Positions 1 through 61,685 of a stretch of DNA of 61,685 nt are shown here, piece after piece (position 1 is the stretch's first letter; the number at the start of each line of letters is the position of its first letter). The DNA comes from Nostoc sp. FACHB-152 (GTDB lineage Bacteria > Cyanobacteriota > Cyanobacteriia > Cyanobacteriales > Nostocaceae): positions 1 to 61,685 of the forward strand of contig NZ_JACJRV010000040.1 in NCBI RefSeq assembly GCF_014697475.1, read 5' to 3'. The position numbers were made by a program, and so were the translations under genes. The notes below the pieces were generated by a model that made no database searches, was not told the origin of the DNA, and was given only the letters and a program-made list of their open reading frames with translations.

Positions 1-127
1 ATTCGGTTTATAGCTTGGGTTTTCTCTATTAACCAATCTAAATTATCTAAGTTTTATTTAATTTTCTTATATTATTTTACCATAGTTACTCTGGGAGAGC
101 CATTTTAATTTCTGAACTGGAGGGTGA

Positions 128-316
128 ATGCAAACTATTGAGCAGCTAAAAACACGCATTCGAGAGTTGGGCAAACTTGCTGCACAGTTAAGTCAGCAAG
201 CTGTTGATGTAAGTACAACTAACCACGAACAAAGCAAAAATATGATGAGACAAGCTAGAGAGGCTAGTAAACAGTGTCAGATATTGATACAAGAGTTAAA
301 AAGACATAACTATTAG
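128..316 (+). CDS. Small helical protein of unknown function
   Basis: A 62-residue protein that I do not recognise. It is rich in Gln, Lys and Arg and looks fully alpha-helical, with no membrane segment, signal peptide or cysteine cluster. The ATG at 128 has GGAGGG at 119-124, a strong ribosome binding site, which argues for a real gene. It stands alone: the upstream 120 bases are AT-rich and the convergent acetate kinase gene ends 200 bases downstream. A possible terminator lies at 436-503. Being a gene is likely; its function cannot be stated. Confidence 0.6.
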   Translation: MQTIEQLKTRIRELGKLAAQLSQQAVDVSTTNHEQSKNMMRQAREASKQCQILIQELKRHNY

Positions 317-435
317 AATCGCTTCAAAGACAACAAATTAAACTGTTTATGACTCCATAAAAAATTGAAAGGGAACAGTAATCATTTTTGCCTGGAATTT
401 TCGTAAATTCATAATCAAGCTCCGGAAGTTTTACG

Positions 436-503
436 ATCGCCTACAAATTTATCATGTGAAGATGTTCTCCCTGGTTTTAGTTTAAATTTGCAGGCGATTT
501 TTG
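436..503 (+). terminator. Possible terminator hairpin between the small ORF and ackA
   Basis: Arms 436-450 (ATCGCCTACAAATTT) and 484-498 are complementary over 15 bp with one mismatch, around a 33-base loop, and are followed by a run of T. The long loop makes this weaker than a textbook terminator. Confidence 0.35.
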
Positions 504-514
504 CATAAATAAAT

Positions 515-1753
515 CTACTCCCCACTCCCTGCTTCATTCTTTTTCATGATTTGCCAACATTGTTGAGCGATCGCCCAATCTTCTTGTGTATGTATAACTA
601 AAACCCGCACTGTAGAATCAGCAGTGGCGATATCTTGATCAACAGGTTTATTTTGATTTTTTTCAGGGTCAATTTTCAAACCTAAAAATCCAAAGGCTTC
701 GCAGACAGCTTGGCGAATTCCCGCAGATTTTTCACCTACACCTGCGGTAAAGAGCAATACATTTAATCCTCCTAGACTAGCCAGCATAGAACCAATACCA
801 GACCGCAGGCGATGGACGTACATATCCCATGCAAGCTGGGCGCGGTAGTTACCTTGGGCGATCGCATCAATAACTTGCGGTAAATCGCTAGATATTCCCG
901 AAATTCCTCGTAAGCCAGATGCTTTATTTAATACATAATCTAAACTTTCGGCTGAGTAATTAGATTGGCGCAATAGATAAATTAAAATTCCAGGGTCGAT
1001 GGAACCGCAGCGACTACCCATCATTAACCCGTCTAAGGGCGTGAAACCCATTGTGGTATCAACACTACGACCATTTTTAATGGCTGCTAACGAACAACCA
1101 TTACCTAAGTGACAACTAATGATTCGCAACGATGCCAAATCTCGACCGAGAATTTGCGCCGCACGTCCAGCACAATATTGATGGCTGATGCCATGAAACC
1201 CATAGCGGCGAATACCTTGTTCTACCCATTCATAAGGGCCGGGATAAATAGCAGCAGCTTCCGAGAGAGTAGAATGAAATCCGGTATCAAATACTGCTAC
1301 TTGGGGTACATCTTCTAAACTTTTTTCAATCGCTTCAATGCCTTCCAAGGCAGCAGGATTATGTGCTGGGGCAAGATTAGACAGCCGAGCGATCGCGCCT
1401 TTAACTTCTTCAGTAATCACCACACTATGACGGTAATCTTGACCACCATGAACTACACGATGTCCCACCACATCAATTTCTGATAGCTGGCTAACTACTT
1501 TAGTATTACCACGGCTGAGAGTGTAGAGCATATAAGCAACGTGTGCTTGGCGAGAATCACCATAAATAGATTCTTGTAGGGTTGTACCAGAAGCTGTTTT
1601 TACCTCTATTTCAGCTACACCCCGGTCTTGAGTCCAGTTGACTTTGCCTTCCCACAGAGGTTGAGGCGCTTCCTGTGGCAAAGCATCATCTGCTATTTCA
1701 TACAGACAACTTTTTTGGCTGCTGGAACCAGCATTTAATATTAGTACTTTCAT
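515..1753 (-). CDS. ackA: Acetate kinase
   Basis: Acetate kinase, interconverting acetate plus ATP with acetyl phosphate plus ADP in the cytosol; it works with phosphotransacetylase or phosphoketolase in acetate metabolism. The 412-residue length is typical. The N-terminal phosphate-binding stretch begins MKVLILNAGSSS (Asn7). The GHRVVHGG (Arg99), FDTGFH (Asp156), GFHGISH (His187), HLGNGCS and GSRCGSIDPG (Arg248) motifs of the ASKHA-fold kinase are all present, and a C-terminal Glu sits in TQEDWAIA. The ATG at 1753 directly precedes the conserved motif, so the start is secure. No pta or xfp gene lies next to it here. Identity is firm from motifs. Confidence 0.96.
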   Translation of the reverse strand: MKVLILNAGSSSQKSCLYEIADDALPQEAPQPLWEGKVNWTQDRGVAEIEVKTASGTTLQESIYGDSRQAHVAYMLYTLSRGNTKVVSQLSEIDVVGHRVVHGGQDYRHSVVITEEVKGAIARLSNLAPAHNPAALEGIEAIEKSLEDVPQVAVFDTGFHSTLSEAAAIYPGPYEWVEQGIRRYGFHGISHQYCAGRAAQILGRDLASLRIISCHLGNGCSLAAIKNGRSVDTTMGFTPLDGLMMGSRCGSIDPGILIYLLRQSNYSAESLDYVLNKASGLRGISGISSDLPQVIDAIAQGNYRAQLAWDMYVHRLRSGIGSMLASLGGLNVLLFTAGVGEKSAGIRQAVCEAFGFLGLKIDPEKNQNKPVDQDIATADSTVRVLVIHTQEDWAIAQQCWQIMKKNEAGSGE

Positions 1754-2062
1754 TACTTTTGCGTCACTCAGGTTTGCGAACAGTGAACAAACTTAATAGC
1801 AATACTTGAGAAATCCATCCTCCCAAGGGACTGGACGACATTATTATAGACGACGCTATAGTTTTGGACTGATTGCAGACAACCTTATTATTTCTTGACA
1901 AATTTAAGACAGTTTTGATAAGTGTCAAGCTGCCTGAGGCAGCTTATTTCTATCACCTGTCACCTACTATTTTGTAACAAAATCTGTAACAGCAATATTA
2001 TTTAGGCTTTAATTCAACTAAATTAGTGTCAAATCTACGGGTAATCCCTGAATCTAGAGGTA
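1754..2062. other. Intergenic region between divergent ackA and the rnfD-like gene
   Basis: 309 bases holding the promoters of two divergent genes. The only clear structure is a hairpin at 1927-1945 (AAGCTGCC-TGA-GGCAGCTT, an 8-bp perfect stem) followed by ATTTC. I see no further gene. Confidence 0.5.
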
Positions 2063-2917
2063 ATGTTGTTAAAAGACATACGGGACTATCAAATTCTGTT
2101 TTTGGGTTCATTTCTGGCCTTGGGTATTGGTACAAGGGACTGGACACTGCGACCAGAAATGATTGGAGTGGCGATCGCTTGTTGTTTATCAACGCAACTG
2201 ATTTTTTCATTTCTTAATGGTCAAGAACAAAAGTTAAATCTGCGTAGTGCGTTGATTACTTCCTTAGGACTCAGCTTACTATTACGGGCTGACCATTGGG
2301 CAACAATGGCATTAGCAGCAGTCAGTGCGATCGCCAGTAAATTTCTGTTCAAAGTTGGCGATAAACATTTTTTCAATCCCGCCAATTTTGGCATCATCTC
2401 TGCCTTAGTTTTCACCTCCGATGCTTGGGTATCACCAGGACAGTGGGGTGAAGAGTGGTGGTATGGACTGTTATTTGCTGGCACAGGCGGCATGATTTTG
2501 CAACGAATTGGTCGCTGGGACACCACAGCCGCTTTTTTAGGTTCCTACTCTTTGTTAGAAGCCATCCGCAACCTTTGGCTAGGTTGGACTTGGGACGTAT
2601 ATTGGCATCGATTAATGAGTGGTTCCTTGCTGTTGTTTGCCTTATTTATGGTGACTGATCCGCGCTCAATTCCTAACGCCAAAATCGGGCGAGTAATCTG
2701 GGCAATTTGTATCGCCAGCTTAACATTTATCCTGCGAAATTATTTCTTTCTTTCCACAGCAGTTTTTTGGTCATTGTTTGCCCTTGCACCGTTGACTATT
2801 CTTATAGATTTTCTCTGGTCATCTCCCAGATTTTCTTGGCTAGAGGGAAGAGGCAGGGAGGCAGGGAGCAGAGAGCAAGGGGGAGAAAAACAAATGACAG
2901 TTGACTCTGCACTTTAA
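2063..2917 (+). CDS. RnfD/NqrB-family integral membrane protein (stand-alone)
   Basis: A 284-residue polytopic membrane protein of the NqrB/RnfD type. In Rnf and Nqr complexes such subunits carry flavin and take part in electron-driven ion transport. Recognition rests on the FFNPANFG and TDPRSIPNAKIGR signatures between about 7-9 hydrophobic segments. I see no [ST]GAT covalent-flavin motif and no other Rnf subunit nearby, so a classical Rnf role is unlikely. AGAGG ends two bases before the ATG at 2063. The last 30 or so residues (RGREAGSREQGG) come from a G-rich repeat of the kind found between genes in these genomes, so the C-terminus has probably been extended by repeat sequence. A DUF2330 gene follows 15 bp downstream, probably in the same operon. 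Confidence 0.75.
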   Translation: MLLKDIRDYQILFLGSFLALGIGTRDWTLRPEMIGVAIACCLSTQLIFSFLNGQEQKLNLRSALITSLGLSLLLRADHWATMALAAVSAIASKFLFKVGDKHFFNPANFGIISALVFTSDAWVSPGQWGEEWWYGLLFAGTGGMILQRIGRWDTTAAFLGSYSLLEAIRNLWLGWTWDVYWHRLMSGSLLLFALFMVTDPRSIPNAKIGRVIWAICIASLTFILRNYFFLSTAVFWSLFALAPLTILIDFLWSSPRFSWLEGRGREAGSREQGGEKQMTVDSAL

Positions 2918-2932
2918 AACAAGAGGTATAAA

Positions 2933-4309
2933 ATGAAGCGATTTCGATTATTAATTTCCTTATTTATCGCCTTAATTGGCGTGTTGTGCTTTGCACCAAC
3001 AGCCTGGGCATTTTGTGGATTTTATGTAGCTAAAGCGGATAGTAAATTATATAACCAAGCATCTCAAGTAATCCTGGCGCGAGAGGGCGATCGCACTGTT
3101 TTAACTATGGCCAATGACTTTAAAGGCGAAGTTAAAGATTTTGCGATCGTTGTACCTGTACCAACAGTTCTCACAAAAGAACAAGTGCGTGTTGCTCAAC
3201 CCAACATCATCGAACGTTTAGATGCTTTTAGTGCGCCACGCTTAGTAGAGTATTTTGACCCTGATCCTTGCGATGACGATAGAGATAGGCTATATCAAGA
3301 AGCTGTACCCGCACCAGCCGCCAGAAGTGCAGGCGCAGCCAGAGGCGGCGATGCGAACTTAGGCGTGACAGTCGAGGCACGTTTTAACGTTGGCGAATAC
3401 GACATTGTAATTTTGAGTGCCAAAGAATCTGGTGGACTGGAAACTTGGCTAAATCGCAATGGCTATAAAATTCCTAGAGGCGCAAACCAGTTACTGAAAC
3501 CTTATGTTCGCTCTGGCATGAAATTTTTTGTTGCTAAAGTCAACCTCGATAAATTTGAGCAATCTGGTTATCAGTTTCTGCGTCCGCTACAAATTTCTTA
3601 TCAATCACCTAAATTCATGCTACCGATTCGGTTAGGCATGATTAACGCCAATGCTGCTCAAGATTTGATTGTGTATGTCCTCTCACCCACAGGACAAGCA
3701 GAAATCACTAACTACCGAACCGTAAAAGTTCCTTCTGATGTCAACATTCCTGTATATATCAAAAATGAATTTAGTGATTTCTACAAGTCCATGTTTCAAA
3801 CAGCCTATGTTAAAGAAGACAGAAAAGTAGCATTTTTGGAATATGCGTGGGATATGAGTAATTGCGACCCTTGTTCTGCGGAACCCCTGAATCAAACGGA
3901 ATTGAAGCAAGCCGGTGTATTTTGGCTAGATAATAATTCCTCTGATGATTTGCCAGCACTACCAAATTTCCGCCGTCCCTTTCCTCCTACTAGTAGCGTG
4001 TTTATCACCCGATTGCATATTCGCTACACCCGCGACAAGTTCCCAGAAGACCCAATATTTCAAACTACCTATAACCGCGAATCTTTCCAAGGTAGATACG
4101 TTCTACAACATCCCTTTACAGGCGAACTCAACTGTCAAGCTGGTAAAGAATACAAGCGGTCTTTACCCAAACGGTTTGAACAAGAAGCGCAAACTCTGGC
4201 GAGATTAACTAATTGGAATATCCAAGATATTCGCAAAAAAATGAAGTTGGCAGTGGGTAATCTGACTTACTCCTGGTGGGAAAATTTATTATCCTGGTTG
4301 GGGATGTAG
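2933..4309 (+). CDS. DUF2330 domain exported protein
   Basis: A 458-residue protein matching my memory of the DUF2330 family, whose function is unknown. Residues 1-26 form a signal peptide ending in a TAWA motif, followed by FCGFYVAKAD, the conserved start of the mature domain. Further cysteines occur in DPCDDD and in SNCDPCSAEP. The protein ends with a Trp-rich hydrophobic stretch (SWWENLLSWLGM) that may associate with membrane. It probably acts outside the cytoplasmic membrane. It lies 15 bp behind the RnfD-like gene; I recall this pairing as recurrent in cyanobacteria, which suggests that the two proteins work together. The start is set by the signal peptide. Confidence 0.8.
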   Translation: MKRFRLLISLFIALIGVLCFAPTAWAFCGFYVAKADSKLYNQASQVILAREGDRTVLTMANDFKGEVKDFAIVVPVPTVLTKEQVRVAQPNIIERLDAFSAPRLVEYFDPDPCDDDRDRLYQEAVPAPAARSAGAARGGDANLGVTVEARFNVGEYDIVILSAKESGGLETWLNRNGYKIPRGANQLLKPYVRSGMKFFVAKVNLDKFEQSGYQFLRPLQISYQSPKFMLPIRLGMINANAAQDLIVYVLSPTGQAEITNYRTVKVPSDVNIPVYIKNEFSDFYKSMFQTAYVKEDRKVAFLEYAWDMSNCDPCSAEPLNQTELKQAGVFWLDNNSSDDLPALPNFRRPFPPTSSVFITRLHIRYTRDKFPEDPIFQTTYNRESFQGRYVLQHPFTGELNCQAGKEYKRSLPKRFEQEAQTLARLTNWNIQDIRKKMKLAVGNLTYSWWENLLSWLGM

Positions 4310-4329
4310 TTCATTTTGACAAATGATTC

Positions 4330-4701
4330 TTATCTTTTTTGCAGGTAAACACTAGAAATGTGTAAACCTAGACCCAATCCCCAACCTAAAAGCGGATAAA
4401 TTGCCCAGAAATAATTAGGGCTAGTGACCAAATTCAACACAATTAAAAAGACATTAATCACAAGATAGCTAATCAAATGTGCTTTGATTTGTTCCAGGCG
4501 GTAAGACTTAGAAGCTTGCCGCCGTTTTATTATCTCTTTTTCTCGTTGCCATTCTTGTTGGGCGGTTTGAAGAGTTACAAATGAAATACCAAGCTCTGCT
4601 GCCATTTCTTGTAACTGCTGTTCCGAAAAATTTTCTTGTTGTTTCTCAGCCATTGCTCGCTGAAGAATCTGCTGCACATCTTCTGGGCGAAAGGATGTCA
4701 T
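4330..4701 (-). CDS. 2TM domain protein
   Basis: A 123-residue protein. The first 70 residues are charged and helical, with a pattern like a short helix-turn unit (EDVQQILQRAMAEKQ, then LQEMAAELGIS). Two closely spaced membrane helices follow at about 72-92 and 98-116. This matches the 2TM-domain family, which is common in cyanobacteria and has no defined role. It converges on the DUF2330 gene with a 20-bp gap. The ATG at 4701 is the only sensible start. Confidence 0.75.
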   Translation of the reverse strand: MTSFRPEDVQQILQRAMAEKQQENFSEQQLQEMAAELGISFVTLQTAQQEWQREKEIIKRRQASKSYRLEQIKAHLISYLVINVFLIVLNLVTSPNYFWAIYPLLGWGLGLGLHISSVYLQKR

Positions 4702-4963
4702 AGATTTAGGCTCCTAGATTCCATCTTTCGCCATCATTGTTCAGATTTGTCTAAAATTTTGTGCTTTCAGAACCTTTTTAAGATGTCTTACAGGAATTGA
4801 TGACTCTATTTTTAATTCTATCTCTTACACCCGCTCATCCAGCCATCTCCAGGGTTTGTGCTTTTCTTAGTGCCATTCAGAGCAGAGGGGAAGTCTTCTT
4901 TCTTGCTCCTTTGCCCCTCTGCGCCCTCAATGAAGAGATACCTTTCTTGAGCTACTTTTCTAA

Positions 4964-5749
4964 CTATCTGCGTGAATAATCATCTATCCCGGACGAAAAA
5001 TCACGTTCTGCCTCACCTACAACTGGCGCGCCTGATTCACCTAAAGCCTTGGAATAAAATAGACCTGCCAATATCGCACCTAAAATTGGAGCTACCCAAA
5101 ACAGCCATACTTGCTTAAAAAGTTCTACACCAGCAAAAAGTGCGGGGCCAGTACTACGAGCAGGATTAACCGATGTATTCGTAATGGGTATACTGATCAA
5201 ATGAATTAGTGTCAGTGCCAAACCAATAGCAATTGGTGCAAAACCCTTTGGCGCACGACCATCTGTTGCACCTAAGATCACAATTAAAAAAATAAAAGTA
5301 AGTACAACCTCTGTAATAAAACTAGCAGCCAGTGAATAACCTCCAGGAGAATGTAATCCAAAACCATTTGTTGCTAATGGGTTGGAACCAGAAAGTGTAA
5401 ATCCTGGTTTACCAGTGGCAATTAAATAAACTACACCTGCGGCTACTATTGCTCCCAATACTTGAGAAATAATGTATGGAAGCAATTCAGAGGCAGGAAA
5501 ACGCTTTCCTGACCAAAGACCAAATGATACAGCTGGGTTAAAATGAGCACCGGAGATATGACCAACTGCGTAGGCCATAATTAGCACTGTTAAACCAAAA
5601 GCCAGAGAAACACCAACAAAGCCAATGCCCAATTCATTAGCTTTTGCGTCTGGAAATGCTGCGGCAAAAACAGCACTTCCACATCCACCTAGAACTAGCA
5701 CAAATGTCCCAACAAACTCTGCAAGACATCGTGTTAAGAGTGGTACCAT
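4964..5749 (-). CDS. aqpZ: Aquaporin Z (water channel)
   Basis: A 261-residue major intrinsic protein with six membrane segments and both pore signatures: HFNPAVSFG (NPA at 71-73) and [12 protein letters not shown] (NPA at 195-197). The residues lining the aromatic/Arg filter (Phe51, His183, Thr192, Arg198) show the spacing of the E. coli AqpZ set, which predicts water rather than glycerol selectivity. It acts in the cytoplasmic membrane in osmotic water flow. The C-terminus carries an Asp/Glu/Arg-rich tail of about 25 residues. It is a single gene with no operon partner. Confidence 0.95.
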
Positions 5750-6175
5750 ATATAGCTCCTTACTTCAGAACCTCAGTGAAAAGCTTAGAAACCCTCTTTT
5801 GTTACTTCCAGCAGAGAATATTTTTAAAATCTTGTTGCTAGGTACTTCCTCAACAACTCTAATTACAAAATCGGAATGCGATCGCCTTTAGTGTTGGCGT
5901 AGCCAACGCTAAATTTCTGATTTTGTCTTAAGTTTGGGTTGGAGAGAGGATTTTTCTCTTCTTGTAGTAACAAAAACGAGAGCAATTAAGCGTTTAGGAA
6001 TTTCTTTAATACATCGTTAAATTTATCAGCTTTTTTACACTCGAATAGTAACTCTAGAAACTCTTAACAATATGTGCTAGAGAACAGATGTTGGCTGCAA
6101 CAAAATATTCTTCTGGAGTGCCTATGTAAGCAATACTTATGATATTCTTGCTTTTTTCTTGCCGAAATTGCCATC
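5750..6175. other. Intergenic region with a repeat hairpin
   Basis: 426 bases between divergent aqpZ and the sigma-like gene. A hairpin at 5887-5913 has 12-bp arms (TTTAGTGTTGGC and GCCAACGCTAAA, one G-T pair) around a GTA loop. It sits just after a GCGATCGC site and looks like a dispersed repeat. No gene is seen. Confidence 0.5.
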
Positions 6176-6823
6176 ATGGAATTTGATCAAGAGCTACGCA
6201 ACTTAGTTACCCAAGCCTGCAACCACCCACCTGGAAGTCCCCAACGCCAAAAACTGCTGACGCAAATTATCCGCTTAACCTCACGTAGACTTTGGCGGGA
6301 AAACACTCCTTATTACCAAGATGCACTGCAACAAACTTGGCTATATTTCTGTCGTAATGTTTGTGATGGTTTAACAGGTCAGACCTATGACCCCGCTTAC
6401 GGTACTGTAGTTACTTGGCTGAATGCTTATTTAAAACGCAGACTCCAAGATTTTTATCTTAACCAGCATCGAGAACAAGCCATTACAGTGCCTTTACAGG
6501 TACGCCAATCTTTATCTAGTGGTAACAGTGACGTTATTCATCCTGTAGATAACCTCCCGGCTACTCCTCAAGCACCTCCTATTCTTGAAAATGTAGAGAC
6601 ATGGGCCAATACAGATGTAGACGGAGATTTACGCAATACTCACATTAAAGGTCGTCCAGATGTCAATTGTCAGGTAATAATTCTCAAACGCTTACCCCCG
6701 GAAGTTAGCTGGAAAGAACTATCTGAGGAATTTGGATTACCTATCCCTACCTTAAGTAGTTTTTATCAACGCCAATGTCTGCCGCGCTTGCGAAAATTCG
6801 CGGAATCAGAAGGTATCTTATGA
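6176..6823 (+). CDS. Sigma-70-like (ECF-type) regulatory protein
   Basis: A 215-residue protein that resembles a diverged two-domain sigma factor. The N-terminal half (about 1-105) has a region-2-like pattern: RLWRENTPYYQDALQQTWLYFCRNV, then TYDPAYGTVVTWLNAYLKRRLQDF. A Pro/Ser-rich linker (about 105-150) follows. The C-terminal half contains a helix-turn-helix-like segment (VSWKELSEEFGLPIPTLSSFYQRQCLPRLRKF), as expected of region 4. The likely role is promoter recognition with core RNA polymerase, but this is inference. No anti-sigma gene is adjacent. The 770-bp region behind it, with a large palindrome, separates it from tamB. Confidence 0.6.
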   Translation: MEFDQELRNLVTQACNHPPGSPQRQKLLTQIIRLTSRRLWRENTPYYQDALQQTWLYFCRNVCDGLTGQTYDPAYGTVVTWLNAYLKRRLQDFYLNQHREQAITVPLQVRQSLSSGNSDVIHPVDNLPATPQAPPILENVETWANTDVDGDLRNTHIKGRPDVNCQVIILKRLPPEVSWKELSEEFGLPIPTLSSFYQRQCLPRLRKFAESEGIL

Positions 6824-7139
6824 AATCTATAGATGAGTATTAAGTATTTTCACACAGTTCCTACTGGTGATCAGGCTTTACTGGCTAATTCTTAACTATA
6901 TCTTTATGAATTTATAAAAATATAGTATAAATAGTATCAGCTATTATTGAGTTTTTTTAGTTTGTCTTTAAACATCGAAACTATAGTTAGTTAATTTACT
7001 TAATTAAATGCATTATAAATTACATGAATTTTAGTGAAGAATTTAAGTTGAAATTGTGAGTTATGAAAAAGATGATTGTTGTCTAATTTAAATTTTGCAA
7101 CTTCTTCTGTTCTAATTTGTCTCAACTCTGAATTCGGTT

Positions 7140-7181
7140 TTCAATCAAAGTTTCACGCGATCGCGTGAAACTTTGATTGAA
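7140..7181. repeat. Perfect 42-bp palindrome centred on CGATCG
   Basis: Read directly: the left half ends in CAAAGTTTCACGCGA and the right half is its exact reverse complement, with no spacer. The symmetry axis falls inside GCGATCGC, the HIP1 octamer. Every position from 7140 to 7181 pairs; 7139 and 7182 do not. Confidence 0.95.
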
Positions 7182-7495
7182 TATTCCCTCAACTCACGCT
7201 AGTCACACGCCACTTGCTACATCCCGCAGTGCTGGACTCACCGCAACGCCGTGGCTCCCCTTAATGGTCAGGCTGAGTTGACCGAAGTCATGCAAATTTC
7301 TAAATGTAAAATTAGTTTGTATCTTGAAATTGCCAGATTCAAAAGGGGGTAGGGGGCAGCGTGTGGGTTGTAGTGACCCAAGTTGAAAAACGTGGGATTG
7401 AGAACAAGGACGCGCTCATTTCATCGCACTTCGTGTGTCGAAATACATCTTTTTTTAACTGGGCTTTAGACCCATAACTAAAGTTTTTTCTCCAT

Positions 7496-7553
7496 CCCCT
7501 ACACCCCTACACCCTACACCCCTACACCCTACACCCCACACCCTGTTTTTGAG
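7496..7553. repeat. Short C-rich tandem repeat (CTACACCC units)
   Basis: About seven imperfect copies of CTACACC or CTACACCC in a row, just upstream of tamB. The same kind of tract recurs at about 18380 (TGCACCCC), 28508 and 53545 (opposite strand). Confidence 0.7.
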
Positions 7554-7594
7554 CAATATGTCCACTACATCCAGCGAATCAAGAGTGAAACCAC

Positions 7595-10500
7595 ATGACT
7601 AACTCTCGCCATCAAAAACGTCAATCTATTACCCGCACCCCTGCGCGTCTGGGGTTGCTGATTTTGGGTCGTGTTGGCATTCCTTTGTTAGGAATTTCGT
7701 TGGTAGGCATTATCGCTGGCTTCTGGCGGTTACAAAGTTTTGTGCAGAAAGAGTTAGCACCGTTAGCCCAACAAAGTCTCACTAATACTATTAACCGTCC
7801 CGTCAAACTGGGACAAGTAAGAAACTTTTCCCTGACAGGGGTGGAGTTTGGGACTTCAACTATTCCGGCAACGCCACAAGACCCAGATAGGGTAGAAATT
7901 GCGGCTGTAGAAGTGGGTTTTAATCCTTGGCAATTGATTTTTAACCGTCAGTTAAAACTAGATGTTACCTTAGTTAACCCCGATTTCTACATCGAACAAG
8001 ACAGACAAGGGCGTTGGGTAACTACCAAAATCTCGCCGCCAAAGAAAGGCGGATTGATTAAAACAGATTTAGATCATCTGCGCTGGCGTAATGCCAAGTT
8101 AGTGCTGGTTCCCCAAAAGAAGGTACTCGGAAAACGAGGCTTTCCAGGGGAAGTAGGTTCTCCGGTGGGGTTTGTTCAACTTCAAGGTTCTGCCCAATTG
8201 CTGGAGAACAACCAACTAATTAAGTTTGATGTTGTGGGAAAGGCACAAAGAGGTGGTAATCTAGCACTTCAAGGAGAAACGCGCCCGAAAACTCAAGTAT
8301 ATGATATGCAGTTGCGCGGACAAGATTTACTCGCTTCTGACGTGACGCGTTTGGTGAAGTTACCTCTGGATATACAAGCAGGTAGAGTCAATGGTGACTT
8401 GCAGATTAAATTAGCACCAGAGCAAGATCCATTACTATATGGCAGTGCGGATTTACAAAAAGTTACTCTGCAAGTTCCCCGTGTACCCCAACTTTTTAGG
8501 AATACTGAAGGCGACATTTATTTTAAAGGTACAGAAGTCCGACTTGACAATGTAACTAGCAACTACGGCAAGATTCCTTTGGTGGCTAAAGGAATTATCG
8601 ATGGTAACGCAGGTTATAAGTTGACAGGCAGAGTCAAGGCAGTAAGTGTAGCAAATGCTCAACAAACCCTCAAGTTAAAACTGCCTGTACCTGTAGCTGG
8701 ACAACTAAAAGCTGATTTGCAACTGACTGGGACTAATACTAAACCTTTTCTTTCCGGTGTAGTTACTACTATCAACACCGCCCGAATTGACAAAATTGAT
8801 TTTAAGACTATTAGCAGTAAGTTTAACTATTCTGCCGATACTTCGCTGCTGACTTTGAGGGATATTCAAGGTACAACGACCTTCGGCGGACAAATCAATG
8901 GTGCTGGCGACATCCAATTGGGAACAACACCTCAACTGGATTTAAATTTTGCGGCTAAGAATGTTTCTGGGGATGCGATCGCCCAACTTTACAATACCAC
9001 TCCAACTTTTAAAATTAGTACTGTCTCCGGCACAGCCTCTTTAACTGGCGCACCTACCAATGTCACAACTTCGATCAGGTGGCAAGCACCCCAAGCAACT
9101 TACCCCGGTACTGGTGAAACTATTGTCGCCCCTGACCGCACTGTATATTTCCGCAATGTGGCGTTGAATGTGGGTGGCGGTGTAGTGCGAGGAACAGGTA
9201 GTTATGCTAATGAGCGTTGGCAAGCTGTCGTTGATAGTGATGGCTTACAAATAGCACGTTTTGTCAACCAAAATCAACTGCAAAATGTCTCCTTGGCAGG
9301 GGCAGAATTTAATGGTCGCTTGATTTTAGCTGGTAGTTCTGCACCATTTAAAATTGCCTCGGTTCGCCCTCAAGGTGCAGCAGTGCAAATTGCTGGCGGG
9401 AGAATTGGTATCACTAGTCTCCAGTTACAAGACCAAACTTTTGCTGCACAGTTAGTAGCCAATAATGTGCGGTTAGGACGTATCCTCAAACAAGCACCCC
9501 CAGCTTTACAAGGTTCATTAGCTGGAACATTCCAAATCGCTGGGAATAGGGAAAATTTCAGCCTCAAAACTCTTCAAGGTACAGGCCAAGCTAACCTCAG
9601 GGTAGCTGGCGGTACAGTCACAGCGACAAACATTCAACTGGCGAATGGTCGCTATAAAGCGCAACTGTTAGCCAGTAATTTGGCGGTGCAAGAACTCACA
9701 CCAAATACACAAAAAATTCGGGGTAGGTTAACTGGTCAGTTTAATGTGGCTGGTTCGGTTGAATCTTTCCAACCACAAAACATCCAAGCCAGTGGACAAG
9801 GGCGGTTGAATGTCGCTGATGGTGTAATTACTGCCTCGAATATCCAAGTTAATAACGGTCGTTATCAAGCCCAACTCCAAGCTAACAATGTGCCAGTGCA
9901 ACGCTTGACCACAGTACCGCCGCAATTCCAAGGGAATTTAACAGGCCAATTTAACGTTGCTGGTTCCGTTGCTGCCTTCCAACCGCAAACCATCCAAGCC
10001 AGTGGACAGGGAAAGTTGAATGTGGCAGGTGGCACAATTACCGCCTCCAATATTCAAGTTAATAACGGTCGTTATCAAGCGCAACTCCAAGCTAATAATG
10101 TACCTTTGCAAAGGTTGGCAGCAGTCCCGCCACAATTCCAAGGAAATTTAACAGGTGAACTGAAAGTTGCTGGTTCCGTCGCCTCTTTTCAACCCCAAAC
10201 CATCCAAGCCAGTGGACAGGGGCGGTTGAATTTGGCAGGTGGTACAGTTACCGCCTCCAATATTCAAGTTAATAACGGTCGCTATCAAGCTGTAGTCGAT
10301 GCGGCTGGTGTGCAATTAACCAAGTTAAATCAACAATTGCGGGGTCAGTTGGGCGGTAGACTCCAAGTAGCTGGGGCGTTGGGTTCAGCGTCATTAGCGA
10401 AACTGAATGCTGCTGGTAGAGTACAGTTATCTCAAGGTTTGCCAGGATTAGAACGACCAATAAATGCCGCGATCGCCTGGAATGGTGAGAAACTAGCAAT

Positions 10501-13459
10501 TAATCAACTTACCGCCCCAGGTTTAAATGTCACAGGCGACATCTTAGCCAACGCCAATAACCCAGGTATCCCCGAAATTACAGCCTTAAATCTCAACGTC
10601 CAAGCCCAGGACTACAATTTGCAACAGTTACCAATTAATCTACCTAATCAGGTGGCTGTAAAAGGTAAGGTAGATTTTAACGGCAGAGTAACTGGTAAGT
10701 TACCTTTACCAAACGTCAGTGGAGACGTTGCCTTACGTAACTTAGTCGTGCAAGACATCGCCTTTGAACCATTGTTAACTGGTAAGATTAATTCTGCCCA
10801 AGGACGCGGCTTAAATCTAAACGTAGCGGGGAATAAAGACCGAATTGCCTTCAACTTGGATGCCAACAATCGACCGCAATCATTCTTAGTAAATTGGCAA
10901 GATGCCTCGGCTACAGGTCAGTTTCAAGGAAACAATGTTGCACTCAATGTGCAGAAATTCCCCCTGCAAATCTTGAATTTATCCACACCACCAGCCCTGC
11001 GTTTAGGAACTGGTACGATAACCGGGTTAATTAGTGGTGATTTGCAAGTTAATCAGCAGACATTGGCAGCTAATGGCAACTTAGCGATCGCCAGTCCCAA
11101 ACTTGGTAGAATCAAAGGCGATCGTTTAACTGCTCAATTCAGCTACGCCAACGGTAAAGCCACACTTACTAAGAGTGAATTTGTTAGAGGTAGCAGTATT
11201 TACGCCTTTGCTGGGACATTAGGGCAAACTTCTGGAACACCACAAATACAAGGCAAACTTAACGTTAGTCAAGGTAACATCCAAGATGTCTTAGCAGTAG
11301 CGCAGATATTTGACATTCAAGACTTTCAGCGTGGTATGTCAGAGCAAGCTTATGGCACAGCCGCAGATTTGACAACATACTCACGGGGGTTACCCAATGA
11401 ACCTTTGTTAGATCAACTCCAGCGATTTTACGAAATTGAAGCCCAGTTAGCCCAGCAGCAACAACAACGGCGTGATTCTACTCCCCTACCAGAACTAGCA
11501 GACTTGCAAGGAAAGTTCAACGCCGAAATTGCTTTAGATACGGCCACAGCTAATGGGTTATCAGTACAATTTGATATTAATGGACAGAACTTTACCTGGG
11601 GTAAGAAAGAAGAAAGCGATCGTTTTTACCAAGCTAAACAAATTATTGCCCAAGGTAACTTTGAAAATGGCGTGTTGCAGTTGCGACCCCTGCGGATTGA
11701 GTTAGAAAATAGCCTGTTAGCCTTTACAGGTAACATCGGTGGTAACGACCAATCAGGCCAGTTACGAGTCATTAATTTTCCCATCGCTTTAATCAATAAC
11801 TTTGTTAAACTCCCAGTTGATATCACAGGTAATCTCAACGCCACAGCAGCGTTAGCAGGCGGTGCAGCCAATCCTCAAGCGCAAGGAGAATTCGACATTA
11901 CAGGCGGAACCCTGAATCAAAAGCCCGTCGAGTCAGCTACAGCCAGCTTCAACTATAGCAACGGACGCTTAAACTTTAGCAGTAATGTTTCAGTTGCTGG
12001 GCCAGAACCAGTTAACATTGTTGGCAGCATACCGTATAAATTACCCTTTGCTACAACCTCACCAGCAAGTAATGAAATTAGTTTAGATGTTCAAATCAGA
12101 GATGAAGGATTAGCACTGTTAAACTTGCTGACTGATCAGGTAGCCTTTGAGAGTGGAGAAGGTAACATTGACCTCACAGTACGTGGCACCTTAGATCAGC
12201 CACAGTTAACTGGTGTTGCTAATGTTAATGATGCTACTTTTGCTGCCCAAGCTTTACCCGGCAAAATCAGAGACGTGCAAGGCCGAGTACAATTCAATTT
12301 TGACCGGATCTTAGTAGATAGTCTCCAAGGCAAGTTTAGTCGAGGCCAAGTTGCTGCCTCTGGCGAACTTCCGATATTCAATAATGGACAAGTGGCTAAT
12401 AATCCTCTCACTGTCGCCCTTGATAAACTCAATTTGAATCTCAAAGGATTGTACCAAGGTGGTACTAGTGGCAAGCTACAAATTACTGGTTCTGCCCTCA
12501 ACCCCATCATTGGTGGTCAAATTAGTGTGTATGATGGTCAGGTTTTACTAGCAGAATCTACCAATACTAATTCTGGTAGCGTGTCACCACTCAAAGCCAA
12601 CAAGCAAGACAAGGCACCAGCAAGAAATAACACCACCAGGTTAAGTAATCTGGAATTAACATTAGGCAACAACATCAAAATTACCCGTGCGCCAATTCTC
12701 AGTTTTCAAGCCGCAGGTAGTCTCAAAGTTAGCGGTTCTTTAGCTGATCCTATACCAGATGGTACAATCCGCTTACAAAAAGGAGGGGTAAATTTATTTA
12801 CAACGCAATTTAATTTAGTGCGTGGTTATAAAAATACAGCTACATTTCGGGCTAGTCAGCCGCGTGACCCTATTTTAGATGTGCAATTATTTGCTAAAGT
12901 GCTGGATGTAGTACAGGGTACAGATTTTACTAGAACGAATATAACAGGTGGATTAGGTGCTTTAGAAAGTGTACGAGTTGAAGCCACAGTCCAAGGTCTG
13001 GCTAGCAAACTCAACGAAAATTTGGAACTTACCAGCAGTCCGTCACGCAGCCAAACAGAAATTGTGGCTTTGTTAGGCGGTGGATTTGTTGATACTCAAG
13101 GGCGTGGTGATAGCACTTTAGGTTTAATTAACATTGCAGGTTCCGCCGTATTTAATAACTTCCAAACTGCTTTTAACCAAATTGGAAATGCTTTTGGACT
13201 GAGTGAATTCCGGGTATTTCCTACTGTCATTTCCGATAATCCGGAAGCGGGAAGAACTAGTTCTACTTTAGAATTAGCCGCAGAAGCTGGGGTTGATATT
13301 TCCACGAAATTCTCTATTTCTAGTATTAAAATTTTGACAGCTAGTGACCCATTCCAATGGGGGATTAATTATCGAATTAATGATGAATTGCGTGTCCGTG
13401 CTTCTACAAATTTAGCTGATGATAGTCGGGCGATTATTGAGTATCAAACTCGATTTTAG
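7595..13459 (+). CDS. tamB: TamB-like translocation and assembly module protein (DUF490)
   Basis: A 1954-residue giant with one N-terminal membrane anchor (about residues 18-45), a long beta-rich middle with AsmA/TamB-like repeats, and a C-terminal DUF490 region ending in QTRF, a terminal aromatic residue typical of partners of outer-membrane Omp85 proteins. TamB-family proteins span the periplasm as a hydrophobic groove and are linked to lipid transport and outer-membrane assembly. Residues about 659-899 contain a 70-residue tandem repeat (see separate entry). No Omp85 gene is adjacent. The ATG at 7595 is chosen because the anchor follows it directly. Family assignment is strong; the exact function in cyanobacteria is inferred. 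Confidence 0.88.
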   Translation: MTNSRHQKRQSITRTPARLGLLILGRVGIPLLGISLVGIIAGFWRLQSFVQKELAPLAQQSLTNTINRPVKLGQVRNFSLTGVEFGTSTIPATPQDPDRVEIAAVEVGFNPWQLIFNRQLKLDVTLVNPDFYIEQDRQGRWVTTKISPPKKGGLIKTDLDHLRWRNAKLVLVPQKKVLGKRGFPGEVGSPVGFVQLQGSAQLLENNQLIKFDVVGKAQRGGNLALQGETRPKTQVYDMQLRGQDLLASDVTRLVKLPLDIQAGRVNGDLQIKLAPEQDPLLYGSADLQKVTLQVPRVPQLFRNTEGDIYFKGTEVRLDNVTSNYGKIPLVAKGIIDGNAGYKLTGRVKAVSVANAQQTLKLKLPVPVAGQLKADLQLTGTNTKPFLSGVVTTINTARIDKIDFKTISSKFNYSADTSLLTLRDIQGTTTFGGQINGAGDIQLGTTPQLDLNFAAKNVSGDAIAQLYNTTPTFKISTVSGTASLTGAPTNVTTSIRWQAPQATYPGTGETIVAPDRTVYFRNVALNVGGGVVRGTGSYANERWQAVVDSDGLQIARFVNQNQLQNVSLAGAEFNGRLILAGSSAPFKIASVRPQGAAVQIAGGRIGITSLQLQDQTFAAQLVANNVRLGRILKQAPPALQGSLAGTFQIAGNRENFSLKTLQGTGQANLRVAGGTVTATNIQLANGRYKAQLLASNLAVQELTPNTQKIRGRLTGQFNVAGSVESFQPQNIQASGQGRLNVADGVITASNIQVNNGRYQAQLQANNVPVQRLTTVPPQFQGNLTGQFNVAGSVAAFQPQTIQASGQGKLNVAGGTITASNIQVNNGRYQAQLQANNVPLQRLAAVPPQFQGNLTGELKVAGSVASFQPQTIQASGQGRLNLAGGTVTASNIQVNNGRYQAVVDAAGVQLTKLNQQLRGQLGGRLQVAGALGSASLAKLNAAGRVQLSQGLPGLERPINAAIAWNGEKLAINQLTAPGLNVTGDILANANNPGIPEITALNLNVQAQDYNLQQLPINLPNQVAVKGKVDFNGRVTGKLPLPNVSGDVALRNLVVQDIAFEPLLTGKINSAQGRGLNLNVAGNKDRIAFNLDANNRPQSFLVNWQDASATGQFQGNNVALNVQKFPLQILNLSTPPALRLGTGTITGLISGDLQVNQQTLAANGNLAIASPKLGRIKGDRLTAQFSYANGKATLTKSEFVRGSSIYAFAGTLGQTSGTPQIQGKLNVSQGNIQDVLAVAQIFDIQDFQRGMSEQAYGTAADLTTYSRGLPNEPLLDQLQRFYEIEAQLAQQQQQRRDSTPLPELADLQGKFNAEIALDTATANGLSVQFDINGQNFTWGKKEESDRFYQAKQIIAQGNFENGVLQLRPLRIELENSLLAFTGNIGGNDQSGQLRVINFPIALINNFVKLPVDITGNLNATAALAGGAANPQAQGEFDITGGTLNQKPVESATASFNYSNGRLNFSSNVSVAGPEPVNIVGSIPYKLPFATTSPASNEISLDVQIRDEGLALLNLLTDQVAFESGEGNIDLTVRGTLDQPQLTGVANVNDATFAAQALPGKIRDVQGRVQFNFDRILVDSLQGKFSRGQVAASGELPIFNNGQVANNPLTVALDKLNLNLKGLYQGGTSGKLQITGSALNPIIGGQISVYDGQVLLAESTNTNSGSVSPLKANKQDKAPARNNTTRLSNLELTLGNNIKITRAPILSFQAAGSLKVSGSLADPIPDGTIRLQKGGVNLFTTQFNLVRGYKNTATFRASQPRDPILDVQLFAKVLDVVQGTDFTRTNITGGLGALESVRVEATVQGLASKLNENLELTSSPSRSQTEIVALLGGGFVDTQGRGDSTLGLINIAGSAVFNNFQTAFNQIGNAFGLSEFRVFPTVISDNPEAGRTSSTLELAAEAGVDISTKFSISSIKILTASDPFQWGINYRINDELRVRASTNLADDSRAIIEYQTRF
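9571..10290 (+). repeat. 210-bp in-frame tandem repeats inside tamB
   Basis: The phrase beginning catccaagccagtggaca occurs at 9781, 9991 and 10201, exactly 210 bp apart. A more diverged copy starts at 9571. Each unit encodes 70 residues with TASNIQVNNGRYQA and FQPQTIQASGQG. The last three copies are close to identical at DNA level, so expansion was recent or is kept uniform by recombination. The fourth unit departs from the pattern after about 10285. Confidence 0.92.
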
Positions 13460-13653
13460 AGTGCTTTTTTAGTAGTTGGCTAACAATTCTCAGAGCTAAT
13501 TCGTAAACAAAAGTTTAACCCTCTTCTGTCACTTTCCCTAGATAAAAATCTAGAATTATTACTGTTGAGCCATTGTATTTGATTTCTTCCCTTATATTAC
13601 TTGGACTGAACGGTTCAATGGACTGATATGAAGTCCTTACCGGAAGCAGGACT

Positions 13654-13959
13654 TTACAACTCTAACGTATCAATGCTTTGGGCAAGAGTAACATCATTCA
13701 TGGTAATTCCACCTGCATCGTGGGTTGTCAGTTGAACTGTAACCTGGTTATAAACATTGAACCACTCTGGATGATGGCCTTGGGTTTCTGCAATCAGTGC
13801 AACGCGAGTCATAAAGCCAAATGCTGCGATAAATGAGGTGAATTCAAAGTGGCGGTAGAGTTTACCGTCTACAATCTTCCAATGATTTAGTCTTGCGATC
13901 GCGTGTTCGAGTTCATCTGGTGATAGCACAGCGCAATGTACCAATTGATTGCCAATCAT
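13654..13959 (-). CDS. phhB: 4a-hydroxytetrahydrobiopterin dehydratase (pterin carbinolamine dehydratase)
   Basis: A 101-residue protein of the PCD/DCoH family. The signature [18 protein letters not shown] contains the active-site His-His-Pro, and TTHDAGGIT follows as in the family. The enzyme dehydrates 4a-hydroxytetrahydrobiopterin during recycling of the pterin cofactor; in bacteria a second, structural role has also been proposed. Length and start (ATG at 13959) are normal. It lies 100 bp downstream of coq4 on the same strand. The gap makes co-transcription possible, but nothing in the sequence proves it. Confidence 0.9.
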
Positions 13960-14062
13960 ACAATTTATGTCTCCAATCGATTTATCAGAATTGCGTCAAA
14001 CTTGAAGGGCATCTGAGCCTGTTGGATGCCCTTCAAAGCCTGATCAACGAGAGATGATGTCC

Positions 14063-14836
14063 TCAACAGTCGACCAATGGGCGCTGCGCTGCGAGGGTGG
14101 GAGCGATCGCATCCCGCAGATCAGGACGGCTATACCAACTCCAGAGTCCTTCGGTCACTGGCACAATGTTTAATTCGGCACGCCACTCGTCTATAGGACG
14201 TTCCAGTCCTTCTTCAAACTTCACCGGAAACAAGGGTTTCGCTTGCCGTGCAATGCCGATGCCTTGAGAAACCAGGTCAAAATTATATCTCAGAGGAGAA
14301 TCGATGCCTTCCCGTGCTTGATTAGCCATGAACGCTAGCAACGAACCAACCAAATCAATGAACGTGAATGCGGGATAGCTAATTTGCCCAACCGTCACTG
14401 AAATCACTCCCAGTTCACCGTAGTCATCAAAGCTAAAGCCCGTCAAAATATGATGCAGATCATGAGTTTTGCGAACGCGATGGGTGATGTAATCGACATC
14501 TGATTCAATTTTTCGGAGGCGATAGAACCGTGGATCATAGTTCATGGCACTGAGAACACGAGCATAAGTCCAACCCAATGAGCCTTCCGGCAGCTTCAGC
14601 AAGGTTTCCAGATCAAACTCTGGACCCATATAACGCTCATCAACTAATTGTGCTGAGTCTGGATTTTGACGGACAACCTGCAAACATCTTTTCATTTGCT
14701 CACTATCAGTCAAAGCATCCTCAATATCGAAGATGTTTTGCGTGTCAACTCTCCCCCCAGCCACCATGTCAACTAACGACAGCAGTTTATCAACATTTTC
14801 AGGAGTTGCTAGTTCGTTGATATATTTGAATCCCAT
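14063..14836 (-). CDS. Coq4-family protein
   Basis: A 257-residue protein with the Coq4 metal motif HDxxH-x11-E intact: His125-Asp126-x-x-His129 and Glu141 (HDLHHILTGF, then E). In mitochondria and proteobacteria Coq4 acts in ubiquinone synthesis, removing the ring C1 carboxylate, and binds isoprenoid intermediates. Cyanobacteria make plastoquinone, so the substrate here is open. I recall a Coq4 homologue of Nostoc PCC 7120 (Alr8543) having been crystallised. The start at 14836 is preferred over one 37 codons upstream because GAGG stands 8 bases before it and the earlier codons encode a non-Coq4 sequence. Two FNR-like boxes lie upstream and the Crp/Fnr gene ends 108 bp away on the same strand. 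Confidence 0.85.
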   Translation of the reverse strand: MGFKYINELATPENVDKLLSLVDMVAGGRVDTQNIFDIEDALTDSEQMKRCLQVVRQNPDSAQLVDERYMGPEFDLETLLKLPEGSLGWTYARVLSAMNYDPRFYRLRKIESDVDYITHRVRKTHDLHHILTGFSFDDYGELGVISVTVGQISYPAFTFIDLVGSLLAFMANQAREGIDSPLRYNFDLVSQGIGIARQAKPLFPVKFEEGLERPIDEWRAELNIVPVTEGLWSWYSRPDLRDAIAPTLAAQRPLVDC

Positions 14837-14877
14837 GATTGTTACCTCGCGGTGCGTTGTTTGTTTTCGACAACTGC

Positions 14878-14905
14878 ATCTTACGGTGACTCCACAGGTA
14901 AGCAA
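14878..14905 (-). promoter_or_regulatory. Candidate sigma-70 promoter for coq4
   Basis: On the minus strand TTGCTT (14905-14900) and TAAGAT (14883-14878) are separated by 16 bp, giving a predicted start near 14871, about 35 bp before the coq4 ATG. This comes from consensus matching only. Confidence 0.45.
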
Positions 14906-14917
14906 CAGGGGCTTTTT

Positions 14918-14947
14918 TTGATATAAGTCAAATTTGATCTTGATCAA
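14918..14947. promoter_or_regulatory. Two adjacent FNR/Crp-type binding sites upstream of coq4
   Basis: 14934-14947 reads TTGATCTTGATCAA, a perfect TTGAT-N4-ATCAA consensus. 14918-14931 reads TTGATATAAGTCAA, the same with one change in the second half. The centres are 16 bp apart and lie about 54 and 70 bp upstream of the predicted coq4 start. The outer box overlaps the stop codon of the Crp/Fnr gene. This spacing suits an activator pair, though repression is not excluded. Confidence 0.7.
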
Positions 14948-15576
14948 ATTTCCTGGGCTAGATGACGGCGGCGTTGCTGATTTCGATATCTGGCGCGGAT
15001 GCGACTGAGGGTTTCTTGGGTTATTCCCAAATAGGAGGCAAGATGTCCTAGCTTGACGCGATCGAGGATATCAGGGTGTCTCTGAACGAGATCCTCATAT
15101 CGTTCAAAAGCGGTTTTAGTTTTCATTAGAAAAGCCCATTCTGCTAACTCAATATAATAATGTTCTATTAATAATCGTCCAATCTTATTCCATGCAGGGT
15201 CGTTGTCGTAAAGATATTGCAACCCCTCATAAGTTGTCACAAAAAACTGGCAATTTGAAACTGATTTAATATTTTCTTTACTTGGTTTTCTCAAAATAAA
15301 GCTATGAGGTGAGTAAATAAAATCATCTTCAAATGCAAACCTTGACGTGATCTCCTTGTCTTCAACACAGTAAAATTGCCTAACTACCCCTTTAACCAGA
15401 AAATACAAATAGTTTGATATTTCACCTGACTTCAGGAGTTGATAGTCTTTTGGGAACTCCTGGTACTTGAAAAATTTACGAACATTTTCCTGCTGTTGTT
15501 TACTGAATATGACTACTCGATCTAAAACTTGAAATAGCTTTTCGTATTGATCAATTTCTTGCTGCATATGCATCAT
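14944..15576 (-). CDS. Crp/Fnr-family transcription regulator with FNR-type recognition helix
   Basis: About 210 residues: an N-terminal cyclic-nucleotide-binding-like beta barrel (LKSGEISNYLYFLVKGVVRQFY) and a C-terminal winged helix-turn-helix (LGHLASYLGITQETLSRIRARY). The recognition helix holds E-x-x-S-R, the residues FNR uses to read TTGAT, and such a site lies directly downstream. The N-terminus has no four-cysteine iron-sulphur set, so oxygen sensing as in FNR is not expected. The wording of the helix-turn-helix resembles Crp/Fnr proteins of Bacteroidetes, hinting at transfer. The ATG at 15576 is used; the reading frame extends to a TTG at 15642, and no clear ribosome binding site decides among the clustered ATGs. 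Confidence 0.85.
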   Translation of the reverse strand: MMHMQQEIDQYEKLFQVLDRVVIFSKQQQENVRKFFKYQEFPKDYQLLKSGEISNYLYFLVKGVVRQFYCVEDKEITSRFAFEDDFIYSPHSFILRKPSKENIKSVSNCQFFVTTYEGLQYLYDNDPAWNKIGRLLIEHYYIELAEWAFLMKTKTAFERYEDLVQRHPDILDRVKLGHLASYLGITQETLSRIRARYRNQQRRRHLAQEI

Positions 15577-15668
15577 GTATGTATGGGTGACTATAATCAC
15601 TCTAAATTCTAGGCAAAATTCTGACAGTACTATAGAATCCAATACAGTTTAGTTAAGCATAACTGTAT

Positions 15669-15695
15669 GTTGGGTGGAACAAAGTGTAACCCAAC
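15669..15695. repeat. Dispersed inverted-repeat element (GTTGGGT ... ACCCAAC)
   Basis: Seven-bp arms at 15669-15675 and 15689-15695 flank GGAACAAAGTGTA. A related copy lies in opposite orientation near 39868 (TTGGGTTTCACTTCGTTCCACCTAACC). It looks like a dispersed intergenic repeat. Confidence 0.6.
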
Positions 15696-15855
15696 AAAAC
15701 GTCTGGAGGCTCTTGTAATGCCTGCCATAGTAATGCTTGCTGTACATCGTCTAAAAGTGGGTTACTACTTCCTAGATTTAAAACTCTTTGATCTTCCAAT
15801 GTTTCAACTCCACTGCTTAGAAAATAAAGCCACAAACCCATCCCTAGCCAGAGTT

Positions 15856-17664
15856 TTAAACTCTGCCTCCTGCCTCCTGCCCCCCGCCTTCTAATATGAT
15901 TGGTAACGTAAACCAGAATGTTGCACCACCAGCTTTTAGCCCACTGTCTAAGCCAATTTCGCCGCCATGAGCATGGATAATTTGCTTACACAGATACAAC
16001 CCTAATCCTAAACCAACAGAATTACGGTTATTACCGCGAAAATATAAATCAAATAGGCGATCGCTCTGTTCTTGGCTGATGCCCACACCGTTATCGCTGA
16101 CAGTACAATAAATTTTATCGCCCTCAGACTGAGCATTGATTGTGATCTGCAATCCTGGCGGATTATGTTTAATTGCATTACCAATTAAGTTAGAGAATAC
16201 CCGCCACAGTTGCGTTGCATCGGCATTGACTAATGGTAAATCTGCGGTGATTAAATTAGATAGGGTTGTTTGATTTTTGGTAAGCATTGGTTGTAAATCT
16301 GCGATCGCATCTGTGACAACCGTATGTAATTGCACAGGTTGCAGTTGTAAAACTACTCCTTGCATATCATTTACATGGGCTTCCATCAAAGAATTAATCA
16401 AATTTAGTTGGCGATCGCAACTTTGCTCCATCCGTTCTAAAATGAAGCGTGATACCGGAATTTGGGAAGATGTATCATTCCCACTCAGCAAATTCCGCAG
16501 CACCATCAGACTTCCCAAAACTGGGTTGCGTAAGTCGTGAGAAACTGCATGGAAAAATACCCGCAGTGCTTCTTCGGCTTGCTTGCGTTGGGTAATGTCT
16601 TCAGTTAACCCTTCATAATACAGCAGCTTTCCGGCGGCATCACGCACTGCGTAGGCTTTTTCGGAAATCCAAACAACGCTACCATCTTGGCGATAAATCT
16701 GCGATTCAAATTCGGAAATAATGCCATACTTTTCAATTAATCGCACAAATTCAGCGCGGCGGCTGGAATCGACATACAATTGACTTTCAATATCTGTGAA
16801 ATTCGCTGTCACTTCTTCTGGCGATGAATACCCGTAAATCCTGGCTAATGCTGGATTTGCCGTAATATAACGTCCATCAGGGCTGCTTTGGAAAATACCT
16901 TCAATAGCGTTTTCAAAAATGCTGCGATATTTAGCCTCTGCTATTACTAGTTTTTTGTTAGCTGACTCTAATGCTTCACGGGCATTAAACTCAGAATATT
17001 GCAGGCGATCGTATAAGTAAACGCCAACATCACATATAGTACAAAACCAAAATATATACAAAATAAATGTCACATTGTATATTTCTGGAAGTTCCGGCAG
17101 TATTGGTTTTAGCCCTAATGCCGTATTCACAGCAAAATAATAAACGAGAATACTCATCTGAGACAGCAAGTGCAAAGGCCAACGGACTGGCATAAATATT
17201 GCTTGGCTGAGAAATAACAGCGACCAACCGAAGGTGTCAGGTAGGGCAAAACCATTAATAGTGGCAAATAGCTGGGATGCGAAGCTAATAGACCAAGATG
17301 TTCCTAAAAATAATCTTCCTGGGTGACGCAGCCCAAACTGAGTTTTATGTACAGCAAAACAGACAAGTAAACTCAGTAGCATGGCAATGTTGATAGCTAA
17401 CCCCTGAATCCTCAGTACTTTTGGTAACTGTGACAATTCTTTTAAGGGAAAAAACAAGTCATAAATATCTCGTAAAGTAAAACTCAACAAGCAAATAAGC
17501 GCCAACCATAACCATAGGCGCAACCTCTCCCATAAGAATTGTGTACGCCAAGATTGATATTCAGCAGTAATTACATCTATTGTTGGGGAAGCAAAAATCT
17601 GTTTCCACCACTTTGCCAATTGTTGTAATAAGCTAGCCATCAGTGTTTTACCAACTTTGACCAT
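15856..17664 (-). CDS. Membrane-bound PAS sensor histidine kinase
   Basis: A sensor kinase of about 600 residues, numbered below from the TTG at 17685. Six membrane helices lie between about 58 and 222, a PAS domain with PAC motif at about 253-370, a HisKA H-box with phospho-acceptor His383 (AVSHDLRNPV), and a HATPase domain with intact N (NAIKHN), G1 (DNGVGIS) and G2 (GLGLGLYL) boxes. It should autophosphorylate and signal from the cytoplasmic membrane. No response regulator is adjacent. It follows a second kinase by 46 bp on the same strand and shares its C-terminal architecture, so the two are probably co-transcribed paralogues. The frame opens at a TTG (17685); I use the first ATG, at 17664. 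Another ATG at 17640 is also possible. Confidence 0.88.
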   Translation of the reverse strand: MVKVGKTLMASLLQQLAKWWKQIFASPTIDVITAEYQSWRTQFLWERLRLWLWLALICLLSFTLRDIYDLFFPLKELSQLPKVLRIQGLAINIAMLLSLLVCFAVHKTQFGLRHPGRLFLGTSWSISFASQLFATINGFALPDTFGWSLLFLSQAIFMPVRWPLHLLSQMSILVYYFAVNTALGLKPILPELPEIYNVTFILYIFWFCTICDVGVYLYDRLQYSEFNAREALESANKKLVIAEAKYRSIFENAIEGIFQSSPDGRYITANPALARIYGYSSPEEVTANFTDIESQLYVDSSRRAEFVRLIEKYGIISEFESQIYRQDGSVVWISEKAYAVRDAAGKLLYYEGLTEDITQRKQAEEALRVFFHAVSHDLRNPVLGSLMVLRNLLSGNDTSSQIPVSRFILERMEQSCDRQLNLINSLMEAHVNDMQGVVLQLQPVQLHTVVTDAIADLQPMLTKNQTTLSNLITADLPLVNADATQLWRVFSNLIGNAIKHNPPGLQITINAQSEGDKIYCTVSDNGVGISQEQSDRLFDLYFRGNNRNSVGLGLGLYLCKQIIHAHGGEIGLDSGLKAGGATFWFTLPIILEGGGQEAGGRV

Positions 17665-17731
17665 ACCGTCACAGGTGTCGTGCAATTACACCTCGTAATT
17701 ATTATCGTGACTTATGGCTAAGTTTTGACGA

Positions 17732-20308
17732 CTAACTTGCTACAGGCAATGTGAACCAAAATGTTAATCCACGTTGGCTGCGACTAATCACATCAATCTC
17801 TCCACCGTGGGCTTGAATAATTTGCCGAGAGAGATACATTTTTAATCCTAGAATTGTGGAGCAAGGTGCTTGCGGGTCACGTACATACAAATCAAAAAAG
17901 CGATCGCAGTCTAACTTGCTGATGGCTACACCGTTATGTTCAATCTGAATCCGAATCATCCCGGCTTCAACAGTAGCATTGAGGCAAAAGTGTAATCCTG
18001 GTGGGTTGTTTTGCAAGCTATAAATCAGCAAAGTCAGTAAAACTCGCTGTAATTGAGTCGCATCTGCCATTACTAAGGGCAAATCTGCGCTGACTAAATT
18101 CTCCAGGGTTGCTTGATTTTGCTCAAGTAGCGGCTGTAAGTCGGGAATGATTGACTCTAGTAGTGTGTTGAAGTGAACCTGCTGACGCTGGAGAACTACA
18201 CCTTGCTCTATGAAAGAATGAATTTCTAACAACGCGTTAATCATGCCTAGTTGACGCTCATTGCCTTGAATCATCCGTTCGATCATCGAGCTAGGTATGG
18301 AGACGGGATAAGAAGAACCAGAGTGAGGATTTTCTGGCAGAGGGGCGGAGGAACAAAAAGGCAGAGAAGAGGACTTCCCCTCTGCACCCCTGCACCCCTG
18401 CACCCCTGCTTCTTGATTTTGCAGTAAATTCTTGAACACCATCAAGTTCCCCATCACCGAAGTTCGCAAATCATGGGCAACTGTATGCAAAACAACGTCT
18501 TTGACCTTTTGCAGTGTTTCTAGTTCCTGCATTTTTTGTTGCAGTTGGGCGGTTCGTTCTTCTACCTGATGTTCTAAATTAGCGTTGAGTTGGGCGAGTT
18601 CTTGGTAGAGTCGTACTTGCTGAATAGCGATCGCTAACTGCTCTGATAACTGCAAAACTAAATCTATTTCTATTGGCTGCCAATGACGCGGGCCAGAACA
18701 TTGATTGGCAATCAAAGCACCAAACAATTCTTCCCCCAGCATAATGGGTACAGCCAAGGTTGCTTTTGTTTGAAATTTTTGATAATGTGCTTTTAACTTG
18801 GGAGATGCCGTGATTTGACTGATATCATCAACTACACGTACGCGATGAGTTGTGAGGATAGTTTTCAATTCTTGTAGATAATTTTTATCTTCGCTTGTCC
18901 AACCTAAGATTGATGGATAGCGGGAGTCTACTGATTCGGCAACAGTTTTAGCTTTGACCTCGTAATCATTCAACCCAATAAAAACCCGATCTGCTTGCAA
19001 AAATTGCCGCACTTCGGTCACAGTAGTTTGCAGAATTTCTTCTAAATTGAGCGAAGAGCGAATGCGTACCAAAGTTTCTGTCAACAAGCGATCGCGTTGT
19101 GCCGCTAAACGCATCTGAGCTTCTGCTTGCTTGCGGGCTGTAATATCATGATTGATTGCTAAAATGCAAGGTACCCCATCTAAATCAATCACATCAGCAG
19201 AAAGCAGGGTTGTTAGTAACTCCCCAGATTTGCGCCGAAAAGCAAATTCTAAATTGCGAATTGCCCCGTTGGTCTGTAACTGGTCTAATAATTGATTGCG
19301 ATCGCTTTTGTTGTTCCAGATTTTTAATTCAAAAGCCGTATGACCAATAACTTCATCTTGTTCATAGCCTGAAAGTCTCACGAAACTATCGTTAACTTCA
19401 ATGAAGCGTCCTTCGTTCAGTGTACTAATAGTAATTGGATCAGGACTACAACTAAAGGCTTTAGAAAACTTTTGAGCAAGATTGCGAAGTGAGGTTTCTG
19501 CTTGTTTGCGTTCTGTAATATCCCTCACTATCGCTAATACTTCATCTGGGCCGCTGACTACCAAACGTGCTTCATAATCTCGGATTCCCGCAGGCGTTGG
19601 TAGTTGATATTCACAAGTTTGCAATGTTCCTGCATCCAAAGTTTTCGTGATAGTTTCTTGCCCAATCAAAGCTATATCATTAGGTAATAAATCCCGCATA
19701 TTCTTACCAACTATTTCTTCTTTGGTAAGAGCGATTGCACCCTCGCCTTTCAAATCGAGATACTCACCATCCCGGCTCATCCGAAACATTAAATCAGGAA
19801 TAGCATCCAAAATTGCCTGATACCTCGCTTCACTTGCACGCAACTTTTCTTCTGTTTGTTTTCTATCTGTAATATCTATGGCTAAACCATCACCAATAAT
19901 TTCGCCATTAACTTGTGTTTCTAGCTGACAAGCTGCCTGAATCCATTTAATTTTGCCACTGGGAGTAATGATGCGACCTTCCCAATGCCAGGGTTTGAGA
20001 GTAGCAAAAGCCACACCTAGAGTTGTGGTGAAACTGTTGATATCCTGAGGGTGGATTAGTTGATAAAACTTTTGCCAGTCTGCTTGTATAGTCTCTGGTT
20101 CTAATTCACATACAGCGAGACTTCCAGAACTTACATATGAGACAAACAGCAAACCATCTGGCTGTTGTCGAAATTGAAAAATCATCCCTGGTAAGCTAGC
20201 CGCAACTTTTTCCAATAGCGCGATCGCCTCCGGGGGAAAATCTGGCTTATGTAGCAGTTTTATGGCTTCATCCACTCTTCCATCCTTTGATATACAAACA
20301 ACTGGCAT
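17732..20308 (-). CDS. Multi-PAS/GAF histidine-kinase-like protein with degenerate ATP-binding domain
   Basis: An 858-residue soluble protein: three PAS domains (about 30-150, 160-270, 280-395), a GAF domain (about 410-570), a coiled coil (575-603), an H-box with His612 (VAHDLRTSV) and a HATPase-like domain (745-855). Compared with its neighbour, the catalytic boxes are damaged: N-box Asn is replaced by Tyr763, the G1 Asp by His791 and the G1 Gly by Ala794, and two G2 Gly by Ile and Lys (ILGLKMYL). It probably cannot bind ATP normally, yet it keeps the phospho-acceptor His. The GAF resembles phytochrome/cyanobacteriochrome GAFs (LKAHYQKF) but lacks the chromophore Cys before that His. Residues 631-665 are a repeat-derived insert. 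The ATG at 20308 is clear. It is first of the two-kinase operon. Confidence 0.85.
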   Translation of the reverse strand: MPVVCISKDGRVDEAIKLLHKPDFPPEAIALLEKVAASLPGMIFQFRQQPDGLLFVSYVSSGSLAVCELEPETIQADWQKFYQLIHPQDINSFTTTLGVAFATLKPWHWEGRIITPSGKIKWIQAACQLETQVNGEIIGDGLAIDITDRKQTEEKLRASEARYQAILDAIPDLMFRMSRDGEYLDLKGEGAIALTKEEIVGKNMRDLLPNDIALIGQETITKTLDAGTLQTCEYQLPTPAGIRDYEARLVVSGPDEVLAIVRDITERKQAETSLRNLAQKFSKAFSCSPDPITISTLNEGRFIEVNDSFVRLSGYEQDEVIGHTAFELKIWNNKSDRNQLLDQLQTNGAIRNLEFAFRRKSGELLTTLLSADVIDLDGVPCILAINHDITARKQAEAQMRLAAQRDRLLTETLVRIRSSLNLEEILQTTVTEVRQFLQADRVFIGLNDYEVKAKTVAESVDSRYPSILGWTSEDKNYLQELKTILTTHRVRVVDDISQITASPKLKAHYQKFQTKATLAVPIMLGEELFGALIANQCSGPRHWQPIEIDLVLQLSEQLAIAIQQVRLYQELAQLNANLEHQVEERTAQLQQKMQELETLQKVKDVVLHTVAHDLRTSVMGNLMVFKNLLQNQEAGVQGCRGAEGKSSSLPFCSSAPLPENPHSGSSYPVSIPSSMIERMIQGNERQLGMINALLEIHSFIEQGVVLQRQQVHFNTLLESIIPDLQPLLEQNQATLENLVSADLPLVMADATQLQRVLLTLLIYSLQNNPPGLHFCLNATVEAGMIRIQIEHNGVAISKLDCDRFFDLYVRDPQAPCSTILGLKMYLSRQIIQAHGGEIDVISRSQRGLTFWFTLPVAS
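18314..18418 (-). repeat. Intergenic-type repeat inserted in frame in a kinase gene
   Basis: The + strand here contains CTGCACCCC repeated three times and other CCCCTCTGC-like sequence, typical of intergenic tracts in this window. It encodes residues 631-665 between the H-box and N-box. The paralogous kinase has no equivalent, its two flanking segments being joined by about ten residues. The frame is kept. Confidence 0.75.
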
Positions 20309-20955
20309 AATTTTCCAGGAGATTGTAACTATTACGACAATTTTGCTTCTGTGGATATGAGTGTTAACAAACTCAAAACACAGTCTTATTTCAGGTTAAT
20401 TCCTCTCAGAGCGATCGCATTCACCCAATCGGGTGAACTAGTTGATACGTAACATTAACTATATATGGATATAAACATTCTCACCTAAGTTAGGTATCAG
20501 AAAAATAATTATCTGTAAATAGATGCAAATTAATTTTTAAGCTTTTGTGCTGACAAGTTGCACAATTGAAATTTTGGGGCAAAACTTCAAACTCTCTCCC
20601 CTGCTGAGTTGCGGTTTCAACCAGCCAGCTTTTGTGATTATGAGCTTACTTCGAGTTTTTTGAATCTACCACTCAAACAGGCAATCTAAATAATAGTAAC
20701 TGTAAAATTTTTGCCTGCCATAATATATCTTCTACACGAATAAACTGAATGATTAAATATTATTAACAGCTTGATTCTTGATTGATAGTAAAAGTTCAAT
20801 ATCAAACTCTACTCTCTTACCAAGTTCTGCCCGAAAATTTATTTTTTTTTGAAAATTTTTAAGTATAATTTGACGCTCATCATTCACGCCGACTGATTTA
20901 TTTAAAAATAGGGAACAGGAAATAGTGTGATGTGCGTTTCCTATTCCCTATGAGG
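20309..20955. other. AT-rich intergenic region between dapF and the kinase operon
   Basis: 647 bases with no convincing gene. It has a small inverted repeat, TTCACCC-AATC-GGGTGAA (20420-20437), 110 bp upstream of the kinase start, which could be an operator. The dapF terminator lies at 20909-20950. The rest is AT-rich and featureless to me. Confidence 0.55.
20909..20950 (-). terminator. Rho-independent terminator of dapF
   Basis: Arms TAGGGAACAGGAAA (20909-20922) and TTTCCTATTCCCTA (20937-20950) pair over 14 positions with one mismatch. On the minus strand the hairpin begins 5 bp after the dapF stop and is followed by TTTTTAAA. Confidence 0.7.
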
Positions 20956-21795
20956 TTAAGCAGTACCGACAAACACACGCTCGGCTGGGCCAGTCATATA
21001 AATTCGTTGATCTACTTCTGACCATTCAATTTGTAATGGGCCTCCGGGTAATTCGACAGTAGCAGAGCGATCGCATCTTCCGGTCAAAACCCCAGCAACC
21101 AGAGAAGCACAAGCACCTGTACCGCAGGCTAATGTGATACCTGCACCTCTTTCCCATACCCGCATTTTTAAGTAATCACGGCTAACCACTTGAATAAATT
21201 CGGTGTTTGTGCGTTGGGGGAAAACTGGATGATGCTCAAACTTCGGGCCGATGCTTTCTAAAGGAATGGCGGCTACATCTTCTACAAAGGTGATGCAGTG
21301 AGGATTACCCATGCTCACACAGGTAACTTCCCAAGTTTGACCTGCCACTTCTAGGGGTTGATTAATAACTTTGGCATCAGCCGCACCAAGGGTAGTAGGA
21401 ATTTCCCCAGCCAGTAGTCGCGGTACACCCATATCCACCTTAACTTGACCATCGGGCATAAGTTGGGGTGTAATCGTCCCGGCTAAGGTATGAATGCGAT
21501 ATTTATCTTGAGTGCGGGATGCGCCTTCTAAATCGGCGAGGAATGCAGCTAAACAGCGAATACCGTTACCACACATTTCTGGTTCTGAACCATCGGAATT
21601 AAAAATCCGCATAGTGTAGTCAGTACCGTTTTCTCCTGGTAGGGCAAAAATGACACCATCTGCACCAATCCCAAAGTGGCGATCGCACAACTGGATGGCT
21701 TGCTCTGGAGTTAGTACAGGTTTAGCTGAGGAGCGATTGTCAACCAGAATGAAATCATTTCCCAGTCCGTGATACTTAGTAAATTTAATTGCCAT
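20956..21795 (-). CDS. dapF: Diaminopimelate epimerase
   Basis: Converts LL- to meso-diaminopimelate for lysine and peptidoglycan synthesis, in the cytosol and without cofactor. The 279 residues match the family. Both catalytic cysteines are present: Cys75 in MCGNGIRC and Cys224 in LACGTGACA. The N-terminal [14 protein letters not shown] and the GADGVIF stretch are classic. The ATG at 21795 is the natural start. The gene is divergent from hfq, an arrangement I recall as conserved in cyanobacteria. A terminator hairpin follows it. Confidence 0.97.
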
Positions 21796-21827
21796 TTTGC
21801 CAATGATGAATTATCAATGATTAGGAA

Positions 21828-21910
21828 AGTATGTAGACGCGTTAGCGGCTTGCCGCAGGCTAGTATGAAGTATGTAGACGCTTTTAGCGGCTTGCCGCAG
21901 GCTAGTATGA
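21828..21910. repeat. Direct tandem repeat, 41/42 bp, between dapF and hfq
   Basis: Copy 1 at 21828-21868 and copy 2 at 21869-21910 both read AGTATGTAGACGC, then GTTAGCGG or TTTTAGCGG, then CTTGCCGCAGGCTAGTATGA. They differ by a few bases near the middle. The TAGCGGCTTGCCGCAGGCTA core is itself nearly self-complementary. Confidence 0.9.
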
Positions 21911-22028
21911 AATATTATCCTAGCCTGTGGCTAACCGCTTCATATATACATTCTTTAGCTTTTATCTTTCATAGTTTCCAATCTTATTATTTAAACAATT
22001 TTTTATTGTGCATACATCATTACCCAAA

Positions 22029-22247
22029 ATGCCGACAACTGAATTTGATACTTCACTGCCTAGCATTCGGCAGATGCAAAATCTGGTTAAACAAGCAGCC
22101 ATTGTAGAGTTCAAGCTGGTGACAGGCGACCTGCTGACAGGTAAGATTGTCTGGCAAGACCCAAATTGTGTGTGTATTGTCGATGAAAACAGCCAGCAAA
22201 CGACAATTTGGAAGCAAGCGATCGCCTACTTCCAGCCTAAAGGTTAA
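22029..22247 (+). CDS. hfq: Hfq-related RNA-binding protein (cyanobacterial type)
   Basis: A 72-residue Sm-like protein. The start MPTTEFDTSLPSIRQMQN and the Sm1/Sm2 strands (VEFKLVTGDLLTGKIVWQDPNCVCIVD, then TIWKQAIAYFQP) match the cyanobacterial Hfq group, which differs from the E. coli form in its RNA-binding surfaces and, as I recall, interacts with type IV pilus machinery. The ATG at 22029 is preferred to an upstream ATG at 22008 because the family begins with this motif. It is next to divergent dapF, which supports the call, and tail-to-tail with the antiporter gene. Confidence 0.9.
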   Translation: MPTTEFDTSLPSIRQMQNLVKQAAIVEFKLVTGDLLTGKIVWQDPNCVCIVDENSQQTTIWKQAIAYFQPKG

Positions 22248-22261
22248 TTATTTTTGGAGTC

Positions 22262-24583
22262 TCAAGGCGAAAGTTCTTTGAGAGATTGTGACTCCTCTAC
22301 TTTTACTGTCGGGATAGATACAGGCACTTTGCGGGCTACTGTAAATAATGGTTGTAGTTGATTCAGATTGGGTAAGTTACCACATAACAAAACCTGATCA
22401 CCAACTCGCAAATCGGTGTTCCCCTCAGGATGGCGGATAAACTTACCATCACGGCGAATCGCTTGTACCTCTACGCTAAATTTTTGCTGGATATCTAAAG
22501 CTGTGAGGGTTTTGCCAAAAACAGCAGAATCAGCATTGACTAAAATCCACTGGCAAGCACTATTTTCTCCGGGAACGGCTATTTTACCCTGAGCGAATTC
22601 TTCTAAGGCTGCTAATTCCTCCGTTGCACCGACAACTAACAAGCGATCGCCTTCTTCTAATTTGGTTTGATTATTGGGATAATCAATTTCATTACCGTTA
22701 GCGCGGCGAATTGCCATCAAACTTACCCCTGTTAAGTAGCGCATATCTGCTTCTTCTAAGCTCATGCCAATGAGAGGAGAAGTAGATGGTAGGGGATACC
22801 AGCGACGATTTAAATCGCGGGTGGCTTGGAATAAATCGCGGGAAACTTCCGAAGCAGAACGCTCTGGACGTAAGTCTAGGTAATGGTCATTGCGGATTTG
22901 TTGCATTTCCCGTTGGACTACAAATGGCGAGAAACCTATGTCATTTAATAGATAGGTTGCCATTTCTAAGCTCGCTTCAAACTCTGGTTGTACTACTTCT
23001 CTGGCTCCCAGTTGGTAAAGTAATTCAATATTTTTGTCTTGAGTAGCGCGGACAACCAAATTTAGTTCTGGACACAACTCTAAGGCACGTTTTAGGCATA
23101 GACGGGTACTCATGGGGTCAGGAAGTGCGATCGCCATTCCTTTGGCATGGTTTACCCCAGCAGTTTCTAGAACATGGAAACTTACACAATTGCCGTAAAC
23201 GTAAGGCACTCCAGCGTCTCGTAATTGCTGAATTCGACTTTCTGATTGGTCAATCACTACTACTGGCAAGTCATGCTGCTGCAATAACTTCACCAAATTT
23301 TTGCCTACTCTTCCATAACCACAGACTACCACATGGTCTTTGAAGGGCAAATCGTCTGATACATCTTGTGCTTCACCTTCCCCAGCTAAATAAGGTTTTA
23401 GCCAAGGCATCGATTCGGCAAAGTTAAACAAGAATGGTAGTAGCCGCAAAACAAACGGAGTAAGTACGAGTGTGACTGCTGTAGTTCCCAAAATTAATAA
23501 ATATATGCGTCGGGAAACCAGTCCCAATGCTTGTCCTTCACTAGCAAGAACAAAGGAAAATTCCCCAATTTGGGCTAGTCCCAACCCAGCGATTAATGCT
23601 GTTTTTAACGGGTAGCGAAACAGCTTCACTAAAGGGGTAATAATCAAAAACTTACCCACAAACACCAGTGCCACTAACCCTAAAATTAATTCCAGATTGT
23701 TCCATAAAAACACTGGGTCAATAAGCATCCCAATGGCAGCAAAGAACAAACTAGCAAAAATATCTCGTAGTGGTTCGACATAAGTCAGGGTTTGATCAGC
23801 GTACTCCACCTCCGAAATCATCAAGCCGGCGACGAACGCTCCCATCTCAATGGACAGACCCAAATATTCTGTGAGTAACGCAATACCCAAACACAGGGCT
23901 ACTACACCTAATAAAAATAATTCTTTGCTTTCAGTGCGGGCCAGCATTCGCAATAATGGCGGTATCAACCAAATTCCTGCCACTACTGCCCCGGCGGCAA
24001 ATAAACCAATTCGCACTAAGGCTGTTAAAACTGCCATACCGATGACTTCACCTGGTTCATGAAGGGCAGGTAAGACGGCAAGCATCAGTCCTAAAGCCAA
24101 GTCTTGTACTACCAGAATACCCAGCATTACCTGGCCGTGGGGCGTTTCGGTTTCGTTACGCTCCATCAAGCATTTGAGGACAACTGCGGTGGAAGACAAG
24201 GACAAAATTGATCCCAAGAATACACCTTTAGCGGGTAAGCTGCCCCAAGCTCCTGTGACTCCACACACCACAACAGTAATCAGGATTGTTAAGGCAATTT
24301 GTAGCCCACCTCCACCAAGCGCGATCGCTTTTACTTTTTTCAGTTCTGCAAAGGAAAATTCTACGCCCAAGGCAAATAGCAAGAAGGCCACCCCGAATTG
24401 CGCCAAGGTTTCTACTTGAATCACCTCTTTAATCAATCCCAGGCCAGCTGGGCCGACAACCATCCCACCGATGAGATACCCCAACAGCACCGGTTGCCGT
24501 AAAAGGGATGCCAACAGTCCGCCACAGGCTGCAACTGCCAAAACTGACACTAAATCGACAATTAACCTAAAATCTTCCTGCAC
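22262..24583 (-). CDS. KefB/CPA2-type cation:proton antiporter with TrkA domains
   Basis: A 773-residue transporter. Residues 1 to about 385 form 12-13 membrane helices of the sodium/proton exchanger fold, beginning LLASLLRQPVLLGYLIGGMVVGP. An RCK/TrkA-N nucleotide-binding domain follows (DHVVVCGYGRVGKNLVKLL), then two TrkA-C domains (about 600-665 and 690-760: EEGDRLLVVG and RVGDQVLLCG). It probably exports K+ or Na+ in exchange for protons in the cytoplasmic membrane, gated by nucleotide. The ion cannot be told from sequence. It converges on hfq with 14 bp between stops. Confidence 0.9.
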   Translation of the reverse strand: MQEDFRLIVDLVSVLAVAACGGLLASLLRQPVLLGYLIGGMVVGPAGLGLIKEVIQVETLAQFGVAFLLFALGVEFSFAELKKVKAIALGGGGLQIALTILITVVVCGVTGAWGSLPAKGVFLGSILSLSSTAVVLKCLMERNETETPHGQVMLGILVVQDLALGLMLAVLPALHEPGEVIGMAVLTALVRIGLFAAGAVVAGIWLIPPLLRMLARTESKELFLLGVVALCLGIALLTEYLGLSIEMGAFVAGLMISEVEYADQTLTYVEPLRDIFASLFFAAIGMLIDPVFLWNNLELILGLVALVFVGKFLIITPLVKLFRYPLKTALIAGLGLAQIGEFSFVLASEGQALGLVSRRIYLLILGTTAVTLVLTPFVLRLLPFLFNFAESMPWLKPYLAGEGEAQDVSDDLPFKDHVVVCGYGRVGKNLVKLLQQHDLPVVVIDQSESRIQQLRDAGVPYVYGNCVSFHVLETAGVNHAKGMAIALPDPMSTRLCLKRALELCPELNLVVRATQDKNIELLYQLGAREVVQPEFEASLEMATYLLNDIGFSPFVVQREMQQIRNDHYLDLRPERSASEVSRDLFQATRDLNRRWYPLPSTSPLIGMSLEEADMRYLTGVSLMAIRRANGNEIDYPNNQTKLEEGDRLLVVGATEELAALEEFAQGKIAVPGENSACQWILVNADSAVFGKTLTALDIQQKFSVEVQAIRRDGKFIRHPEGNTDLRVGDQVLLCGNLPNLNQLQPLFTVARKVPVSIPTVKVEESQSLKELSP

Positions 24584-24793
24584 AATTTTTAAAAAGAACT
24601 ATTAAGACCTGTTAAGTTCACTCTAATAATTTAAGCTGGACTTTTCAACATCCCTCAAAATTTTAGGGGATCAGTCATCAGTCTATAGTTAGTTTTGTCA
24701 CCAATTTATACAGCAGCTATTAGTTTACCAAGCGATCGCTACCCATAACACTGCTAAAATAAACCCATTAATATTGATGCCGCATCCAAATCT

Positions 24794-24973
24794 ATGACTA
24801 TTGCTCAAGAAGGCATCCATCAAGATGTTATTTTTCCTCCCGGTGATTTATATAGTGATGAGCCTCCCTGGGAAACTGAACTACATCTGCGACAAATAAT
24901 TTTATTTTTAAAATGTTTGGAATGGCTGTGGCGAGACAGATGTGATTGCCTATTATTGCAATTATTTTTCTAA
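24794..24973 (+). pseudogene. Truncated Uma2-family gene (N-terminal fragment)
   Basis: A 59-codon frame starting MTIAQEGIHQDVIFPPGDLY and running through SDEPPWETELHLRQIILFLK to LEWLWRDR. I recognise this as the usual N-terminus of cyanobacterial Uma2 (DUF820) proteins of about 200-250 residues. After WLWRDR the family pattern breaks off and the frame stops at 24973. The conserved nuclease part is missing. The end overlaps the convergent intact Uma2 gene by 12 bp, so the missing part was probably lost when that gene or its flank arrived. Confidence 0.6.
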
Positions 24974-25546
24974 CTCAAAATTTACGCCTGCATAAATATC
25001 ATTAAGTGAAATTTGAAAGTCTATTGTCTGGAGTGATAATAATACATCAATAGATTCATACTCTGTTAATACCCATTGTGCATTATCATTTTTAGCGTAC
25101 TGCTCAATTAGGTATTCATATTGGTCAACTATAATATATTCTTTAAATGTTGGAATAGAACGATAAAACCTAAATTTATTGGTTCTATCATGGTTTTCTG
25201 TGGATTTAGATAATACTTCTATAATTATTGAAGGGTTGGTAACGGTAGTAGTGCCAGTTCCTTCATATCTTGGTTCTCCTGCAATTATCATGGCATCAGG
25301 ATATGTGTAGATGCGATAACGAGGTATCCATAGTCTGACATCTCCCATGTAGATTTTGTAATCTTTACCTCGCATCTTCAGTTTGAAATTAGCGTAAAAA
25401 TTACCTGCTATTTCATTGTGGTTGGTAGTGCCGCCTGCCATTGGTAAAATTTCTCCATCATAGTATTCATTTTTAAATTCTGATGTTTCTTCTAGTTGGA
25501 GATATTCTTCTGGGGTGTAGTGTTTTTTTGGTGTTTGTGTTTGCAT
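24962..25546 (-). CDS. Uma2-family (DUF820) PD-(D/E)XK nuclease-like protein
   Basis: A 194-residue Uma2 protein. The family pattern is complete: TPEEYLQLEETSEFKNEYYDGEIL near the N-terminus, GDVRLWIP, TYPDAMII with the nuclease Asp, SIIIEVLSKST with the Glu, and FRFYRSIPTFKEYIIVDQ. These proteins are abundant in cyanobacteria; nuclease activity is inferred from the fold. The ATG at 25546 (MQTQTPKKHYTPEEY) is chosen over an upstream ATG at 25582 because the family starts there. A dispersed CGCGCAAAGG repeat lies just upstream. Confidence 0.88.
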   Translation of the reverse strand: MQTQTPKKHYTPEEYLQLEETSEFKNEYYDGEILPMAGGTTNHNEIAGNFYANFKLKMRGKDYKIYMGDVRLWIPRYRIYTYPDAMIIAGEPRYEGTGTTTVTNPSIIIEVLSKSTENHDRTNKFRFYRSIPTFKEYIIVDQYEYLIEQYAKNDNAQWVLTEYESIDVLLSLQTIDFQISLNDIYAGVNFELEK

Positions 25547-25572
25547 AAAATATATAACGGATAAATTATTTT

Positions 25573-25592
25573 TTTCGCGCAAAGGCGCAAAG
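25573..25592 (+). repeat. Dispersed 20-bp repeat TTTCGCGCAAAGGCGCAAAG
   Basis: The identical 20-mer also occurs at 36952-36971 and 52191-52210, with a variant near 58147. Here it sits between the Uma2 gene and the tRNA nucleotidyltransferase gene. Confidence 0.9.
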
Positions 25593-25613
25593 TCGCAGAG
25601 ATGAGGGCGCGGT

Positions 25614-28319
25614 TTATTTAGGGTAATTTTGGGTTAAAAATTCTTTGGCTTCTGTTGTATTTGTAATTACTTTATCTAAGGTTGCGGCGAGGAGATCATC
25701 TAGCATTTGGCGATATTGTGGCCCTGGTTTGTAACCTAATTTTTTGAGGTCGTTGCCATTTAATATTGGTTGGATATTTGCCCATACTGTTAAGTAATGC
25801 CAGATTTTTCGTCTGAGCGATCGCGGACTTTGCAAGGCAATTAAAATTAGCATTGGTAAGTCATACTTTCTCAGCAAATGCACCGCTTGGCTAGGTTGCT
25901 GACACTGAGGTAAAGATTGGGTTACGTCAGCTTGCGCTTGGGCTAAATTTTGTAAGCGTTGAATGCTCTCTTCTTGTAATTGCAGATTATGTGCTACCTT
26001 GACGCGATATGTTGGTGCTAGGTGGGCAATTAAGGCTTCGAGGCGCATTTGCCAGTGAATTAGGGTTGTTTGGGGATCAAATCTTTGCAGACAGCGTTCT
26101 AATAAGCGTAGTTGGCGCAGTAGTTCTGCGTCTAAGGTGAGGGTAGGATGGATACACTGCAACGCCTGCAAATTGTCGAGTAATTGCAAAGCTGATTTCC
26201 AGTACGATGCTTCTAAGATGTGTTTCAATTCGGTTTTCAATCGCGTTTGCAGTGCCGGAGTTCTGCTATTCTCTTGAGCAGTGCGATCGTAAACTCCACT
26301 GTTAATGGCATAGCGGATATATTCTTCTGTTTGCGGTTCAAATTCAAATCCGAAGCGCACAGCAAAGCGCACACCGCGATAAATACGGGTGGGGTCTTCA
26401 ATAAAGCTATTGGCGTGTAAAACCCGAATTTGCTTGGCTTGTAAATCGATTAAACCACCAAAAAAATCGAGTAATTCTCCCGCGCGGGGAGTTGTCAGCC
26501 GCAGTGCCATTGCGTTGATGCTAAAATCTCGACGATACAAGTCTTGGCGAATAGAACTGGCTTCAACTTCTGGGTTGGCTGCTGGGTAAGGATAAAATTC
26601 TGTCCTAGCGGTGGCAATATCTACCCACAATGAATCTAATTCTGGGTCTTTGTGCCACAATAAAGCTGCTGTTTGAAAAGCGCCATGAATTTCTAAACGT
26701 GCGGCTGAGTAAATTGTTTGGAGTGCTTTTGCTAGTTCCACACCAGCACCGACATCTGCTGATTTGTGAAAGCCATCTACTACCAAGTCAATATCTTTAA
26801 TCATTAATTTGTCTGCTGTTCCGGCTAACAGCAAGTCTCGTACAGCACCACCGACCAGATAAAGATGCCAACCGCGTTTTTCTGCTTCTTGGGATGCGAT
26901 GGTGAGTAATTGCCACAGTTGAGGTGCAAGGCGTGATTGTAAGTTGGTGGTGAGTAGTTGAGTGCTGAGTCCTGACTGTTGAGGACTTAAACTTTCAAAT
27001 TCATCATCTGCTTGATGTAACTCCCGTAGAACATCAGTACGGGTGACGATACCAACTAATTGCCCATTTTCCAAAACTGGTAAACGTCCAATATCGTATG
27101 TCACCATCAGTGACTCGATTTGTGGCAGGGTAGTATCTGGGGTAATAGTTTTGATATTGGTAGTCATGTAGCCTTTGACTGGTGCATGACTAAAGCCGTG
27201 GTGAAAGGCGATATCTAAATCTCGTCTAGAAATAACTCCTACCAACTGCCCTTGAGTATCGACTACTGATAAACCAGAATGTCCGTAACGTAATAAAATC
27301 CGTTGTGCTTCTTCAATAGTAGTGTCGGGACGGATAGTGCGGACTGGGGAGGACATTAAATCTCTGGCGGTGAGAGGATGGGGAATTGATTTTTTTAACT
27401 CTTCTAAAAGTTTCTCTAAGGTTGCTTGGGTATCTACTCCGCGTGTGTTCAGGGATGCTGCTTGAGAATGACCGCCTCCGCCATAGGGTTGGAATAACTG
27501 GTTAAGATTGACACCAGGAATGTGCGATCGCCCAATCACGGTTAATCGTGTATCATCTTCTCCCAAGGGGTATTCGTTTGCTAGTAATAAAGCATCAATC
27601 TCGCTTAACTCTACTAGTTGAGACGCTAAACTCGATAACCCTGGGACAAACTCATCTGTTTTTAAAGTTACCCAGGCAATGCTATAACCACGCAAGCAAA
27701 TATATTCTAAGTTTTGCAGTGCCGTTGTTAATAGCTGTTGCAATTGCGGCGATAAACCAGGGTCACGATAAGTAGAAATGACTGATAAACTAGCTCCTTG
27801 CTGCATCAACCAAGCCAAGGCGAGGGCATCACGGGCTGTTGCTGAATCATAAGTTAAGGAACCTGTATCAACATGGATACCTAAAGCCATAACTGTAGCT
27901 TGGGCTGGTGTGAGAGAAACTTCCTGTTGTTGCAACTGCTCCACCATTAAAGTTGTGCAAGCTCCTACCGGGGCAATATGCGATCGCGTCGCGGGAATAT
28001 CCCCCTCTTGCTCTAAGTGATGGTCATAAATTACAATCTCTTTTACATTGGGTAAATCTAACCACTCAGCAGCTTTACCCAGGCGATCGCGATATTGTGC
28101 ATCCACAACTGTGATTGACCGAATACTTTGCGGATTCACTGAACGTCTTTCAATTAGCGGATACTCATCTCGATGTAACGCCAAAAAATCCCTGACAGGT
28201 GGGTGCGCGCCGCCAGTCAATACAATCTTGCTACCAGGAAGCAAGCAAGTTAGACCTACTGCTGCTCCCAAAGCATCAAAATCAGCTGTTGTATGGCAAA
28301 GAATTAAATCCATAGTCAT
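25614..28319 (-). CDS. DHH-CBS-tRNA nucleotidyltransferase (CCA- or A-adding enzyme)
   Basis: A 901-residue multidomain protein. Residues 1 to about 310 are DHH/DHHA1 phosphoesterase-like (CHTTADFDALGAA, VIYDHHLEQ, GGGGHSQAA). Two CBS domains follow (about 320-440: DLMSSPVRTIRPD and YMTTNIKTITPD). From about 478 a class II nucleotidyltransferase head (LYLVGGAVRDLLL, then KDIDLVVDG with the metal-binding Asp-x-Asp) leads to an RNA-binding C-terminus. It should add A or CCA to tRNA 3' ends. Cyanobacteria often split this between CC- and A-adding enzymes, and sequence alone does not decide which this is. The CBS pair suggests adenosine-nucleotide control. The domain set is known in cyanobacteria. 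The start may be either of the first two ATGs (M1 or M3). Confidence 0.92.
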   Translation of the reverse strand: MTMDLILCHTTADFDALGAAVGLTCLLPGSKIVLTGGAHPPVRDFLALHRDEYPLIERRSVNPQSIRSITVVDAQYRDRLGKAAEWLDLPNVKEIVIYDHHLEQEGDIPATRSHIAPVGACTTLMVEQLQQQEVSLTPAQATVMALGIHVDTGSLTYDSATARDALALAWLMQQGASLSVISTYRDPGLSPQLQQLLTTALQNLEYICLRGYSIAWVTLKTDEFVPGLSSLASQLVELSEIDALLLANEYPLGEDDTRLTVIGRSHIPGVNLNQLFQPYGGGGHSQAASLNTRGVDTQATLEKLLEELKKSIPHPLTARDLMSSPVRTIRPDTTIEEAQRILLRYGHSGLSVVDTQGQLVGVISRRDLDIAFHHGFSHAPVKGYMTTNIKTITPDTTLPQIESLMVTYDIGRLPVLENGQLVGIVTRTDVLRELHQADDEFESLSPQQSGLSTQLLTTNLQSRLAPQLWQLLTIASQEAEKRGWHLYLVGGAVRDLLLAGTADKLMIKDIDLVVDGFHKSADVGAGVELAKALQTIYSAARLEIHGAFQTAALLWHKDPELDSLWVDIATARTEFYPYPAANPEVEASSIRQDLYRRDFSINAMALRLTTPRAGELLDFFGGLIDLQAKQIRVLHANSFIEDPTRIYRGVRFAVRFGFEFEPQTEEYIRYAINSGVYDRTAQENSRTPALQTRLKTELKHILEASYWKSALQLLDNLQALQCIHPTLTLDAELLRQLRLLERCLQRFDPQTTLIHWQMRLEALIAHLAPTYRVKVAHNLQLQEESIQRLQNLAQAQADVTQSLPQCQQPSQAVHLLRKYDLPMLILIALQSPRSLRRKIWHYLTVWANIQPILNGNDLKKLGYKPGPQYRQMLDDLLAATLDKVITNTTEAKEFLTQNYPK

Positions 28320-28654
28320 TAGTCATTGGTTATTAGTCATTGGTGCTTAAACAAAGGACAAATGACCAAGCCCCGTTGGGGCGGGGTGTGGGCTGAGTGG
28401 GTGTAGGGTGCAGGGAAGAAAAAGCCCCAACAACTGCCATCTATACAAGCCCTGCCCTTGAGGGCAATTGTGTTGGTGGGGGATACAAGCCCCTGACAAC
28501 ACAGTTTTCACTACACCCAACACCCTACCCCCAACACCCTTCTTCTTGACCAAAGTGTATCAATTTCTGCTAGGTTAACAAATAGGAAAAACAGTCAGTG
28601 TCGCCCTTTAGGATATTCTATCTTTAGTATTACGCTGTCTTGGGAGAAGGAAAA
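28320..28654. other. Repeat-rich intergenic region upstream of psbZ
   Basis: Starts with GTCATTAGTCATTGG heptamer-like repeats (28316-28345), followed by GC-rich inverted segments (AGCCCCGTTGGGGC) and a TACACCCAACACCC tract (28505-28537). The last 100 bases are AT-rich and hold the psbZ promoter and GGGAGAAGG, its ribosome binding site. No gene is seen. Confidence 0.6.
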
Positions 28655-28843
28655 ATGACGATTATATTCCAGTTGGCTTTAGTATCGCTTGTTTTGTTGT
28701 CTTTTGTTTTAGTTGTAGGCGTTCCTGTTGCCTATGCTACTCCCCAAAACTGGGTTGAATCTAAAAGATTGTTGTGGCTAGGTTCTGGTGTTTGGATTGC
28801 TTTAGTGCTTTTAGTTGGTGTATTAAACTTTTTTGTGGTTTAG
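28655..28843 (+). CDS. psbZ: Photosystem II protein PsbZ (Ycf9)
   Basis: A 62-residue protein with two membrane helices (about 3-25 and 40-60), starting [20 protein letters not shown] and continuing through [12 protein letters not shown], the PsbZ signature. It is a peripheral low-mass subunit of the photosystem II core in the thylakoid membrane. The ATG at 28655 is chosen because all PsbZ proteins start there and GGGAGAAGG lies just before it; an in-frame ATG at 28640 would place five extra residues on it. A strong terminator follows at 28878. ribH downstream is an adjacency I recall in other cyanobacteria. Confidence 0.97.
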
Positions 28844-28877
28844 GCGTAAAAAAATAGCCTAAACCTTATAGCAAAAG

Positions 28878-28917
28878 AAAAAGGTAAATTGCTGAAATTT
28901 ACCTTTTTACTTTTTTT
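28878..28917 (+). terminator. Rho-independent terminator after psbZ
   Basis: A perfect 13-bp stem (AAAAAGGTAAATT at 28878-28890 with AATTTACCTTTTT at 28896-28908), loop GCTGA, then TTTTTTT at 28911-28917. Confidence 0.9.
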
Positions 28918-29000
28918 GGTAGTTAATTGTGGCCTTCATCTCAACCATATACAAAGAAGGAATGTATATTGGCAAGAGTATAGTTGATGAAGAGGCAGTC

Positions 29001-29558
29001 ATGGCAGTTTTTGAGGGAACTTTTACTCAAACTGAACCCTTGCGTTTCGCATTGGTTATTGGTCGTTTCAATGACCTTGTTACTGGCAAGCTGCTAGAAG
29101 GATGTCAAGATTGCTTAAAACGCCACGGTGTAGATCCTAATCCCCACGGCAATCAGGTGGACTATGTTTGGGTTCCGGGAAGTTTTGAAGTACCAGTTGT
29201 TGCTCGTCAACTGGCACTTTCGCAGCGTTACGATGCCATAATTTGTTTAGGTGCGGTAATTCGGGGTCAAACTCCCCATTTTGATTACGTATCGGCGGAA
29301 GTATCCAAGGGCATAGCTGCTGCTAGCTTTCAAACGGGAGTACCCGTGATTTTTGGCATTTTGACAGTAGACACGATGCAGCAAGCTTTAGAACGAGCAG
29401 GGATTAAAGGCAATCATGGCTGGGATTATGCGATGAATGCGCTAGAAATGGCAAGCCTGATGCGGAAATTGCGTTCTAATCTCACAGAACCATACCCTTT
29501 AAATCCTCAACCTTTACCTGCGGCTCATAGTCAAGAGTCGATAATTAGCAGTCAATAG
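29001..29558 (+). CDS. ribH: 6,7-dimethyl-8-ribityllumazine synthase
   Basis: Riboflavin pathway enzyme that condenses a ribityl-aminopyrimidine with dihydroxybutanone phosphate; it forms pentamers or icosahedral shells. Motifs: [38 protein letters not shown] with the catalytic His, [13 protein letters not shown] and [12 protein letters not shown]. The 185-residue form starts at the ATG at 29001 ([10 protein letters not shown]) with AGAGG at 28991-28995; a GTG at 28929 and an ATG at 28962 would add sequence not seen in the family. The last 20 residues are a repeat-coded tail, since the coding region runs into GTCAATA heptamers at its stop. Confidence 0.96.
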
Positions 29559-29605
29559 TCAATGGTCAATGGTCTAATGACAAAGGACAAATGACCATTG
29601 ACTAA
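29548..29605. repeat. Heptamer repeats (GTCAATA/GTCAATG) at the end of ribH
   Basis: Successive units GTCAATA, GTCAATG, GTCAATG, then GTCTAATGACAAAGGACAAATGACCATTGAC. This matches the short tandemly repeated (STRR) heptamers known from heterocystous cyanobacteria. Other copies lie at 28316, 34764 and 49787. Confidence 0.75.
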
Positions 29606-29615
29606 AATTTAGGGG

Positions 29616-29644
29616 TTGACAAATCAAAAAATCTCTGGCAATAT
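29616..29644 (+). promoter_or_regulatory. Probable tRNA-Gly promoter
   Basis: A perfect -35 hexamer TTGACA at 29616-29621 is followed after 17 bp by CAATAT (29639-29644), about 17 bp upstream of the tRNA. The -10 is weak and the nearby TATAAA at 29642 would need a 20-bp spacer. Confidence 0.5.
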
Positions 29645-29660
29645 AAATAATGTGAAGTTT

Positions 29661-29732
29661 GCGGGTATAGCTCAGTGGTAGAGCGCAACCTTGCCAAGGT
29701 TGATGTCGCGCGTTCGAATCGCGTTACCCGCT
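29661..29732 (+). tRNA. tRNA-Gly (anticodon GCC)
   Basis: A complete cloverleaf: acceptor GCGGGTA pairs with TACCCGC, the D arm is GCTC-AGTGGTA-GAGC, the anticodon stem CAACC/GGTTG encloses TTGCCAA with anticodon GCC, and the T arm is CGCG-CGTTCGAATCG-CG-like with GTTCGAAT. Discriminator T; no encoded CCA, so CCA must be added enzymatically. Confidence 0.97.
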
Positions 29733-29770
29733 CTCTAAATAAAAGACTAACATTTAGTGTACAAGTTAAG

Positions 29771-29806
29771 GATGCTGAAAAAATATATCTTTTCAGCATC
29801 TTTAAT
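29771..29806 (+). terminator. Terminator after tRNA-Gly
   Basis: A perfect 11-bp stem, GATGCTGAAAA (29771-29781) with TTTTCAGCATC (29790-29800), 8-base loop, then TTTAATT. Confidence 0.8.
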
Positions 29807-30372
29807 TCGTTGGATTGCTGTTATATTACACTAGATTAAAAGTAGTTAGTTAAATAGCGGCGTTATCAGGTAAACAGTACCTCTTGGCAGAAAGTTAGCC
29901 ACAATCTATTTTGAGCAAAGAGCCATTCTGAACCTAGACAATTAGCAGGTGAGTAAAAATGAGGCTAAAAAGTCTTCGGCTTTTTGTCTGGAAACAGGGG
30001 TGTGGGGATGTAAAGGTTTAGGGGAAATATATTTTTATATTTTGCGGTGAAACTGATTTTATCAGGGCTGCCTTGTGAACCCAGCCTTACCGAATGTTTT
30101 GTTTTCAAAGTAGTTGCGGCGTAAGCTTAGAATTGTATTAGATATGTCAGCACAATAACCGCTTAAAAAACTCGACTATATTATCTTAAAAGCTACAGAT
30201 GAAAATTATGAGCCTCTTAAATCACCTTGTTAGCTACACAAAAAGTCAACAACTGTCTGTTGTGCATCATGGCAGTCTTTGCCTAACTTCGCAAGGAAAC
30301 TAATTTTCTAAGCATTAAGCTGGAAATAGAATCCCCAACTATCAAAATTTAGCCCAAGTTAGTAGAACGCTT
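29807..30372. other. Intergenic region upstream of the zinc-ribbon/proA-like operon
   Basis: 566 bases without a convincing gene. A short hairpin AAAAAG-TCTTCGG-CTTTTT at about 29967-29985 is followed by GGAAACAGGGG. The rest is mixed AT-rich sequence. It probably holds the operon promoter and could hide a small RNA, but I have no firm evidence for one. Confidence 0.45.
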
Positions 30373-30786
30373 GTGCATCCTCAAAAACCCGAAAAAATAG
30401 ATTTTAACCAGGAATATCCCTGTCCCTGCCCCCGTCGTAAGGGACGGTTAGTTCCGATTACCCTCACAGAAGCATTTGGCTGCGATCGCTGTCAACAAAT
30501 CTTTGTTGTCGAAGATAATGGCCATATCCTAGAACAACTTTCAACCACCTATCCCTATAAAAGGGCTTGGCGATGGACAGGAAGCACTTGGCATATTATT
30601 CATCCAAAATTGGTAGACAGTTATCTGCCAATAGCTTTAGGCATTATTTTTGTGCCAGTGATTATCTGGTTGCCATTAGCCTTGAAATTATCCAATGGTT
30701 CCAGCATAGTTGTTTGGGCAATGGTGGCAGTGCTATTAGCTATCATGCCAGCACTGATTATGGTTTGGCTTACTTACCGACGTTAA
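30373..30786 (+). CDS. Zinc-ribbon membrane protein of unknown function
   Basis: A 137-residue protein not assigned to a named family. Residues 17-19 (CPC) and 36-39 (CDRC) form a C-x-C and C-x-x-C pair that looks like a zinc ribbon. Two C-terminal membrane helices lie at about 83-105 and 110-133. This suggests a soluble metal-binding head fixed to the membrane. The frame opens at a GTG (30373); no better start exists before the cysteines. The stop is 4 bp before the ProA-like gene, so the two are almost certainly one operon, which links it to that protein. Confidence 0.75.
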   Translation: MHPQKPEKIDFNQEYPCPCPRRKGRLVPITLTEAFGCDRCQQIFVVEDNGHILEQLSTTYPYKRAWRWTGSTWHIIHPKLVDSYLPIALGIIFVPVIIWLPLALKLSNGSSIVVWAMVAVLLAIMPALIMVWLTYRR

Positions 30787-30790
30787 CTCC

Positions 30791-32062
30791 ATGACTGTTG
30801 AAGTTTTGTACGATTACCCCGACCCTGAACCGATGAAGAGTGCTAAACGCGCTTATCAGGCTTCCCTGAAGTTGGGGTTTACAAAGGGAGGAGACCGTAG
30901 CCGCGCTGTGTTGGCGATGGCACAAGCCCTCGAACAGTCTTTTGATGACATTTTAGAAGCCAATACCCTGGATTTAGAAGCCAGTAAAGAAATGGCCGTG
31001 CCAGAGTTGATTTTAGACTGGCTGAAACTCACTCCCCAAAGGTTAGAACTCACAGTAGAAATTCTGCAACGCTTGGGTGAAATATCAGATCCTCTACGAA
31101 GGGTGCGGAATGCTGATTTTCAACCAGAAGATTCTCAAAGTTACTCTCAGTTAATGCCTCTGGGAGTAATTGGATTTATTTATGAGGCATTTCCTGACTT
31201 AGGTGCGATCGCCGCAGGTTTGTGTATTAAAACTGGCAATTGTATCATCCTTAAGGGTAGTACAGAAGCTAGCCATTCTAACGCCGCGATCGCAGAGGTA
31301 CTGCAAAGTGCAATTGAGGAAGTTGGTTTACCACCAGGCTGTGTTGAACTAGTAACTGCCGAACACGGTGCTTCTATCCGAGATTTGGTTACACAAGACC
31401 AATATGTGAATTTAGTCATCCCCTACGGACGTTCTAGCTTGGTGCAGCAGGTGATGCGGCAATCAACTTGTCCAGCCTTGAAATCAGCGATGGGTAACTG
31501 TTACCTTTACTGGTCGCTAAATAGCAGCTTAGAGATGGTACGCTGGATGATTCTCGATAGCCATCAAAGCGAACCCGATCCCGTCAATGCGATAGAAAAG
31601 GTATTAATTCACCGTCAAGCTATGCCTTCATCCTTAGCAGTGCTGTGGAATAGTTTGAAGGAGAAAGGCTTTGAAATTAAAGGAGATGCCGAGTTAGTCG
31701 AAGCCTTCCCCCAATTGCAATTAGCTAAAGATAGCGAATGGAGTAGTCCCTACTTAACGAAGACAGTAGCCTTTAAACTAGTGGATAGCTTAGAAGTTGC
31801 GATCGCCTGGATTAACCAACACAGTAGCGGTCATGCTGATTGTATCGTGACGGAATCTTATCAAGAAAGTCGGCAGTTTGCTTTAGGCGTAAATAGTGCA
31901 TCTACCTACATCAATACTACCCCGCGTTTCTCCCGTAACCCTTCGCGGGGAGATTCAGTATTTTTAGGAATGTCCAACCAAAAAGGCCACCGTCGCGGAT
32001 TTATTAGTTTAGAAACATTGACTACAGTCAAGCATATTGTACAGGGGAATGGACGGTTTTAA
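30791..32062 (+). CDS. Glutamate-5-semialdehyde dehydrogenase-like protein lacking the catalytic Cys
   Basis: A 423-residue member of the ProA (gamma-glutamyl phosphate reductase) family. ProA normally reduces glutamyl-5-phosphate in proline synthesis through a Cys in RPxxCNxxETLLV. Here that segment reads EPDPVNAIEKVLIH, with Val265 in the Cys position. The usual YESRPNVT substrate segment reads YEAFPDLG. The C-terminal part (SAST-YINTTPRFS, GFISLETLTTVKHI) follows the family. It is therefore probably not a normal dehydrogenase; a structural, regulatory or different catalytic role is possible. Databases will still label it proA. It is co-operonic with the zinc-ribbon membrane protein and ends at a bidirectional terminator. 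Confidence 0.85.
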   Translation: MTVEVLYDYPDPEPMKSAKRAYQASLKLGFTKGGDRSRAVLAMAQALEQSFDDILEANTLDLEASKEMAVPELILDWLKLTPQRLELTVEILQRLGEISDPLRRVRNADFQPEDSQSYSQLMPLGVIGFIYEAFPDLGAIAAGLCIKTGNCIILKGSTEASHSNAAIAEVLQSAIEEVGLPPGCVELVTAEHGASIRDLVTQDQYVNLVIPYGRSSLVQQVMRQSTCPALKSAMGNCYLYWSLNSSLEMVRWMILDSHQSEPDPVNAIEKVLIHRQAMPSSLAVLWNSLKEKGFEIKGDAELVEAFPQLQLAKDSEWSSPYLTKTVAFKLVDSLEVAIAWINQHSSGHADCIVTESYQESRQFALGVNSASTYINTTPRFSRNPSRGDSVFLGMSNQKGHRRGFISLETLTTVKHIVQGNGRF

Positions 32063-32193
32063 AATTTACTCGTTAATGGCAAAATTCGTAGTCAATTTCA
32101 TCACTCAAACACAGGTGGCCATAACTCAGAAATTGCCACCTCCCAACACTGAATAAAAACAGGTTCTGCTTTGCAGTATACATAAGCCTAAAA

Positions 32194-32217
32194 AAAAGTC
32201 CGCGTCGGCGGACTTTT
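32194..32217. terminator. Bidirectional terminator between the ProA-like gene and desB
   Basis: A 10-bp perfect stem, AAAAGTCCGC (32194-32203) with GCGGACTTTT (32208-32217), loop GTCG, with A and T runs on both sides. It serves both converging genes. Confidence 0.88.
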
Positions 32218-32246
32218 CGGAATAATCAGACCTCTAAATTGAGGAG

Positions 32247-33344
32247 TTATTTTTGGTTGGAGGTGTAATAAACCTTTCCGCCTTCATCAGGTACAAAACG
32301 ACAGGTAACGGATGAACGCCATAAAGATTTCCAAATCGGTTCTTCAGACTTGCGGTAATACTCACCCATAACAGGTTTAATCGCTTCAGTTGCCTTTAAC
32401 AAGTTGTAGTGAGGGATATTCAGGAAGATGTGATGGGCAACATGAGTACCGATATCATGGTGGATGTGATTGAACAAACCATAATTGCGATCAATACTAG
32501 AAATTGCACCTTTAAGAAAAGTCCAATCTTCGCCACGATACCAAGGAAGTTCAGCTTCAGTGTGATGTAGGAATGTGACTAAATCTAACCAAATTACAAA
32601 CACGATGTATGGTGCAGCGTAGTATTTCAACAACCACATCCAACCCCATTGATAGGTAAGGAAACCCAACAACGCTACCATACCAACCAACAGAACTGTA
32701 CTAGTAATTACATCCCATTTTTCTGATGGCTTGAAGAGTGGGCTATTAGGTGAAAAGTGAGAACCTTTTTTATTAGGAGAACGCTTAAACAAATACAATG
32801 GATAGGCCAATAAAAATAAATAGTATCGAACTATCTTTTGTTCTATGGGCATTTGCTTATAGTCCGATTCTGTCAAAGGATACCAGCTTTCATCATTATC
32901 GATATTGCCAGTATTTTTATGATGTGTCCTATGGCTGATGCGCCAACCATGATAAGGAACTAATATCGGTGTATGAGACAAATGTCCAATTAAATCATTA
33001 AGCCATTTATGCTTAGAAAAAGATTGGTGTCCGCAGTCATGTCCGACAACAAATAAAGCCCAAAACATTGTGCCTTGCATTAGCCAAAAAATAGGCCAGA
33101 CAAACCAAGAATCAAGGTAATGAGCTATTGCATAAAGCGAACCAATAATCAGAATGTCACGAACGAAATAAAACAGTGATTTGCTGACATTGGGTTGAAA
33201 ACATTCATCTGGGATAGCAGCTTTTAAATCCTGAAGAGTAAAGGGTAGTTTAGTTGTATCCTCAGAAGCTTCATTGACACGAGAACTGTCGAAAGAGATG
33301 GTATTTGATTGCACTTGATTCTTTGATGAATATAAATCGGACAT
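32247..33344 (-). CDS. desB: Omega-3 (delta-15) acyl-lipid desaturase
   Basis: A 365-residue membrane di-iron desaturase. The three His boxes are HDCGH, HRTHH and HVAHH, with four membrane spans. Its closest family match by wording is DesB, which inserts the third double bond at the omega-3 position of membrane-lipid acyl chains in the cold. The start at 33344 (MSDLYSSKNQ) is preferred over an upstream frame start at 33428 because the extra 28 residues are unlike the family. It is last in the desC-desA-desB group on the minus strand, with 186 bp between desA and desB, so separate promoters are possible. Confidence 0.92.
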   Translation of the reverse strand: MSDLYSSKNQVQSNTISFDSSRVNEASEDTTKLPFTLQDLKAAIPDECFQPNVSKSLFYFVRDILIIGSLYAIAHYLDSWFVWPIFWLMQGTMFWALFVVGHDCGHQSFSKHKWLNDLIGHLSHTPILVPYHGWRISHRTHHKNTGNIDNDESWYPLTESDYKQMPIEQKIVRYYLFLLAYPLYLFKRSPNKKGSHFSPNSPLFKPSEKWDVITSTVLLVGMVALLGFLTYQWGWMWLLKYYAAPYIVFVIWLDLVTFLHHTEAELPWYRGEDWTFLKGAISSIDRNYGLFNHIHHDIGTHVAHHIFLNIPHYNLLKATEAIKPVMGEYYRKSEEPIWKSLWRSSVTCRFVPDEGGKVYYTSNQK

Positions 33345-33530
33345 TGTTTGAGGTTGAAATTCACCTCTGTAATACCTGCGATGTTTGTATACACGCAAGA
33401 CAAAAATATCTGGCAATTCAATTAGCAATAATCACTGAGGCAGAATTGCCAGAATATATAGAATTTGCAGGCGAATAACCGCTCTACTATATAAGCTTAA
33501 TGCTCATGGCGATTTTAATTGCTTTTTTGC

Positions 33531-34583
33531 TTATTTACCTGCGTAATATTCGTTAAAAGTTTGATAACCAACATCAGTTACATACAGTTGACATTGGTCT
33601 GTAATCTGCTTCATTAAAGGCCAAGAAAACTTCAATTCATCATGCAAAGAATCCCCCCAATTTTCTTTGATGCTGCTGTAAGCTAGCCGCAAATTATAAG
33701 AGGGAATAGCAGTAGAAAGGTGATGCGGTACGTGGACATTAATATCGTGGCAAAGTATCTCTACCCAACGAGGATAATCGCAATGAATAGTGCCAAATAG
33801 CTGTGCCATTGCTTCGTTCCACTTGCTTGCTTCCTCAAAAGGAACGTCTGGGTATGTGTGGTGAACAATGGTGAAGGTACTCATCCAGAAATGATAAACC
33901 AACCAAGGCACAAGCCAGAATTTGACAAATCCCCAAATACCAGTTGTAGCGATGAGGGTAGGAAAGACAACTGCGGCAAAAATTACTACTACAGCAACCG
34001 AAAGTTTGATACTGCCTTGGTCTTTAACTTTAAATTTGCGCCAGTCAAAATGCACAACAGCCCAATGCCCTATGGAACCTACCCACCAGAGACGCTTCCG
34101 CATGAACAATTCAAAAGCAGATTGACGAGTTTTATCCCAACTTGCAAAAACTTCTGGTCGGATGGGATGCCAAGCATTATCTTCGTCTAACTTGTTTGTA
34201 TGTTTATGGTGATGATTATGCTTAATCCGCCAACTGTGAAAAGGGTAGATTAACGGCATCATAAAGATATGCCCTACTAAATCATTAACCCACCGCCGGT
34301 TGGCAAATGAACGATGACCGCAGTCATGACCAATAACAAAAAAACCTGTTAAAGCTGTACCTGTAAAAATCCAGGCAATAGGCAAAAGAAACCAGGGAGA
34401 AATCGTCAAACTATAGTAGCCTAAACCTACCATCAAAACACTTATGAAAACTTGTGTCCAAGCTTTGCGACGATTTTTTTGAAAACATTCTTTTGGCAAA
34501 GTTTTGATAATATCTTTTAACCTTAGTTGGGAATCACTAAGGTCTTTGCTTATTTCTTGCGTCTTGATTATTGATGTAGTCAT
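33531..34583 (-). CDS. desA: Delta-12 acyl-lipid desaturase
   Basis: A 350-residue membrane desaturase with His boxes [13 protein letters not shown] and HVPHH. The second box with its extra His and the [12 protein letters not shown] segment fit DesA, which converts oleate to linoleate on membrane lipids using ferredoxin. The start at 34583 ([10 protein letters not shown]) replaces an upstream in-frame start at 34625. It stands between desC and desB, all on the minus strand; the order desC-desA-desB is what I recall from Anabaena. Confidence 0.93.
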
Positions 34584-34763
34584 GAAAACCCGAAAAACAA
34601 CAAACTCCTCCACCAAGTCACCCAAAAGTAACTTGCACCAAATTTTCTTTACATTAACGCTCTGGATTATAGCAACTTTAGCTACCTAAGCACACCCGTA
34701 AGTAGTTTTTGGCGGCTATTTTAGATCTGACGAATGGATATTTTGATTACTCAGAAATTCCTC

Positions 34764-34799
34764 TGTCATTAATCATTGGTAGACCAATGACTAATGACA
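34764..34799. repeat. Inverted repeat of the TCATTAGTCATTGG family
   Basis: Arms 34764-34780 and 34783-34799 (core TCATTAATCATTGGT against ACCAATGACTAATGA) pair with one mismatch around only two bases. It lies just after the desC stop on that strand and may end its transcript. Confidence 0.65.
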
Positions 34800-34812
34800 A
34801 ATGATAAACGAC

Positions 34813-35631
34813 TTACTGTTTTTTGTCTGCAAGTTTTACATTTGTAGCCAAACCTAAGAATTGCAAAAATTGAATTGTCATCCAAGTTAAGTCGATTTCC
34901 CACCATTCCAAACCGTGACGGGCTGAGTATTGAAAAGCATGGTGGTTATTGTGCCAGCCTTCGCCAAATACTAATAAAGCTACCCACCAACAGTTAGTTG
35001 AGTTATCACCAGATTCATGGCTGCGATAGCCAAATTTATGGGTAGCACTGTTCACTAACCAGGTGCAGTGGTAAACCCAGACAATGCGAACAAAAATTCC
35101 CCAAACAACAAACGGCCAACCGCCTAGAAACAACAATAATAAACCGAGTGCAACTTGGATGAGAATGAAATATTTTTCTAAAAACTGATAAACTGGGTCT
35201 TCGGCAATATCTTTGGTAAAGCGAGGAACATCAGCATGAGCGGGACATTTGTGAATTAGCCAACCCATGTGGCTCCACCAGAAGCCTTTATTAGAATCAT
35301 GGGGATCTGGGTCAGTATCGGAATGTAAATGATGAATGCGGTGTGTCCCGACCCACTCGATTGGCCCTCCTTGGCAGGATAGTGTCCCGAAGAACACTAA
35401 GATATATTCCAACCACTTGGGAGCTTGGAAACTGCGGTGAGTCACAAGGCGATGAAAACCTAAAGTAACGCCTAAACCACCAGTTATCCAGTAAAGTAAG
35501 AAACCCACACCAACTGCCGTCCAGCTAAAGTTGCTAGGGACAAAGGCAAATAGAGCGCCGATGTGTAGACCAACGAAAAAGAGGGTATTTACCCAATTGA
35601 TTTGAGGTTTAGTTGTAGTAGCAATTGTCAT
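34813..35631 (-). CDS. desC: Delta-9 acyl-lipid desaturase
   Basis: A 272-residue desaturase of the stearoyl/delta-9 type, which puts the first double bond into C16/C18 chains. The His boxes are HRLVTH, HRIHH and HNNHH, distinct from the DesA/DesB type, and four membrane helices surround them. It is the first gene of the desC-desA-desB group. The ATG at 35631 is 85 bp from the divergent PLP-enzyme gene, so the two share a promoter region. Confidence 0.94.
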   Translation of the reverse strand: MTIATTTKPQINWVNTLFFVGLHIGALFAFVPSNFSWTAVGVGFLLYWITGGLGVTLGFHRLVTHRSFQAPKWLEYILVFFGTLSCQGGPIEWVGTHRIHHLHSDTDPDPHDSNKGFWWSHMGWLIHKCPAHADVPRFTKDIAEDPVYQFLEKYFILIQVALGLLLLFLGGWPFVVWGIFVRIVWVYHCTWLVNSATHKFGYRSHESGDNSTNCWWVALLVFGEGWHNNHHAFQYSARHGLEWWEIDLTWMTIQFLQFLGLATNVKLADKKQ

Positions 35632-35716
35632 GCAGTAACCTGTATTGAAATTGTTCAGCCTAATCTGCGCGATCGCAAAATCCGCATATCTATAATTTTT
35701 TATTAATGAGGAAGTA

Positions 35717-36946
35717 ATGAACAGCTTGGAACAGCTGCGGCAAGCAGAACAGGCATTGATAGAGATTTTTTCTGGAATTGACGCTCAGGTCAAGCATAAT
35801 CTAAAAAGAGTGCTGGATGCCTTTCGTAATCAGCGCGTAGGAGCGCACCACTTTGCTGGTGTGAGTGGCTACGGTCATGATGATTTAGGACGAGAAACTT
35901 TAGACAAAGTTTTTGCGGAAGTAATGGGTGCGGAAGCGGCGGCCGTGCGAGTGCAGTTTGTATCGGGAACTCACGCGATCGCTTGCGCCCTTTTTGGTGT
36001 ACTCCGTCCTGGTGATCAGATGTTAGCAGTTGTCGGCTCTCCCTACGATACGCTCGAAGAAGTGATTGGGCTACGGGGTCAAGGCCAAGGCTCCCTTATT
36101 GAGTTTGGCATAAAATACCGCCAATTGGACTTAACTCCTGAAGGATCTATCGATTGGGAAGCTTTAAGCCATGCTATAGATGACAAGACGCGTTTAGTCT
36201 TAATTCAGCGTTCTTGTGGCTATTCCTGGCGGCCTAGCTTATCCATTGCTGATATTGAAAAGATTGTGCATCTAGTTAAACAGCAAAATCCCGATACCGT
36301 TTGCTTCGTTGATAACTGCTACGGCGAATTTATCGAAACTCAAGAACCCACCCACGTTGGTGCTGATTTAATGGCGGGTTCCTTAATTAAAAATCCTGGC
36401 GGTACTATTGTCACGGCAGGCGGTTACGTAGCTGGCCGTGCTGACTTGGTAGAAGCCGCCGCTTGTCGCTTAACTGCACCCGGTATTGGAAGTTATGGCG
36501 GTGCGACCTTTGACCAAAATCGCTTGTTATTCCAAGGCTTATTTTTATCGCCGCAGATGGTGGGTGAGGCTATGAAGGGAACTTTTCTCACGGGTTATGT
36601 TTTTGACAAGCTTGGTTATCCGGTGAATCCTGCGCCGCTTGCGCCGCGTGGTGATGTGATTCAGGCGATTAAGCTGGGTTCTGCGAAAAAGTTAATTGCT
36701 TTTTGTAAAGCTGTACAACAGAATTCTCCGGTGGGTTCTTATCTAGACCCTGTGCCTGATGCTATGCCGGGGTATGAGAGTAAAGTTGTGATGGCTGGGG
36801 GAACGTTTATTGAGGGAAGTACATTGGAATTCTCGGCGGATGGGCCTTTGCGGGAGCCTTATATAGTTTATTGCCAAGGGGGGACTCATTGGACTCATGT
36901 GGCGATCGCCTTAGAGGCGGCAATTGACGCTGTAGGCCAGGGTTAG
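35717..36946 (+). CDS. Methionine gamma-lyase-related PLP enzyme (aluminium-resistance family)
   Basis: A 409-residue fold-type I PLP protein of the family annotated as methionine gamma-lyase-related or aluminium-resistance protein. The cofactor-binding residues are visible: Asp199 in FVDNCYGE and the Schiff-base Lys225 in GSLIKNPGG. The glycine-rich phosphate site is in FVSGTHAIACALFG. The exact substrate is not known to me; a C-S lyase on a sulphur amino acid is the usual guess. GAGGAAG precedes the ATG at 35717. It is divergent from desC. Confidence 0.85.
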   Translation: MNSLEQLRQAEQALIEIFSGIDAQVKHNLKRVLDAFRNQRVGAHHFAGVSGYGHDDLGRETLDKVFAEVMGAEAAAVRVQFVSGTHAIACALFGVLRPGDQMLAVVGSPYDTLEEVIGLRGQGQGSLIEFGIKYRQLDLTPEGSIDWEALSHAIDDKTRLVLIQRSCGYSWRPSLSIADIEKIVHLVKQQNPDTVCFVDNCYGEFIETQEPTHVGADLMAGSLIKNPGGTIVTAGGYVAGRADLVEAAACRLTAPGIGSYGGATFDQNRLLFQGLFLSPQMVGEAMKGTFLTGYVFDKLGYPVNPAPLAPRGDVIQAIKLGSAKKLIAFCKAVQQNSPVGSYLDPVPDAMPGYESKVVMAGGTFIEGSTLEFSADGPLREPYIVYCQGGTHWTHVAIALEAAIDAVGQG

Positions 36947-36950
36947 AATT

Positions 36951-37472
36951 GTTTCGCGCAAAGGCGCAAAGGCACAAAGAGCTTTTTGCATTTTTGCGCG
37001 AAATTAACTTTACAACCCATTCACAAGTCGTGTGATGCCGTCTTTAATCAGTTCTTCACCTAAGTTTATCAGCAAGCCAAGGTGCTTGTCTGTTAAGCGA
37101 AGGTATGTCAACAGTTGCTTTTTGTGTACTGGATGTATTGCTTCCAAAGACTTAATTTCAATGATTACTTTATCTTCAACAATTAAGTCTGCCCGAAAGC
37201 CTTCCTCTAAGCGTACACTTTCGTAAATTACAGGAATAATCTGTTGCCTTGTTACCCAAAGCCCCCGCTTTTCTAACTCATAAGCTAGAACGGACTCATA
37301 CACAGATTCAAACAAACCCGGCCCTAAGCTTGTATGAATCTTGTATGCAGCATCAACAATTTGCTTTGCTATCTCATTCTCAGTCATCTATCCTCTCTCT
37401 TCGCGCCTCTGCGCGGCAGTCGCTTCAAGTCGGGGAACCCGCCCAACGCGCTGCCTTGCCTTTGCGCGAAAC
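36951..37472. mobile_element. 522-bp unit with 15-bp perfect inverted ends carrying a GxxExxY gene
   Basis: The left end GTTTCGCGCAAAGGC (36951-36965) is the exact reverse complement of the right end GCCTTTGCGCGAAAC (37458-37472). The unit fills nearly the whole gap between the PLP-enzyme stop (36946) and the bciB stop (37474). A second GCGCGAAAT copy lies inside at about 36996. No clear target-site duplication is seen. It could be a MITE-like carrier of the gene or simply two copies of a dispersed repeat facing each other. Confidence 0.6.
37010..37387 (-). CDS. GxxExxY protein (PD-(D/E)XK-like)
   Basis: A 125-residue protein with the family's naming motif GLFESVY (GxxExxY) at about 24-30 and a nuclease-like core: FRADLIVEDKVIIEIKSLE supplies the Asp, Glu and Lys of a PD-(D/E)XK site. 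Function is unknown; nuclease activity is inferred from fold. The gene lies inside a unit bounded by 15-bp inverted repeats. The last residues (GITRLVNGL) match the usual family end, so it is intact. Confidence 0.9.
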   Translation of the reverse strand: MTENEIAKQIVDAAYKIHTSLGPGLFESVYESVLAYELEKRGLWVTRQQIIPVIYESVRLEEGFRADLIVEDKVIIEIKSLEAIHPVHKKQLLTYLRLTDKHLGLLINLGEELIKDGITRLVNGL

Positions 37473-37473
37473 A

Positions 37474-38673
37474 TCACTCCGGCAACTTATACTGCCCAAC
37501 AATCCGTTTAGCAAACTCCGGTACGTGCGCCTCCAACTTCTCAGGATGATTCCGCTTCACATACAAGTAATTCCTGGTAAAGTGCGAATCAATCGAGAAC
37601 CGCGCATACTCTAAACCTTTGGGGCCGATTTTATCAATCACCACACCCATCATTTTCGCCACCCACATTGGTAAGGTTACGCCTTTGTCATAAGCCGGAA
37701 TTCCCTGCTGTACGGCTTCTTTTCGGTTACCTTGGGATATCACAGGTTGGGTGTCTATCTGGTCTTGCACCAAGTCCAGCATTTCTTTGCCTGTATCATT
37801 TCTAACTAAAATCCATTGCCAGCCGAAGGGTGCGCCCATGTAGCCAACGACTAAATCGGCTAGGGAGTTGACGTAATCAAAACAACTCATGCAGGAGGGG
37901 GCGAAGACATCTTTCAGTTGATTAGTTTTTAAGCCGAAGAATGGTACTTTCTCAATTGAACCGTCTTCATGCTTGAAGTGAATACGGAAGTCTTGCATGA
38001 ATTCGTAGTGTACTACTGTCTCAGGCGATCGGCTGGTGGTTTCTAAGAATTTTTGCAGTCCGGCGCGGGTGACATTATCTACACAGGGTGTGCCTAGAAC
38101 GTATAACTTTTCTAAACCTAGTTGTTTTTCTACCGCCCTGAGTGCCTGAATTTGGCAACCAACACCAATTACTAATAGTCGCTTCATCCCTGATTTTTCT
38201 ACCTGTTCCAAGATAGAAAGGTTGGGTGAAAGTGTTGGTTTATTGACCCGTGCTGCCAGTATTTCTTCTGGGGTGCGAGCAATTACAGGCATGGGTTGAA
38301 AGCGGTCTTCTTTGGTATTTTGCACACAGACAACGCCTTCAACTAAGCCGCGATTCAGCATTTCTATGGCGATGGTGCTGACGATACCTGTCCATTGTGC
38401 GCCTTCGATGGGTTGCTGTTTCCGTGCTGCCATCATGTCTTGATGCACACCAAAGTAGAGTTCATCGAGGTTGCCGAGATTCCGAGAACGGCTGTGGCTT
38501 TGTTCTTCTAAGGTGTCTATCTGCTGGTTGATAAAAGCGCAGGCTTCCTTGACGTAGTGAATATAGTATGTATCACATAGTCCGCATTCACTGCACAGTT
38601 CTTTGGCAGGGCGACGGCTACCGGGTTTTAAGGCTTTGGCTTTTGTATGCTTGTTAGAATCAACAGAGGTCAT
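37474..38673 (-). CDS. bciB: Divinyl chlorophyllide 8-vinyl-reductase, ferredoxin-type (BciB)
   Basis: A 399-residue protein of the coenzyme F420 hydrogenase beta-subunit family. CSECGLC (Cys27, 30, 33) and SCMSC supply iron-sulphur ligands, GVGCQIQALR and GTPCVDNVTR are family stretches, and VGYMGAPFGWQW fits the cyanobacterial group typified by Synechocystis Slr1923. That enzyme reduces the 8-vinyl group of divinyl chlorophyllide using ferredoxin and FAD. Related proteins include plant 7-hydroxymethyl chlorophyll a reductase, but the cyanobacterial ones are vinyl reductases. Its stop codon lies 2 bp from the right end of the neighbouring repeat unit, so that insertion just missed the gene. 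Confidence 0.87.
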   Translation of the reverse strand: MTSVDSNKHTKAKALKPGSRRPAKELCSECGLCDTYYIHYVKEACAFINQQIDTLEEQSHSRSRNLGNLDELYFGVHQDMMAARKQQPIEGAQWTGIVSTIAIEMLNRGLVEGVVCVQNTKEDRFQPMPVIARTPEEILAARVNKPTLSPNLSILEQVEKSGMKRLLVIGVGCQIQALRAVEKQLGLEKLYVLGTPCVDNVTRAGLQKFLETTSRSPETVVHYEFMQDFRIHFKHEDGSIEKVPFFGLKTNQLKDVFAPSCMSCFDYVNSLADLVVGYMGAPFGWQWILVRNDTGKEMLDLVQDQIDTQPVISQGNRKEAVQQGIPAYDKGVTLPMWVAKMMGVVIDKIGPKGLEYARFSIDSHFTRNYLYVKRNHPEKLEAHVPEFAKRIVGQYKLPE

Positions 38674-38725
38674 ATAAATGTTTGTTTTATCCAGGAATCC
38701 TTTTACTACAATACCTTTACAGCTT

Positions 38726-38929
38726 ATGAACTTAACTATAGAGATTGAAAAAGAAGAGGACGGACGGTTTTTGGCTGAGGTGGTTAATTTTCCTGGTGTG
38801 CTGGCTTATGGAAACACAAAAGAAGAAGCTGTTGCCAGAGTTCAAGCATTAGCTTTGTGGGTTCTAGCTGATAAGTTGGAAGATGGGAAGCTGATGTTAA
38901 CACGCCCTACTGAATATTTTCTGAATTAA
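38726..38929 (+). CDS. HicB-like orphan antitoxin
   Basis: A 67-residue HicB-type domain protein: TIEIEKEEDGRFLAEVVNFPGV followed by AYGNTKEEAVARVQALAL, the usual partial RNase-H-like fold. No HicA toxin frame is present on either side, and there is no added DNA-binding domain. It may be a solitary regulator or remnant of a toxin-antitoxin pair. The ATG at 38726 is used; the frame extends to an ATG at 38678, but those 16 residues are unlike the family. Confidence 0.75.
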   Translation: MNLTIEIEKEEDGRFLAEVVNFPGVLAYGNTKEEAVARVQALALWVLADKLEDGKLMLTRPTEYFLN

Positions 38930-39088
38930 AATATTCTTCATTTTACGGCAACTTTACTTGATTTACACTTTATAGAGCTTATAGGGCAAATGATTATCCA
39001 AGTAAAAGCAGACGCAGAATAAAGTGAAATTACAACTAGCAGGATTAAATTAAGTTTAGTAGATAGTTTTGAGAGGTTTACAAATCTG

Positions 39089-39550
39089 ATGACTGCGCCT
39101 CAATCAAAAGTTTTTACCAACTTGCGTCTTTACGACCAAGATTTTTATTTGTGGATAGAGACAACTGCTAAACAACTAAAAGAAGGCAGATTTTCTGATG
39201 TTGATTTAGAAAATCTTATCGAAGAGATTGAAAGCATGGGGAGAAGTGAAAAACGCGTACTTGAGAGTAATTTAGTTGTTCTATTAATGCATCTATTAAA
39301 ATACAAATATCAGCCAGAAAAACGCTCTAATAGTTGGAAAGTAACTATTAGAGAACATCGCCGCAGATTGACAAGGACTTTTAAGGATAGTCCTAGTTTA
39401 AAACCATATTTTCAAGAAGTTTTTACTGATTGTTATCAAGATGCCAGAAAGCAAGCCAGTGATGAAACTGGTTTGTCCGTTGATATTTTTCCCGTAGAAT
39501 CTCCATTTACTATGGATGAATGTTTAGATGAAGATTTTTTACCGGATTAA
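39089..39550 (+). CDS. DUF29 family protein
   Basis: A 153-residue DUF29 protein with the family pattern: YDQDFYLWIETTAKQLKEGRF, then VDLENLIEEIESMGRSEKR, LLMHLLKYKYQPEKRSNSW and a C-terminal FPVESPFTMDECLDEDFLP. These are abundant in cyanobacteria and have no established biochemical role. Helical, cytosolic, no cysteines at conserved sites. It has no operon partner. The ATG at 39089 opens the conserved N-terminus. Confidence 0.9.
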   Translation: MTAPQSKVFTNLRLYDQDFYLWIETTAKQLKEGRFSDVDLENLIEEIESMGRSEKRVLESNLVVLLMHLLKYKYQPEKRSNSWKVTIREHRRRLTRTFKDSPSLKPYFQEVFTDCYQDARKQASDETGLSVDIFPVESPFTMDECLDEDFLPD

Positions 39551-40040
39551 GTAGGTCGTCGTGAATATTTATCGTCAGGATAAAGCAGGAGGCAAGAGGG
39601 GAGAGACTTTTAGCTTAGTTAATTTTTCGTAACATAGTTAGGTTTTCCTCACCGACTTACTTAGTTGACTATTGATATTTACCGCAGCTTAAATGGCGAT
39701 GTCATGACCTAAAATCTACTTACCACTACTTGAGCTTGGGCATTAATTACATCAATAAATTCTTTTAATCTTTACATAAATCTATACTTAACTGAGTTCT
39801 TCTACTTCTCTTAAGATACAAGGTTGGGTTGAGGAACTAAATCTAACATCAAAATATCTTGGCATTGTTGGGTTTCACTTCGTTCCACCTAACCTTCATT
39901 TATTTTTCTCTAATAACTTTATACAAAATTTAAAAGCAAGACTTAATATTTCATTGATTATTACGAGGTGGTAACAAGATTTCTTAGCTTACTCTTAAGT
40001 AGTTTCATTTTGTAAATAAATTGACACGCGAGAAAGTTAA
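39551..40040. other. Intergenic region with a dispersed repeat copy
   Basis: 490 bases. A TTGGGTTTCACTTCGTTCCACCTAACC element near 39868 is an inverted relative of that at 15669. The remainder is AT-rich with no gene that I can support. The promoter for the gene at 40041 should be in the last 100 bases. Confidence 0.5.
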
Positions 40041-40487
40041 ATGCCAAGTATCTTTCAAAGTACGAGAAGACTTATATCAATACTATTGGTGACTTTGCTT
40101 GTTGTAACAAGTACATTAACAATCTTTCCAACTTCAGCTAGAGCAGAAGGAAATTTAATAGAAGGAAGTCTTATAAAAGGTGATGGAGATGTAGTTTTGT
40201 TCAAATGTGAGTCAAATTGTGGAAATCTTATGACTTGGGCTGTGGGTGCTGTTTCTGGTAGTGCAATCACACTTATGGCTACAGGTGACACTGCAACTTT
40301 AGCCGCAGTTGCTACAGCAGTTGGACACCTAGCTGTAACAACGGTTGCTCCATTAGCAACAGTAGCACCAACCTTGGCAGCAGCACCAGTATTGGTTCCA
40401 GTTGCAGCCACAGCAGCAGCTGGCTATGGTGCTTATAAGTTATGGAAATTTGTTAGCCACGACGACACTACAAAACCTGAAAGCTAA
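40041..40487 (+). CDS. Secreted or membrane-inserted Ala/Val-rich protein of unknown function
   Basis: A 148-residue protein with no named family. Residues 1-35 are a signal peptide (RRLISILLVTLLVVTS, ending PTSARA). A short polar part with Cys56 and Cys60 follows, then hydrophobic stretches at about 63-82 and 85-137 made of Ala, Val, Thr and Pro. The end of this region, APVLVPVAATAAAGYGAYKL, shows the P-x12-Y-G pattern also found twice in the WD40-J protein encoded 680 bp downstream. A charged tail (SHDDTTKPES) closes it. The context and the shared module suggest a partnership with that protein at a membrane; this is inference. Confidence 0.75.
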   Translation: MPSIFQSTRRLISILLVTLLVVTSTLTIFPTSARAEGNLIEGSLIKGDGDVVLFKCESNCGNLMTWAVGAVSGSAITLMATGDTATLAAVATAVGHLAVTTVAPLATVAPTLAAAPVLVPVAATAAAGYGAYKLWKFVSHDDTTKPES

Positions 40488-40640
40488 CATAACTAACTGT
40501 TCATACTATTTGCTGGACTTGATTGTTATCAATTGCAGGACTGACTTACAACTAATGGAGAAATAAACCACAGTGAATACTAAGAAAACTCCCAAATGAG
40601 ATTTTGAAACAATTTATACGTAGTCCTATATTGGTTTATT

Positions 40641-40668
40641 AAGCCTCCCATAATACTATGGGAGGCTT
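40641..40668. terminator. Perfect hairpin after the secreted-protein gene
   Basis: AAGCCTCCCATA (40641-40652) and TATGGGAGGCTT (40657-40668) form a 12-bp stem with loop ATAC. The downstream bases (CTGTTCG) lack a T run, while on the minus strand AATAAACC follows; it could end transcription or be another RNA element. Confidence 0.6.
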
Positions 40669-40854
40669 CTGTTCGACATAACTACCTGAGTTTCAAGCTT
40701 TGGAGGCAAGTGCCTATCCTTGGTTTAATGTTCATACTGAGTGAATTTAATGATTGTAACTTTGCGTGTTTAGCGAAAATTACTGATGTCCTTGGTGGTT
40801 TTATTTTTTAATATTAAACAGTTGTATCGAGCTACTACGATATTTTTAAATCTT

Positions 40855-41064
40855 ATGCAACTAATACAAAACGCAAAAAGAATAATGTCACTATGTTTAA
40901 TGACGCTGTTTGTATTGACTAGCAGCATCATGATTTTACCAAATTCTGCTTGGGCAGCACCAGCTAACGAACTTCAATCTGAAAATATTGTCGAAGTAAT
41001 GATAGGTTTTGTAGGTCTTATTATAGGTTTCTTTCTAGGAATCTTTTCTCAACATTTAAATTAA
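40855..41064 (+). CDS. Small exported single-helix protein
   Basis: A 69-residue protein of unknown function. Its signal peptide (KRIMSLCLMTLFVLTSSIMI, ending PNSAWA) is visibly related to that of the gene at 40041: both read basic-x2-S-x3-x-TL-x-V-x-TS-x4-[FL]P-x-SA-x-A. After a short polar stretch (APANELQSE) one hydrophobic helix follows (about 45-65, with GFVGLIIGFFLG). The ATG at 40855 starts the signal peptide; an ATG at 40786 would add 23 unlikely residues. It lies between the secreted protein and the WD40-J gene, all on one strand. Confidence 0.6.
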   Translation: MQLIQNAKRIMSLCLMTLFVLTSSIMILPNSAWAAPANELQSENIVEVMIGFVGLIIGFFLGIFSQHLN

Positions 41065-41165
41065 TTAGTTTATCTTTTTTGCTTTTATATAAATATATTC
41101 AACTTCTACACTCAATCTAGATGATATTTCTTAGCTGAAAAGTCAATTATAAATAAGTAGTATTA

Positions 41166-42887
41166 GTGACACAAAACTCTAAAACGGGTGCAGCATTCAT
41201 CGCTGGAGGAAGCCTAGCAGGTGCAGGTGTTTCTGCGTCAGTTGGCGGAATGGGGTTAGCAGGCGGATTTGGTGCTATTGGAATTGGAACTGCGCCTGTT
41301 GTTGGTGCTGGTGCTGTGGCTGGTGCGGCTGTTTATGGTGCTTTTCAAGCCGTAGCTGCGGGAGATGTGGCGGCTTTTGGTGCAATGGGAATTGGTGCTG
41401 TTGGTGGTGCTGGCTTTTCTGGCGTTGTTGGTGGTATGGGAATAGTTGCACCTAAAATTGGTTTAGCGTTTGGTATTGGAACTGTACCAATGGCTGGCGT
41501 GGGTGCAGTTTTAGGACTGGCGGCTTATGGTTTTGCTAAGTTGTTAGATGAATCTGAGGTTAAAGAAACTCCTGCACAGCTTTTTGAACGGATGGAAGAA
41601 AAAGTTTTGCAGATGGATTACTATAACGCTGCTGTTATAGAGTTAGGTTTATTGTTATCTGGTGAGGATCTCAACCAAAAATTTGCTGCTTTGGAGGTTG
41701 AGGATGAGTTACAAGCACTTAAGGCTGAATTTGCTAGTGCGAAGACTGAACAAGAAACTGTAACTTCCAACCTTCAGCTTCCTGAAACTTGGAAATGTGT
41801 CAAAACTCTTAAAGGTCATACTGCAAAAGTTAATGCGATCGCAATCACTCCTGATGGTAATACTTTAGTTAGTGGTAGTGATGACAGACAAATTAATCTG
41901 TGGAATCTAAAAACTGGAAAGTGGCTTCATACTTTCTCTGGTCAAGCAGAGGCGGTTCTATCTCTTGCTATCAGTTCTGATGGAAAACAGATTGTTAGTG
42001 GTTGTGTTGACCGCAAAATTAGCACTTGGCAATTGGAGAAAAAACAATTTTTGCGGACATTTTTTTATTCCAACTCACCCTACAGTCATAATGGTTTTGT
42101 AAATTCAGTAGTATTTAGCCCTGATGGTAGATTTCTTGCCAGTGGTAGTGCTGATAAAACTATCAAAATTTGGGGAGGCTATACAGGCAATTTAAAACTT
42201 GCTTTGAGTGGGCATACAGATGCAGTTTTATCTGTTGCTATTAGTCCTGATAGTAAAATTTTGGCAAGTGGAAGTGTTGATAAAACTATCAGGCTGTGGG
42301 ACTGCACAACTTGGAAACCACTTGAGATTTTTACTCAACATTTGGCTGCAATCAATACAGTTGTTATTAGTTCTGATGGTCATACTCTGATTAGCGGTAG
42401 TACCGACACTACCATCAAGCTGTGGAATCTCTATACAAAAGAATTAATTTGTACTTTGACTGGACACACAGAAGCAGTTTCATCTGTTGCTGTTAGTTCT
42501 AATGGAACAATCTTAGCTAGTAGCAGTCTTAGCACCATCAAACTCTGGCATATCCCAACAGGGAATTTATTACATACTCTTGCTGGTTGTAGCCCTGTCG
42601 TCTTCACTCCTGATGGCAAGATGTTGGTAAGTGGTGGTAACGGCGGTACTATTAAAATTTGGAGTCTGCAAGGTCTAAATGAGTTGAATCTCGATTCTTT
42701 ACTGCATCAGGAATGGTGGGAAGTTTTAGGTGTAGATCCAAATACTCAACCTCAAGATGTCAAGCTTGCCTACTTTCAATTAGCTAGACAATATCATCCT
42801 GATATTAATAGGTCTGCAAACGCTAAAGCGTCAATGCAACTAATTAACAAAGCTTATCAACAATTCCAAGGGCAACTGAAGTTTTGA
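41166..42887 (+). CDS. Gly/Ala-rich membrane region - WD40 propeller - J-domain protein
   Basis: A 573-residue fusion. Residues about 8-127 are hydrophobic and Gly/Ala-rich, made of two related units (23-62 and 85-126), each with P-x12-Y-G. A helical linker (132-200) leads to seven WD40 blades (about 210-508), each ending in I-x-[LIT]-W, which should form one closed propeller. The C-terminus (514-573) is a J domain with HPD at 544-546 (RQYHPDIN), so it should stimulate an Hsp70 (DnaK). The plain reading is a membrane-attached chaperone-recruiting scaffold; a pore-forming effector is an alternative. The frame opens at a GTG (41166) without a good ribosome binding site, so the start is unsure. 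It is third in a cassette with two exported proteins. Confidence 0.85.
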   Translation: MTQNSKTGAAFIAGGSLAGAGVSASVGGMGLAGGFGAIGIGTAPVVGAGAVAGAAVYGAFQAVAAGDVAAFGAMGIGAVGGAGFSGVVGGMGIVAPKIGLAFGIGTVPMAGVGAVLGLAAYGFAKLLDESEVKETPAQLFERMEEKVLQMDYYNAAVIELGLLLSGEDLNQKFAALEVEDELQALKAEFASAKTEQETVTSNLQLPETWKCVKTLKGHTAKVNAIAITPDGNTLVSGSDDRQINLWNLKTGKWLHTFSGQAEAVLSLAISSDGKQIVSGCVDRKISTWQLEKKQFLRTFFYSNSPYSHNGFVNSVVFSPDGRFLASGSADKTIKIWGGYTGNLKLALSGHTDAVLSVAISPDSKILASGSVDKTIRLWDCTTWKPLEIFTQHLAAINTVVISSDGHTLISGSTDTTIKLWNLYTKELICTLTGHTEAVSSVAVSSNGTILASSSLSTIKLWHIPTGNLLHTLAGCSPVVFTPDGKMLVSGGNGGTIKIWSLQGLNELNLDSLLHQEWWEVLGVDPNTQPQDVKLAYFQLARQYHPDINRSANAKASMQLINKAYQQFQGQLKF

Positions 42888-43581
42888 TGAATGCGCGATC
42901 GCCTTTCTACTTTAATTCTACAAATTTAGATAATTTATCTTATCTATCTCCAAAGATTGGTGCAATTAAGATTAATTTTTCCTATATCTATACAAGCTAT
43001 TGTTAATTTAAATTTCTACAAATATTGAGTATTTACACTCATTTTTTTACTTCCTTATTCCTCAAAACTGACTAAAGTGTATGACAGCTACATCTTTAGG
43101 ACTATTGACATTTTAAGTTTGTAAATAAATATGTTGCAGATTTTGAAAAAAAGTTATAAATTATTAATTTATGGGGGGATAGCTAAATTTTTAGTTGCAA
43201 AAACTAAAAACCCATACGTAAATATACTGAAATCTATTGAAGCTTTACATCAACATAAAATAGCTAATGAGATATGTTTTAGTTTGGTAAAAGAAGTTCC
43301 TGACTTTTAAACGGGAATACTAATAATCTAAAAATATATTTCATGTCGCTGTTTTATGCATTCTTTTGATTGCTGAAGGTGAAAAACAGATGATTGCAAT
43401 TCACCGCCAAAATAATAGTAAGTAATCTATTTACGTTAACTGCTAATTTTGTTTACTAAACTCATAACAAAATTAATTGCATAATAAATGAAATAAATGC
43501 TCTTTGTTATGATGAGGATAGCAGCAAAAAAATAAGGAGCATCTACCACCAATCTACACCCTAAATGGAGCTTTTTTAGCA
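42888..43581. other. AT-rich intergenic region before the invertase pair
   Basis: 694 very AT-rich bases. A 59-codon frame at 43131-43310 is listed separately. The last 60 bases carry AAGGAGC and TGGAGC ahead of the invertase ATG. I see no repeats or hairpins of note. Confidence 0.5.
43131..43310 (+). CDS. Possible small protein (59 residues)
   Basis: An ATG-initiated frame reading MLQILKKSYKLLIYGGIAKF, then LVAKTKNPYVNILKSIEALH and QHKIANEICFSLVKEVPDF. The amino-acid mix is protein-like (basic amphipathic start, few rare residues), but there is no good ribosome binding site and I know no relative. It could be the remnant of a longer gene. Confidence 0.3.
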   Translation: MLQILKKSYKLLIYGGIAKFLVAKTKNPYVNILKSIEALHQHKIANEICFSLVKEVPDF

Positions 43582-45027
43582 ATGCAAATAGAGAATTTAG
43601 TAATGGATGAAAGTACAGAAAAAGCGGCGTGGGAAGCATTAGAAAAATCGATTCTCTACTATCGAGGGCGGCCGATTGGTACAGTAGCAGCCTATGATAA
43701 TTCTGTAGAAGCACTCAATTATGATCAGGTTTTTATTCGAGATTTTGTTTCTTCTGCCTTAATTTTTTTGGCAAAAGGTAGAACAGATATCGTTCGTAAT
43801 TTTTTGGAAGAAACTCTAAAGTTACAACCTAAAGAAAGGCAATTAGATGCTTACAAACCAGGTAGAGGTTTAATTCCTGCTAGCTTCAAAGTTGTAAATA
43901 TTAATGGTGAAGAATATTTAGAAGCTGATTTTGGCGAACACGCGATCGCCAGAGTTACGCCTGTTGATTCTTGTCTGTGGTGGATTATTTTATTACGGGC
44001 TTATGTTGTCGCTACAAAAGATTTTTCTATAGCCTATCAACCGGAATTCCAAACTGGTATTCGGTTGATTATGGAAATTTGTTTGGCGAATCGCTTTGAT
44101 ATGTACCCAACTTTATTAGTTCCAGACGGTGCTTGTATGATTGACCGTCGTATGGGTATATATGGTCATCCTCTGGAACTTCAAGTTTTATTTTACACGG
44201 CAATGCGGGCGGCGCGTGAGTTGCTAGTTTGTAATGGCAATCAAGATGTTGTAGCAGCAATTGATAATCGTTTGCCTCTTTTATGCGCTCATATTCGTCA
44301 ACATTATTGGATAGATATTAATCGCTTAAATGCCATTTATCGCTTTAAAAGTGAAGAGTATGGCAAAACGGCTGTGAATCTATTTAACATCTATGTAGAC
44401 TCGATTCCCTATTATGAATTAGATAAATGGCTACCTAGAAAAGGTGGTTATTTAGCAGGTAATGTGGGGCCTTCGCAGTTCGATACTCGGTATTTTGCTT
44501 TGGGCAACTTGATGGCAATTATTTCCGATTTGGCTACTGAAGAACAGTCACAAGCCATCATGACTCTGATTGAAGAAAGATGGGACGATTTAGTAGGAGA
44601 TATGCCTATGAAAATCTGTTTTCCAGCTTTGGAAGGTGAAGAATACAGAATTGTCACTGGATGTGACCCGAAAAATATACCTTGGTCTTATCATAATGCT
44701 GGCAGCTGGCCTGTTTTGATGTGGATGTTAGCCGCCGCCGCTATTAAAACTAATAAAACTAGTTTGGCTAGAAAAGCTGTTGAAATCGCTCAGTCACGTC
44801 TTTGTGAGGACGAATGGCCAGAATATTACGATGGTAAAAAAGGTAGATTAATTGGCAAACAAGCTAGAAAATACCAAACTTGGACTATTGCAGGTTTCTT
44901 ATTAGCTAAGGAACTACTCAATGACTCTTCTCATTTACCTTTGGTAACTTTTGATAAATTAGCTCCAGAGTTGATTTCTAGAGCTTGTGAGTTTGAAATT
45001 GGTAGTGTAAATCCTTATATGTCTTAA
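43582..45027 (+). CDS. Alkaline/neutral invertase, GH100
   Basis: A 481-residue cytosolic invertase of glycoside hydrolase family 100, splitting sucrose to glucose and fructose. Both catalytic residues known from Anabaena InvA occur at the same numbers: the acid Asp188 ([11 protein letters not shown]) and the base Glu414 (DEWPEYYDG). The (alpha/alpha)6 barrel signatures [20 protein letters not shown] and [11 protein letters not shown] are complete. In filamentous cyanobacteria such enzymes feed sucrose carbon to metabolism, including in heterocysts. TGGAGC precedes the ATG. A terminator follows, then a second GH100 gene on the same strand, so this is a tandem duplication with separate transcription. 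Whether it is invA or invB I cannot say. Confidence 0.93.
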
Positions 45028-45096
45028 TATTGGCTATAGGGAAGAGAATTATACTGCTTGTGAAGTAAAATATTTGTTCACAATTAACAATACTTG

Positions 45097-45128
45097 AAAG
45101 CCCTTTATAGATAATATGGGGCTTTTTT
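45097..45128 (+). terminator. Terminator after the first invertase gene
   Basis: AAAGCCC (45097-45103) pairs with GGGCTTT (45119-45125) around a 15-base loop and runs into TTTTTT. Confidence 0.7.
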
Positions 45129-45334
45129 ATTATCTATTTTTTTAACAGTCACAGCTTAAAGAAGATATCATATAAAAATATAAATGAGATAACAGTTAGC
45201 CTTTTACTAGCAAATACTTATATAAATATTGCTTGGCATTAAGTGTGGCAGTAACTTAAGTAGCAATATACTCTAAAAATTTTTTCTTATTAAATAAAAG
45301 TAGTAACCTTTACCAAATTGGAGGATGATTTGCG

Positions 45335-46726
45335 ATGCAAAGCATTGAAGAGCAGGCATGGCAATTACTAGAAGAATCAATTATTTACTATCGAGGTCGT
45401 CCTGTAGGTACTGTAGCTGCCAATGATGTGTCACAATCAGCATTGAATTATGACCATTGTTTTATCCGTGATTTTGCTTCTTCAGCTTTCTTATTTTTGA
45501 TTAAAGGTAGATACGATATTGTCCGTAATTTTTTGGAAGAAACTTTACGTTTACAGCCTAAAAAAGAGAAATTAGATGCTTATACACCTGGTCGTGGTTT
45601 GATACCAGCTAGCTTCAAAGTTGTATCAATAAATGGAAAAGAATATTTAGAATCAGATTTTGGAGAAAATGCGATCGCTAGAGTTACACCTGTTGATTCT
45701 TGTCTCTGGTGGATAATTATCTTACGCGCTTATGTGAAAGCTACAAAAGATTTACAGTTTGCCTTACAACCAGAGTTTCAGGAAGGGATTGCTTTAATTA
45801 TGGAACTTTGTTTGGCAACTCGATTTGATATGTACCCGACGCTATTAGTTCCTGATGGGTCTTGTATGATTCATCGTCGTTTAGGTATTTATGGTTATCC
45901 TTTAGAAATTCAAGCTTTATTTTATGCAGCCTTACGTGCTGCACGTCAGCTATTAGTTTGTGCTGGTGATGAAGAGATTGTTATTGGTATTGATAAACGT
46001 CTACCTCTGTTGCAAAATCACATTCGTCAACATTATTGGATAGATATTAATCGTTTGAATGTTATTTATCGTTTTAAATGTGAAGAATATGGACTAACAG
46101 CCATTAACCTGTTCAATATATATTCTGACTCAATTCCTTATGCGGATTTAGCTGTTTGGCTACCTAAAAATGGCGGTTATTTAGCAGGTAATGTGGGGCC
46201 TTCACAGTTAGATACTCGCTTTTTTTCGTTGGGAAATTTGATGGCTATTATTTCTTCTCTAGTCAGCGAACAGCAATCACAAGCAATTATGACTTTGATT
46301 GAAGCACAGTGGGAAGATTTAGTAGGCACAATGCCAATGAAGATTTGTTTCCCAGCTTTAGAAAAGGAAGAGTATCGAATTTTTACTGGATGTGACCCGA
46401 AAAATATTCCTTGGTCTTATCATAATGCCGGAAATTGGCCGGTTTTGTTGTGGATTTTAACGGCTGCTGCTCAAAAAACAGGCAGAAAAAATATTGCGAA
46501 AAATGCAATGGAATTAGCTGAAAATCGTTTGAGTGAGGATGAATGGCCGGAATATTATGATGGCGCACGGGGAATGTTAATTGGTAGGGAAGCGAGAAGA
46601 TATCAAACCTGGACAATTACTGGTTTTTTGTTGGCTAAAGAACTGATGCTTCATCCTGAGTATTTAGAGTTATTTAGTTTTGAGGAATTTGATGTAGAAA
46701 ATGCTGGGTATGCTTGTAATTTGTAA
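45335..46726 (+). CDS. GH100 invertase-like protein with catalytic Asp replaced by His
   Basis: A 463-residue paralogue of the preceding invertase, collinear over the whole length apart from a shorter N-terminus. The barrel motifs ([31 protein letters not shown]) and the base Glu at about 406 (DEWPEYYDG) are kept. The acid position reads [11 protein letters not shown]: His180 (codon CAT) stands where Asp188 should be. Loss of the general acid should cripple sucrose hydrolysis unless His takes over, so this may be a pseudoenzyme, a sucrose sensor or an enzyme with changed activity. GGAGG at 45321-45325 precedes the ATG. The spacing and terminator before it imply its own promoter. Confidence 0.9.
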
Positions 46727-46785
46727 TTTTCAGTTATCAAAGTAACAAATCAATTATTCAAGTAATTAATTGCCTCTCAATATTT

Positions 46786-47637
46786 TTAGCATCGGACTGG
46801 CTCTACGTAGTGATTACCAATGCACTGCTGCCATATTAATCGGCTAAAATCCGACGAAAACACCCGCAACAATAATAAAGACGAACTAAAATGATCTACA
46901 GGTAAAATCTGAAGCAACACAATGTAGTTAGAAAGTTTTGCTGAACGTATTACCCTATGTTTATGGGAGGAAATTAAAGACGAATTTACTGGTACTCCCG
47001 AAACACAATCACTAGGGAAAGAAATTGGCAGTTCTTTGTTTTCCTGCTTCACCGAGTTAATGGTGAAGCCGTCTATATGATTTGTCTTATCTAACGAGAT
47101 ATTTGCTGTTACAGGCATAACTTTCACCAGCATAGAAATTATTTTACGACTTGCGGCTTGTATGTATGGGCTGGGTACAGATCCTCCATCATATTGGGTT
47201 GAGCCATCAATGCGTATCCAGAGCTTTTTTGTTGAAGCATCCCAGCGAGCTTCGAGATTGACCGATAGACCCTGATAATCGTTATAGTCAAAGATGGCAG
47301 GTAAGCCCAATAGCATATCAAACCAAGTCGAAGTGTTTACTGTTTTGCCGGTTTCAGTGTTTAGTGCCAAGATACGAAATCGGTTACTTAAGCCCTCGAT
47401 GAACCAGAGATTTTGCCCAACCACAGCCAGAGGTATTCCCGGAGTTTGCACAGTCCACAGCAATTTGCCAGAGTCTAGGGTTCGTTTGGCAATGCCTTGA
47501 TCTATTGTCTGATGAAAGAGACAAACTTCGTCTGCATCCACCGCCGCCCCAGGAAAAATTAGCGGGCCGGCTAGCGATTTTTGATGTGCAGAAGGTTCTC
47601 TAGAATGCAATCGATTACTCCAAGAGAAAAAATCCAT
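46786..47637 (-). CDS. Beta-propeller-like (PQQ-repeat) protein of unknown function
   Basis: A 283-residue protein without signal peptide. The segment LDSGKLLWTVQTPGIPLAVVGQNLWFI followed by LALNTETGKTV resembles PQQ-type propeller blades, but only about two such blades are visible and the rest is unassigned. A second half contains SKKLWIRIDGS-like strands and FSSDFSRLIWQQCIG, again blade-like. It could be a diverged propeller with an unknown ligand. It converges on the second invertase gene, separated by 60 bp. ATG at 47637. Confidence 0.6.
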   Translation of the reverse strand: MDFFSWSNRLHSREPSAHQKSLAGPLIFPGAAVDADEVCLFHQTIDQGIAKRTLDSGKLLWTVQTPGIPLAVVGQNLWFIEGLSNRFRILALNTETGKTVNTSTWFDMLLGLPAIFDYNDYQGLSVNLEARWDASTKKLWIRIDGSTQYDGGSVPSPYIQAASRKIISMLVKVMPVTANISLDKTNHIDGFTINSVKQENKELPISFPSDCVSGVPVNSSLISSHKHRVIRSAKLSNYIVLLQILPVDHFSSSLLLLRVFSSDFSRLIWQQCIGNHYVEPVRC

Positions 47638-47910
47638 GTTATGAGTAATTTCTAAATATCCGAAAGTGTTTTTTGGCGGCTAGTAAGTGGTGTGGCAGAA
47701 GGAAAGAAGTATAATTTAAATTGTATGTTTCGCGCTAAAGTTGTCAAATAAAGGCGGTTGTTTGAAGTATTCAGTTGATAATTAAATACAGGATATTGCA
47801 AGTCAAAAATTACAAGACTAAAATCTACAATTATGTAGAAATGTAGAAAAATTCTTTTAAAATTTCAAAATCCGATTTTCTATGTCCCCAGATACAGGGG
47901 AAATGCTTTC

Positions 47911-49260
47911 ATGACTAACGCCCGTCAAATAGCTTTTATTGTTCTGCGAGATGTCCACAAAGGGGCTTATGCTGATGTTGCTCTAGATAGAGTGTTGCAA
48001 AAATTTAAATTGCCAGATAGCGATCGCCGTTTAGCGACAGAATTAGTTTATGGCAGTGTCAGAAGACAACGCACCCTAGACGCATTAATTGACGAACTCG
48101 CTACAAAAAAATCTCACCAACAACCACCAGACCTCCGCACTATCTTACATCTGGGTCTGTATCAACTACGTTACCAAGAACGAATTCCCCCTTCGGCGGC
48201 GGTGAATACTACTGTCGAACTAGCGAAGGAAAATGGTTTTTCGGGACTCACGGGTTTTGTCAATGGTTTGTTACGTCAATATCTTCGGCTGGCTGAAGAT
48301 TCTCCTGAACCCTTGAAATTACCAGACAACCCAGTAGAACGCTTGGGTATTTTACATAGTTTTCCCGACTGGATAGTTCAGGTGTGGTTAGACCAAATTG
48401 GTTTTGCTGAGACGGAAAAACTCTGTGAGTGGATGAACCAAACACCAACAATCGACCTCCGCATTAATCCATTACGGACTAATTTAGAGGAGGTGGAAAC
48501 AGCTTTACAAGCGGCGGAAATTTTAGCAAGACCCATTCCCCATTTACCCCAAGCTTTACGCTTAATTAGCAGCACCGGGCCAATTCAAAATGTACCTGGA
48601 TTTACTGAAGGTTGGTGGGTTGTCCAAGATAGTAGCGCGCAATTAGTGAGTCATGTTCTCGACCCCCAACCAGGTGAGGTGGTGATTGATGCTTGTGCTG
48701 CGCCAGGGGGAAAAACCACGCACATCGCCGAATTAATGCAAGATCACGGGAAAATTTGGGCTTGCGATCGCACTGCTTCCCGTCTGCGTAAACTCCAAGA
48801 AAATGCCAAGCGGCTAAATTTGCACTCAATTCAAATTTTCACGGGCGATAGCCGCAACCTTCCCCAGTTCTACAATACGGCTGACCGCGTTTTGCTCGAT
48901 GCACCATGCTCTGGTTTGGGAACTTTACACCGTCACGCTGATGCACGTTGGCGACAAACACCCCAATCTATCCGAGAACTTTCGCTACTGCAACAGCAAC
49001 TACTGTCACATACATCAAATTTTGTCAAAAAAGGTGGTGTACTGGTTTATGCTACCTGTACACTGCATCCAGCAGAAAATGAAGATGTAATTTCAATATT
49101 TTTGGCTGAGAATCCTGAGTGGCAAATTGAGCTTCCCAAGGTTGGTTCACCCTACTGGGCTTCTTCCACGCCACAAGGCTGGCTGAAAGTTTGGCCCCAT
49201 CTGCAAGACATGGACGGCTTTTTTATGGTGCGCTTAAGAAAAACCAACGATTCCGAGTGA
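47911..49260 (+). CDS. rsmB: 16S rRNA m5C967 methyltransferase
   Basis: A 449-residue RsmB: an N-terminal NusB-like RNA-binding domain (about 1-135: LATELVYGSVRRQRTLDALID, VNGLLRQ) and a C-terminal SAM-dependent methyltransferase (DACAAPGGKTTHIAEL as SAM site). Both m5C cysteines are visible, in DAPCSGLGTLHRHADARW and in YATCTLHPAEN. It methylates C967 of 16S rRNA. The start at 47911 gives the standard MTNARQIAFIVL N-terminus. Confidence 0.95.
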   Translation: MTNARQIAFIVLRDVHKGAYADVALDRVLQKFKLPDSDRRLATELVYGSVRRQRTLDALIDELATKKSHQQPPDLRTILHLGLYQLRYQERIPPSAAVNTTVELAKENGFSGLTGFVNGLLRQYLRLAEDSPEPLKLPDNPVERLGILHSFPDWIVQVWLDQIGFAETEKLCEWMNQTPTIDLRINPLRTNLEEVETALQAAEILARPIPHLPQALRLISSTGPIQNVPGFTEGWWVVQDSSAQLVSHVLDPQPGEVVIDACAAPGGKTTHIAELMQDHGKIWACDRTASRLRKLQENAKRLNLHSIQIFTGDSRNLPQFYNTADRVLLDAPCSGLGTLHRHADARWRQTPQSIRELSLLQQQLLSHTSNFVKKGGVLVYATCTLHPAENEDVISIFLAENPEWQIELPKVGSPYWASSTPQGWLKVWPHLQDMDGFFMVRLRKTNDSE

Positions 49261-49317
49261 TCACTACCTGGGATTGTACGATTTGATGGAAGCCCCAATC
49301 TACCACAGGAGGCAGCA

Positions 49318-49740
49318 ATGGTTACTGATTCTAATGTAAAGAACTTAGTTAAAATCTTGATTGGAGCCGCTTGGATTGATGGCAGAATTCAACCGGAAGA
49401 ACGGCAATATCTCCGTGAAATTGCTCAAGCAAAGGGTCTATCCACAGACCCTGAGATTAAGCCTTGGCTTTATGAATTGGTACCCGTGCAACCAAAAGAA
49501 TGTTATGCATGGGTAAAGGAATATTTAGGCGATCGCCCTAGCCTGGAAGACTGCGAAAGTCTGATTGAAGCTATTAGTGGCTTAATTTATAGCGATGGTG
49601 AAGTAGCAACAGAAGAAGCAAGACTCTTGACCAAGTTACAGGAGTTAGCACAACTAAATGACTCTGCCCAACCAGTTTACAATGCGTTGCTTAAACAAAT
49701 TCAACAGCTTTATCGTCGTTGGGTTGATGTTCAAAATTAA
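49318..49740 (+). CDS. TerB-like tellurite-resistance family protein
   Basis: A 140-residue helical protein with two TerB-type metal-binding halves: AAWIDGRIQPEERQYLREIA and IYSDGEVATEEARLLTKLQELA, both of the form D-G-x-[IV]-x-x-E-E. TerB domains probably bind divalent metal and occur in stress and envelope-associated proteins; no specific role is known here. AGGAGG at 49307-49312 sets the ATG at 49318. It lies 57 bp after rsmB and may share its transcript. Confidence 0.85.
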   Translation: MVTDSNVKNLVKILIGAAWIDGRIQPEERQYLREIAQAKGLSTDPEIKPWLYELVPVQPKECYAWVKEYLGDRPSLEDCESLIEAISGLIYSDGEVATEEARLLTKLQELAQLNDSAQPVYNALLKQIQQLYRRWVDVQN

Positions 49741-49786
49741 ACTCATAGTTCAGAGTCAAAAGTCAAAAGTCTTGATTTTCTATTTT

Positions 49787-49813
49787 TGACCATTGACTAT
49801 TGACCATTAACCA
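49787..49813. repeat. STRR heptamers (TTGACCA TTGACTA TTGACCA)
   Basis: Three consecutive 7-bp units and a degenerate fourth, preceded by a GTCAAAA pair at 49756-49770. Same family as at 29548. Confidence 0.8.
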
Positions 49814-49817
49814 CTTA

Positions 49818-50042
49818 TTACTTCGGTTCACCTAGACCCGGAGTTTCTTCTTTATCAACTTTAGGCACAAAGTCTGGACGGTCTTTACTTTCCCAACCTA
49901 CTGGACGTTTAGAGTTGTACCAAGCAATAGAACCAATTGTGACAGCCGCAATGAAGCCAACTACATACACTGCTGTAAAAGCGAAAGGAAAGTGGGTGCC
50001 ATTGGTTGCAACTGAATCTGCTGCTTGCATTAATATATGCAT
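49818..50042 (-). CDS. Psb35-like photosystem II assembly protein
   Basis: A 74-residue protein with one membrane helix (about 20-42: FAFTAVYVVGFIAAVTIGSI) followed by AWYNSKRPVGWESKDRPDF and a polar C-terminus. From memory this pattern matches Ssl2148-type proteins now called Psb35, which stabilise the CP47 assembly module and associated high-light-inducible proteins in Synechocystis. I could not compare sequences, so the name is provisional. GGAG lies 9 bases before the ATG at 50042, which favours that start over the ATG four codons in. Confidence 0.6.
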   Translation of the reverse strand: MHILMQAADSVATNGTHFPFAFTAVYVVGFIAAVTIGSIAWYNSKRPVGWESKDRPDFVPKVDKEETPGLGEPK

Positions 50043-50220
50043 GAGTATATGCTCCTAAATTTACGCAACACTACTTAAGACACTATAAAACTAGCGTATC
50101 ACTCACATCCCCCTCAAGTTTGAATTGCTTGCTATTTCAATAGAAGCAGGCAATAGGGAATAGGTGACAGGTAATAGGGTTAAAAAACTTTTGGTGTTTA
50201 AGTTTTATCATTTGTTAATG

Positions 50221-50272
50221 CCCTAGCCTTTTGGCTGCTGCTATGTCAGCCAAAAGGCAGTACGGATTAGGG
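50221..50272. repeat. Nested hairpin downstream of the old yellow enzyme gene
   Basis: Inner arms GCCTTTTGGCTG (50226-50237) and CAGCCAAAAGGC (50247-50258) pair perfectly over 12 bp. Outer CCCTA (50221) and TAGGG (50268-50272) also pair. CAGGTGACAGG-like repeat segments lie on both sides (50160-50180, 50293-50310). Possibly the OYE terminator on the minus strand and part of a larger dispersed repeat. Confidence 0.6.
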
Positions 50273-50322
50273 TATTGCCTATAATCTGTTCCCTGTCACC
50301 TGTTACCTAATCACCTGCTTTG

Positions 50323-51390
50323 TTACGTCCAAGCGCGATCGTATTGCACTGGCCAGAGTTTCTCATGTCCTAGCTGTTTAGCTGCTAGATGCGGCCAATA
50401 AGGGTTACGAAGGAGTTCACGTCCTAACAGAACTATATCTGCTACTCCTGTGCGAATTATTTTGTCGGCTTGTTCTGGGGAAGTAATTAAGCCAACTGCA
50501 CCTGTAGCAATATTTGCTTCTCGGCGAATACGTTCAGCAAATTGAGTTTGATAGCCGGGTTTAACTGGAATACTAATCCCAGGAATAATCCCTCCTGAAG
50601 AACAATCAATTAGGTCTACACCTAAGGTTTTGAGTTTGTCACATAAAGTAATACTTTGTTCTATATCCCAACCTTTATCTATCCAATCGGTGGCGGAAAG
50701 GCGAACAAATAAGGGATAACCTTCTGGTAATACTTGTCGCACACCTTCTACAACTTCTCTCAAAAGACGAGTCCGATTTTCAAAGCTACCACCATAATTA
50801 TCTTGACGATGGTTTGCTAGAGGTGAAAGAAATTGATGCAGTAGGTAGCCGTGGGCTGCATGAATTTCGATGACTTTGAAGCCTGCTTGTAGTGAACGTT
50901 GAGTAGCTGCTACAAAGGCTTGAATAATTTGTTGAATACCTTCTATAGTCAAGGCTTCTGGTACAGGACTATCTTTACTAAATGCGATCGCACTACTCGA
51001 AACCACAGGCCGCCAACCCTCATGAGATTCGTCCAAGGCTTTTCCACCTCGGCTAGGTTTAGCTGTGCTGGCTTTTCTCCCTGCATGGGCGAGTTGAATA
51101 CCTGCAACTGCACCAAAGTTATGAATTAATGTAACTATTTTCGCTAAAGCTTCTATATGTTCGTCTGACCAGATTCCCAAATCTTGCGGACTAATTCTTC
51201 CTCGCGCTTCTACAGCAGCTGCTTCTGTCAATACCAAACCTGCACCACCTACTGCACGAGAAGTTAAATGTACTAAGTGCCAGTCATTGGCATACCCATT
51301 TGTACTAGAGTATTGACACATGGGCGAAACGGCAATACGGTTGCGAAAGGTGAGTTCACGAATGCTAAACGCCTCAAACAGGTGTGCCAT
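50323..51390 (-). CDS. NADH:flavin oxidoreductase, old yellow enzyme (YqjM type)
   Basis: A 355-residue FMN-dependent ene-reductase with a TIM barrel. SPMCQYSSTNGYANDWH carries the Cys typical of the YqjM subgroup, HAGRKAST and EIHAAHGYLLHQFLSPLAN carry FMN and substrate residues, and GGSFENRTRLLREV is classic. It reduces activated C=C bonds with NAD(P)H; the natural substrate is unknown. The start at 51390 (MAHLFEAFS) follows AAGGAA by about 10 bases; the frame otherwise opens with a GTG at 51408. Confidence 0.93.
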   Translation of the reverse strand: MAHLFEAFSIRELTFRNRIAVSPMCQYSSTNGYANDWHLVHLTSRAVGGAGLVLTEAAAVEARGRISPQDLGIWSDEHIEALAKIVTLIHNFGAVAGIQLAHAGRKASTAKPSRGGKALDESHEGWRPVVSSSAIAFSKDSPVPEALTIEGIQQIIQAFVAATQRSLQAGFKVIEIHAAHGYLLHQFLSPLANHRQDNYGGSFENRTRLLREVVEGVRQVLPEGYPLFVRLSATDWIDKGWDIEQSITLCDKLKTLGVDLIDCSSGGIIPGISIPVKPGYQTQFAERIRREANIATGAVGLITSPEQADKIIRTGVADIVLLGRELLRNPYWPHLAAKQLGHEKLWPVQYDRAWT

Positions 51391-51768
51391 TGGAATGATT
51401 TCCTTCACTTATTAGGTAAGAGAAACTTTTGATGTCAAACTTGTAGGCAATATCTGAAAGCACAAACGCTGCTTTTTTTGAGAACCTAGCTATAAATTTT
51501 TGTAAAAATAAATATGTGGAAAATTAAATAATAGAAGACAACCAAATTTGGTTACTAATAGTTTATTTTTAGCAATTATTTACAAGAGAGGCTTAAAATT
51601 TTTACTCAATTTTAACTTCTTAAAGATGCCTCAAATTTTGGTAAGCACTCGTCACTACTTTGAATAGTTATAGTTGTCTATTTAATATATAGCAAAATTA
51701 CTGGTGAATATCGCTGCTAATTTCCTAAGAAAGTCTATATTATTAGTGAATAGTCAATTAATCTACAG
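51391..51768. other. AT-rich intergenic region
   Basis: 378 bases between divergent genes with no recognisable gene or repeat. It must hold the promoters of the OYE and YjbQ genes. Confidence 0.5.
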
Positions 51769-52182
51769 ATGGTTCACTTCCAAAAGCTACTTAGAGTTTC
51801 TACTACTGGTAAATCCTTTCACAACATTACTGCAAAAGTAGAAGCGATCGTTGCCGAGTCGGGTGTAGAAACAGGACTTTGCACTTTATTTCTACGTCAT
51901 ACTTCTGCTAGTTTAGTCATCCAAGAAAATGCTGACCCCGATGTATTAGTAGATTTAGCTAACTTTATGGCAAAACTTGTTCCAGAATCAGGGGGATATA
52001 TCCACGATGCGGAAGGCTCTGATGATATGCCTGCACATATCCGTTCTGCCTTAACTCACACTTCAGAACATATACCTATTAATCGCGGTTATTTGGTATT
52101 AGGCACTTGGCAAGGAATTTATGTTTGGGAACATCGTCAGCGTAGTCATACACGGGAGTTGGTTGTTCACATTTCTGGATAG
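51769..52182 (+). CDS. YjbQ/UPF0047 family protein
   Basis: A 137-residue protein of the UPF0047 (YjbQ) family, annotated in databases as secondary thiamine-phosphate synthase because of weak activity in E. coli complementation. Signatures: CTLFLRHTSASLVIQEN, DPDVLVDLANF, and GTWQGIYVWEHR near the C-terminus, with conserved His residues. Cytosolic, trimeric in known structures. The ATG at 51769 opens the conserved region. The true role in cyanobacteria is unknown. Confidence 0.93.
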   Translation: MVHFQKLLRVSTTGKSFHNITAKVEAIVAESGVETGLCTLFLRHTSASLVIQENADPDVLVDLANFMAKLVPESGGYIHDAEGSDDMPAHIRSALTHTSEHIPINRGYLVLGTWQGIYVWEHRQRSHTRELVVHISG

Positions 52183-52190
52183 GTTTTAAG

Positions 52191-52210
52191 TTTCGCGCAA
52201 AGGCGCAAAG
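52191..52210 (+). repeat. Dispersed 20-bp repeat TTTCGCGCAAAGGCGCAAAG
   Basis: Identical to copies at 25573 and 36952. It lies 8 bp after the YjbQ stop and is followed by ACGCGAAGAG. Confidence 0.9.
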
Positions 52211-52281
52211 ACGCGAAGAGTTAAACAGGCATAATCTGATTTATGTAAGAGTTTTAATAGCTATTTTTTACAGATTAAATT

Positions 52282-53070
52282 ATGAAAATTGCTGATTTAA
52301 TTACTTGGTTTGAAGAGTGGGCAAATCCAGCTTGGTGTGAAAGTTGGGATAATTGTGGTTGGCAAGTTGAGCCGGGTGTTTTGCAGGAGTCGGCGCGGGT
52401 TTTGGTGTGTTTAACACCCACTTTGGCGGTGATGGAAGAAGCAATATCTAAAAATGCTAATTTGATTTTTGCCCATCATCCGTTAATTTTTAATCCACCT
52501 AAATCTCTTCGCCGTGGTGAAGCGATCGCCGAAATGATCCGGTTAGCTTTTACCCATAATATTGGGATATATACTGCCCACACTAATTTTGACCAAGTAC
52601 AAGATGGCACGGCTGATGTTTTGGCACAAGTTCTCAGCCTACAAGAAGTTACGCCTATAGTACCAACTGTTTCGGGGTTGGGTTACGGGCGTGTCGGGGT
52701 ACTAGAACCATTGCTGACATTACAAGATTTACTGACGCTTATTCAACAGCAACTTACCCCACCCAATTTGATTTTTTCTCCGACGGTTGATTTACAACAG
52801 AAAATTTCGCGCGTGGCTGTTTTAGGTGGTTCGGGAGCTAGTTTTATTTCGTCTGTAGTCAAAACTGGGGCGCAAGTTTACTTAACTTCTGATTGCAAAT
52901 TCCATCAGTTTCAAGAAAGCCGCGATCGCGGTCTAATTCTAGTCGATGCTGGACATTATGCAACGGAGCGCCCTGCTTGCGATCGCTTAGTACAAAAGTT
53001 TATATCTTTAAATCTTGATTGGGTGCAGTTGAGTCAACAGGATGAAGATTTCCGCCAGTTCTTGTCTTAA
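52282..53070 (+). CDS. Nif3-like dinuclear metal centre protein
   Basis: A 262-residue member of the Nif3/YbgI/DUF34 family. The metal ligands are visible: HH in IFAHHPLIF, HTNFDQ (His, Asp) and DAGHYATER (His, Glu). Known members form hexameric toroids; GTP cyclohydrolase and hydrolase roles have been proposed, none certain. Position 1 (MKIADLITWFEEWAN) matches the usual family start. A terminator-like palindrome follows at 53198. Confidence 0.94.
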   Translation: MKIADLITWFEEWANPAWCESWDNCGWQVEPGVLQESARVLVCLTPTLAVMEEAISKNANLIFAHHPLIFNPPKSLRRGEAIAEMIRLAFTHNIGIYTAHTNFDQVQDGTADVLAQVLSLQEVTPIVPTVSGLGYGRVGVLEPLLTLQDLLTLIQQQLTPPNLIFSPTVDLQQKISRVAVLGGSGASFISSVVKTGAQVYLTSDCKFHQFQESRDRGLILVDAGHYATERPACDRLVQKFISLNLDWVQLSQQDEDFRQFLS

Positions 53071-53197
53071 AATATTTTGTATATAAAGTTACATATTATG
53101 CAGGGTTTTTACGTACGCTTTGAGCAAAGATTATATGAAAAACTACCAATTTATCATCCAAAAATAGTAAGCTATGTTTTATCAAGCTAATAAGCCC

Positions 53198-53222
53198 CTG
53201 TGATTATAATCACAGAGTTTTT
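53198..53222 (+). terminator. Terminator after the Nif3-like gene
   Basis: An 18-bp perfect palindrome (CTGTGATTATAATCACAG, 53198-53215) followed by AGTTTTTG. Confidence 0.6.
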
Positions 53223-53322
53223 GTAACTACAATCACTAATAATCACTGTTTGATATCAGTCAGTATTAAAAATTTATGTTCCAAAATAGATATATTAAAT
53301 TGCTTATTACGCCCTAATCAAA

Positions 53323-53532
53323 ATGATTCGCACACTCGTTGAATCTGCTTTTCAAACTGGATATCTTAGTGTTGAATCTGAGGGTCTGCTCCATCAAGTG
53401 CTGGCTACCAAGTGCTACCAGTCCGGGGATTTAGCACTTCTAGCAGATCTATATGATGCAGTTATGGCAGGTAAAATCAAACGAGAAGGGGCTTCGGAGC
53501 GACTTAGAGAATTACTCACCCAGTACAAATAG
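53323..53532 (+). CDS. Small conserved-type cyanobacterial protein
   Basis: A 69-residue helical protein starting MIRTLVESAFQTGYLSVESE and ending ASERLRELLTQ. I recall similar short proteins in other cyanobacteria, none with a known role. No membrane segment, no cysteine pair of note. The good amino-acid composition and the short intergenic flanks support a real gene. Confidence 0.65.
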   Translation: MIRTLVESAFQTGYLSVESEGLLHQVLATKCYQSGDLALLADLYDAVMAGKIKREGASERLRELLTQYK

Positions 53533-53825
53533 GATAGCGAAGGGTACAGGGGTGTAAGGGTGTAGGGGTTTTACGGACAAACAGTTTTTGATTTTAGATT
53601 TGACATTGACCCCACAGCGCAACAAAGAATCCAAATAATAATGCTAACCAGTCAACCTACCTATACCCCTACGCCCTACCTTTGTACCCAAATCCTCAAA
53701 TAAATTGCCTAAAATATAAAACTCATGTGATGTTGTTGTTGAAAACCATGAAGGTCAGCAAAATAATGAGTTAAGATCAAATACATAGGGGTAAAAGTAC
53801 AGCAGAATCCCCAGATTTCCCAGTA

Positions 53826-53987
53826 ATGCCCATGAATACAAGTAGGCAATTTTCACAACCGCAATCACCACTTGTTTTGGAGTATTTATTATTACATAAT
53901 GATAGGAAAGACTTACCAGCAGCTATTGATCTGGTTAGGAAAATTCCCGAATTGTATGACTTCTATGAAGTAAACATTCGTTCTTAA
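53826..53987 (+). CDS. Possible small protein (53 residues)
   Basis: An ATG frame reading MPMNTSRQFSQPQSPLVLEY, then LLLHNDRKDLPAAIDLVRKI and PELYDFYEVNIRS. The second half has the feel of a helical protein (DLPAAIDLVRKIPELYDFYE). There is no clear ribosome binding site. Either a small gene or the remnant of a larger one. Confidence 0.4.
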   Translation: MPMNTSRQFSQPQSPLVLEYLLLHNDRKDLPAAIDLVRKIPELYDFYEVNIRS

Positions 53988-54208
53988 CTATTCAAAGACG
54001 AGATTGAGTTCAACTGGTGCAGTAACTATTGGTTTATGACCCAAAATTTCCCTAAGTTTAAACACTATCATTTAGCTCTTGGGGCAGGGTCAGCAGACGC
54101 ACTCTTTTCTGAACCGTGAAACTAACCTCTCTTAGGATGTTATCTTATGGGGTAAAACCCAATTTTTTCAGGTTTAACGTACGTTGTTTAAAAAGGCAGA
54201 AGCAGTAC

Positions 54209-54520
54209 ATGCTACACCGCAAGATTTATCAACTGTGTTGCGATGGGCGGGAGGTATGTGTATTCTTGCGGGACCAGCAACGCTGGATAGAACGCGCCCG
54301 CATCATCGACATAGAGGGAGATTTGGTGACGCTACGCTATGAAACAGATGAGGAGGACGAAGTTTGTTCTTGGGAAGAAATGGTTCGCCTCGAAAGCATT
54401 GGCGCTGTCACTCAGAAATTAGCTTCCGTACCACGCGGTAATGTCGAACCTCTCCTAACTGAAGATTGTCCTGAGGCTGAACGCATCCGTAACCGTTTTA
54501 CCGATTCAAATCCTGATTAA
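54209..54520 (+). CDS. Conserved-type cyanobacterial protein of unknown function
   Basis: A 103-residue acidic protein starting MLHRKIYQLCCDGREVCVFL and containing RARIIDIEGDLVTLRYETDEEDE and SWEEMVRLESIGAV. It looks like a small beta-barrel domain (two strand pairs) with an acidic loop, perhaps nucleic-acid or protein binding, but I know no function. The start at 54209 is preferred to an upstream ATG at 54116 because the preceding 31 residues look non-coding and basic. Confidence 0.7.
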   Translation: MLHRKIYQLCCDGREVCVFLRDQQRWIERARIIDIEGDLVTLRYETDEEDEVCSWEEMVRLESIGAVTQKLASVPRGNVEPLLTEDCPEAERIRNRFTDSNPD

Positions 54521-54570
54521 TTAACAGCACAGTGCTGAGTCCTGGACAAGCGAGATTAATTTCTCTTTGC

Positions 54571-56241
54571 TCAGGACTCAGTAGTTGATGAGCGTTCAAA
54601 AGCTGGACAATAACCTTCGAGAGTGACCTTAAAGTTATATAAAGGAGAAGCAGGGTTCCAACAACGCTGTCCCCTTTGGTGTCGGCAAGTACCGCAACAG
54701 TCAACATCAGATAAAGTATAGCGATCGCTGCTTTGATTCAGCAATTCTCTTTGGGATAACCCCCGCAACACGATTTCTTCTCCCTGCCAACGGGCTTCAA
54801 TTAACCCTGTATCAGCAAACTGTCGCCACCGGGGATCGTCTGTAATCGCTTCAGGTAGGGTAATAGTGATGACTGTTGCTAATTCTGTCAGTTCGCCTTC
54901 GTAATTAGTCTCTGGCGCGGCTGGTTGGACAAATGTTTCTCCTATGGGCAGTTCTACTAAGGTGCTAGCCAGTGGCGAATGGACATGATAGCGGTTTTGC
55001 AGTTCCTCCAAGCTAGTTAGGTCTGCCAAATAAGCAGGAGAACCGTGAACGAATAGAACGTGCTGGGGTCGCAAATTATGAATTAGTTGAGTAGTACCAG
55101 GGCCATCACTGTGTTGAGCAAGCAAATAGCTTTCTAGGGTGGTGGGTGCTGGATATTGTTTGTTAATTTTTATATCAATTTTTTCGGGAATCAGGATCAG
55201 CCAGGGGCCTGTATTAGGCTGACAGTACTCACCTAAATCTGCTGTAGAGTCAGTGAGAACTATACAGGGTGAATGTCCCACAACAGCACGCTTTTCTGCT
55301 TGTAAGCGTCTCACTCTGGGACGTACCCGTTCATCCCAAAATAAGGGTTGATGGCGAGCGAAGTTCTGTACGGATGGGGGAAGATAAGAAAGTAGTTCTA
55401 GGTAAGCATCGCAACCTCTAGCAACACTACCATCCACCCAAATATCTAAATCCCGCCCAGTGAAGTGATGATGACTCCGCAACAACATCAGCAGTTCTTG
55501 TCCTAAACCTAATGCTGGTGTGGGCAGGAGTACAGAACAATTATCGGCGATCGCGCGATTAATGCGTTCTGCTAGTTGGTTTTCTTGAATGCGGCGGTGG
55601 GGATGACGAGATGTGCCATAAGTACCTTCGACAATCAGTACATTTACATCTAATCCCCGTAATTCTTCTAAGCGTAAACCTTCTACTAGCCGGGAATTTG
55701 ATAAGAAAAAGTCGCCTGTATATAAAACCTTATAAGAGCGATGTTCAGTTGTATAGGTTAGCAAAATCGCCACAGCCCCAGGTAGATGTCCGGCAGGAAA
55801 TAATTCTACTACTAAACCATCACGCAATTCTACAGGCGATCGCAATGGTAGAGCATGACACAATTGCGGAATTTCTTTGGGGTTCTGCTCTGGCCAATTT
55901 AACGGCAGTAACTTTGTGGTAACTTCGCTAGCATAGATAGGTAAAAGTGGGAAAGTTTTGTGTAATGCCAGCACCCCTCTTGCATGGTCTGGGTGAGCGT
56001 GACTAATCAATACTACATCGGCTGGTAATGGCGAACTCCCTCGACGAGCCGATTTTGTTAGTCCCTTCTGCAATGACGAAATATTCCCCAACCCACAATC
56101 TAGCAGAATGCGGTGTGGCCCCATTTTGACAAGTAAACACACACCCTCATCATGATGCTGGACACTGTAAGGAAAACAGTTTAATTCAACCCCTGTTTCT
56201 TCAGTATCAAAGCGAGAGGATGCGGACACATTATCCCTCAT
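54571..56241 (-). CDS. MBL-fold/beta-CASP metallo-hydrolase with C-terminal cysteine cluster
   Basis: A 556-residue protein. Residues about 15-215 are a metallo-beta-lactamase domain (LLDCGLG, HAHPDH for two metals, PAGHLPGAVAI, LYTGDF). A beta-CASP-like insert follows (VEGTYG, GLGQELLMLL), as in CPSF73/RNase-J-related nucleases, then VLFVHGSPAYL. The C-terminus (about 515-550) holds CCGTCRHQRGQRCW and GYCPAFE, a likely zinc site not usual for the family. An RNA-processing nuclease is the best guess; it is not RNase J itself, lacking that N-terminal architecture. The ATG at 56241 is used. Confidence 0.85.
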   Translation of the reverse strand: MRDNVSASSRFDTEETGVELNCFPYSVQHHDEGVCLLVKMGPHRILLDCGLGNISSLQKGLTKSARRGSSPLPADVVLISHAHPDHARGVLALHKTFPLLPIYASEVTTKLLPLNWPEQNPKEIPQLCHALPLRSPVELRDGLVVELFPAGHLPGAVAILLTYTTEHRSYKVLYTGDFFLSNSRLVEGLRLEELRGLDVNVLIVEGTYGTSRHPHRRIQENQLAERINRAIADNCSVLLPTPALGLGQELLMLLRSHHHFTGRDLDIWVDGSVARGCDAYLELLSYLPPSVQNFARHQPLFWDERVRPRVRRLQAEKRAVVGHSPCIVLTDSTADLGEYCQPNTGPWLILIPEKIDIKINKQYPAPTTLESYLLAQHSDGPGTTQLIHNLRPQHVLFVHGSPAYLADLTSLEELQNRYHVHSPLASTLVELPIGETFVQPAAPETNYEGELTELATVITITLPEAITDDPRWRQFADTGLIEARWQGEEIVLRGLSQRELLNQSSDRYTLSDVDCCGTCRHQRGQRCWNPASPLYNFKVTLEGYCPAFERSSTTES

Positions 56242-56447
56242 GCTTTCCCCCCTCCAACCGAATCGTCATTTATGTATCCCAAAAGCTAATAATTCTGGTA
56301 ATTTTGCTTTTGTGACCTAGGGGCAAGTTTTATAGTGCGCTCATACACCCCAAGACATGGATTTTTGATTGGAGAGAACGACTTTTGTAAACCCGCACTG
56401 GTTCTCAAAAGCTGGAATTTGCCTGCTTTTTTTACTGTGGCACTATG

Positions 56448-56570
56448 TTAGTGTGCAGAGCCATTGCCATGATAGTTCTCTGAATCATAAAATCCATTTT
56501 TCGTACCAAAAAATAGGCACGCAACAGTAAATATTACTGTTAATCCAACTAGAATCAGCTTTACATCCAT
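56448..56570 (-). CDS. ndhP: NDH-1 small subunit NdhP
   Basis: A 40-residue single-helix protein: MDVKLILVGLTVIFTVACLF, then FGTKNGFYDSENYHGNGSAH. The pattern (short N-terminus, one helix, then G-T-x-N-G-F-Y-D and a terminal G-N-G-x-A-H) agrees with my memory of NdhP, a small subunit of the cyanobacterial NDH-1 complex needed for respiratory and cyclic electron flow. GAGG stands 8 bases before the ATG. It is too short for ordinary ORF calling and is easily missed. The name rests on memory, but that this is a gene is very likely. Confidence 0.7.
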   Translation of the reverse strand: MDVKLILVGLTVIFTVACLFFGTKNGFYDSENYHGNGSAH

Positions 56571-56971
56571 TGTTTACAACCTCTACTCAAGACTTCCTTA
56601 TCTTAATAGGATGTTTCCACACTCAAGCGGAATCACCAGAAAATCTTTACTATGCTTGGTTTGCTTAAGCAATAAGTAGTTTTACTGTTATGACTCAGAT
56701 TGTAGAACTTTTCAGTAACCCTGTCTATCTATCTTCATTAGCAGTCTAGTGTTGGCAGTTTGAAGACCTAATGTAGTGTTTCTAAGTATAAATGTATAAA
56801 TTTAACAACTGACACTCGACTCGCTGACATTATTTAGTACACAAATAGTTTATAGCTTAAATATATGCTTACTATATTTAAGCACATTAAACATCTAAGT
56901 TTTTAAATGTTTAAACATCTAAATGTTTAATATGCAGTAAAATCTGGGCATTATTTCCTGTTAAAACCAAA
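56571..56971. other. Intergenic region between ndhP and parA
   Basis: 401 bases, very AT-rich toward the right. The final 85 bases hold the iteron-like array (separate entry). The ndhP promoter lies at the left. No gene is seen. Confidence 0.5.
56887..56930. promoter_or_regulatory. Iteron-like array upstream of parA (candidate operator or parS)
   Basis: TTAAACATCTAA occurs at 56887 and 56911, 24 bp apart. The inverse TTAAATGTTTAA lies at 56903 and ATGTTTAA again at 56923. ATGTTTAAACAT at 56907-56918 is a perfect palindrome. The array ends about 40 bp before the parA ATG, the position expected of a site bound by the ribbon-helix-helix partner. Confidence 0.6.
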
Positions 56972-57562
56972 ATGATTATTACCGTAGCAGCATTTAAAGG
57001 GGGGGTCGGTAAATCTACGACGGCGTTGCACTTAGCTACGTACTTTCAGAACAAGGCTGACACACTATTAGTAGATGGCGACTTAAACCGCAGTGCTTTA
57101 GATTGGTCTAACCGGGGTTGTTTGCCTTTCAAAGTTGCAGATGAAGTGCAAGGAGTACGTTTAGCTAGCTTATATGAGCATATTATTATTGATACGCCAG
57201 CCCGCCCTGCAACCGATGAGTTAAAAACTATTGCCCAAGGATGCGATTTGCTAGTGATACCTACTACACCAGATGCGATCGCATTAGCAGCTACACTGCA
57301 AATGGTTGACTTATTAAAACAATTTAAAACAAACTATCGAATTTTATTAACTCTCATTCCACCCCATCCCAACAAGGCGGGAGAAGAAGCCAGAACCACT
57401 TTGTTAAAGGCTGGTTTACCCCTATTTCAAACAGGAATCAGACGGCTGGCTGTATTTCAACGCGCTGCTTTAGAAGGAGTTCCAGTAAATGCAGTCAAAG
57501 ACCCTTACGCCCAAATTGCTTGGCGGTGTTACGCTGAAGCGGGAAAGGAGATATTACCTTGA
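56972..57562 (+). CDS. parA: ParA-family partition ATPase
   Basis: A 196-residue small ParA. The deviant Walker A is KGGVGKST (residues 9-16), Walker A' is DGDLNRSALDW and Walker B is IIIDTPA. This is the short form (type Ib-like) without an N-terminal DNA-binding domain, usually encoded with a ribbon-helix-helix ParB on plasmids or integrated elements. It would drive segregation of its carrier by forming ATP-dependent gradients on DNA. The ATG at 56972 directly precedes the first strand. The partner gene overlaps its stop by 4 bp. Confidence 0.9.
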   Translation: MIITVAAFKGGVGKSTTALHLATYFQNKADTLLVDGDLNRSALDWSNRGCLPFKVADEVQGVRLASLYEHIIIDTPARPATDELKTIAQGCDLLVIPTTPDAIALAATLQMVDLLKQFKTNYRILLTLIPPHPNKAGEEARTTLLKAGLPLFQTGIRRLAVFQRAALEGVPVNAVKDPYAQIAWRCYAEAGKEILP

Positions 57563-57828
57563 ATAACCAGAAAAAAACGAGTCGTTTTGATGATTTGATT
57601 GATGCTGCACGTAGTCGTCAACAAAGAGATAAACTACAGCCTGTTGAGGAGAAACCAACTTCTAGTACCAAAAGTACTAGCCCAGATTATACGCGGACAA
57701 CTATTTATTTACCTAAACAATTACATCGCCAACTTAAGGCGGCGGCGGCTTCTCAAGACCGACAAATGAGCGACATTGTAACGGAATTAATTGAACAATG
57801 GCTGTTAACTAAATCTGGGGATACTTGA
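57559..57828 (+). CDS. Ribbon-helix-helix DNA-binding protein, ParB-like partner
   Basis: An 89-residue protein. The first 45 residues are polar and flexible (KKTSRFDDLIDAARSRQQRD; such tails stimulate ParA ATPase in type Ib systems). Residues 46-85 are a CopG/Arc-type ribbon-helix-helix domain (YTRTTIYLPKQLHRQLKAAA, MSDIVTELIEQWL). It starts at a TTG (57559) overlapping the parA stop, with AAAGGAG at 57544-57550 as ribosome binding site. Likely role: binding the array upstream of parA to repress the operon and anchor DNA. Confidence 0.85.
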   Translation: MNNQKKTSRFDDLIDAARSRQQRDKLQPVEEKPTSSTKSTSPDYTRTTIYLPKQLHRQLKAAAASQDRQMSDIVTELIEQWLLTKSGDT

Positions 57829-57829
57829 C

Positions 57830-58142
57830 ATGGTTAAAGTAGATCAATATCGAAAAAGTATTAAAGATGTTCTTACAGAATATAGCCAGATTAAGCCGAT
57901 AAACGGAGAAATTGAAGTAATTCCTATTTTTAATAATGAAGTGGATAGCTATCAAATTATCCATTTAGGGTGGGAAAATCGTCATCGGGTTTATGGCTGT
58001 AGAGTTCATATTGATATTAAAGATAATAAAATTTGGATTCAAAAGGAATGAATTAGTAGATAGAGGAATACCAAAGAAAGACATTGTAATTGGATATCAA
58101 CCACCTTATCTGAGGCATTTTACAGATTATGCAGTTGGTTAA
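57830..58142 (+). pseudogene. xisI: xisI (fdxN-element excision controlling factor) pseudogene
   Basis: Frame 1 (57830-58051) encodes VDQYRKSIKDVLTEYSQIKP, EIEVIPIFNNEVDSYQIIHL, GWENRHRVYGCRVHIDIKD and stops after IWIQKE. A second frame resumes at 58047 with NELVDRGIPKKDIVIGYQPP YLRHFTDYAVG and a stop at 58142, the proper XisI C-terminus. About 7-9 codons of the family (the N-G-T-E region) are missing at the junction and the frame is shifted, so a short deletion broke the gene. No xisH precedes it, although XisH and XisI are normally paired. Intact XisI proteins number about 110 residues. Confidence 0.85.
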
Positions 58143-58376
58143 TATGTCTCACGCAGAGGCGCAAAGACGCAGAGAGGTGCAAGATCTGAGTTTGAGTACG
58201 TGAAAGCGTCGATTTATATCAACTTTATCAAATATCTATTGCACCGTTTTAGCTGAAACAGTCCACTACAATTTAAACTTTACTTTATAACTCATCTCTA
58301 ATGGCTGCCTATACTAAAAATTACTATCGTAGGATGTGCGATCGCTCTTAAGCTAAATTATTTTGGTAAAGTAAGG
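58143..58376. repeat. Dispersed repeat (ACGCAGAGGCGCAAAGACGC) and AT-rich spacer
   Basis: 58150-58177 is a variant of the CGCAAAGG repeat seen at 25573, 36952 and 52191. The rest, to 58376, is spacer with one GCGATCGC-type site and no gene. Confidence 0.6.
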
Positions 58377-59018
58377 ATGACACAGGTATCAGCAATCACA
58401 GAAGCAATTACCAGCTTAAGAGAAGCAGAAACTCGATTTGGATTAATTCGCATTGAGTCAGAAGAATTTTTTCCAGAGTGGAAGAGTGAATTATCCCCAA
58501 TTCCTGAAGCAGAAAAAGCTTCACTAGATGTACTACGACGCAGATATCTTTATCACCGTGGTGAAGGTGATTTGTTAGAGGGAACAGTGATGTTGCTAGT
58601 AGTATCCCCGTTGCTGGCACTATCTGGATTTTATGACCCTCCTTTTAGGATTAAGGCGGAATCATCGGTGGATTTAGTGCTGGATGATGGGGAAGAAGTG
58701 CTACGTGGACGTATTGATGTTTTGGTACTACAAAATCAGTTGTGGGTGATAGTGGTAGAGTCGAAAAAAACCACTCTTTCGATTTGGTCGGCTGTACCGC
58801 AAGCCCTAGCTTATTTAATGGCTAATCCTCACCCAGATAAACCTGTGTTTGGTATGGTGACAAATGGGGATGATGTTTTATTTATCAAAGTCAAGCAAGA
58901 AGCAGACACGCCAAAATACGATTTGTCACGGGTGTTTGCTTTGTTTACATCTGCCAAGGAATTGTATACTATCTGCCAAATTCTCAAGCTTATTGGTCAG
59001 GTAATTTCTAATTCGTAA
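58377..59018 (+). CDS. Stand-alone PD-(D/E)XK protein related to type I restriction HsdR N-terminus
   Basis: A 213-residue protein. GRIDVLVLQNQLWVIVVESKK gives the D ... E-x-K nuclease motif (about 117-137), and QALAYLMANPHPDKPVFGMVTNGDDVLFIKV follows as in HsdR N-terminal domains. There is no helicase part and no HsdM or HsdS gene nearby, so it is not a full type I system. Similar lone proteins are common in cyanobacteria. Role unknown; nuclease activity plausible. Probable start ATG at 58377. Confidence 0.8.
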   Translation: MTQVSAITEAITSLREAETRFGLIRIESEEFFPEWKSELSPIPEAEKASLDVLRRRYLYHRGEGDLLEGTVMLLVVSPLLALSGFYDPPFRIKAESSVDLVLDDGEEVLRGRIDVLVLQNQLWVIVVESKKTTLSIWSAVPQALAYLMANPHPDKPVFGMVTNGDDVLFIKVKQEADTPKYDLSRVFALFTSAKELYTICQILKLIGQVISNS

Positions 59019-59148
59019 TTCAGAATTAGTTTGCGTTGATTAACCTTGCAAAATTTGAGCAGCAGTCAATTTTAAATCAGGAAATATTAGTGATGCGATC
59101 GCATTAGTATTATATGTTAGGGTAGACAGACTTTGCCCACCCTACGAA

Positions 59149-59775
59149 CTAAAGCACAATTTCTTGGCCTTTTTCGGTGAAACGCACTTCTTTAATATTC
59201 CATTGAGGATTACTTGTTAAGGTTTTGCGGAGACTACCAAACAAAGCAAATTGTTCACAACTAGAAAGAGAAGCTAATTGCCGCTTTGACTGGGGTGATA
59301 GGCGCAAATCAACTGTCGCAACGCCATTTTTTAAATTTACACGATAGCCAGATACGCTAAAGTCGGCTGTGTCTCTTTCGTCTAAGATTTTCCCAACTGC
59401 ACTTGTTACAGGTTCTTCTGCTGGCACTGCAACTTTTTGCGGAATCAGTTGTTGACAATCGGTGTCGCTGGTAAATAAGGTAACGTTAACTGTTTTTGGC
59501 GCAGCTGCTACTTTAGTGGTTTCAGCTTTGGAAGTTTCCGCAGGTGTAGCCTCAGGTGTAGGTGTTGTGTCCAATGGCTGAACTTTTGCGGCTTTGGCTC
59601 TCAGTTGAGCCATGCTAGGGGTTTGACTAGGGATAGGGGCTGGTTGCGTGGTGGTTGTAGGTGCTAGGGTTTCACTGGTAGTTTGGCTAGATGTAGATGT
59701 AGGGTTAGAACTACAACTGCCAAGGCTGGCTGCGATCGCAGCTATCATAAATGGTAATAAATATCTTTTGCTCAT
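59149..59775 (-). CDS. GerMN-domain lipoprotein
   Basis: A 208-residue envelope lipoprotein. The signal peptide ends in a lipobox-like SLGSC (Cys21). A Thr/Pro/Ser/Ala-rich linker of about 70 residues spans the periplasm-side surface, and residues about 95-208 form a GerMN domain (VNVTLFTSDTDCQQLIPQ, NLKNGVATVDLRLSPQS, SLRKTLTSNPQWNIKEVRF). GerMN domains are found in envelope proteins such as Bacillus GerM; their function in cyanobacteria is unknown. ATG at 59775. Confidence 0.82.
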   Translation of the reverse strand: MSKRYLLPFMIAAIAASLGSCSSNPTSTSSQTTSETLAPTTTTQPAPIPSQTPSMAQLRAKAAKVQPLDTTPTPEATPAETSKAETTKVAAAPKTVNVTLFTSDTDCQQLIPQKVAVPAEEPVTSAVGKILDERDTADFSVSGYRVNLKNGVATVDLRLSPQSKRQLASLSSCEQFALFGSLRKTLTSNPQWNIKEVRFTEKGQEIVL

Positions 59776-60026
59776 ATTCGTACTGCCATAATTTATCTAT
59801 CAACTTCAGTATGCTTGGTATCAATTCCGTATCAATTTACGAATTGTACTCCCAGCTATTCCACCTTAATATTCTTGCAGGGGACAGGTGATAGAGTTAA
59901 AAGTCTTCTTATATCTAAATTTTATCACTGATATTTTAACTACATTGGCATTTCTGCGGCTTTACTTGTTAACTGTTATTAGCTATCTTCAAAACCAATA
60001 CTAGTCCCATCAAAGGAATAAACCCC

Positions 60027-61499
60027 ATGCCCACTTACGAAACCAGCACCTACGACCCCCGTAAAGCTGAATGGGATGGTATAAAAATCGACCAATGGGA
60101 ACCATCTAAATGGAAGCAGTGGAAAGCAAAACAACCTGCATCAGATGAGTCTGCCAAGATAGAACGAGAATATTTAAGAATAAAATATGTTATTGGGCAA
60201 ACTAACTCTGCATTAAGTTTAGAAAAAGTTAAAGTTAAACTTAAATTAACTAGTCATAAAACTATAGGTTTACAAGGGACATTTCCTTGTAGACCTGGTG
60301 AGATTGGAAAGAAAGGAAGTCCTAATAAACAATATACCATTTCCTGTGGTTTTGCTGCTAATGACACTGGTATAAAAATGGCGGTTTTAAAAGCCAGAGA
60401 ATTGGACTTATTATTAATCACAAAACAATTTCAATGGACTCCAGAATTACTTGGGAAACAAGCACAAAAATTAGAAGCAACAGAGGCAGAAAAGTCTACC
60501 AAGCTCATTAGTGAATTGATTCAAGAATATGAGCAACAATTTTGGAAAACTCACGAACAGAATCGGCAAGGAATACGTACCTGGGAAACTCATTATTTGC
60601 GTCATCTGAAAAAGCTACCGCAAGATCTACCCATGTCTGCCCAAGCTTTAGAAGTGGCGTTAGAAAGAACTAAACCGAATACATCATCTAGATTTTTTTT
60701 GGTTTGGCAGTTGAAAAAGTTTTGTGAGTTTTGCGGAATTAAAAATTTTCAAACAATTTATAGTTACGCTACGCCTAAACCTACACCAACAATTCGGAAA
60801 GTCCCTACCGATGAGGAGATTATTCAAGGCTTTATTAAAATTGGCAGTCCATTATCGGTATATGCTAGTAGAGAAAATTTGACAGAACCAGAGCAATGGC
60901 AATGGGCATATGGGATGTTAGCTACTTATGGCTTAAGACCTCATGAATTATTTGCTGTGGATATAGAAGCTTTTATCGACTCAACAAATACTTTTCATTT
61001 AGTTACTTTAAATCCTAGCCTAACAGAAGGCACTAAAACGGGTGAACGCAGTTGTGGAATTCCGCCAATACATCCTCATTGGATAGAATTATTTGATTTA
61101 AAAAAAGTTAAATTGCCTTATAACGAAGGAACTCTGAGTAATAAAACTGCAAAACTACAAATTAAATTTAGAAATGCTGTTGTAGGCTTTAAACCCTATG
61201 ATTTACGCCATGCCTATGCACTCCGTGGTCATCGATTAAGAGTACCTATCAAAACAATGGCTGATTACATGGGTCATACAGTACAGGAGCATACTAAAAC
61301 TTACCAAAGATGGATGAATGAGGATGCTAATTTAGCAATTTATAAGGAAGTGGTCATTCATAGACAAGGCACAACTAAAGAGGCTTTGCAGGACAGAATT
61401 AAAGAATTAGAAGCAAAAAATATAGCTTTAAAAGCTGAAAATGCTACTCTCAAAGGTCTATTGGTTAAGCATCAATTAGGGGAATTACTTAATCAATAA
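60027..61499 (+). CDS. XisA/XisC-like tyrosine recombinase
   Basis: A 490-residue site-specific recombinase. The Arg I box is ATYGLRPHEL, box II reads YDLRHAYALR with Tyr in the usual first His position, then MADYMGHTVQEHTKTYQRW gives the His and nucleophilic Tyr. I recall this R-Y-R-Y set from XisA and XisC, which excise the nifD and hupL elements during heterocyst differentiation, and the length is similar. The C-terminal 40 residues (LQDRIKELEAKNIALKAENA) form a clear coiled coil. It lies near parA and the xisI remnant at the right edge of the window. Whether it serves a developmentally excised element cannot be told without the flank. Confidence 0.87.
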   Translation: MPTYETSTYDPRKAEWDGIKIDQWEPSKWKQWKAKQPASDESAKIEREYLRIKYVIGQTNSALSLEKVKVKLKLTSHKTIGLQGTFPCRPGEIGKKGSPNKQYTISCGFAANDTGIKMAVLKARELDLLLITKQFQWTPELLGKQAQKLEATEAEKSTKLISELIQEYEQQFWKTHEQNRQGIRTWETHYLRHLKKLPQDLPMSAQALEVALERTKPNTSSRFFLVWQLKKFCEFCGIKNFQTIYSYATPKPTPTIRKVPTDEEIIQGFIKIGSPLSVYASRENLTEPEQWQWAYGMLATYGLRPHELFAVDIEAFIDSTNTFHLVTLNPSLTEGTKTGERSCGIPPIHPHWIELFDLKKVKLPYNEGTLSNKTAKLQIKFRNAVVGFKPYDLRHAYALRGHRLRVPIKTMADYMGHTVQEHTKTYQRWMNEDANLAIYKEVVIHRQGTTKEALQDRIKELEAKNIALKAENATLKGLLVKHQLGELLNQ

Positions 61500-61685
61500 A
61501 TGTCATGAGGGAGGGAATAGGCAATAGGCAATAGCTAATACCGTTTCACTTTAAGTTTGATACAAATAGGCCGCAGGGGGGGCAGCTTTCAAGGGCAGGT
61601 TTTTTGTTTAAGCAGAAGAGAAAGTGGTGGGACATCTCCAAGATTCAGGGAAGAAGCTACCAACAGGCAAAGGTTGACCAAGTAA
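61500..61685. other. Right edge: repeats after the recombinase gene
   Basis: Begins with AATAGGCAATAGGCAATAGC heptamers (about 61518-61537), then TACCGTTTCACTTTAAG and a G-rich tract. No complete gene is visible; the minus strand may enter a gene or element that extends past the edge. Confidence 0.4.

Follow-up and report, generated by a model that had tools for sequence, protein, structure and literature searches.

The stretch of Nostoc sp. FACHB-152 DNA analysed here (61,685 nucleotides; the window) encodes a 573-residue protein, WD40-J, at 41166..42887 on the plus strand, where all the coding features described below also lie. Its ORF, which begins with GTG, joins in one chain two Gly/Ala-rich units of a module that we call MOD, a tail related to PspA/Vipp1, a WD40 propeller and a J domain. 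We found the identical architecture in 38 full-length relatives (profile count over 78 GTDB loci) and no description of it in the literature searched. Because a single protein combines MOD, a Vipp1/PspA piece, a WD40 propeller and a J domain, we propose that WD40-J may help remodel Vipp1 coats in cyanobacteria. That it acts as a membrane-anchored Hsp70 co-chaperone for ESCRT-III-type Vipp1/PspA polymers is our tentative reading, to which we give slightly less than an even chance.

Architecture of the WD40-J protein

The WD40 repeats and DnaJ domain named in a first-pass annotation of the letters are real. Pfam PF00400 matches seven stretches (3.6e-69) that form a propeller over residues ~209-507 (41790..42686), and PF00226 matches residues 517-566 (42714..42863; 9.7e-14), scoring 51.7 bits against a cut-off of 27.8. 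The J domain carries the HPD motif, as it does in 36 of the 38 full-length relatives; the remaining two stop short of it.

The N-terminal part consists of two MOD units, unit 1 at residues ~8-66 (41187..41363) and unit 2 at residues ~72-130 (41379..41555), placed by module alignments and hydropathy. They are identical at 20 of 57 positions, a level reached by 2 of 2000 shuffles, and each closes with an exact P-x12-YG (P44/Y57 and P108/Y121). Alignment A2 comprises 52 sequences (the window's protein, 34 rows taken from 46 that bear the tail and 17 from the 33 with MOD alone; a smaller alignment, A1, holds 10 hand-picked rows), and in the first 160 residues of its members a Pro stands exactly 12 residues ahead of 90 of the 105 YG pairs. 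P-x12-YG is thus a signature of the tandem MOD in WD40-J. Residues 1-124 include only three charged residues, with a windowed hydropathy of ~1.0-1.8. MOD is probably membrane-inserting and WD40-J probably membrane-associated, in agreement with the membrane location first suggested. AlphaFold2 left MOD unfolded in the N-terminal 210 residues of WD40-J (mean pLDDT 38) and gave the MOD part of a MOD-PspA fusion a pLDDT of 25-48; given this low confidence in both, a membrane hairpin is a candidate structure only. No model for MOD was found in Pfam, PHROGs or NCBIfam. Its best match among PDB sequences (E 0.034) was taken as chance, and a weak match to the TcdA/TcdB pore (0.005) was attributed to composition, as were weak phage tail matches of MOD-like and 148-residue proteins.

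Based on sequence comparison, residues 139-198 (41580..41759) are the ESCRT-III docking segment of PspA/Vipp1, its helices alpha4-alpha5. The Pfam PspA_IM30 match covers profile positions 160-218 only (E 3.4e-4), so that the alpha1-alpha3 hairpin is lacking, and its score of 20.7 lies below the gathering cut-off of 33.9. The segment itself scores 36.0 bits, and shuffles reach 11.1 at most. Every one of the 38 full-length relatives from the GTDB loci has it. All 39 rows (these relatives plus the window protein) keep the equivalents of Vipp1 F168, R170, M171, E172, F197, E209, L210, L213 and K214, and 36 keep that of L200; in the A2 consensus, the stretch directly after the segment shows no position with a majority residue. 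Passages of PMC8281802 report that rings and filaments are abolished in Vipp1 without alpha5/6, and that F197K/L200K severely inhibits self-assembly. Ten WD40-J rows, eight of them distinct (L019, L020, L022, L024, L027, L029, L032 and L146; L145 and L148 repeat two of these), gave no PspA match at the threshold used. In these rows one can still discern an F-x-R core and an EE[LF] end.

MOD with PspA and nuclease genes

Besides WD40-J, MOD occurs ahead of complete PspA/Vipp1 proteins, ahead of PspA hairpins, or alone. The window's genome has one copy ahead of a complete Vipp1-like protein (paralogue L002), and others occur elsewhere. L002 matches PF04012 over positions 10-217 (9.5e-38), covering the hairpin, alpha4 and alpha5. 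In the AlphaFold2 model of L092, which is 97% identical to L002, the PspA part is confident; the best Foldseek match of this model is Vipp1 8qbw (E 1.1e-10, 54% identity), with TM-scores of only 0.36/0.59. Together with the PspA/Vipp1 segment of WD40-J, the MOD-PspA fusions lend independent support to the link with membrane stress that had been conjectured.

Ten of the 38 WD40-J genes have a PspA-hairpin gene within 4.5 kb. In eight cases its product is hairpin-only, the complementary half of ESCRT-III, and in two (L057, L058) complete PspA proteins are encoded. Over the same distance, 18 of the 38 loci lack all three kinds of gene (module, nuclease and PspA hairpin; one of these loci, L091, offers just 17 nt upstream), and a partner would therefore have to be encoded elsewhere. 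A hairpin query of the window's genome returned only the MOD-PspA gene and two ordinary PspA/Vipp1 genes, all on other contigs. Around WD40-J itself, in 38674-41165 and 42888-43581, queries drawn from the genes at the 78 GTDB loci recognised no MOD, PspA-hairpin or nuclease remnants; the matches were to UPF0150-like, DUF29 and the family of the 148-residue protein, besides some short segments of genes that are flanking or have no assignment.

Stand-alone MOD genes are directly followed by a small nuclease gene at 27 of 33 loci (25 found by pattern, one recognised by eye in L058 and one seen as a fragment in L061), of HNH type at 17 and PD-(D/E)xK-like at 10. Five loci (L047, L070, L100, L101, L115) have no nuclease partner, and L073 has 129 nt of room only. 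Both nuclease types start with a common motif of the PNPLQKLVRGxIRDLIN type, predicted to be amphipathic, and 14 of the 25 pattern-found pairs overlap by 1 or 4 nt (a gap of -68 at L095 is an effect of first-start ORF calling). We write "PD-(D/E)xK-like" because the name is supported only by a GRID...E(V/L)K pattern, which we take to be of PD-(D/E)xK type, and by a weak Cas4b match; these partners had no match in the PDB (6 aligned rows) or Pfam (one protein). Of the 38 WD40-J genes, 12 have an HNH gene of the same type within 4.5 kb, and the other 26 loci lack it. HNH genes of this type are also found directly after genes for MOD-PspA hairpins (L056, L084), and on a Mu-like phage contig one overlaps a half-MOD gene. 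A search of the window's genome, limited to the HNH type, found no HNH gene with the shared N-terminal motif at E 0.01. Against PADLOC-DB 2.0.0, MOD matched no model, MOD-PspA had a weak GajB match (0.003), WD40-J matched one HEAT-ARM_XIII model (3.9e-20) aligned to the WD40 repeats, and the nuclease partners hit generic HNH models besides the single Cas4b match.

Exported-type proteins next to WD40-J

Upstream of WD40-J are ORFs for an exported-type protein of 148 residues (40041..40487) and a short exported-type or membrane protein of 92 residues (40786..41064; shorter if an internal ATG is used). A perfect 12-nt inverted repeat (40641..40668, no strand assigned) separates the 148-residue gene from the rest. 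It is terminator-like and has no T run; a terminator scan found none, and the promoter/terminator scan was not above chance. No significant family was found for the 148-residue protein in Pfam or NCBIfam, or for the 92-residue ORF in Pfam, PHROGs or NCBIfam; PHROGs gives the former a weak match to phage tail (E 0.0038). The likeness of the 92-residue ORF to the 148-residue family is largely in the signal-peptide-like start.

The first-pass annotation had also seen P-x12-YG as a module common to the exported proteins and WD40-J. The motif is exact at all three sites it listed, the third being P116/Y129 of the 148-residue protein, and it is meaningful within WD40-J but does not link the proteins. 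The 148-residue protein contains a single YG along with several Pro, shuffles place a Pro correctly in 5.9% of cases, and composition can explain the motif there. Of the window's 55 stop-to-stop frames with 100 codons or more, 6 contain P-x12-YG, those of the 148-residue and WD40-J proteins among them; in the translation of the 92-residue ORF the motif was not seen by eye. Within the 148-residue family it is kept in 5 of 9 aligned members, the window included (alignment A4, 9 of the 19 distinct ORFs), and in 8 of the 19 when fragments are counted. Comparison of this family with MOD by hhalign aligned only 19 columns, with the Pro outside, at 43% probability, and thus revealed no common module.

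The three genes were expected to stay together, which their distribution does not support. Among 148 genomes sampled from the order, 4 have the 148-residue protein; for the family the figure is 17 of 192 sampled genomes, and 12 of these 17 have no MOD gene within 1.5 kb. The other five (G000, G507, G535, G556, G574) do, two of them with the exported ORF left only in truncated form; because of these five we speak of a recurrent vicinity to MOD genes, which gives weak support to the exported protein as a recurrent neighbour. Traces of its family occur at 4 of the 38 full-length WD40-J loci (L071, L079, L096, L097). These traces, the MOD genes nearby in five family genomes and the adjoining genes of the window are what would speak for a single membrane complex of both exported proteins and WD40-J held together by P-x12-YG. 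We consider such a complex very improbable: the profile comparison and the patchy motif argue against it, in G058 a distance of 322 kb separates the genes, the exported ORF beside WD40-J in L096, L165 and L166 is no more than a truncated one, and the signal-peptide-like starts suggest a compartment other than that of the J domain. Co-assembly is not supported. We judge the 148-residue protein, from its distribution and the lack of a shared module, to be outside the system, and the 92-residue protein as well; both are probably neighbours and not subunits.

Possible functions and related systems

If WD40-J serves Vipp1/PspA polymers, the tandem MOD, predicted with low confidence as Gly/Ala-rich hydrophobic helices, would place it in or on the membrane. 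The alpha4-alpha5 segment, perhaps left over from a MOD-Vipp1 ancestor, could dock on Vipp1, PspA or MOD-PspA subunits at their alpha1-alpha2/3 hairpin, after the model of the alpha5 contact published for subunits of Vipp1 rings. The WD40 propeller might bind a further partner or sense a signal. Judging from its HPD motif and the CDJ2-VIPP1-HSP70B precedent, the J domain would recruit DnaK, and the polymers would be dismantled or rebuilt. In the sections of PMC10602608 on this precedent, CDJ2 delivers VIPP1 to HSP70B to be assembled and disassembled, and part of PMC6882379 describes an interaction of IM30 with Synechocystis DnaK2 and DnaK3. Excerpts of a 2013 survey (PMC3720927) state, judging from Synechocystis, that cyanobacteria have no CDJ2 homologue. 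The nuclease link is left unaccounted for by membrane maintenance alone.

WD40 domains are common partner binders, and WD40-J could be a membrane-anchored J-protein whose propeller picks another client, with the PspA segment as a mere relic or spacer. No PspA gene adjoins WD40-J in the window, and DnaJ domains are often associated with the neighbours of WD40 genes in cyanobacteria, as portions of PMC5587647 note. We find this doubtful, as polymer-contact residues kept in 39 of 39 rows are unexpected for a relic, and the stretch right after the segment shows no such conservation.

A conflict role, raised in the earlier annotation, is possible because the pairing of stand-alone MOD with nucleases is tight and one pair is on a phage. 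MOD might then be a membrane platform that holds the nuclease, with the PspA and WD40-J forms as sensors, controllers or a membrane-repair arm, and phage injury to the membrane would free or activate the nuclease. The 27 of 33 pairs with their shared N-terminal motif, the short overlaps, the HNH genes near 12 WD40-J genes and the phage contig favour such a defence system. It is nonetheless unlikely on present evidence: PADLOC has no model for MOD and only generic or weak ones for the nucleases, 26 of the 38 WD40-J loci and, for the HNH type, the window's genome lack the gene, and one MOD query found no match in 72,556 plasmid records. Rather unlikely, too, is a broader cyanobacterial membrane conflict system, in which three partners would share MOD as their platform: nucleases of exchangeable type tethered to the membrane (HNH or PD-(D/E)xK-like), ESCRT-III/PspA polymers locally split into hairpin and alpha4-alpha5 genes, and a DnaK-using WD40-J arm that arms or disarms the system, with phages carrying a minimal version. 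The order of MOD and nuclease, their start/stop overlap and the exchange of nuclease types behind one N-terminal motif would also suit a toxin-antitoxin-like pair, with MOD keeping the nuclease sequestered at the membrane and with the module put to a separate, unrelated use in WD40-J. HNH genes after MOD-PspA hairpin genes and near WD40-J suggest one system instead, and we regard such a pair as highly improbable.

Vipp1 is essential for thylakoid membranes, and in algae its polymers are remodelled by Hsp70 and CDJ2. As WD40-J physically unites an apparent ESCRT-III docking segment with a J domain, the supposed CDJ2 gap of cyanobacteria becomes directly testable in filamentous species. ESCRT-III seems to be divided between two genes, one for the hairpin and one for alpha4-alpha5; this division and the MOD-nuclease pairing would unexpectedly link membrane remodelling, chaperones and possibly phage defence.

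Zorya and Kiwa are membrane-plus-nuclease defence systems, and the MOD-nuclease pairs would likewise couple a membrane component to a DNA-acting one; MOD itself matched no PADLOC model. The cyanobacterial WD40 proteins surveyed in PMC5587647 share WD40 repeats and a noted DnaJ association with WD40-J, whereas MOD and the PspA segment are not mentioned in the parts of that survey at hand; the available portion of PMC11237479 mentions neither DnaJ, WD40 nor nuclease. With Vipp1/IM30 and PspA (PF04012, ESCRT-III superfamily), WD40-J shares alpha4-alpha5 and its F197/L200-type contacts, and the MOD-PspA paralogue is a full match. In contrast to them, WD40-J has neither alpha0 nor the alpha1-alpha3 hairpin, and therefore should not self-polymerise by the published mechanism. 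Compared by description, Chlamydomonas CDJ2 differs in that the relevant text of PMC10602608 names a J domain only and no MOD, WD40 or ESCRT-III segment, but both proteins would pair a J domain with a proposed Vipp1-binding part and bring Vipp1 polymers to Hsp70/DnaK.

The WD40-J locus and its PspA-type segment

The window is contig 126 of an 8.6 Mb genome in 190 contigs. The region is bounded on the left by an FrhB-type gene (37474-38673, minus strand) and on the right by a GH100 invertase gene (43582-45027). Between them lie a UPF0150-like gene, a DUF29 gene, ORFs for 148-aa (40041-40487, plus strand) and 92-aa (40786-41064, plus strand) proteins, both with signal-peptide-like starts, and the gene for the 573-aa protein WD40-J (41166-42887, plus strand). 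In WD40-J, seven WD40 stretches are followed by a C-terminal, HPD-bearing DnaJ domain; the protein's named relatives are from cyanobacteria such as Nostoc. A perfect 12-nt inverted repeat stands between the 148-aa gene and the remaining genes, and no scan-grade terminator was found there. Many WD40-J relatives are also flanked by an FrhB-type gene and an invertase; in the window, two similar GH100-invertase-like genes lie in tandem 3' of WD40-J, the second at 45335-46726. A 1954-codon ORF occupies 7595-13459.

In WD40-J, residues 139-198 correspond to positions 160-218 of the PspA_IM30 profile, its C-terminal part, with E 3.4e-4 and a score under the gathering cut-off. This segment scores 36.0 bits with a profile built from three PspA-type proteins that the genome encodes, compared with at most 11.1 bits for shuffled versions (1877 scored of 2000), and aligns with approximately residues 162-217 of the genome's Vipp1-like protein. 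It is present in all 38 full-length WD40-J relatives of the GTDB set; in eight further distinct WD40-J proteins it falls below threshold, yet its core is visible. In Vipp1 numbering, F168, R170, M171, E172, F197, E209, L210, L213 and K214 are conserved in 39/39 aligned rows, and L200 in 36/39. According to PMC8281802, Vipp1 without alpha5/6 forms neither rings nor filaments, and the F197K/L200K exchange severely inhibits self-assembly.

WD40-J has no PspA hairpin of its own. At 10 of the 38 loci, PspA hairpins are encoded no more than 4.5 kb from the WD40-J gene; eight of these loci have a hairpin-only protein, and L057 and L058 have complete PspA proteins. Judged by sequence, the WD40-J segment and the nearby hairpin genes look like an ESCRT-III protein split into complementary halves. 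Proteins of 239-284 aa with tandem PspA hairpin segments and no MOD (the Gly/Ala-rich module at the WD40-J N-terminus) are encoded upstream of WD40-J at L066, L072, L077, L080-L082, L087, L093, L105 and L110; in several of them the hairpins are separated by a short DELQxLKE-like stretch.

MOD and its nuclease partners

MOD has no match in Pfam or NCBIfam and no significant match in PHROGs. In a sample of 386 genomes of the phylum, 44 have it with an E-value of 1e-6 or lower. Among 78 GTDB loci with MOD, 76 are cyanobacterial by title; the other two (L104 and L119, from a Verrucomicrobiales MAG and a Thiotrichaceae MAG) are half-modules, which may reflect transfer or contamination. MOD stands alone in some proteins; in others it precedes a complete PspA/Vipp1, just the PspA hairpin, or the PspA tail of WD40-J. 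The second copy in this genome, on contig 143, belongs to a 373-aa MOD-PspA protein with an alpha0-like start, then MOD, then the PspA hairpin. In a structure model of its 97% identical relative (L092), the PspA part is confident (best Foldseek match Vipp1 8qbw, E 1.1e-10, 54% identity, TM-scores 0.36 and 0.59) and MOD is not folded. MOD likely inserts in the membrane, because three of its 124 residues are charged and its windowed hydropathy is ~1.0-1.8.

A stand-alone MOD gene is directly followed by a small nuclease-type gene in 27 of 33 GTDB loci (within L042-L119; 25 found by pattern, plus L058 and L061, the latter as a fragment). Seventeen partners are of the HNH kind, and the one tested in Pfam matched HNH_5 and HNH; the other ten carry a GRID...E(V/L)K pattern and resemble PD-(D/E)xK proteins. 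Except for the L061 fragment, both kinds share a similar N-terminal motif (PNPLQKLVRGxIRDLIN type) with a hydrophobic moment (0.51-0.58) like that of Vipp1 alpha0 (0.57). The MOD and nuclease genes overlap by 1 or 4 nt in 14 of the 25 pattern-found pairs. HNH genes of this kind also lie within 4.5 kb of 12/38 WD40-J genes and after MOD-PspA-hairpin genes (L056, L084). On a Mu-like phage contig (IMGVR_UViG_2506783054_000001; L175:3776-4506) a half-MOD gene overlaps a partner-type HNH gene; the contig also encodes a phage transposase, a DNA methyltransferase and a transcriptional regulator. A search of this genome for the HNH type found no gene with the partner motif at E 0.01.

The exported protein and the P-x12-YG motif

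The first-pass annotation placed two P-x12-YG motifs in WD40-J and one in the 148-aa protein, and all three are there with the exact spacing, at P44/Y57 and P108/Y121 of WD40-J and at P116/Y129 of the 148-aa protein. In WD40-J the motif ends each of two tandem ~60-residue units, which are identical at 20 of 57 positions (reached by 2/2000 shuffles), and across 52 aligned MOD sequences 90 of 105 YG have a Pro at this spacing. The idea that the motif links the two proteins did not hold. The 148-aa protein has a single YG, with Pro at -13 in 5.9% of shuffles, and among the window's 55 long stop-to-stop frames 6 have the motif, both proteins counted. It is retained in 5/9 aligned members of the 148-aa family and in 8/19 distinct ORFs, fragments counted; profile-profile comparison of the family with MOD gave 19 columns at 43% probability, with the Pro outside the alignment. 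From the shuffle, family-retention and profile-profile results, the motif is therefore no tie between the exported protein and WD40-J.

Of 148 genomes sampled from the order, 4 encode a relative of the 148-aa protein; of 192 sampled from the family, 17 do. G535 has such relatives at four places, and in G058 the distance to WD40-J is 322 kb. The three genes had been supposed to stay together; 12 of the 17 family genomes have no MOD gene within 1.5 kb, and among the 78 GTDB loci 148-aa traces occur in 4/38 full-length WD40-J loci (L071, L079, L096, L097), with a single intact, motif-bearing copy at L071. At L096 (Nostoc spongiaeforme), L165 and L166 (two same-genus genomes) only a truncated ORF remains, directly upstream, 38 codons from its first start and running into the WD40-J start; at L165 the WD40-J frame is short as well. 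In 5/17 family genomes (G000, G507, G535, G556, G574) a 148-family gene has a MOD gene no more than 1.5 kb away, so this vicinity recurs, which counts against judging the exported protein unrelated to the system. Such loci include L160 (G535) and L167 (G507); at the latter the MOD gene stands alone and is paired with an HNH gene. Hydrophobic tails resembling that of the family are found at L041 and L169; in L041 the tail is fused to an NCEHF-type N-terminal part, presumably LRAT-like.

Proposed function and comparison with CDJ2

Building on the observed domain content of WD40-J, its conserved PspA segment and HPD, and its gene linkage, we tentatively propose an anchored co-chaperone, a reading that we consider quite possible. 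MOD would anchor the protein, the PspA segment (helices alpha4-alpha5) would dock on the hairpins of Vipp1, PspA or MOD-PspA, the WD40 propeller would contribute a partner or signal, and the J domain would bring DnaK, which would remodel the polymer. The co-chaperone reading leaves the MOD-nuclease pairing unexplained, and this pairing keeps alive the alternative of a conflict system, which seems rather unlikely.

Apart from MOD, the component parts of WD40-J are already known. Literature searches found neither the domain combination nor MOD, and both are absent from the available portions of the PSP survey (PMC11237479) and of the prokaryotic WD40 survey (PMC5587647); the latter notes that genes neighbouring cyanobacterial WD40 genes show a DnaJ association. 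According to a 2013 survey (PMC3720927), CDJ2 has no cyanobacterial homologue. The role proposed for WD40-J is performed in Chlamydomonas by the J-protein CDJ2, which acts on VIPP1 with HSP70B, a chaperone that E. coli DnaK can replace (PMC10602608, PMC6882379).
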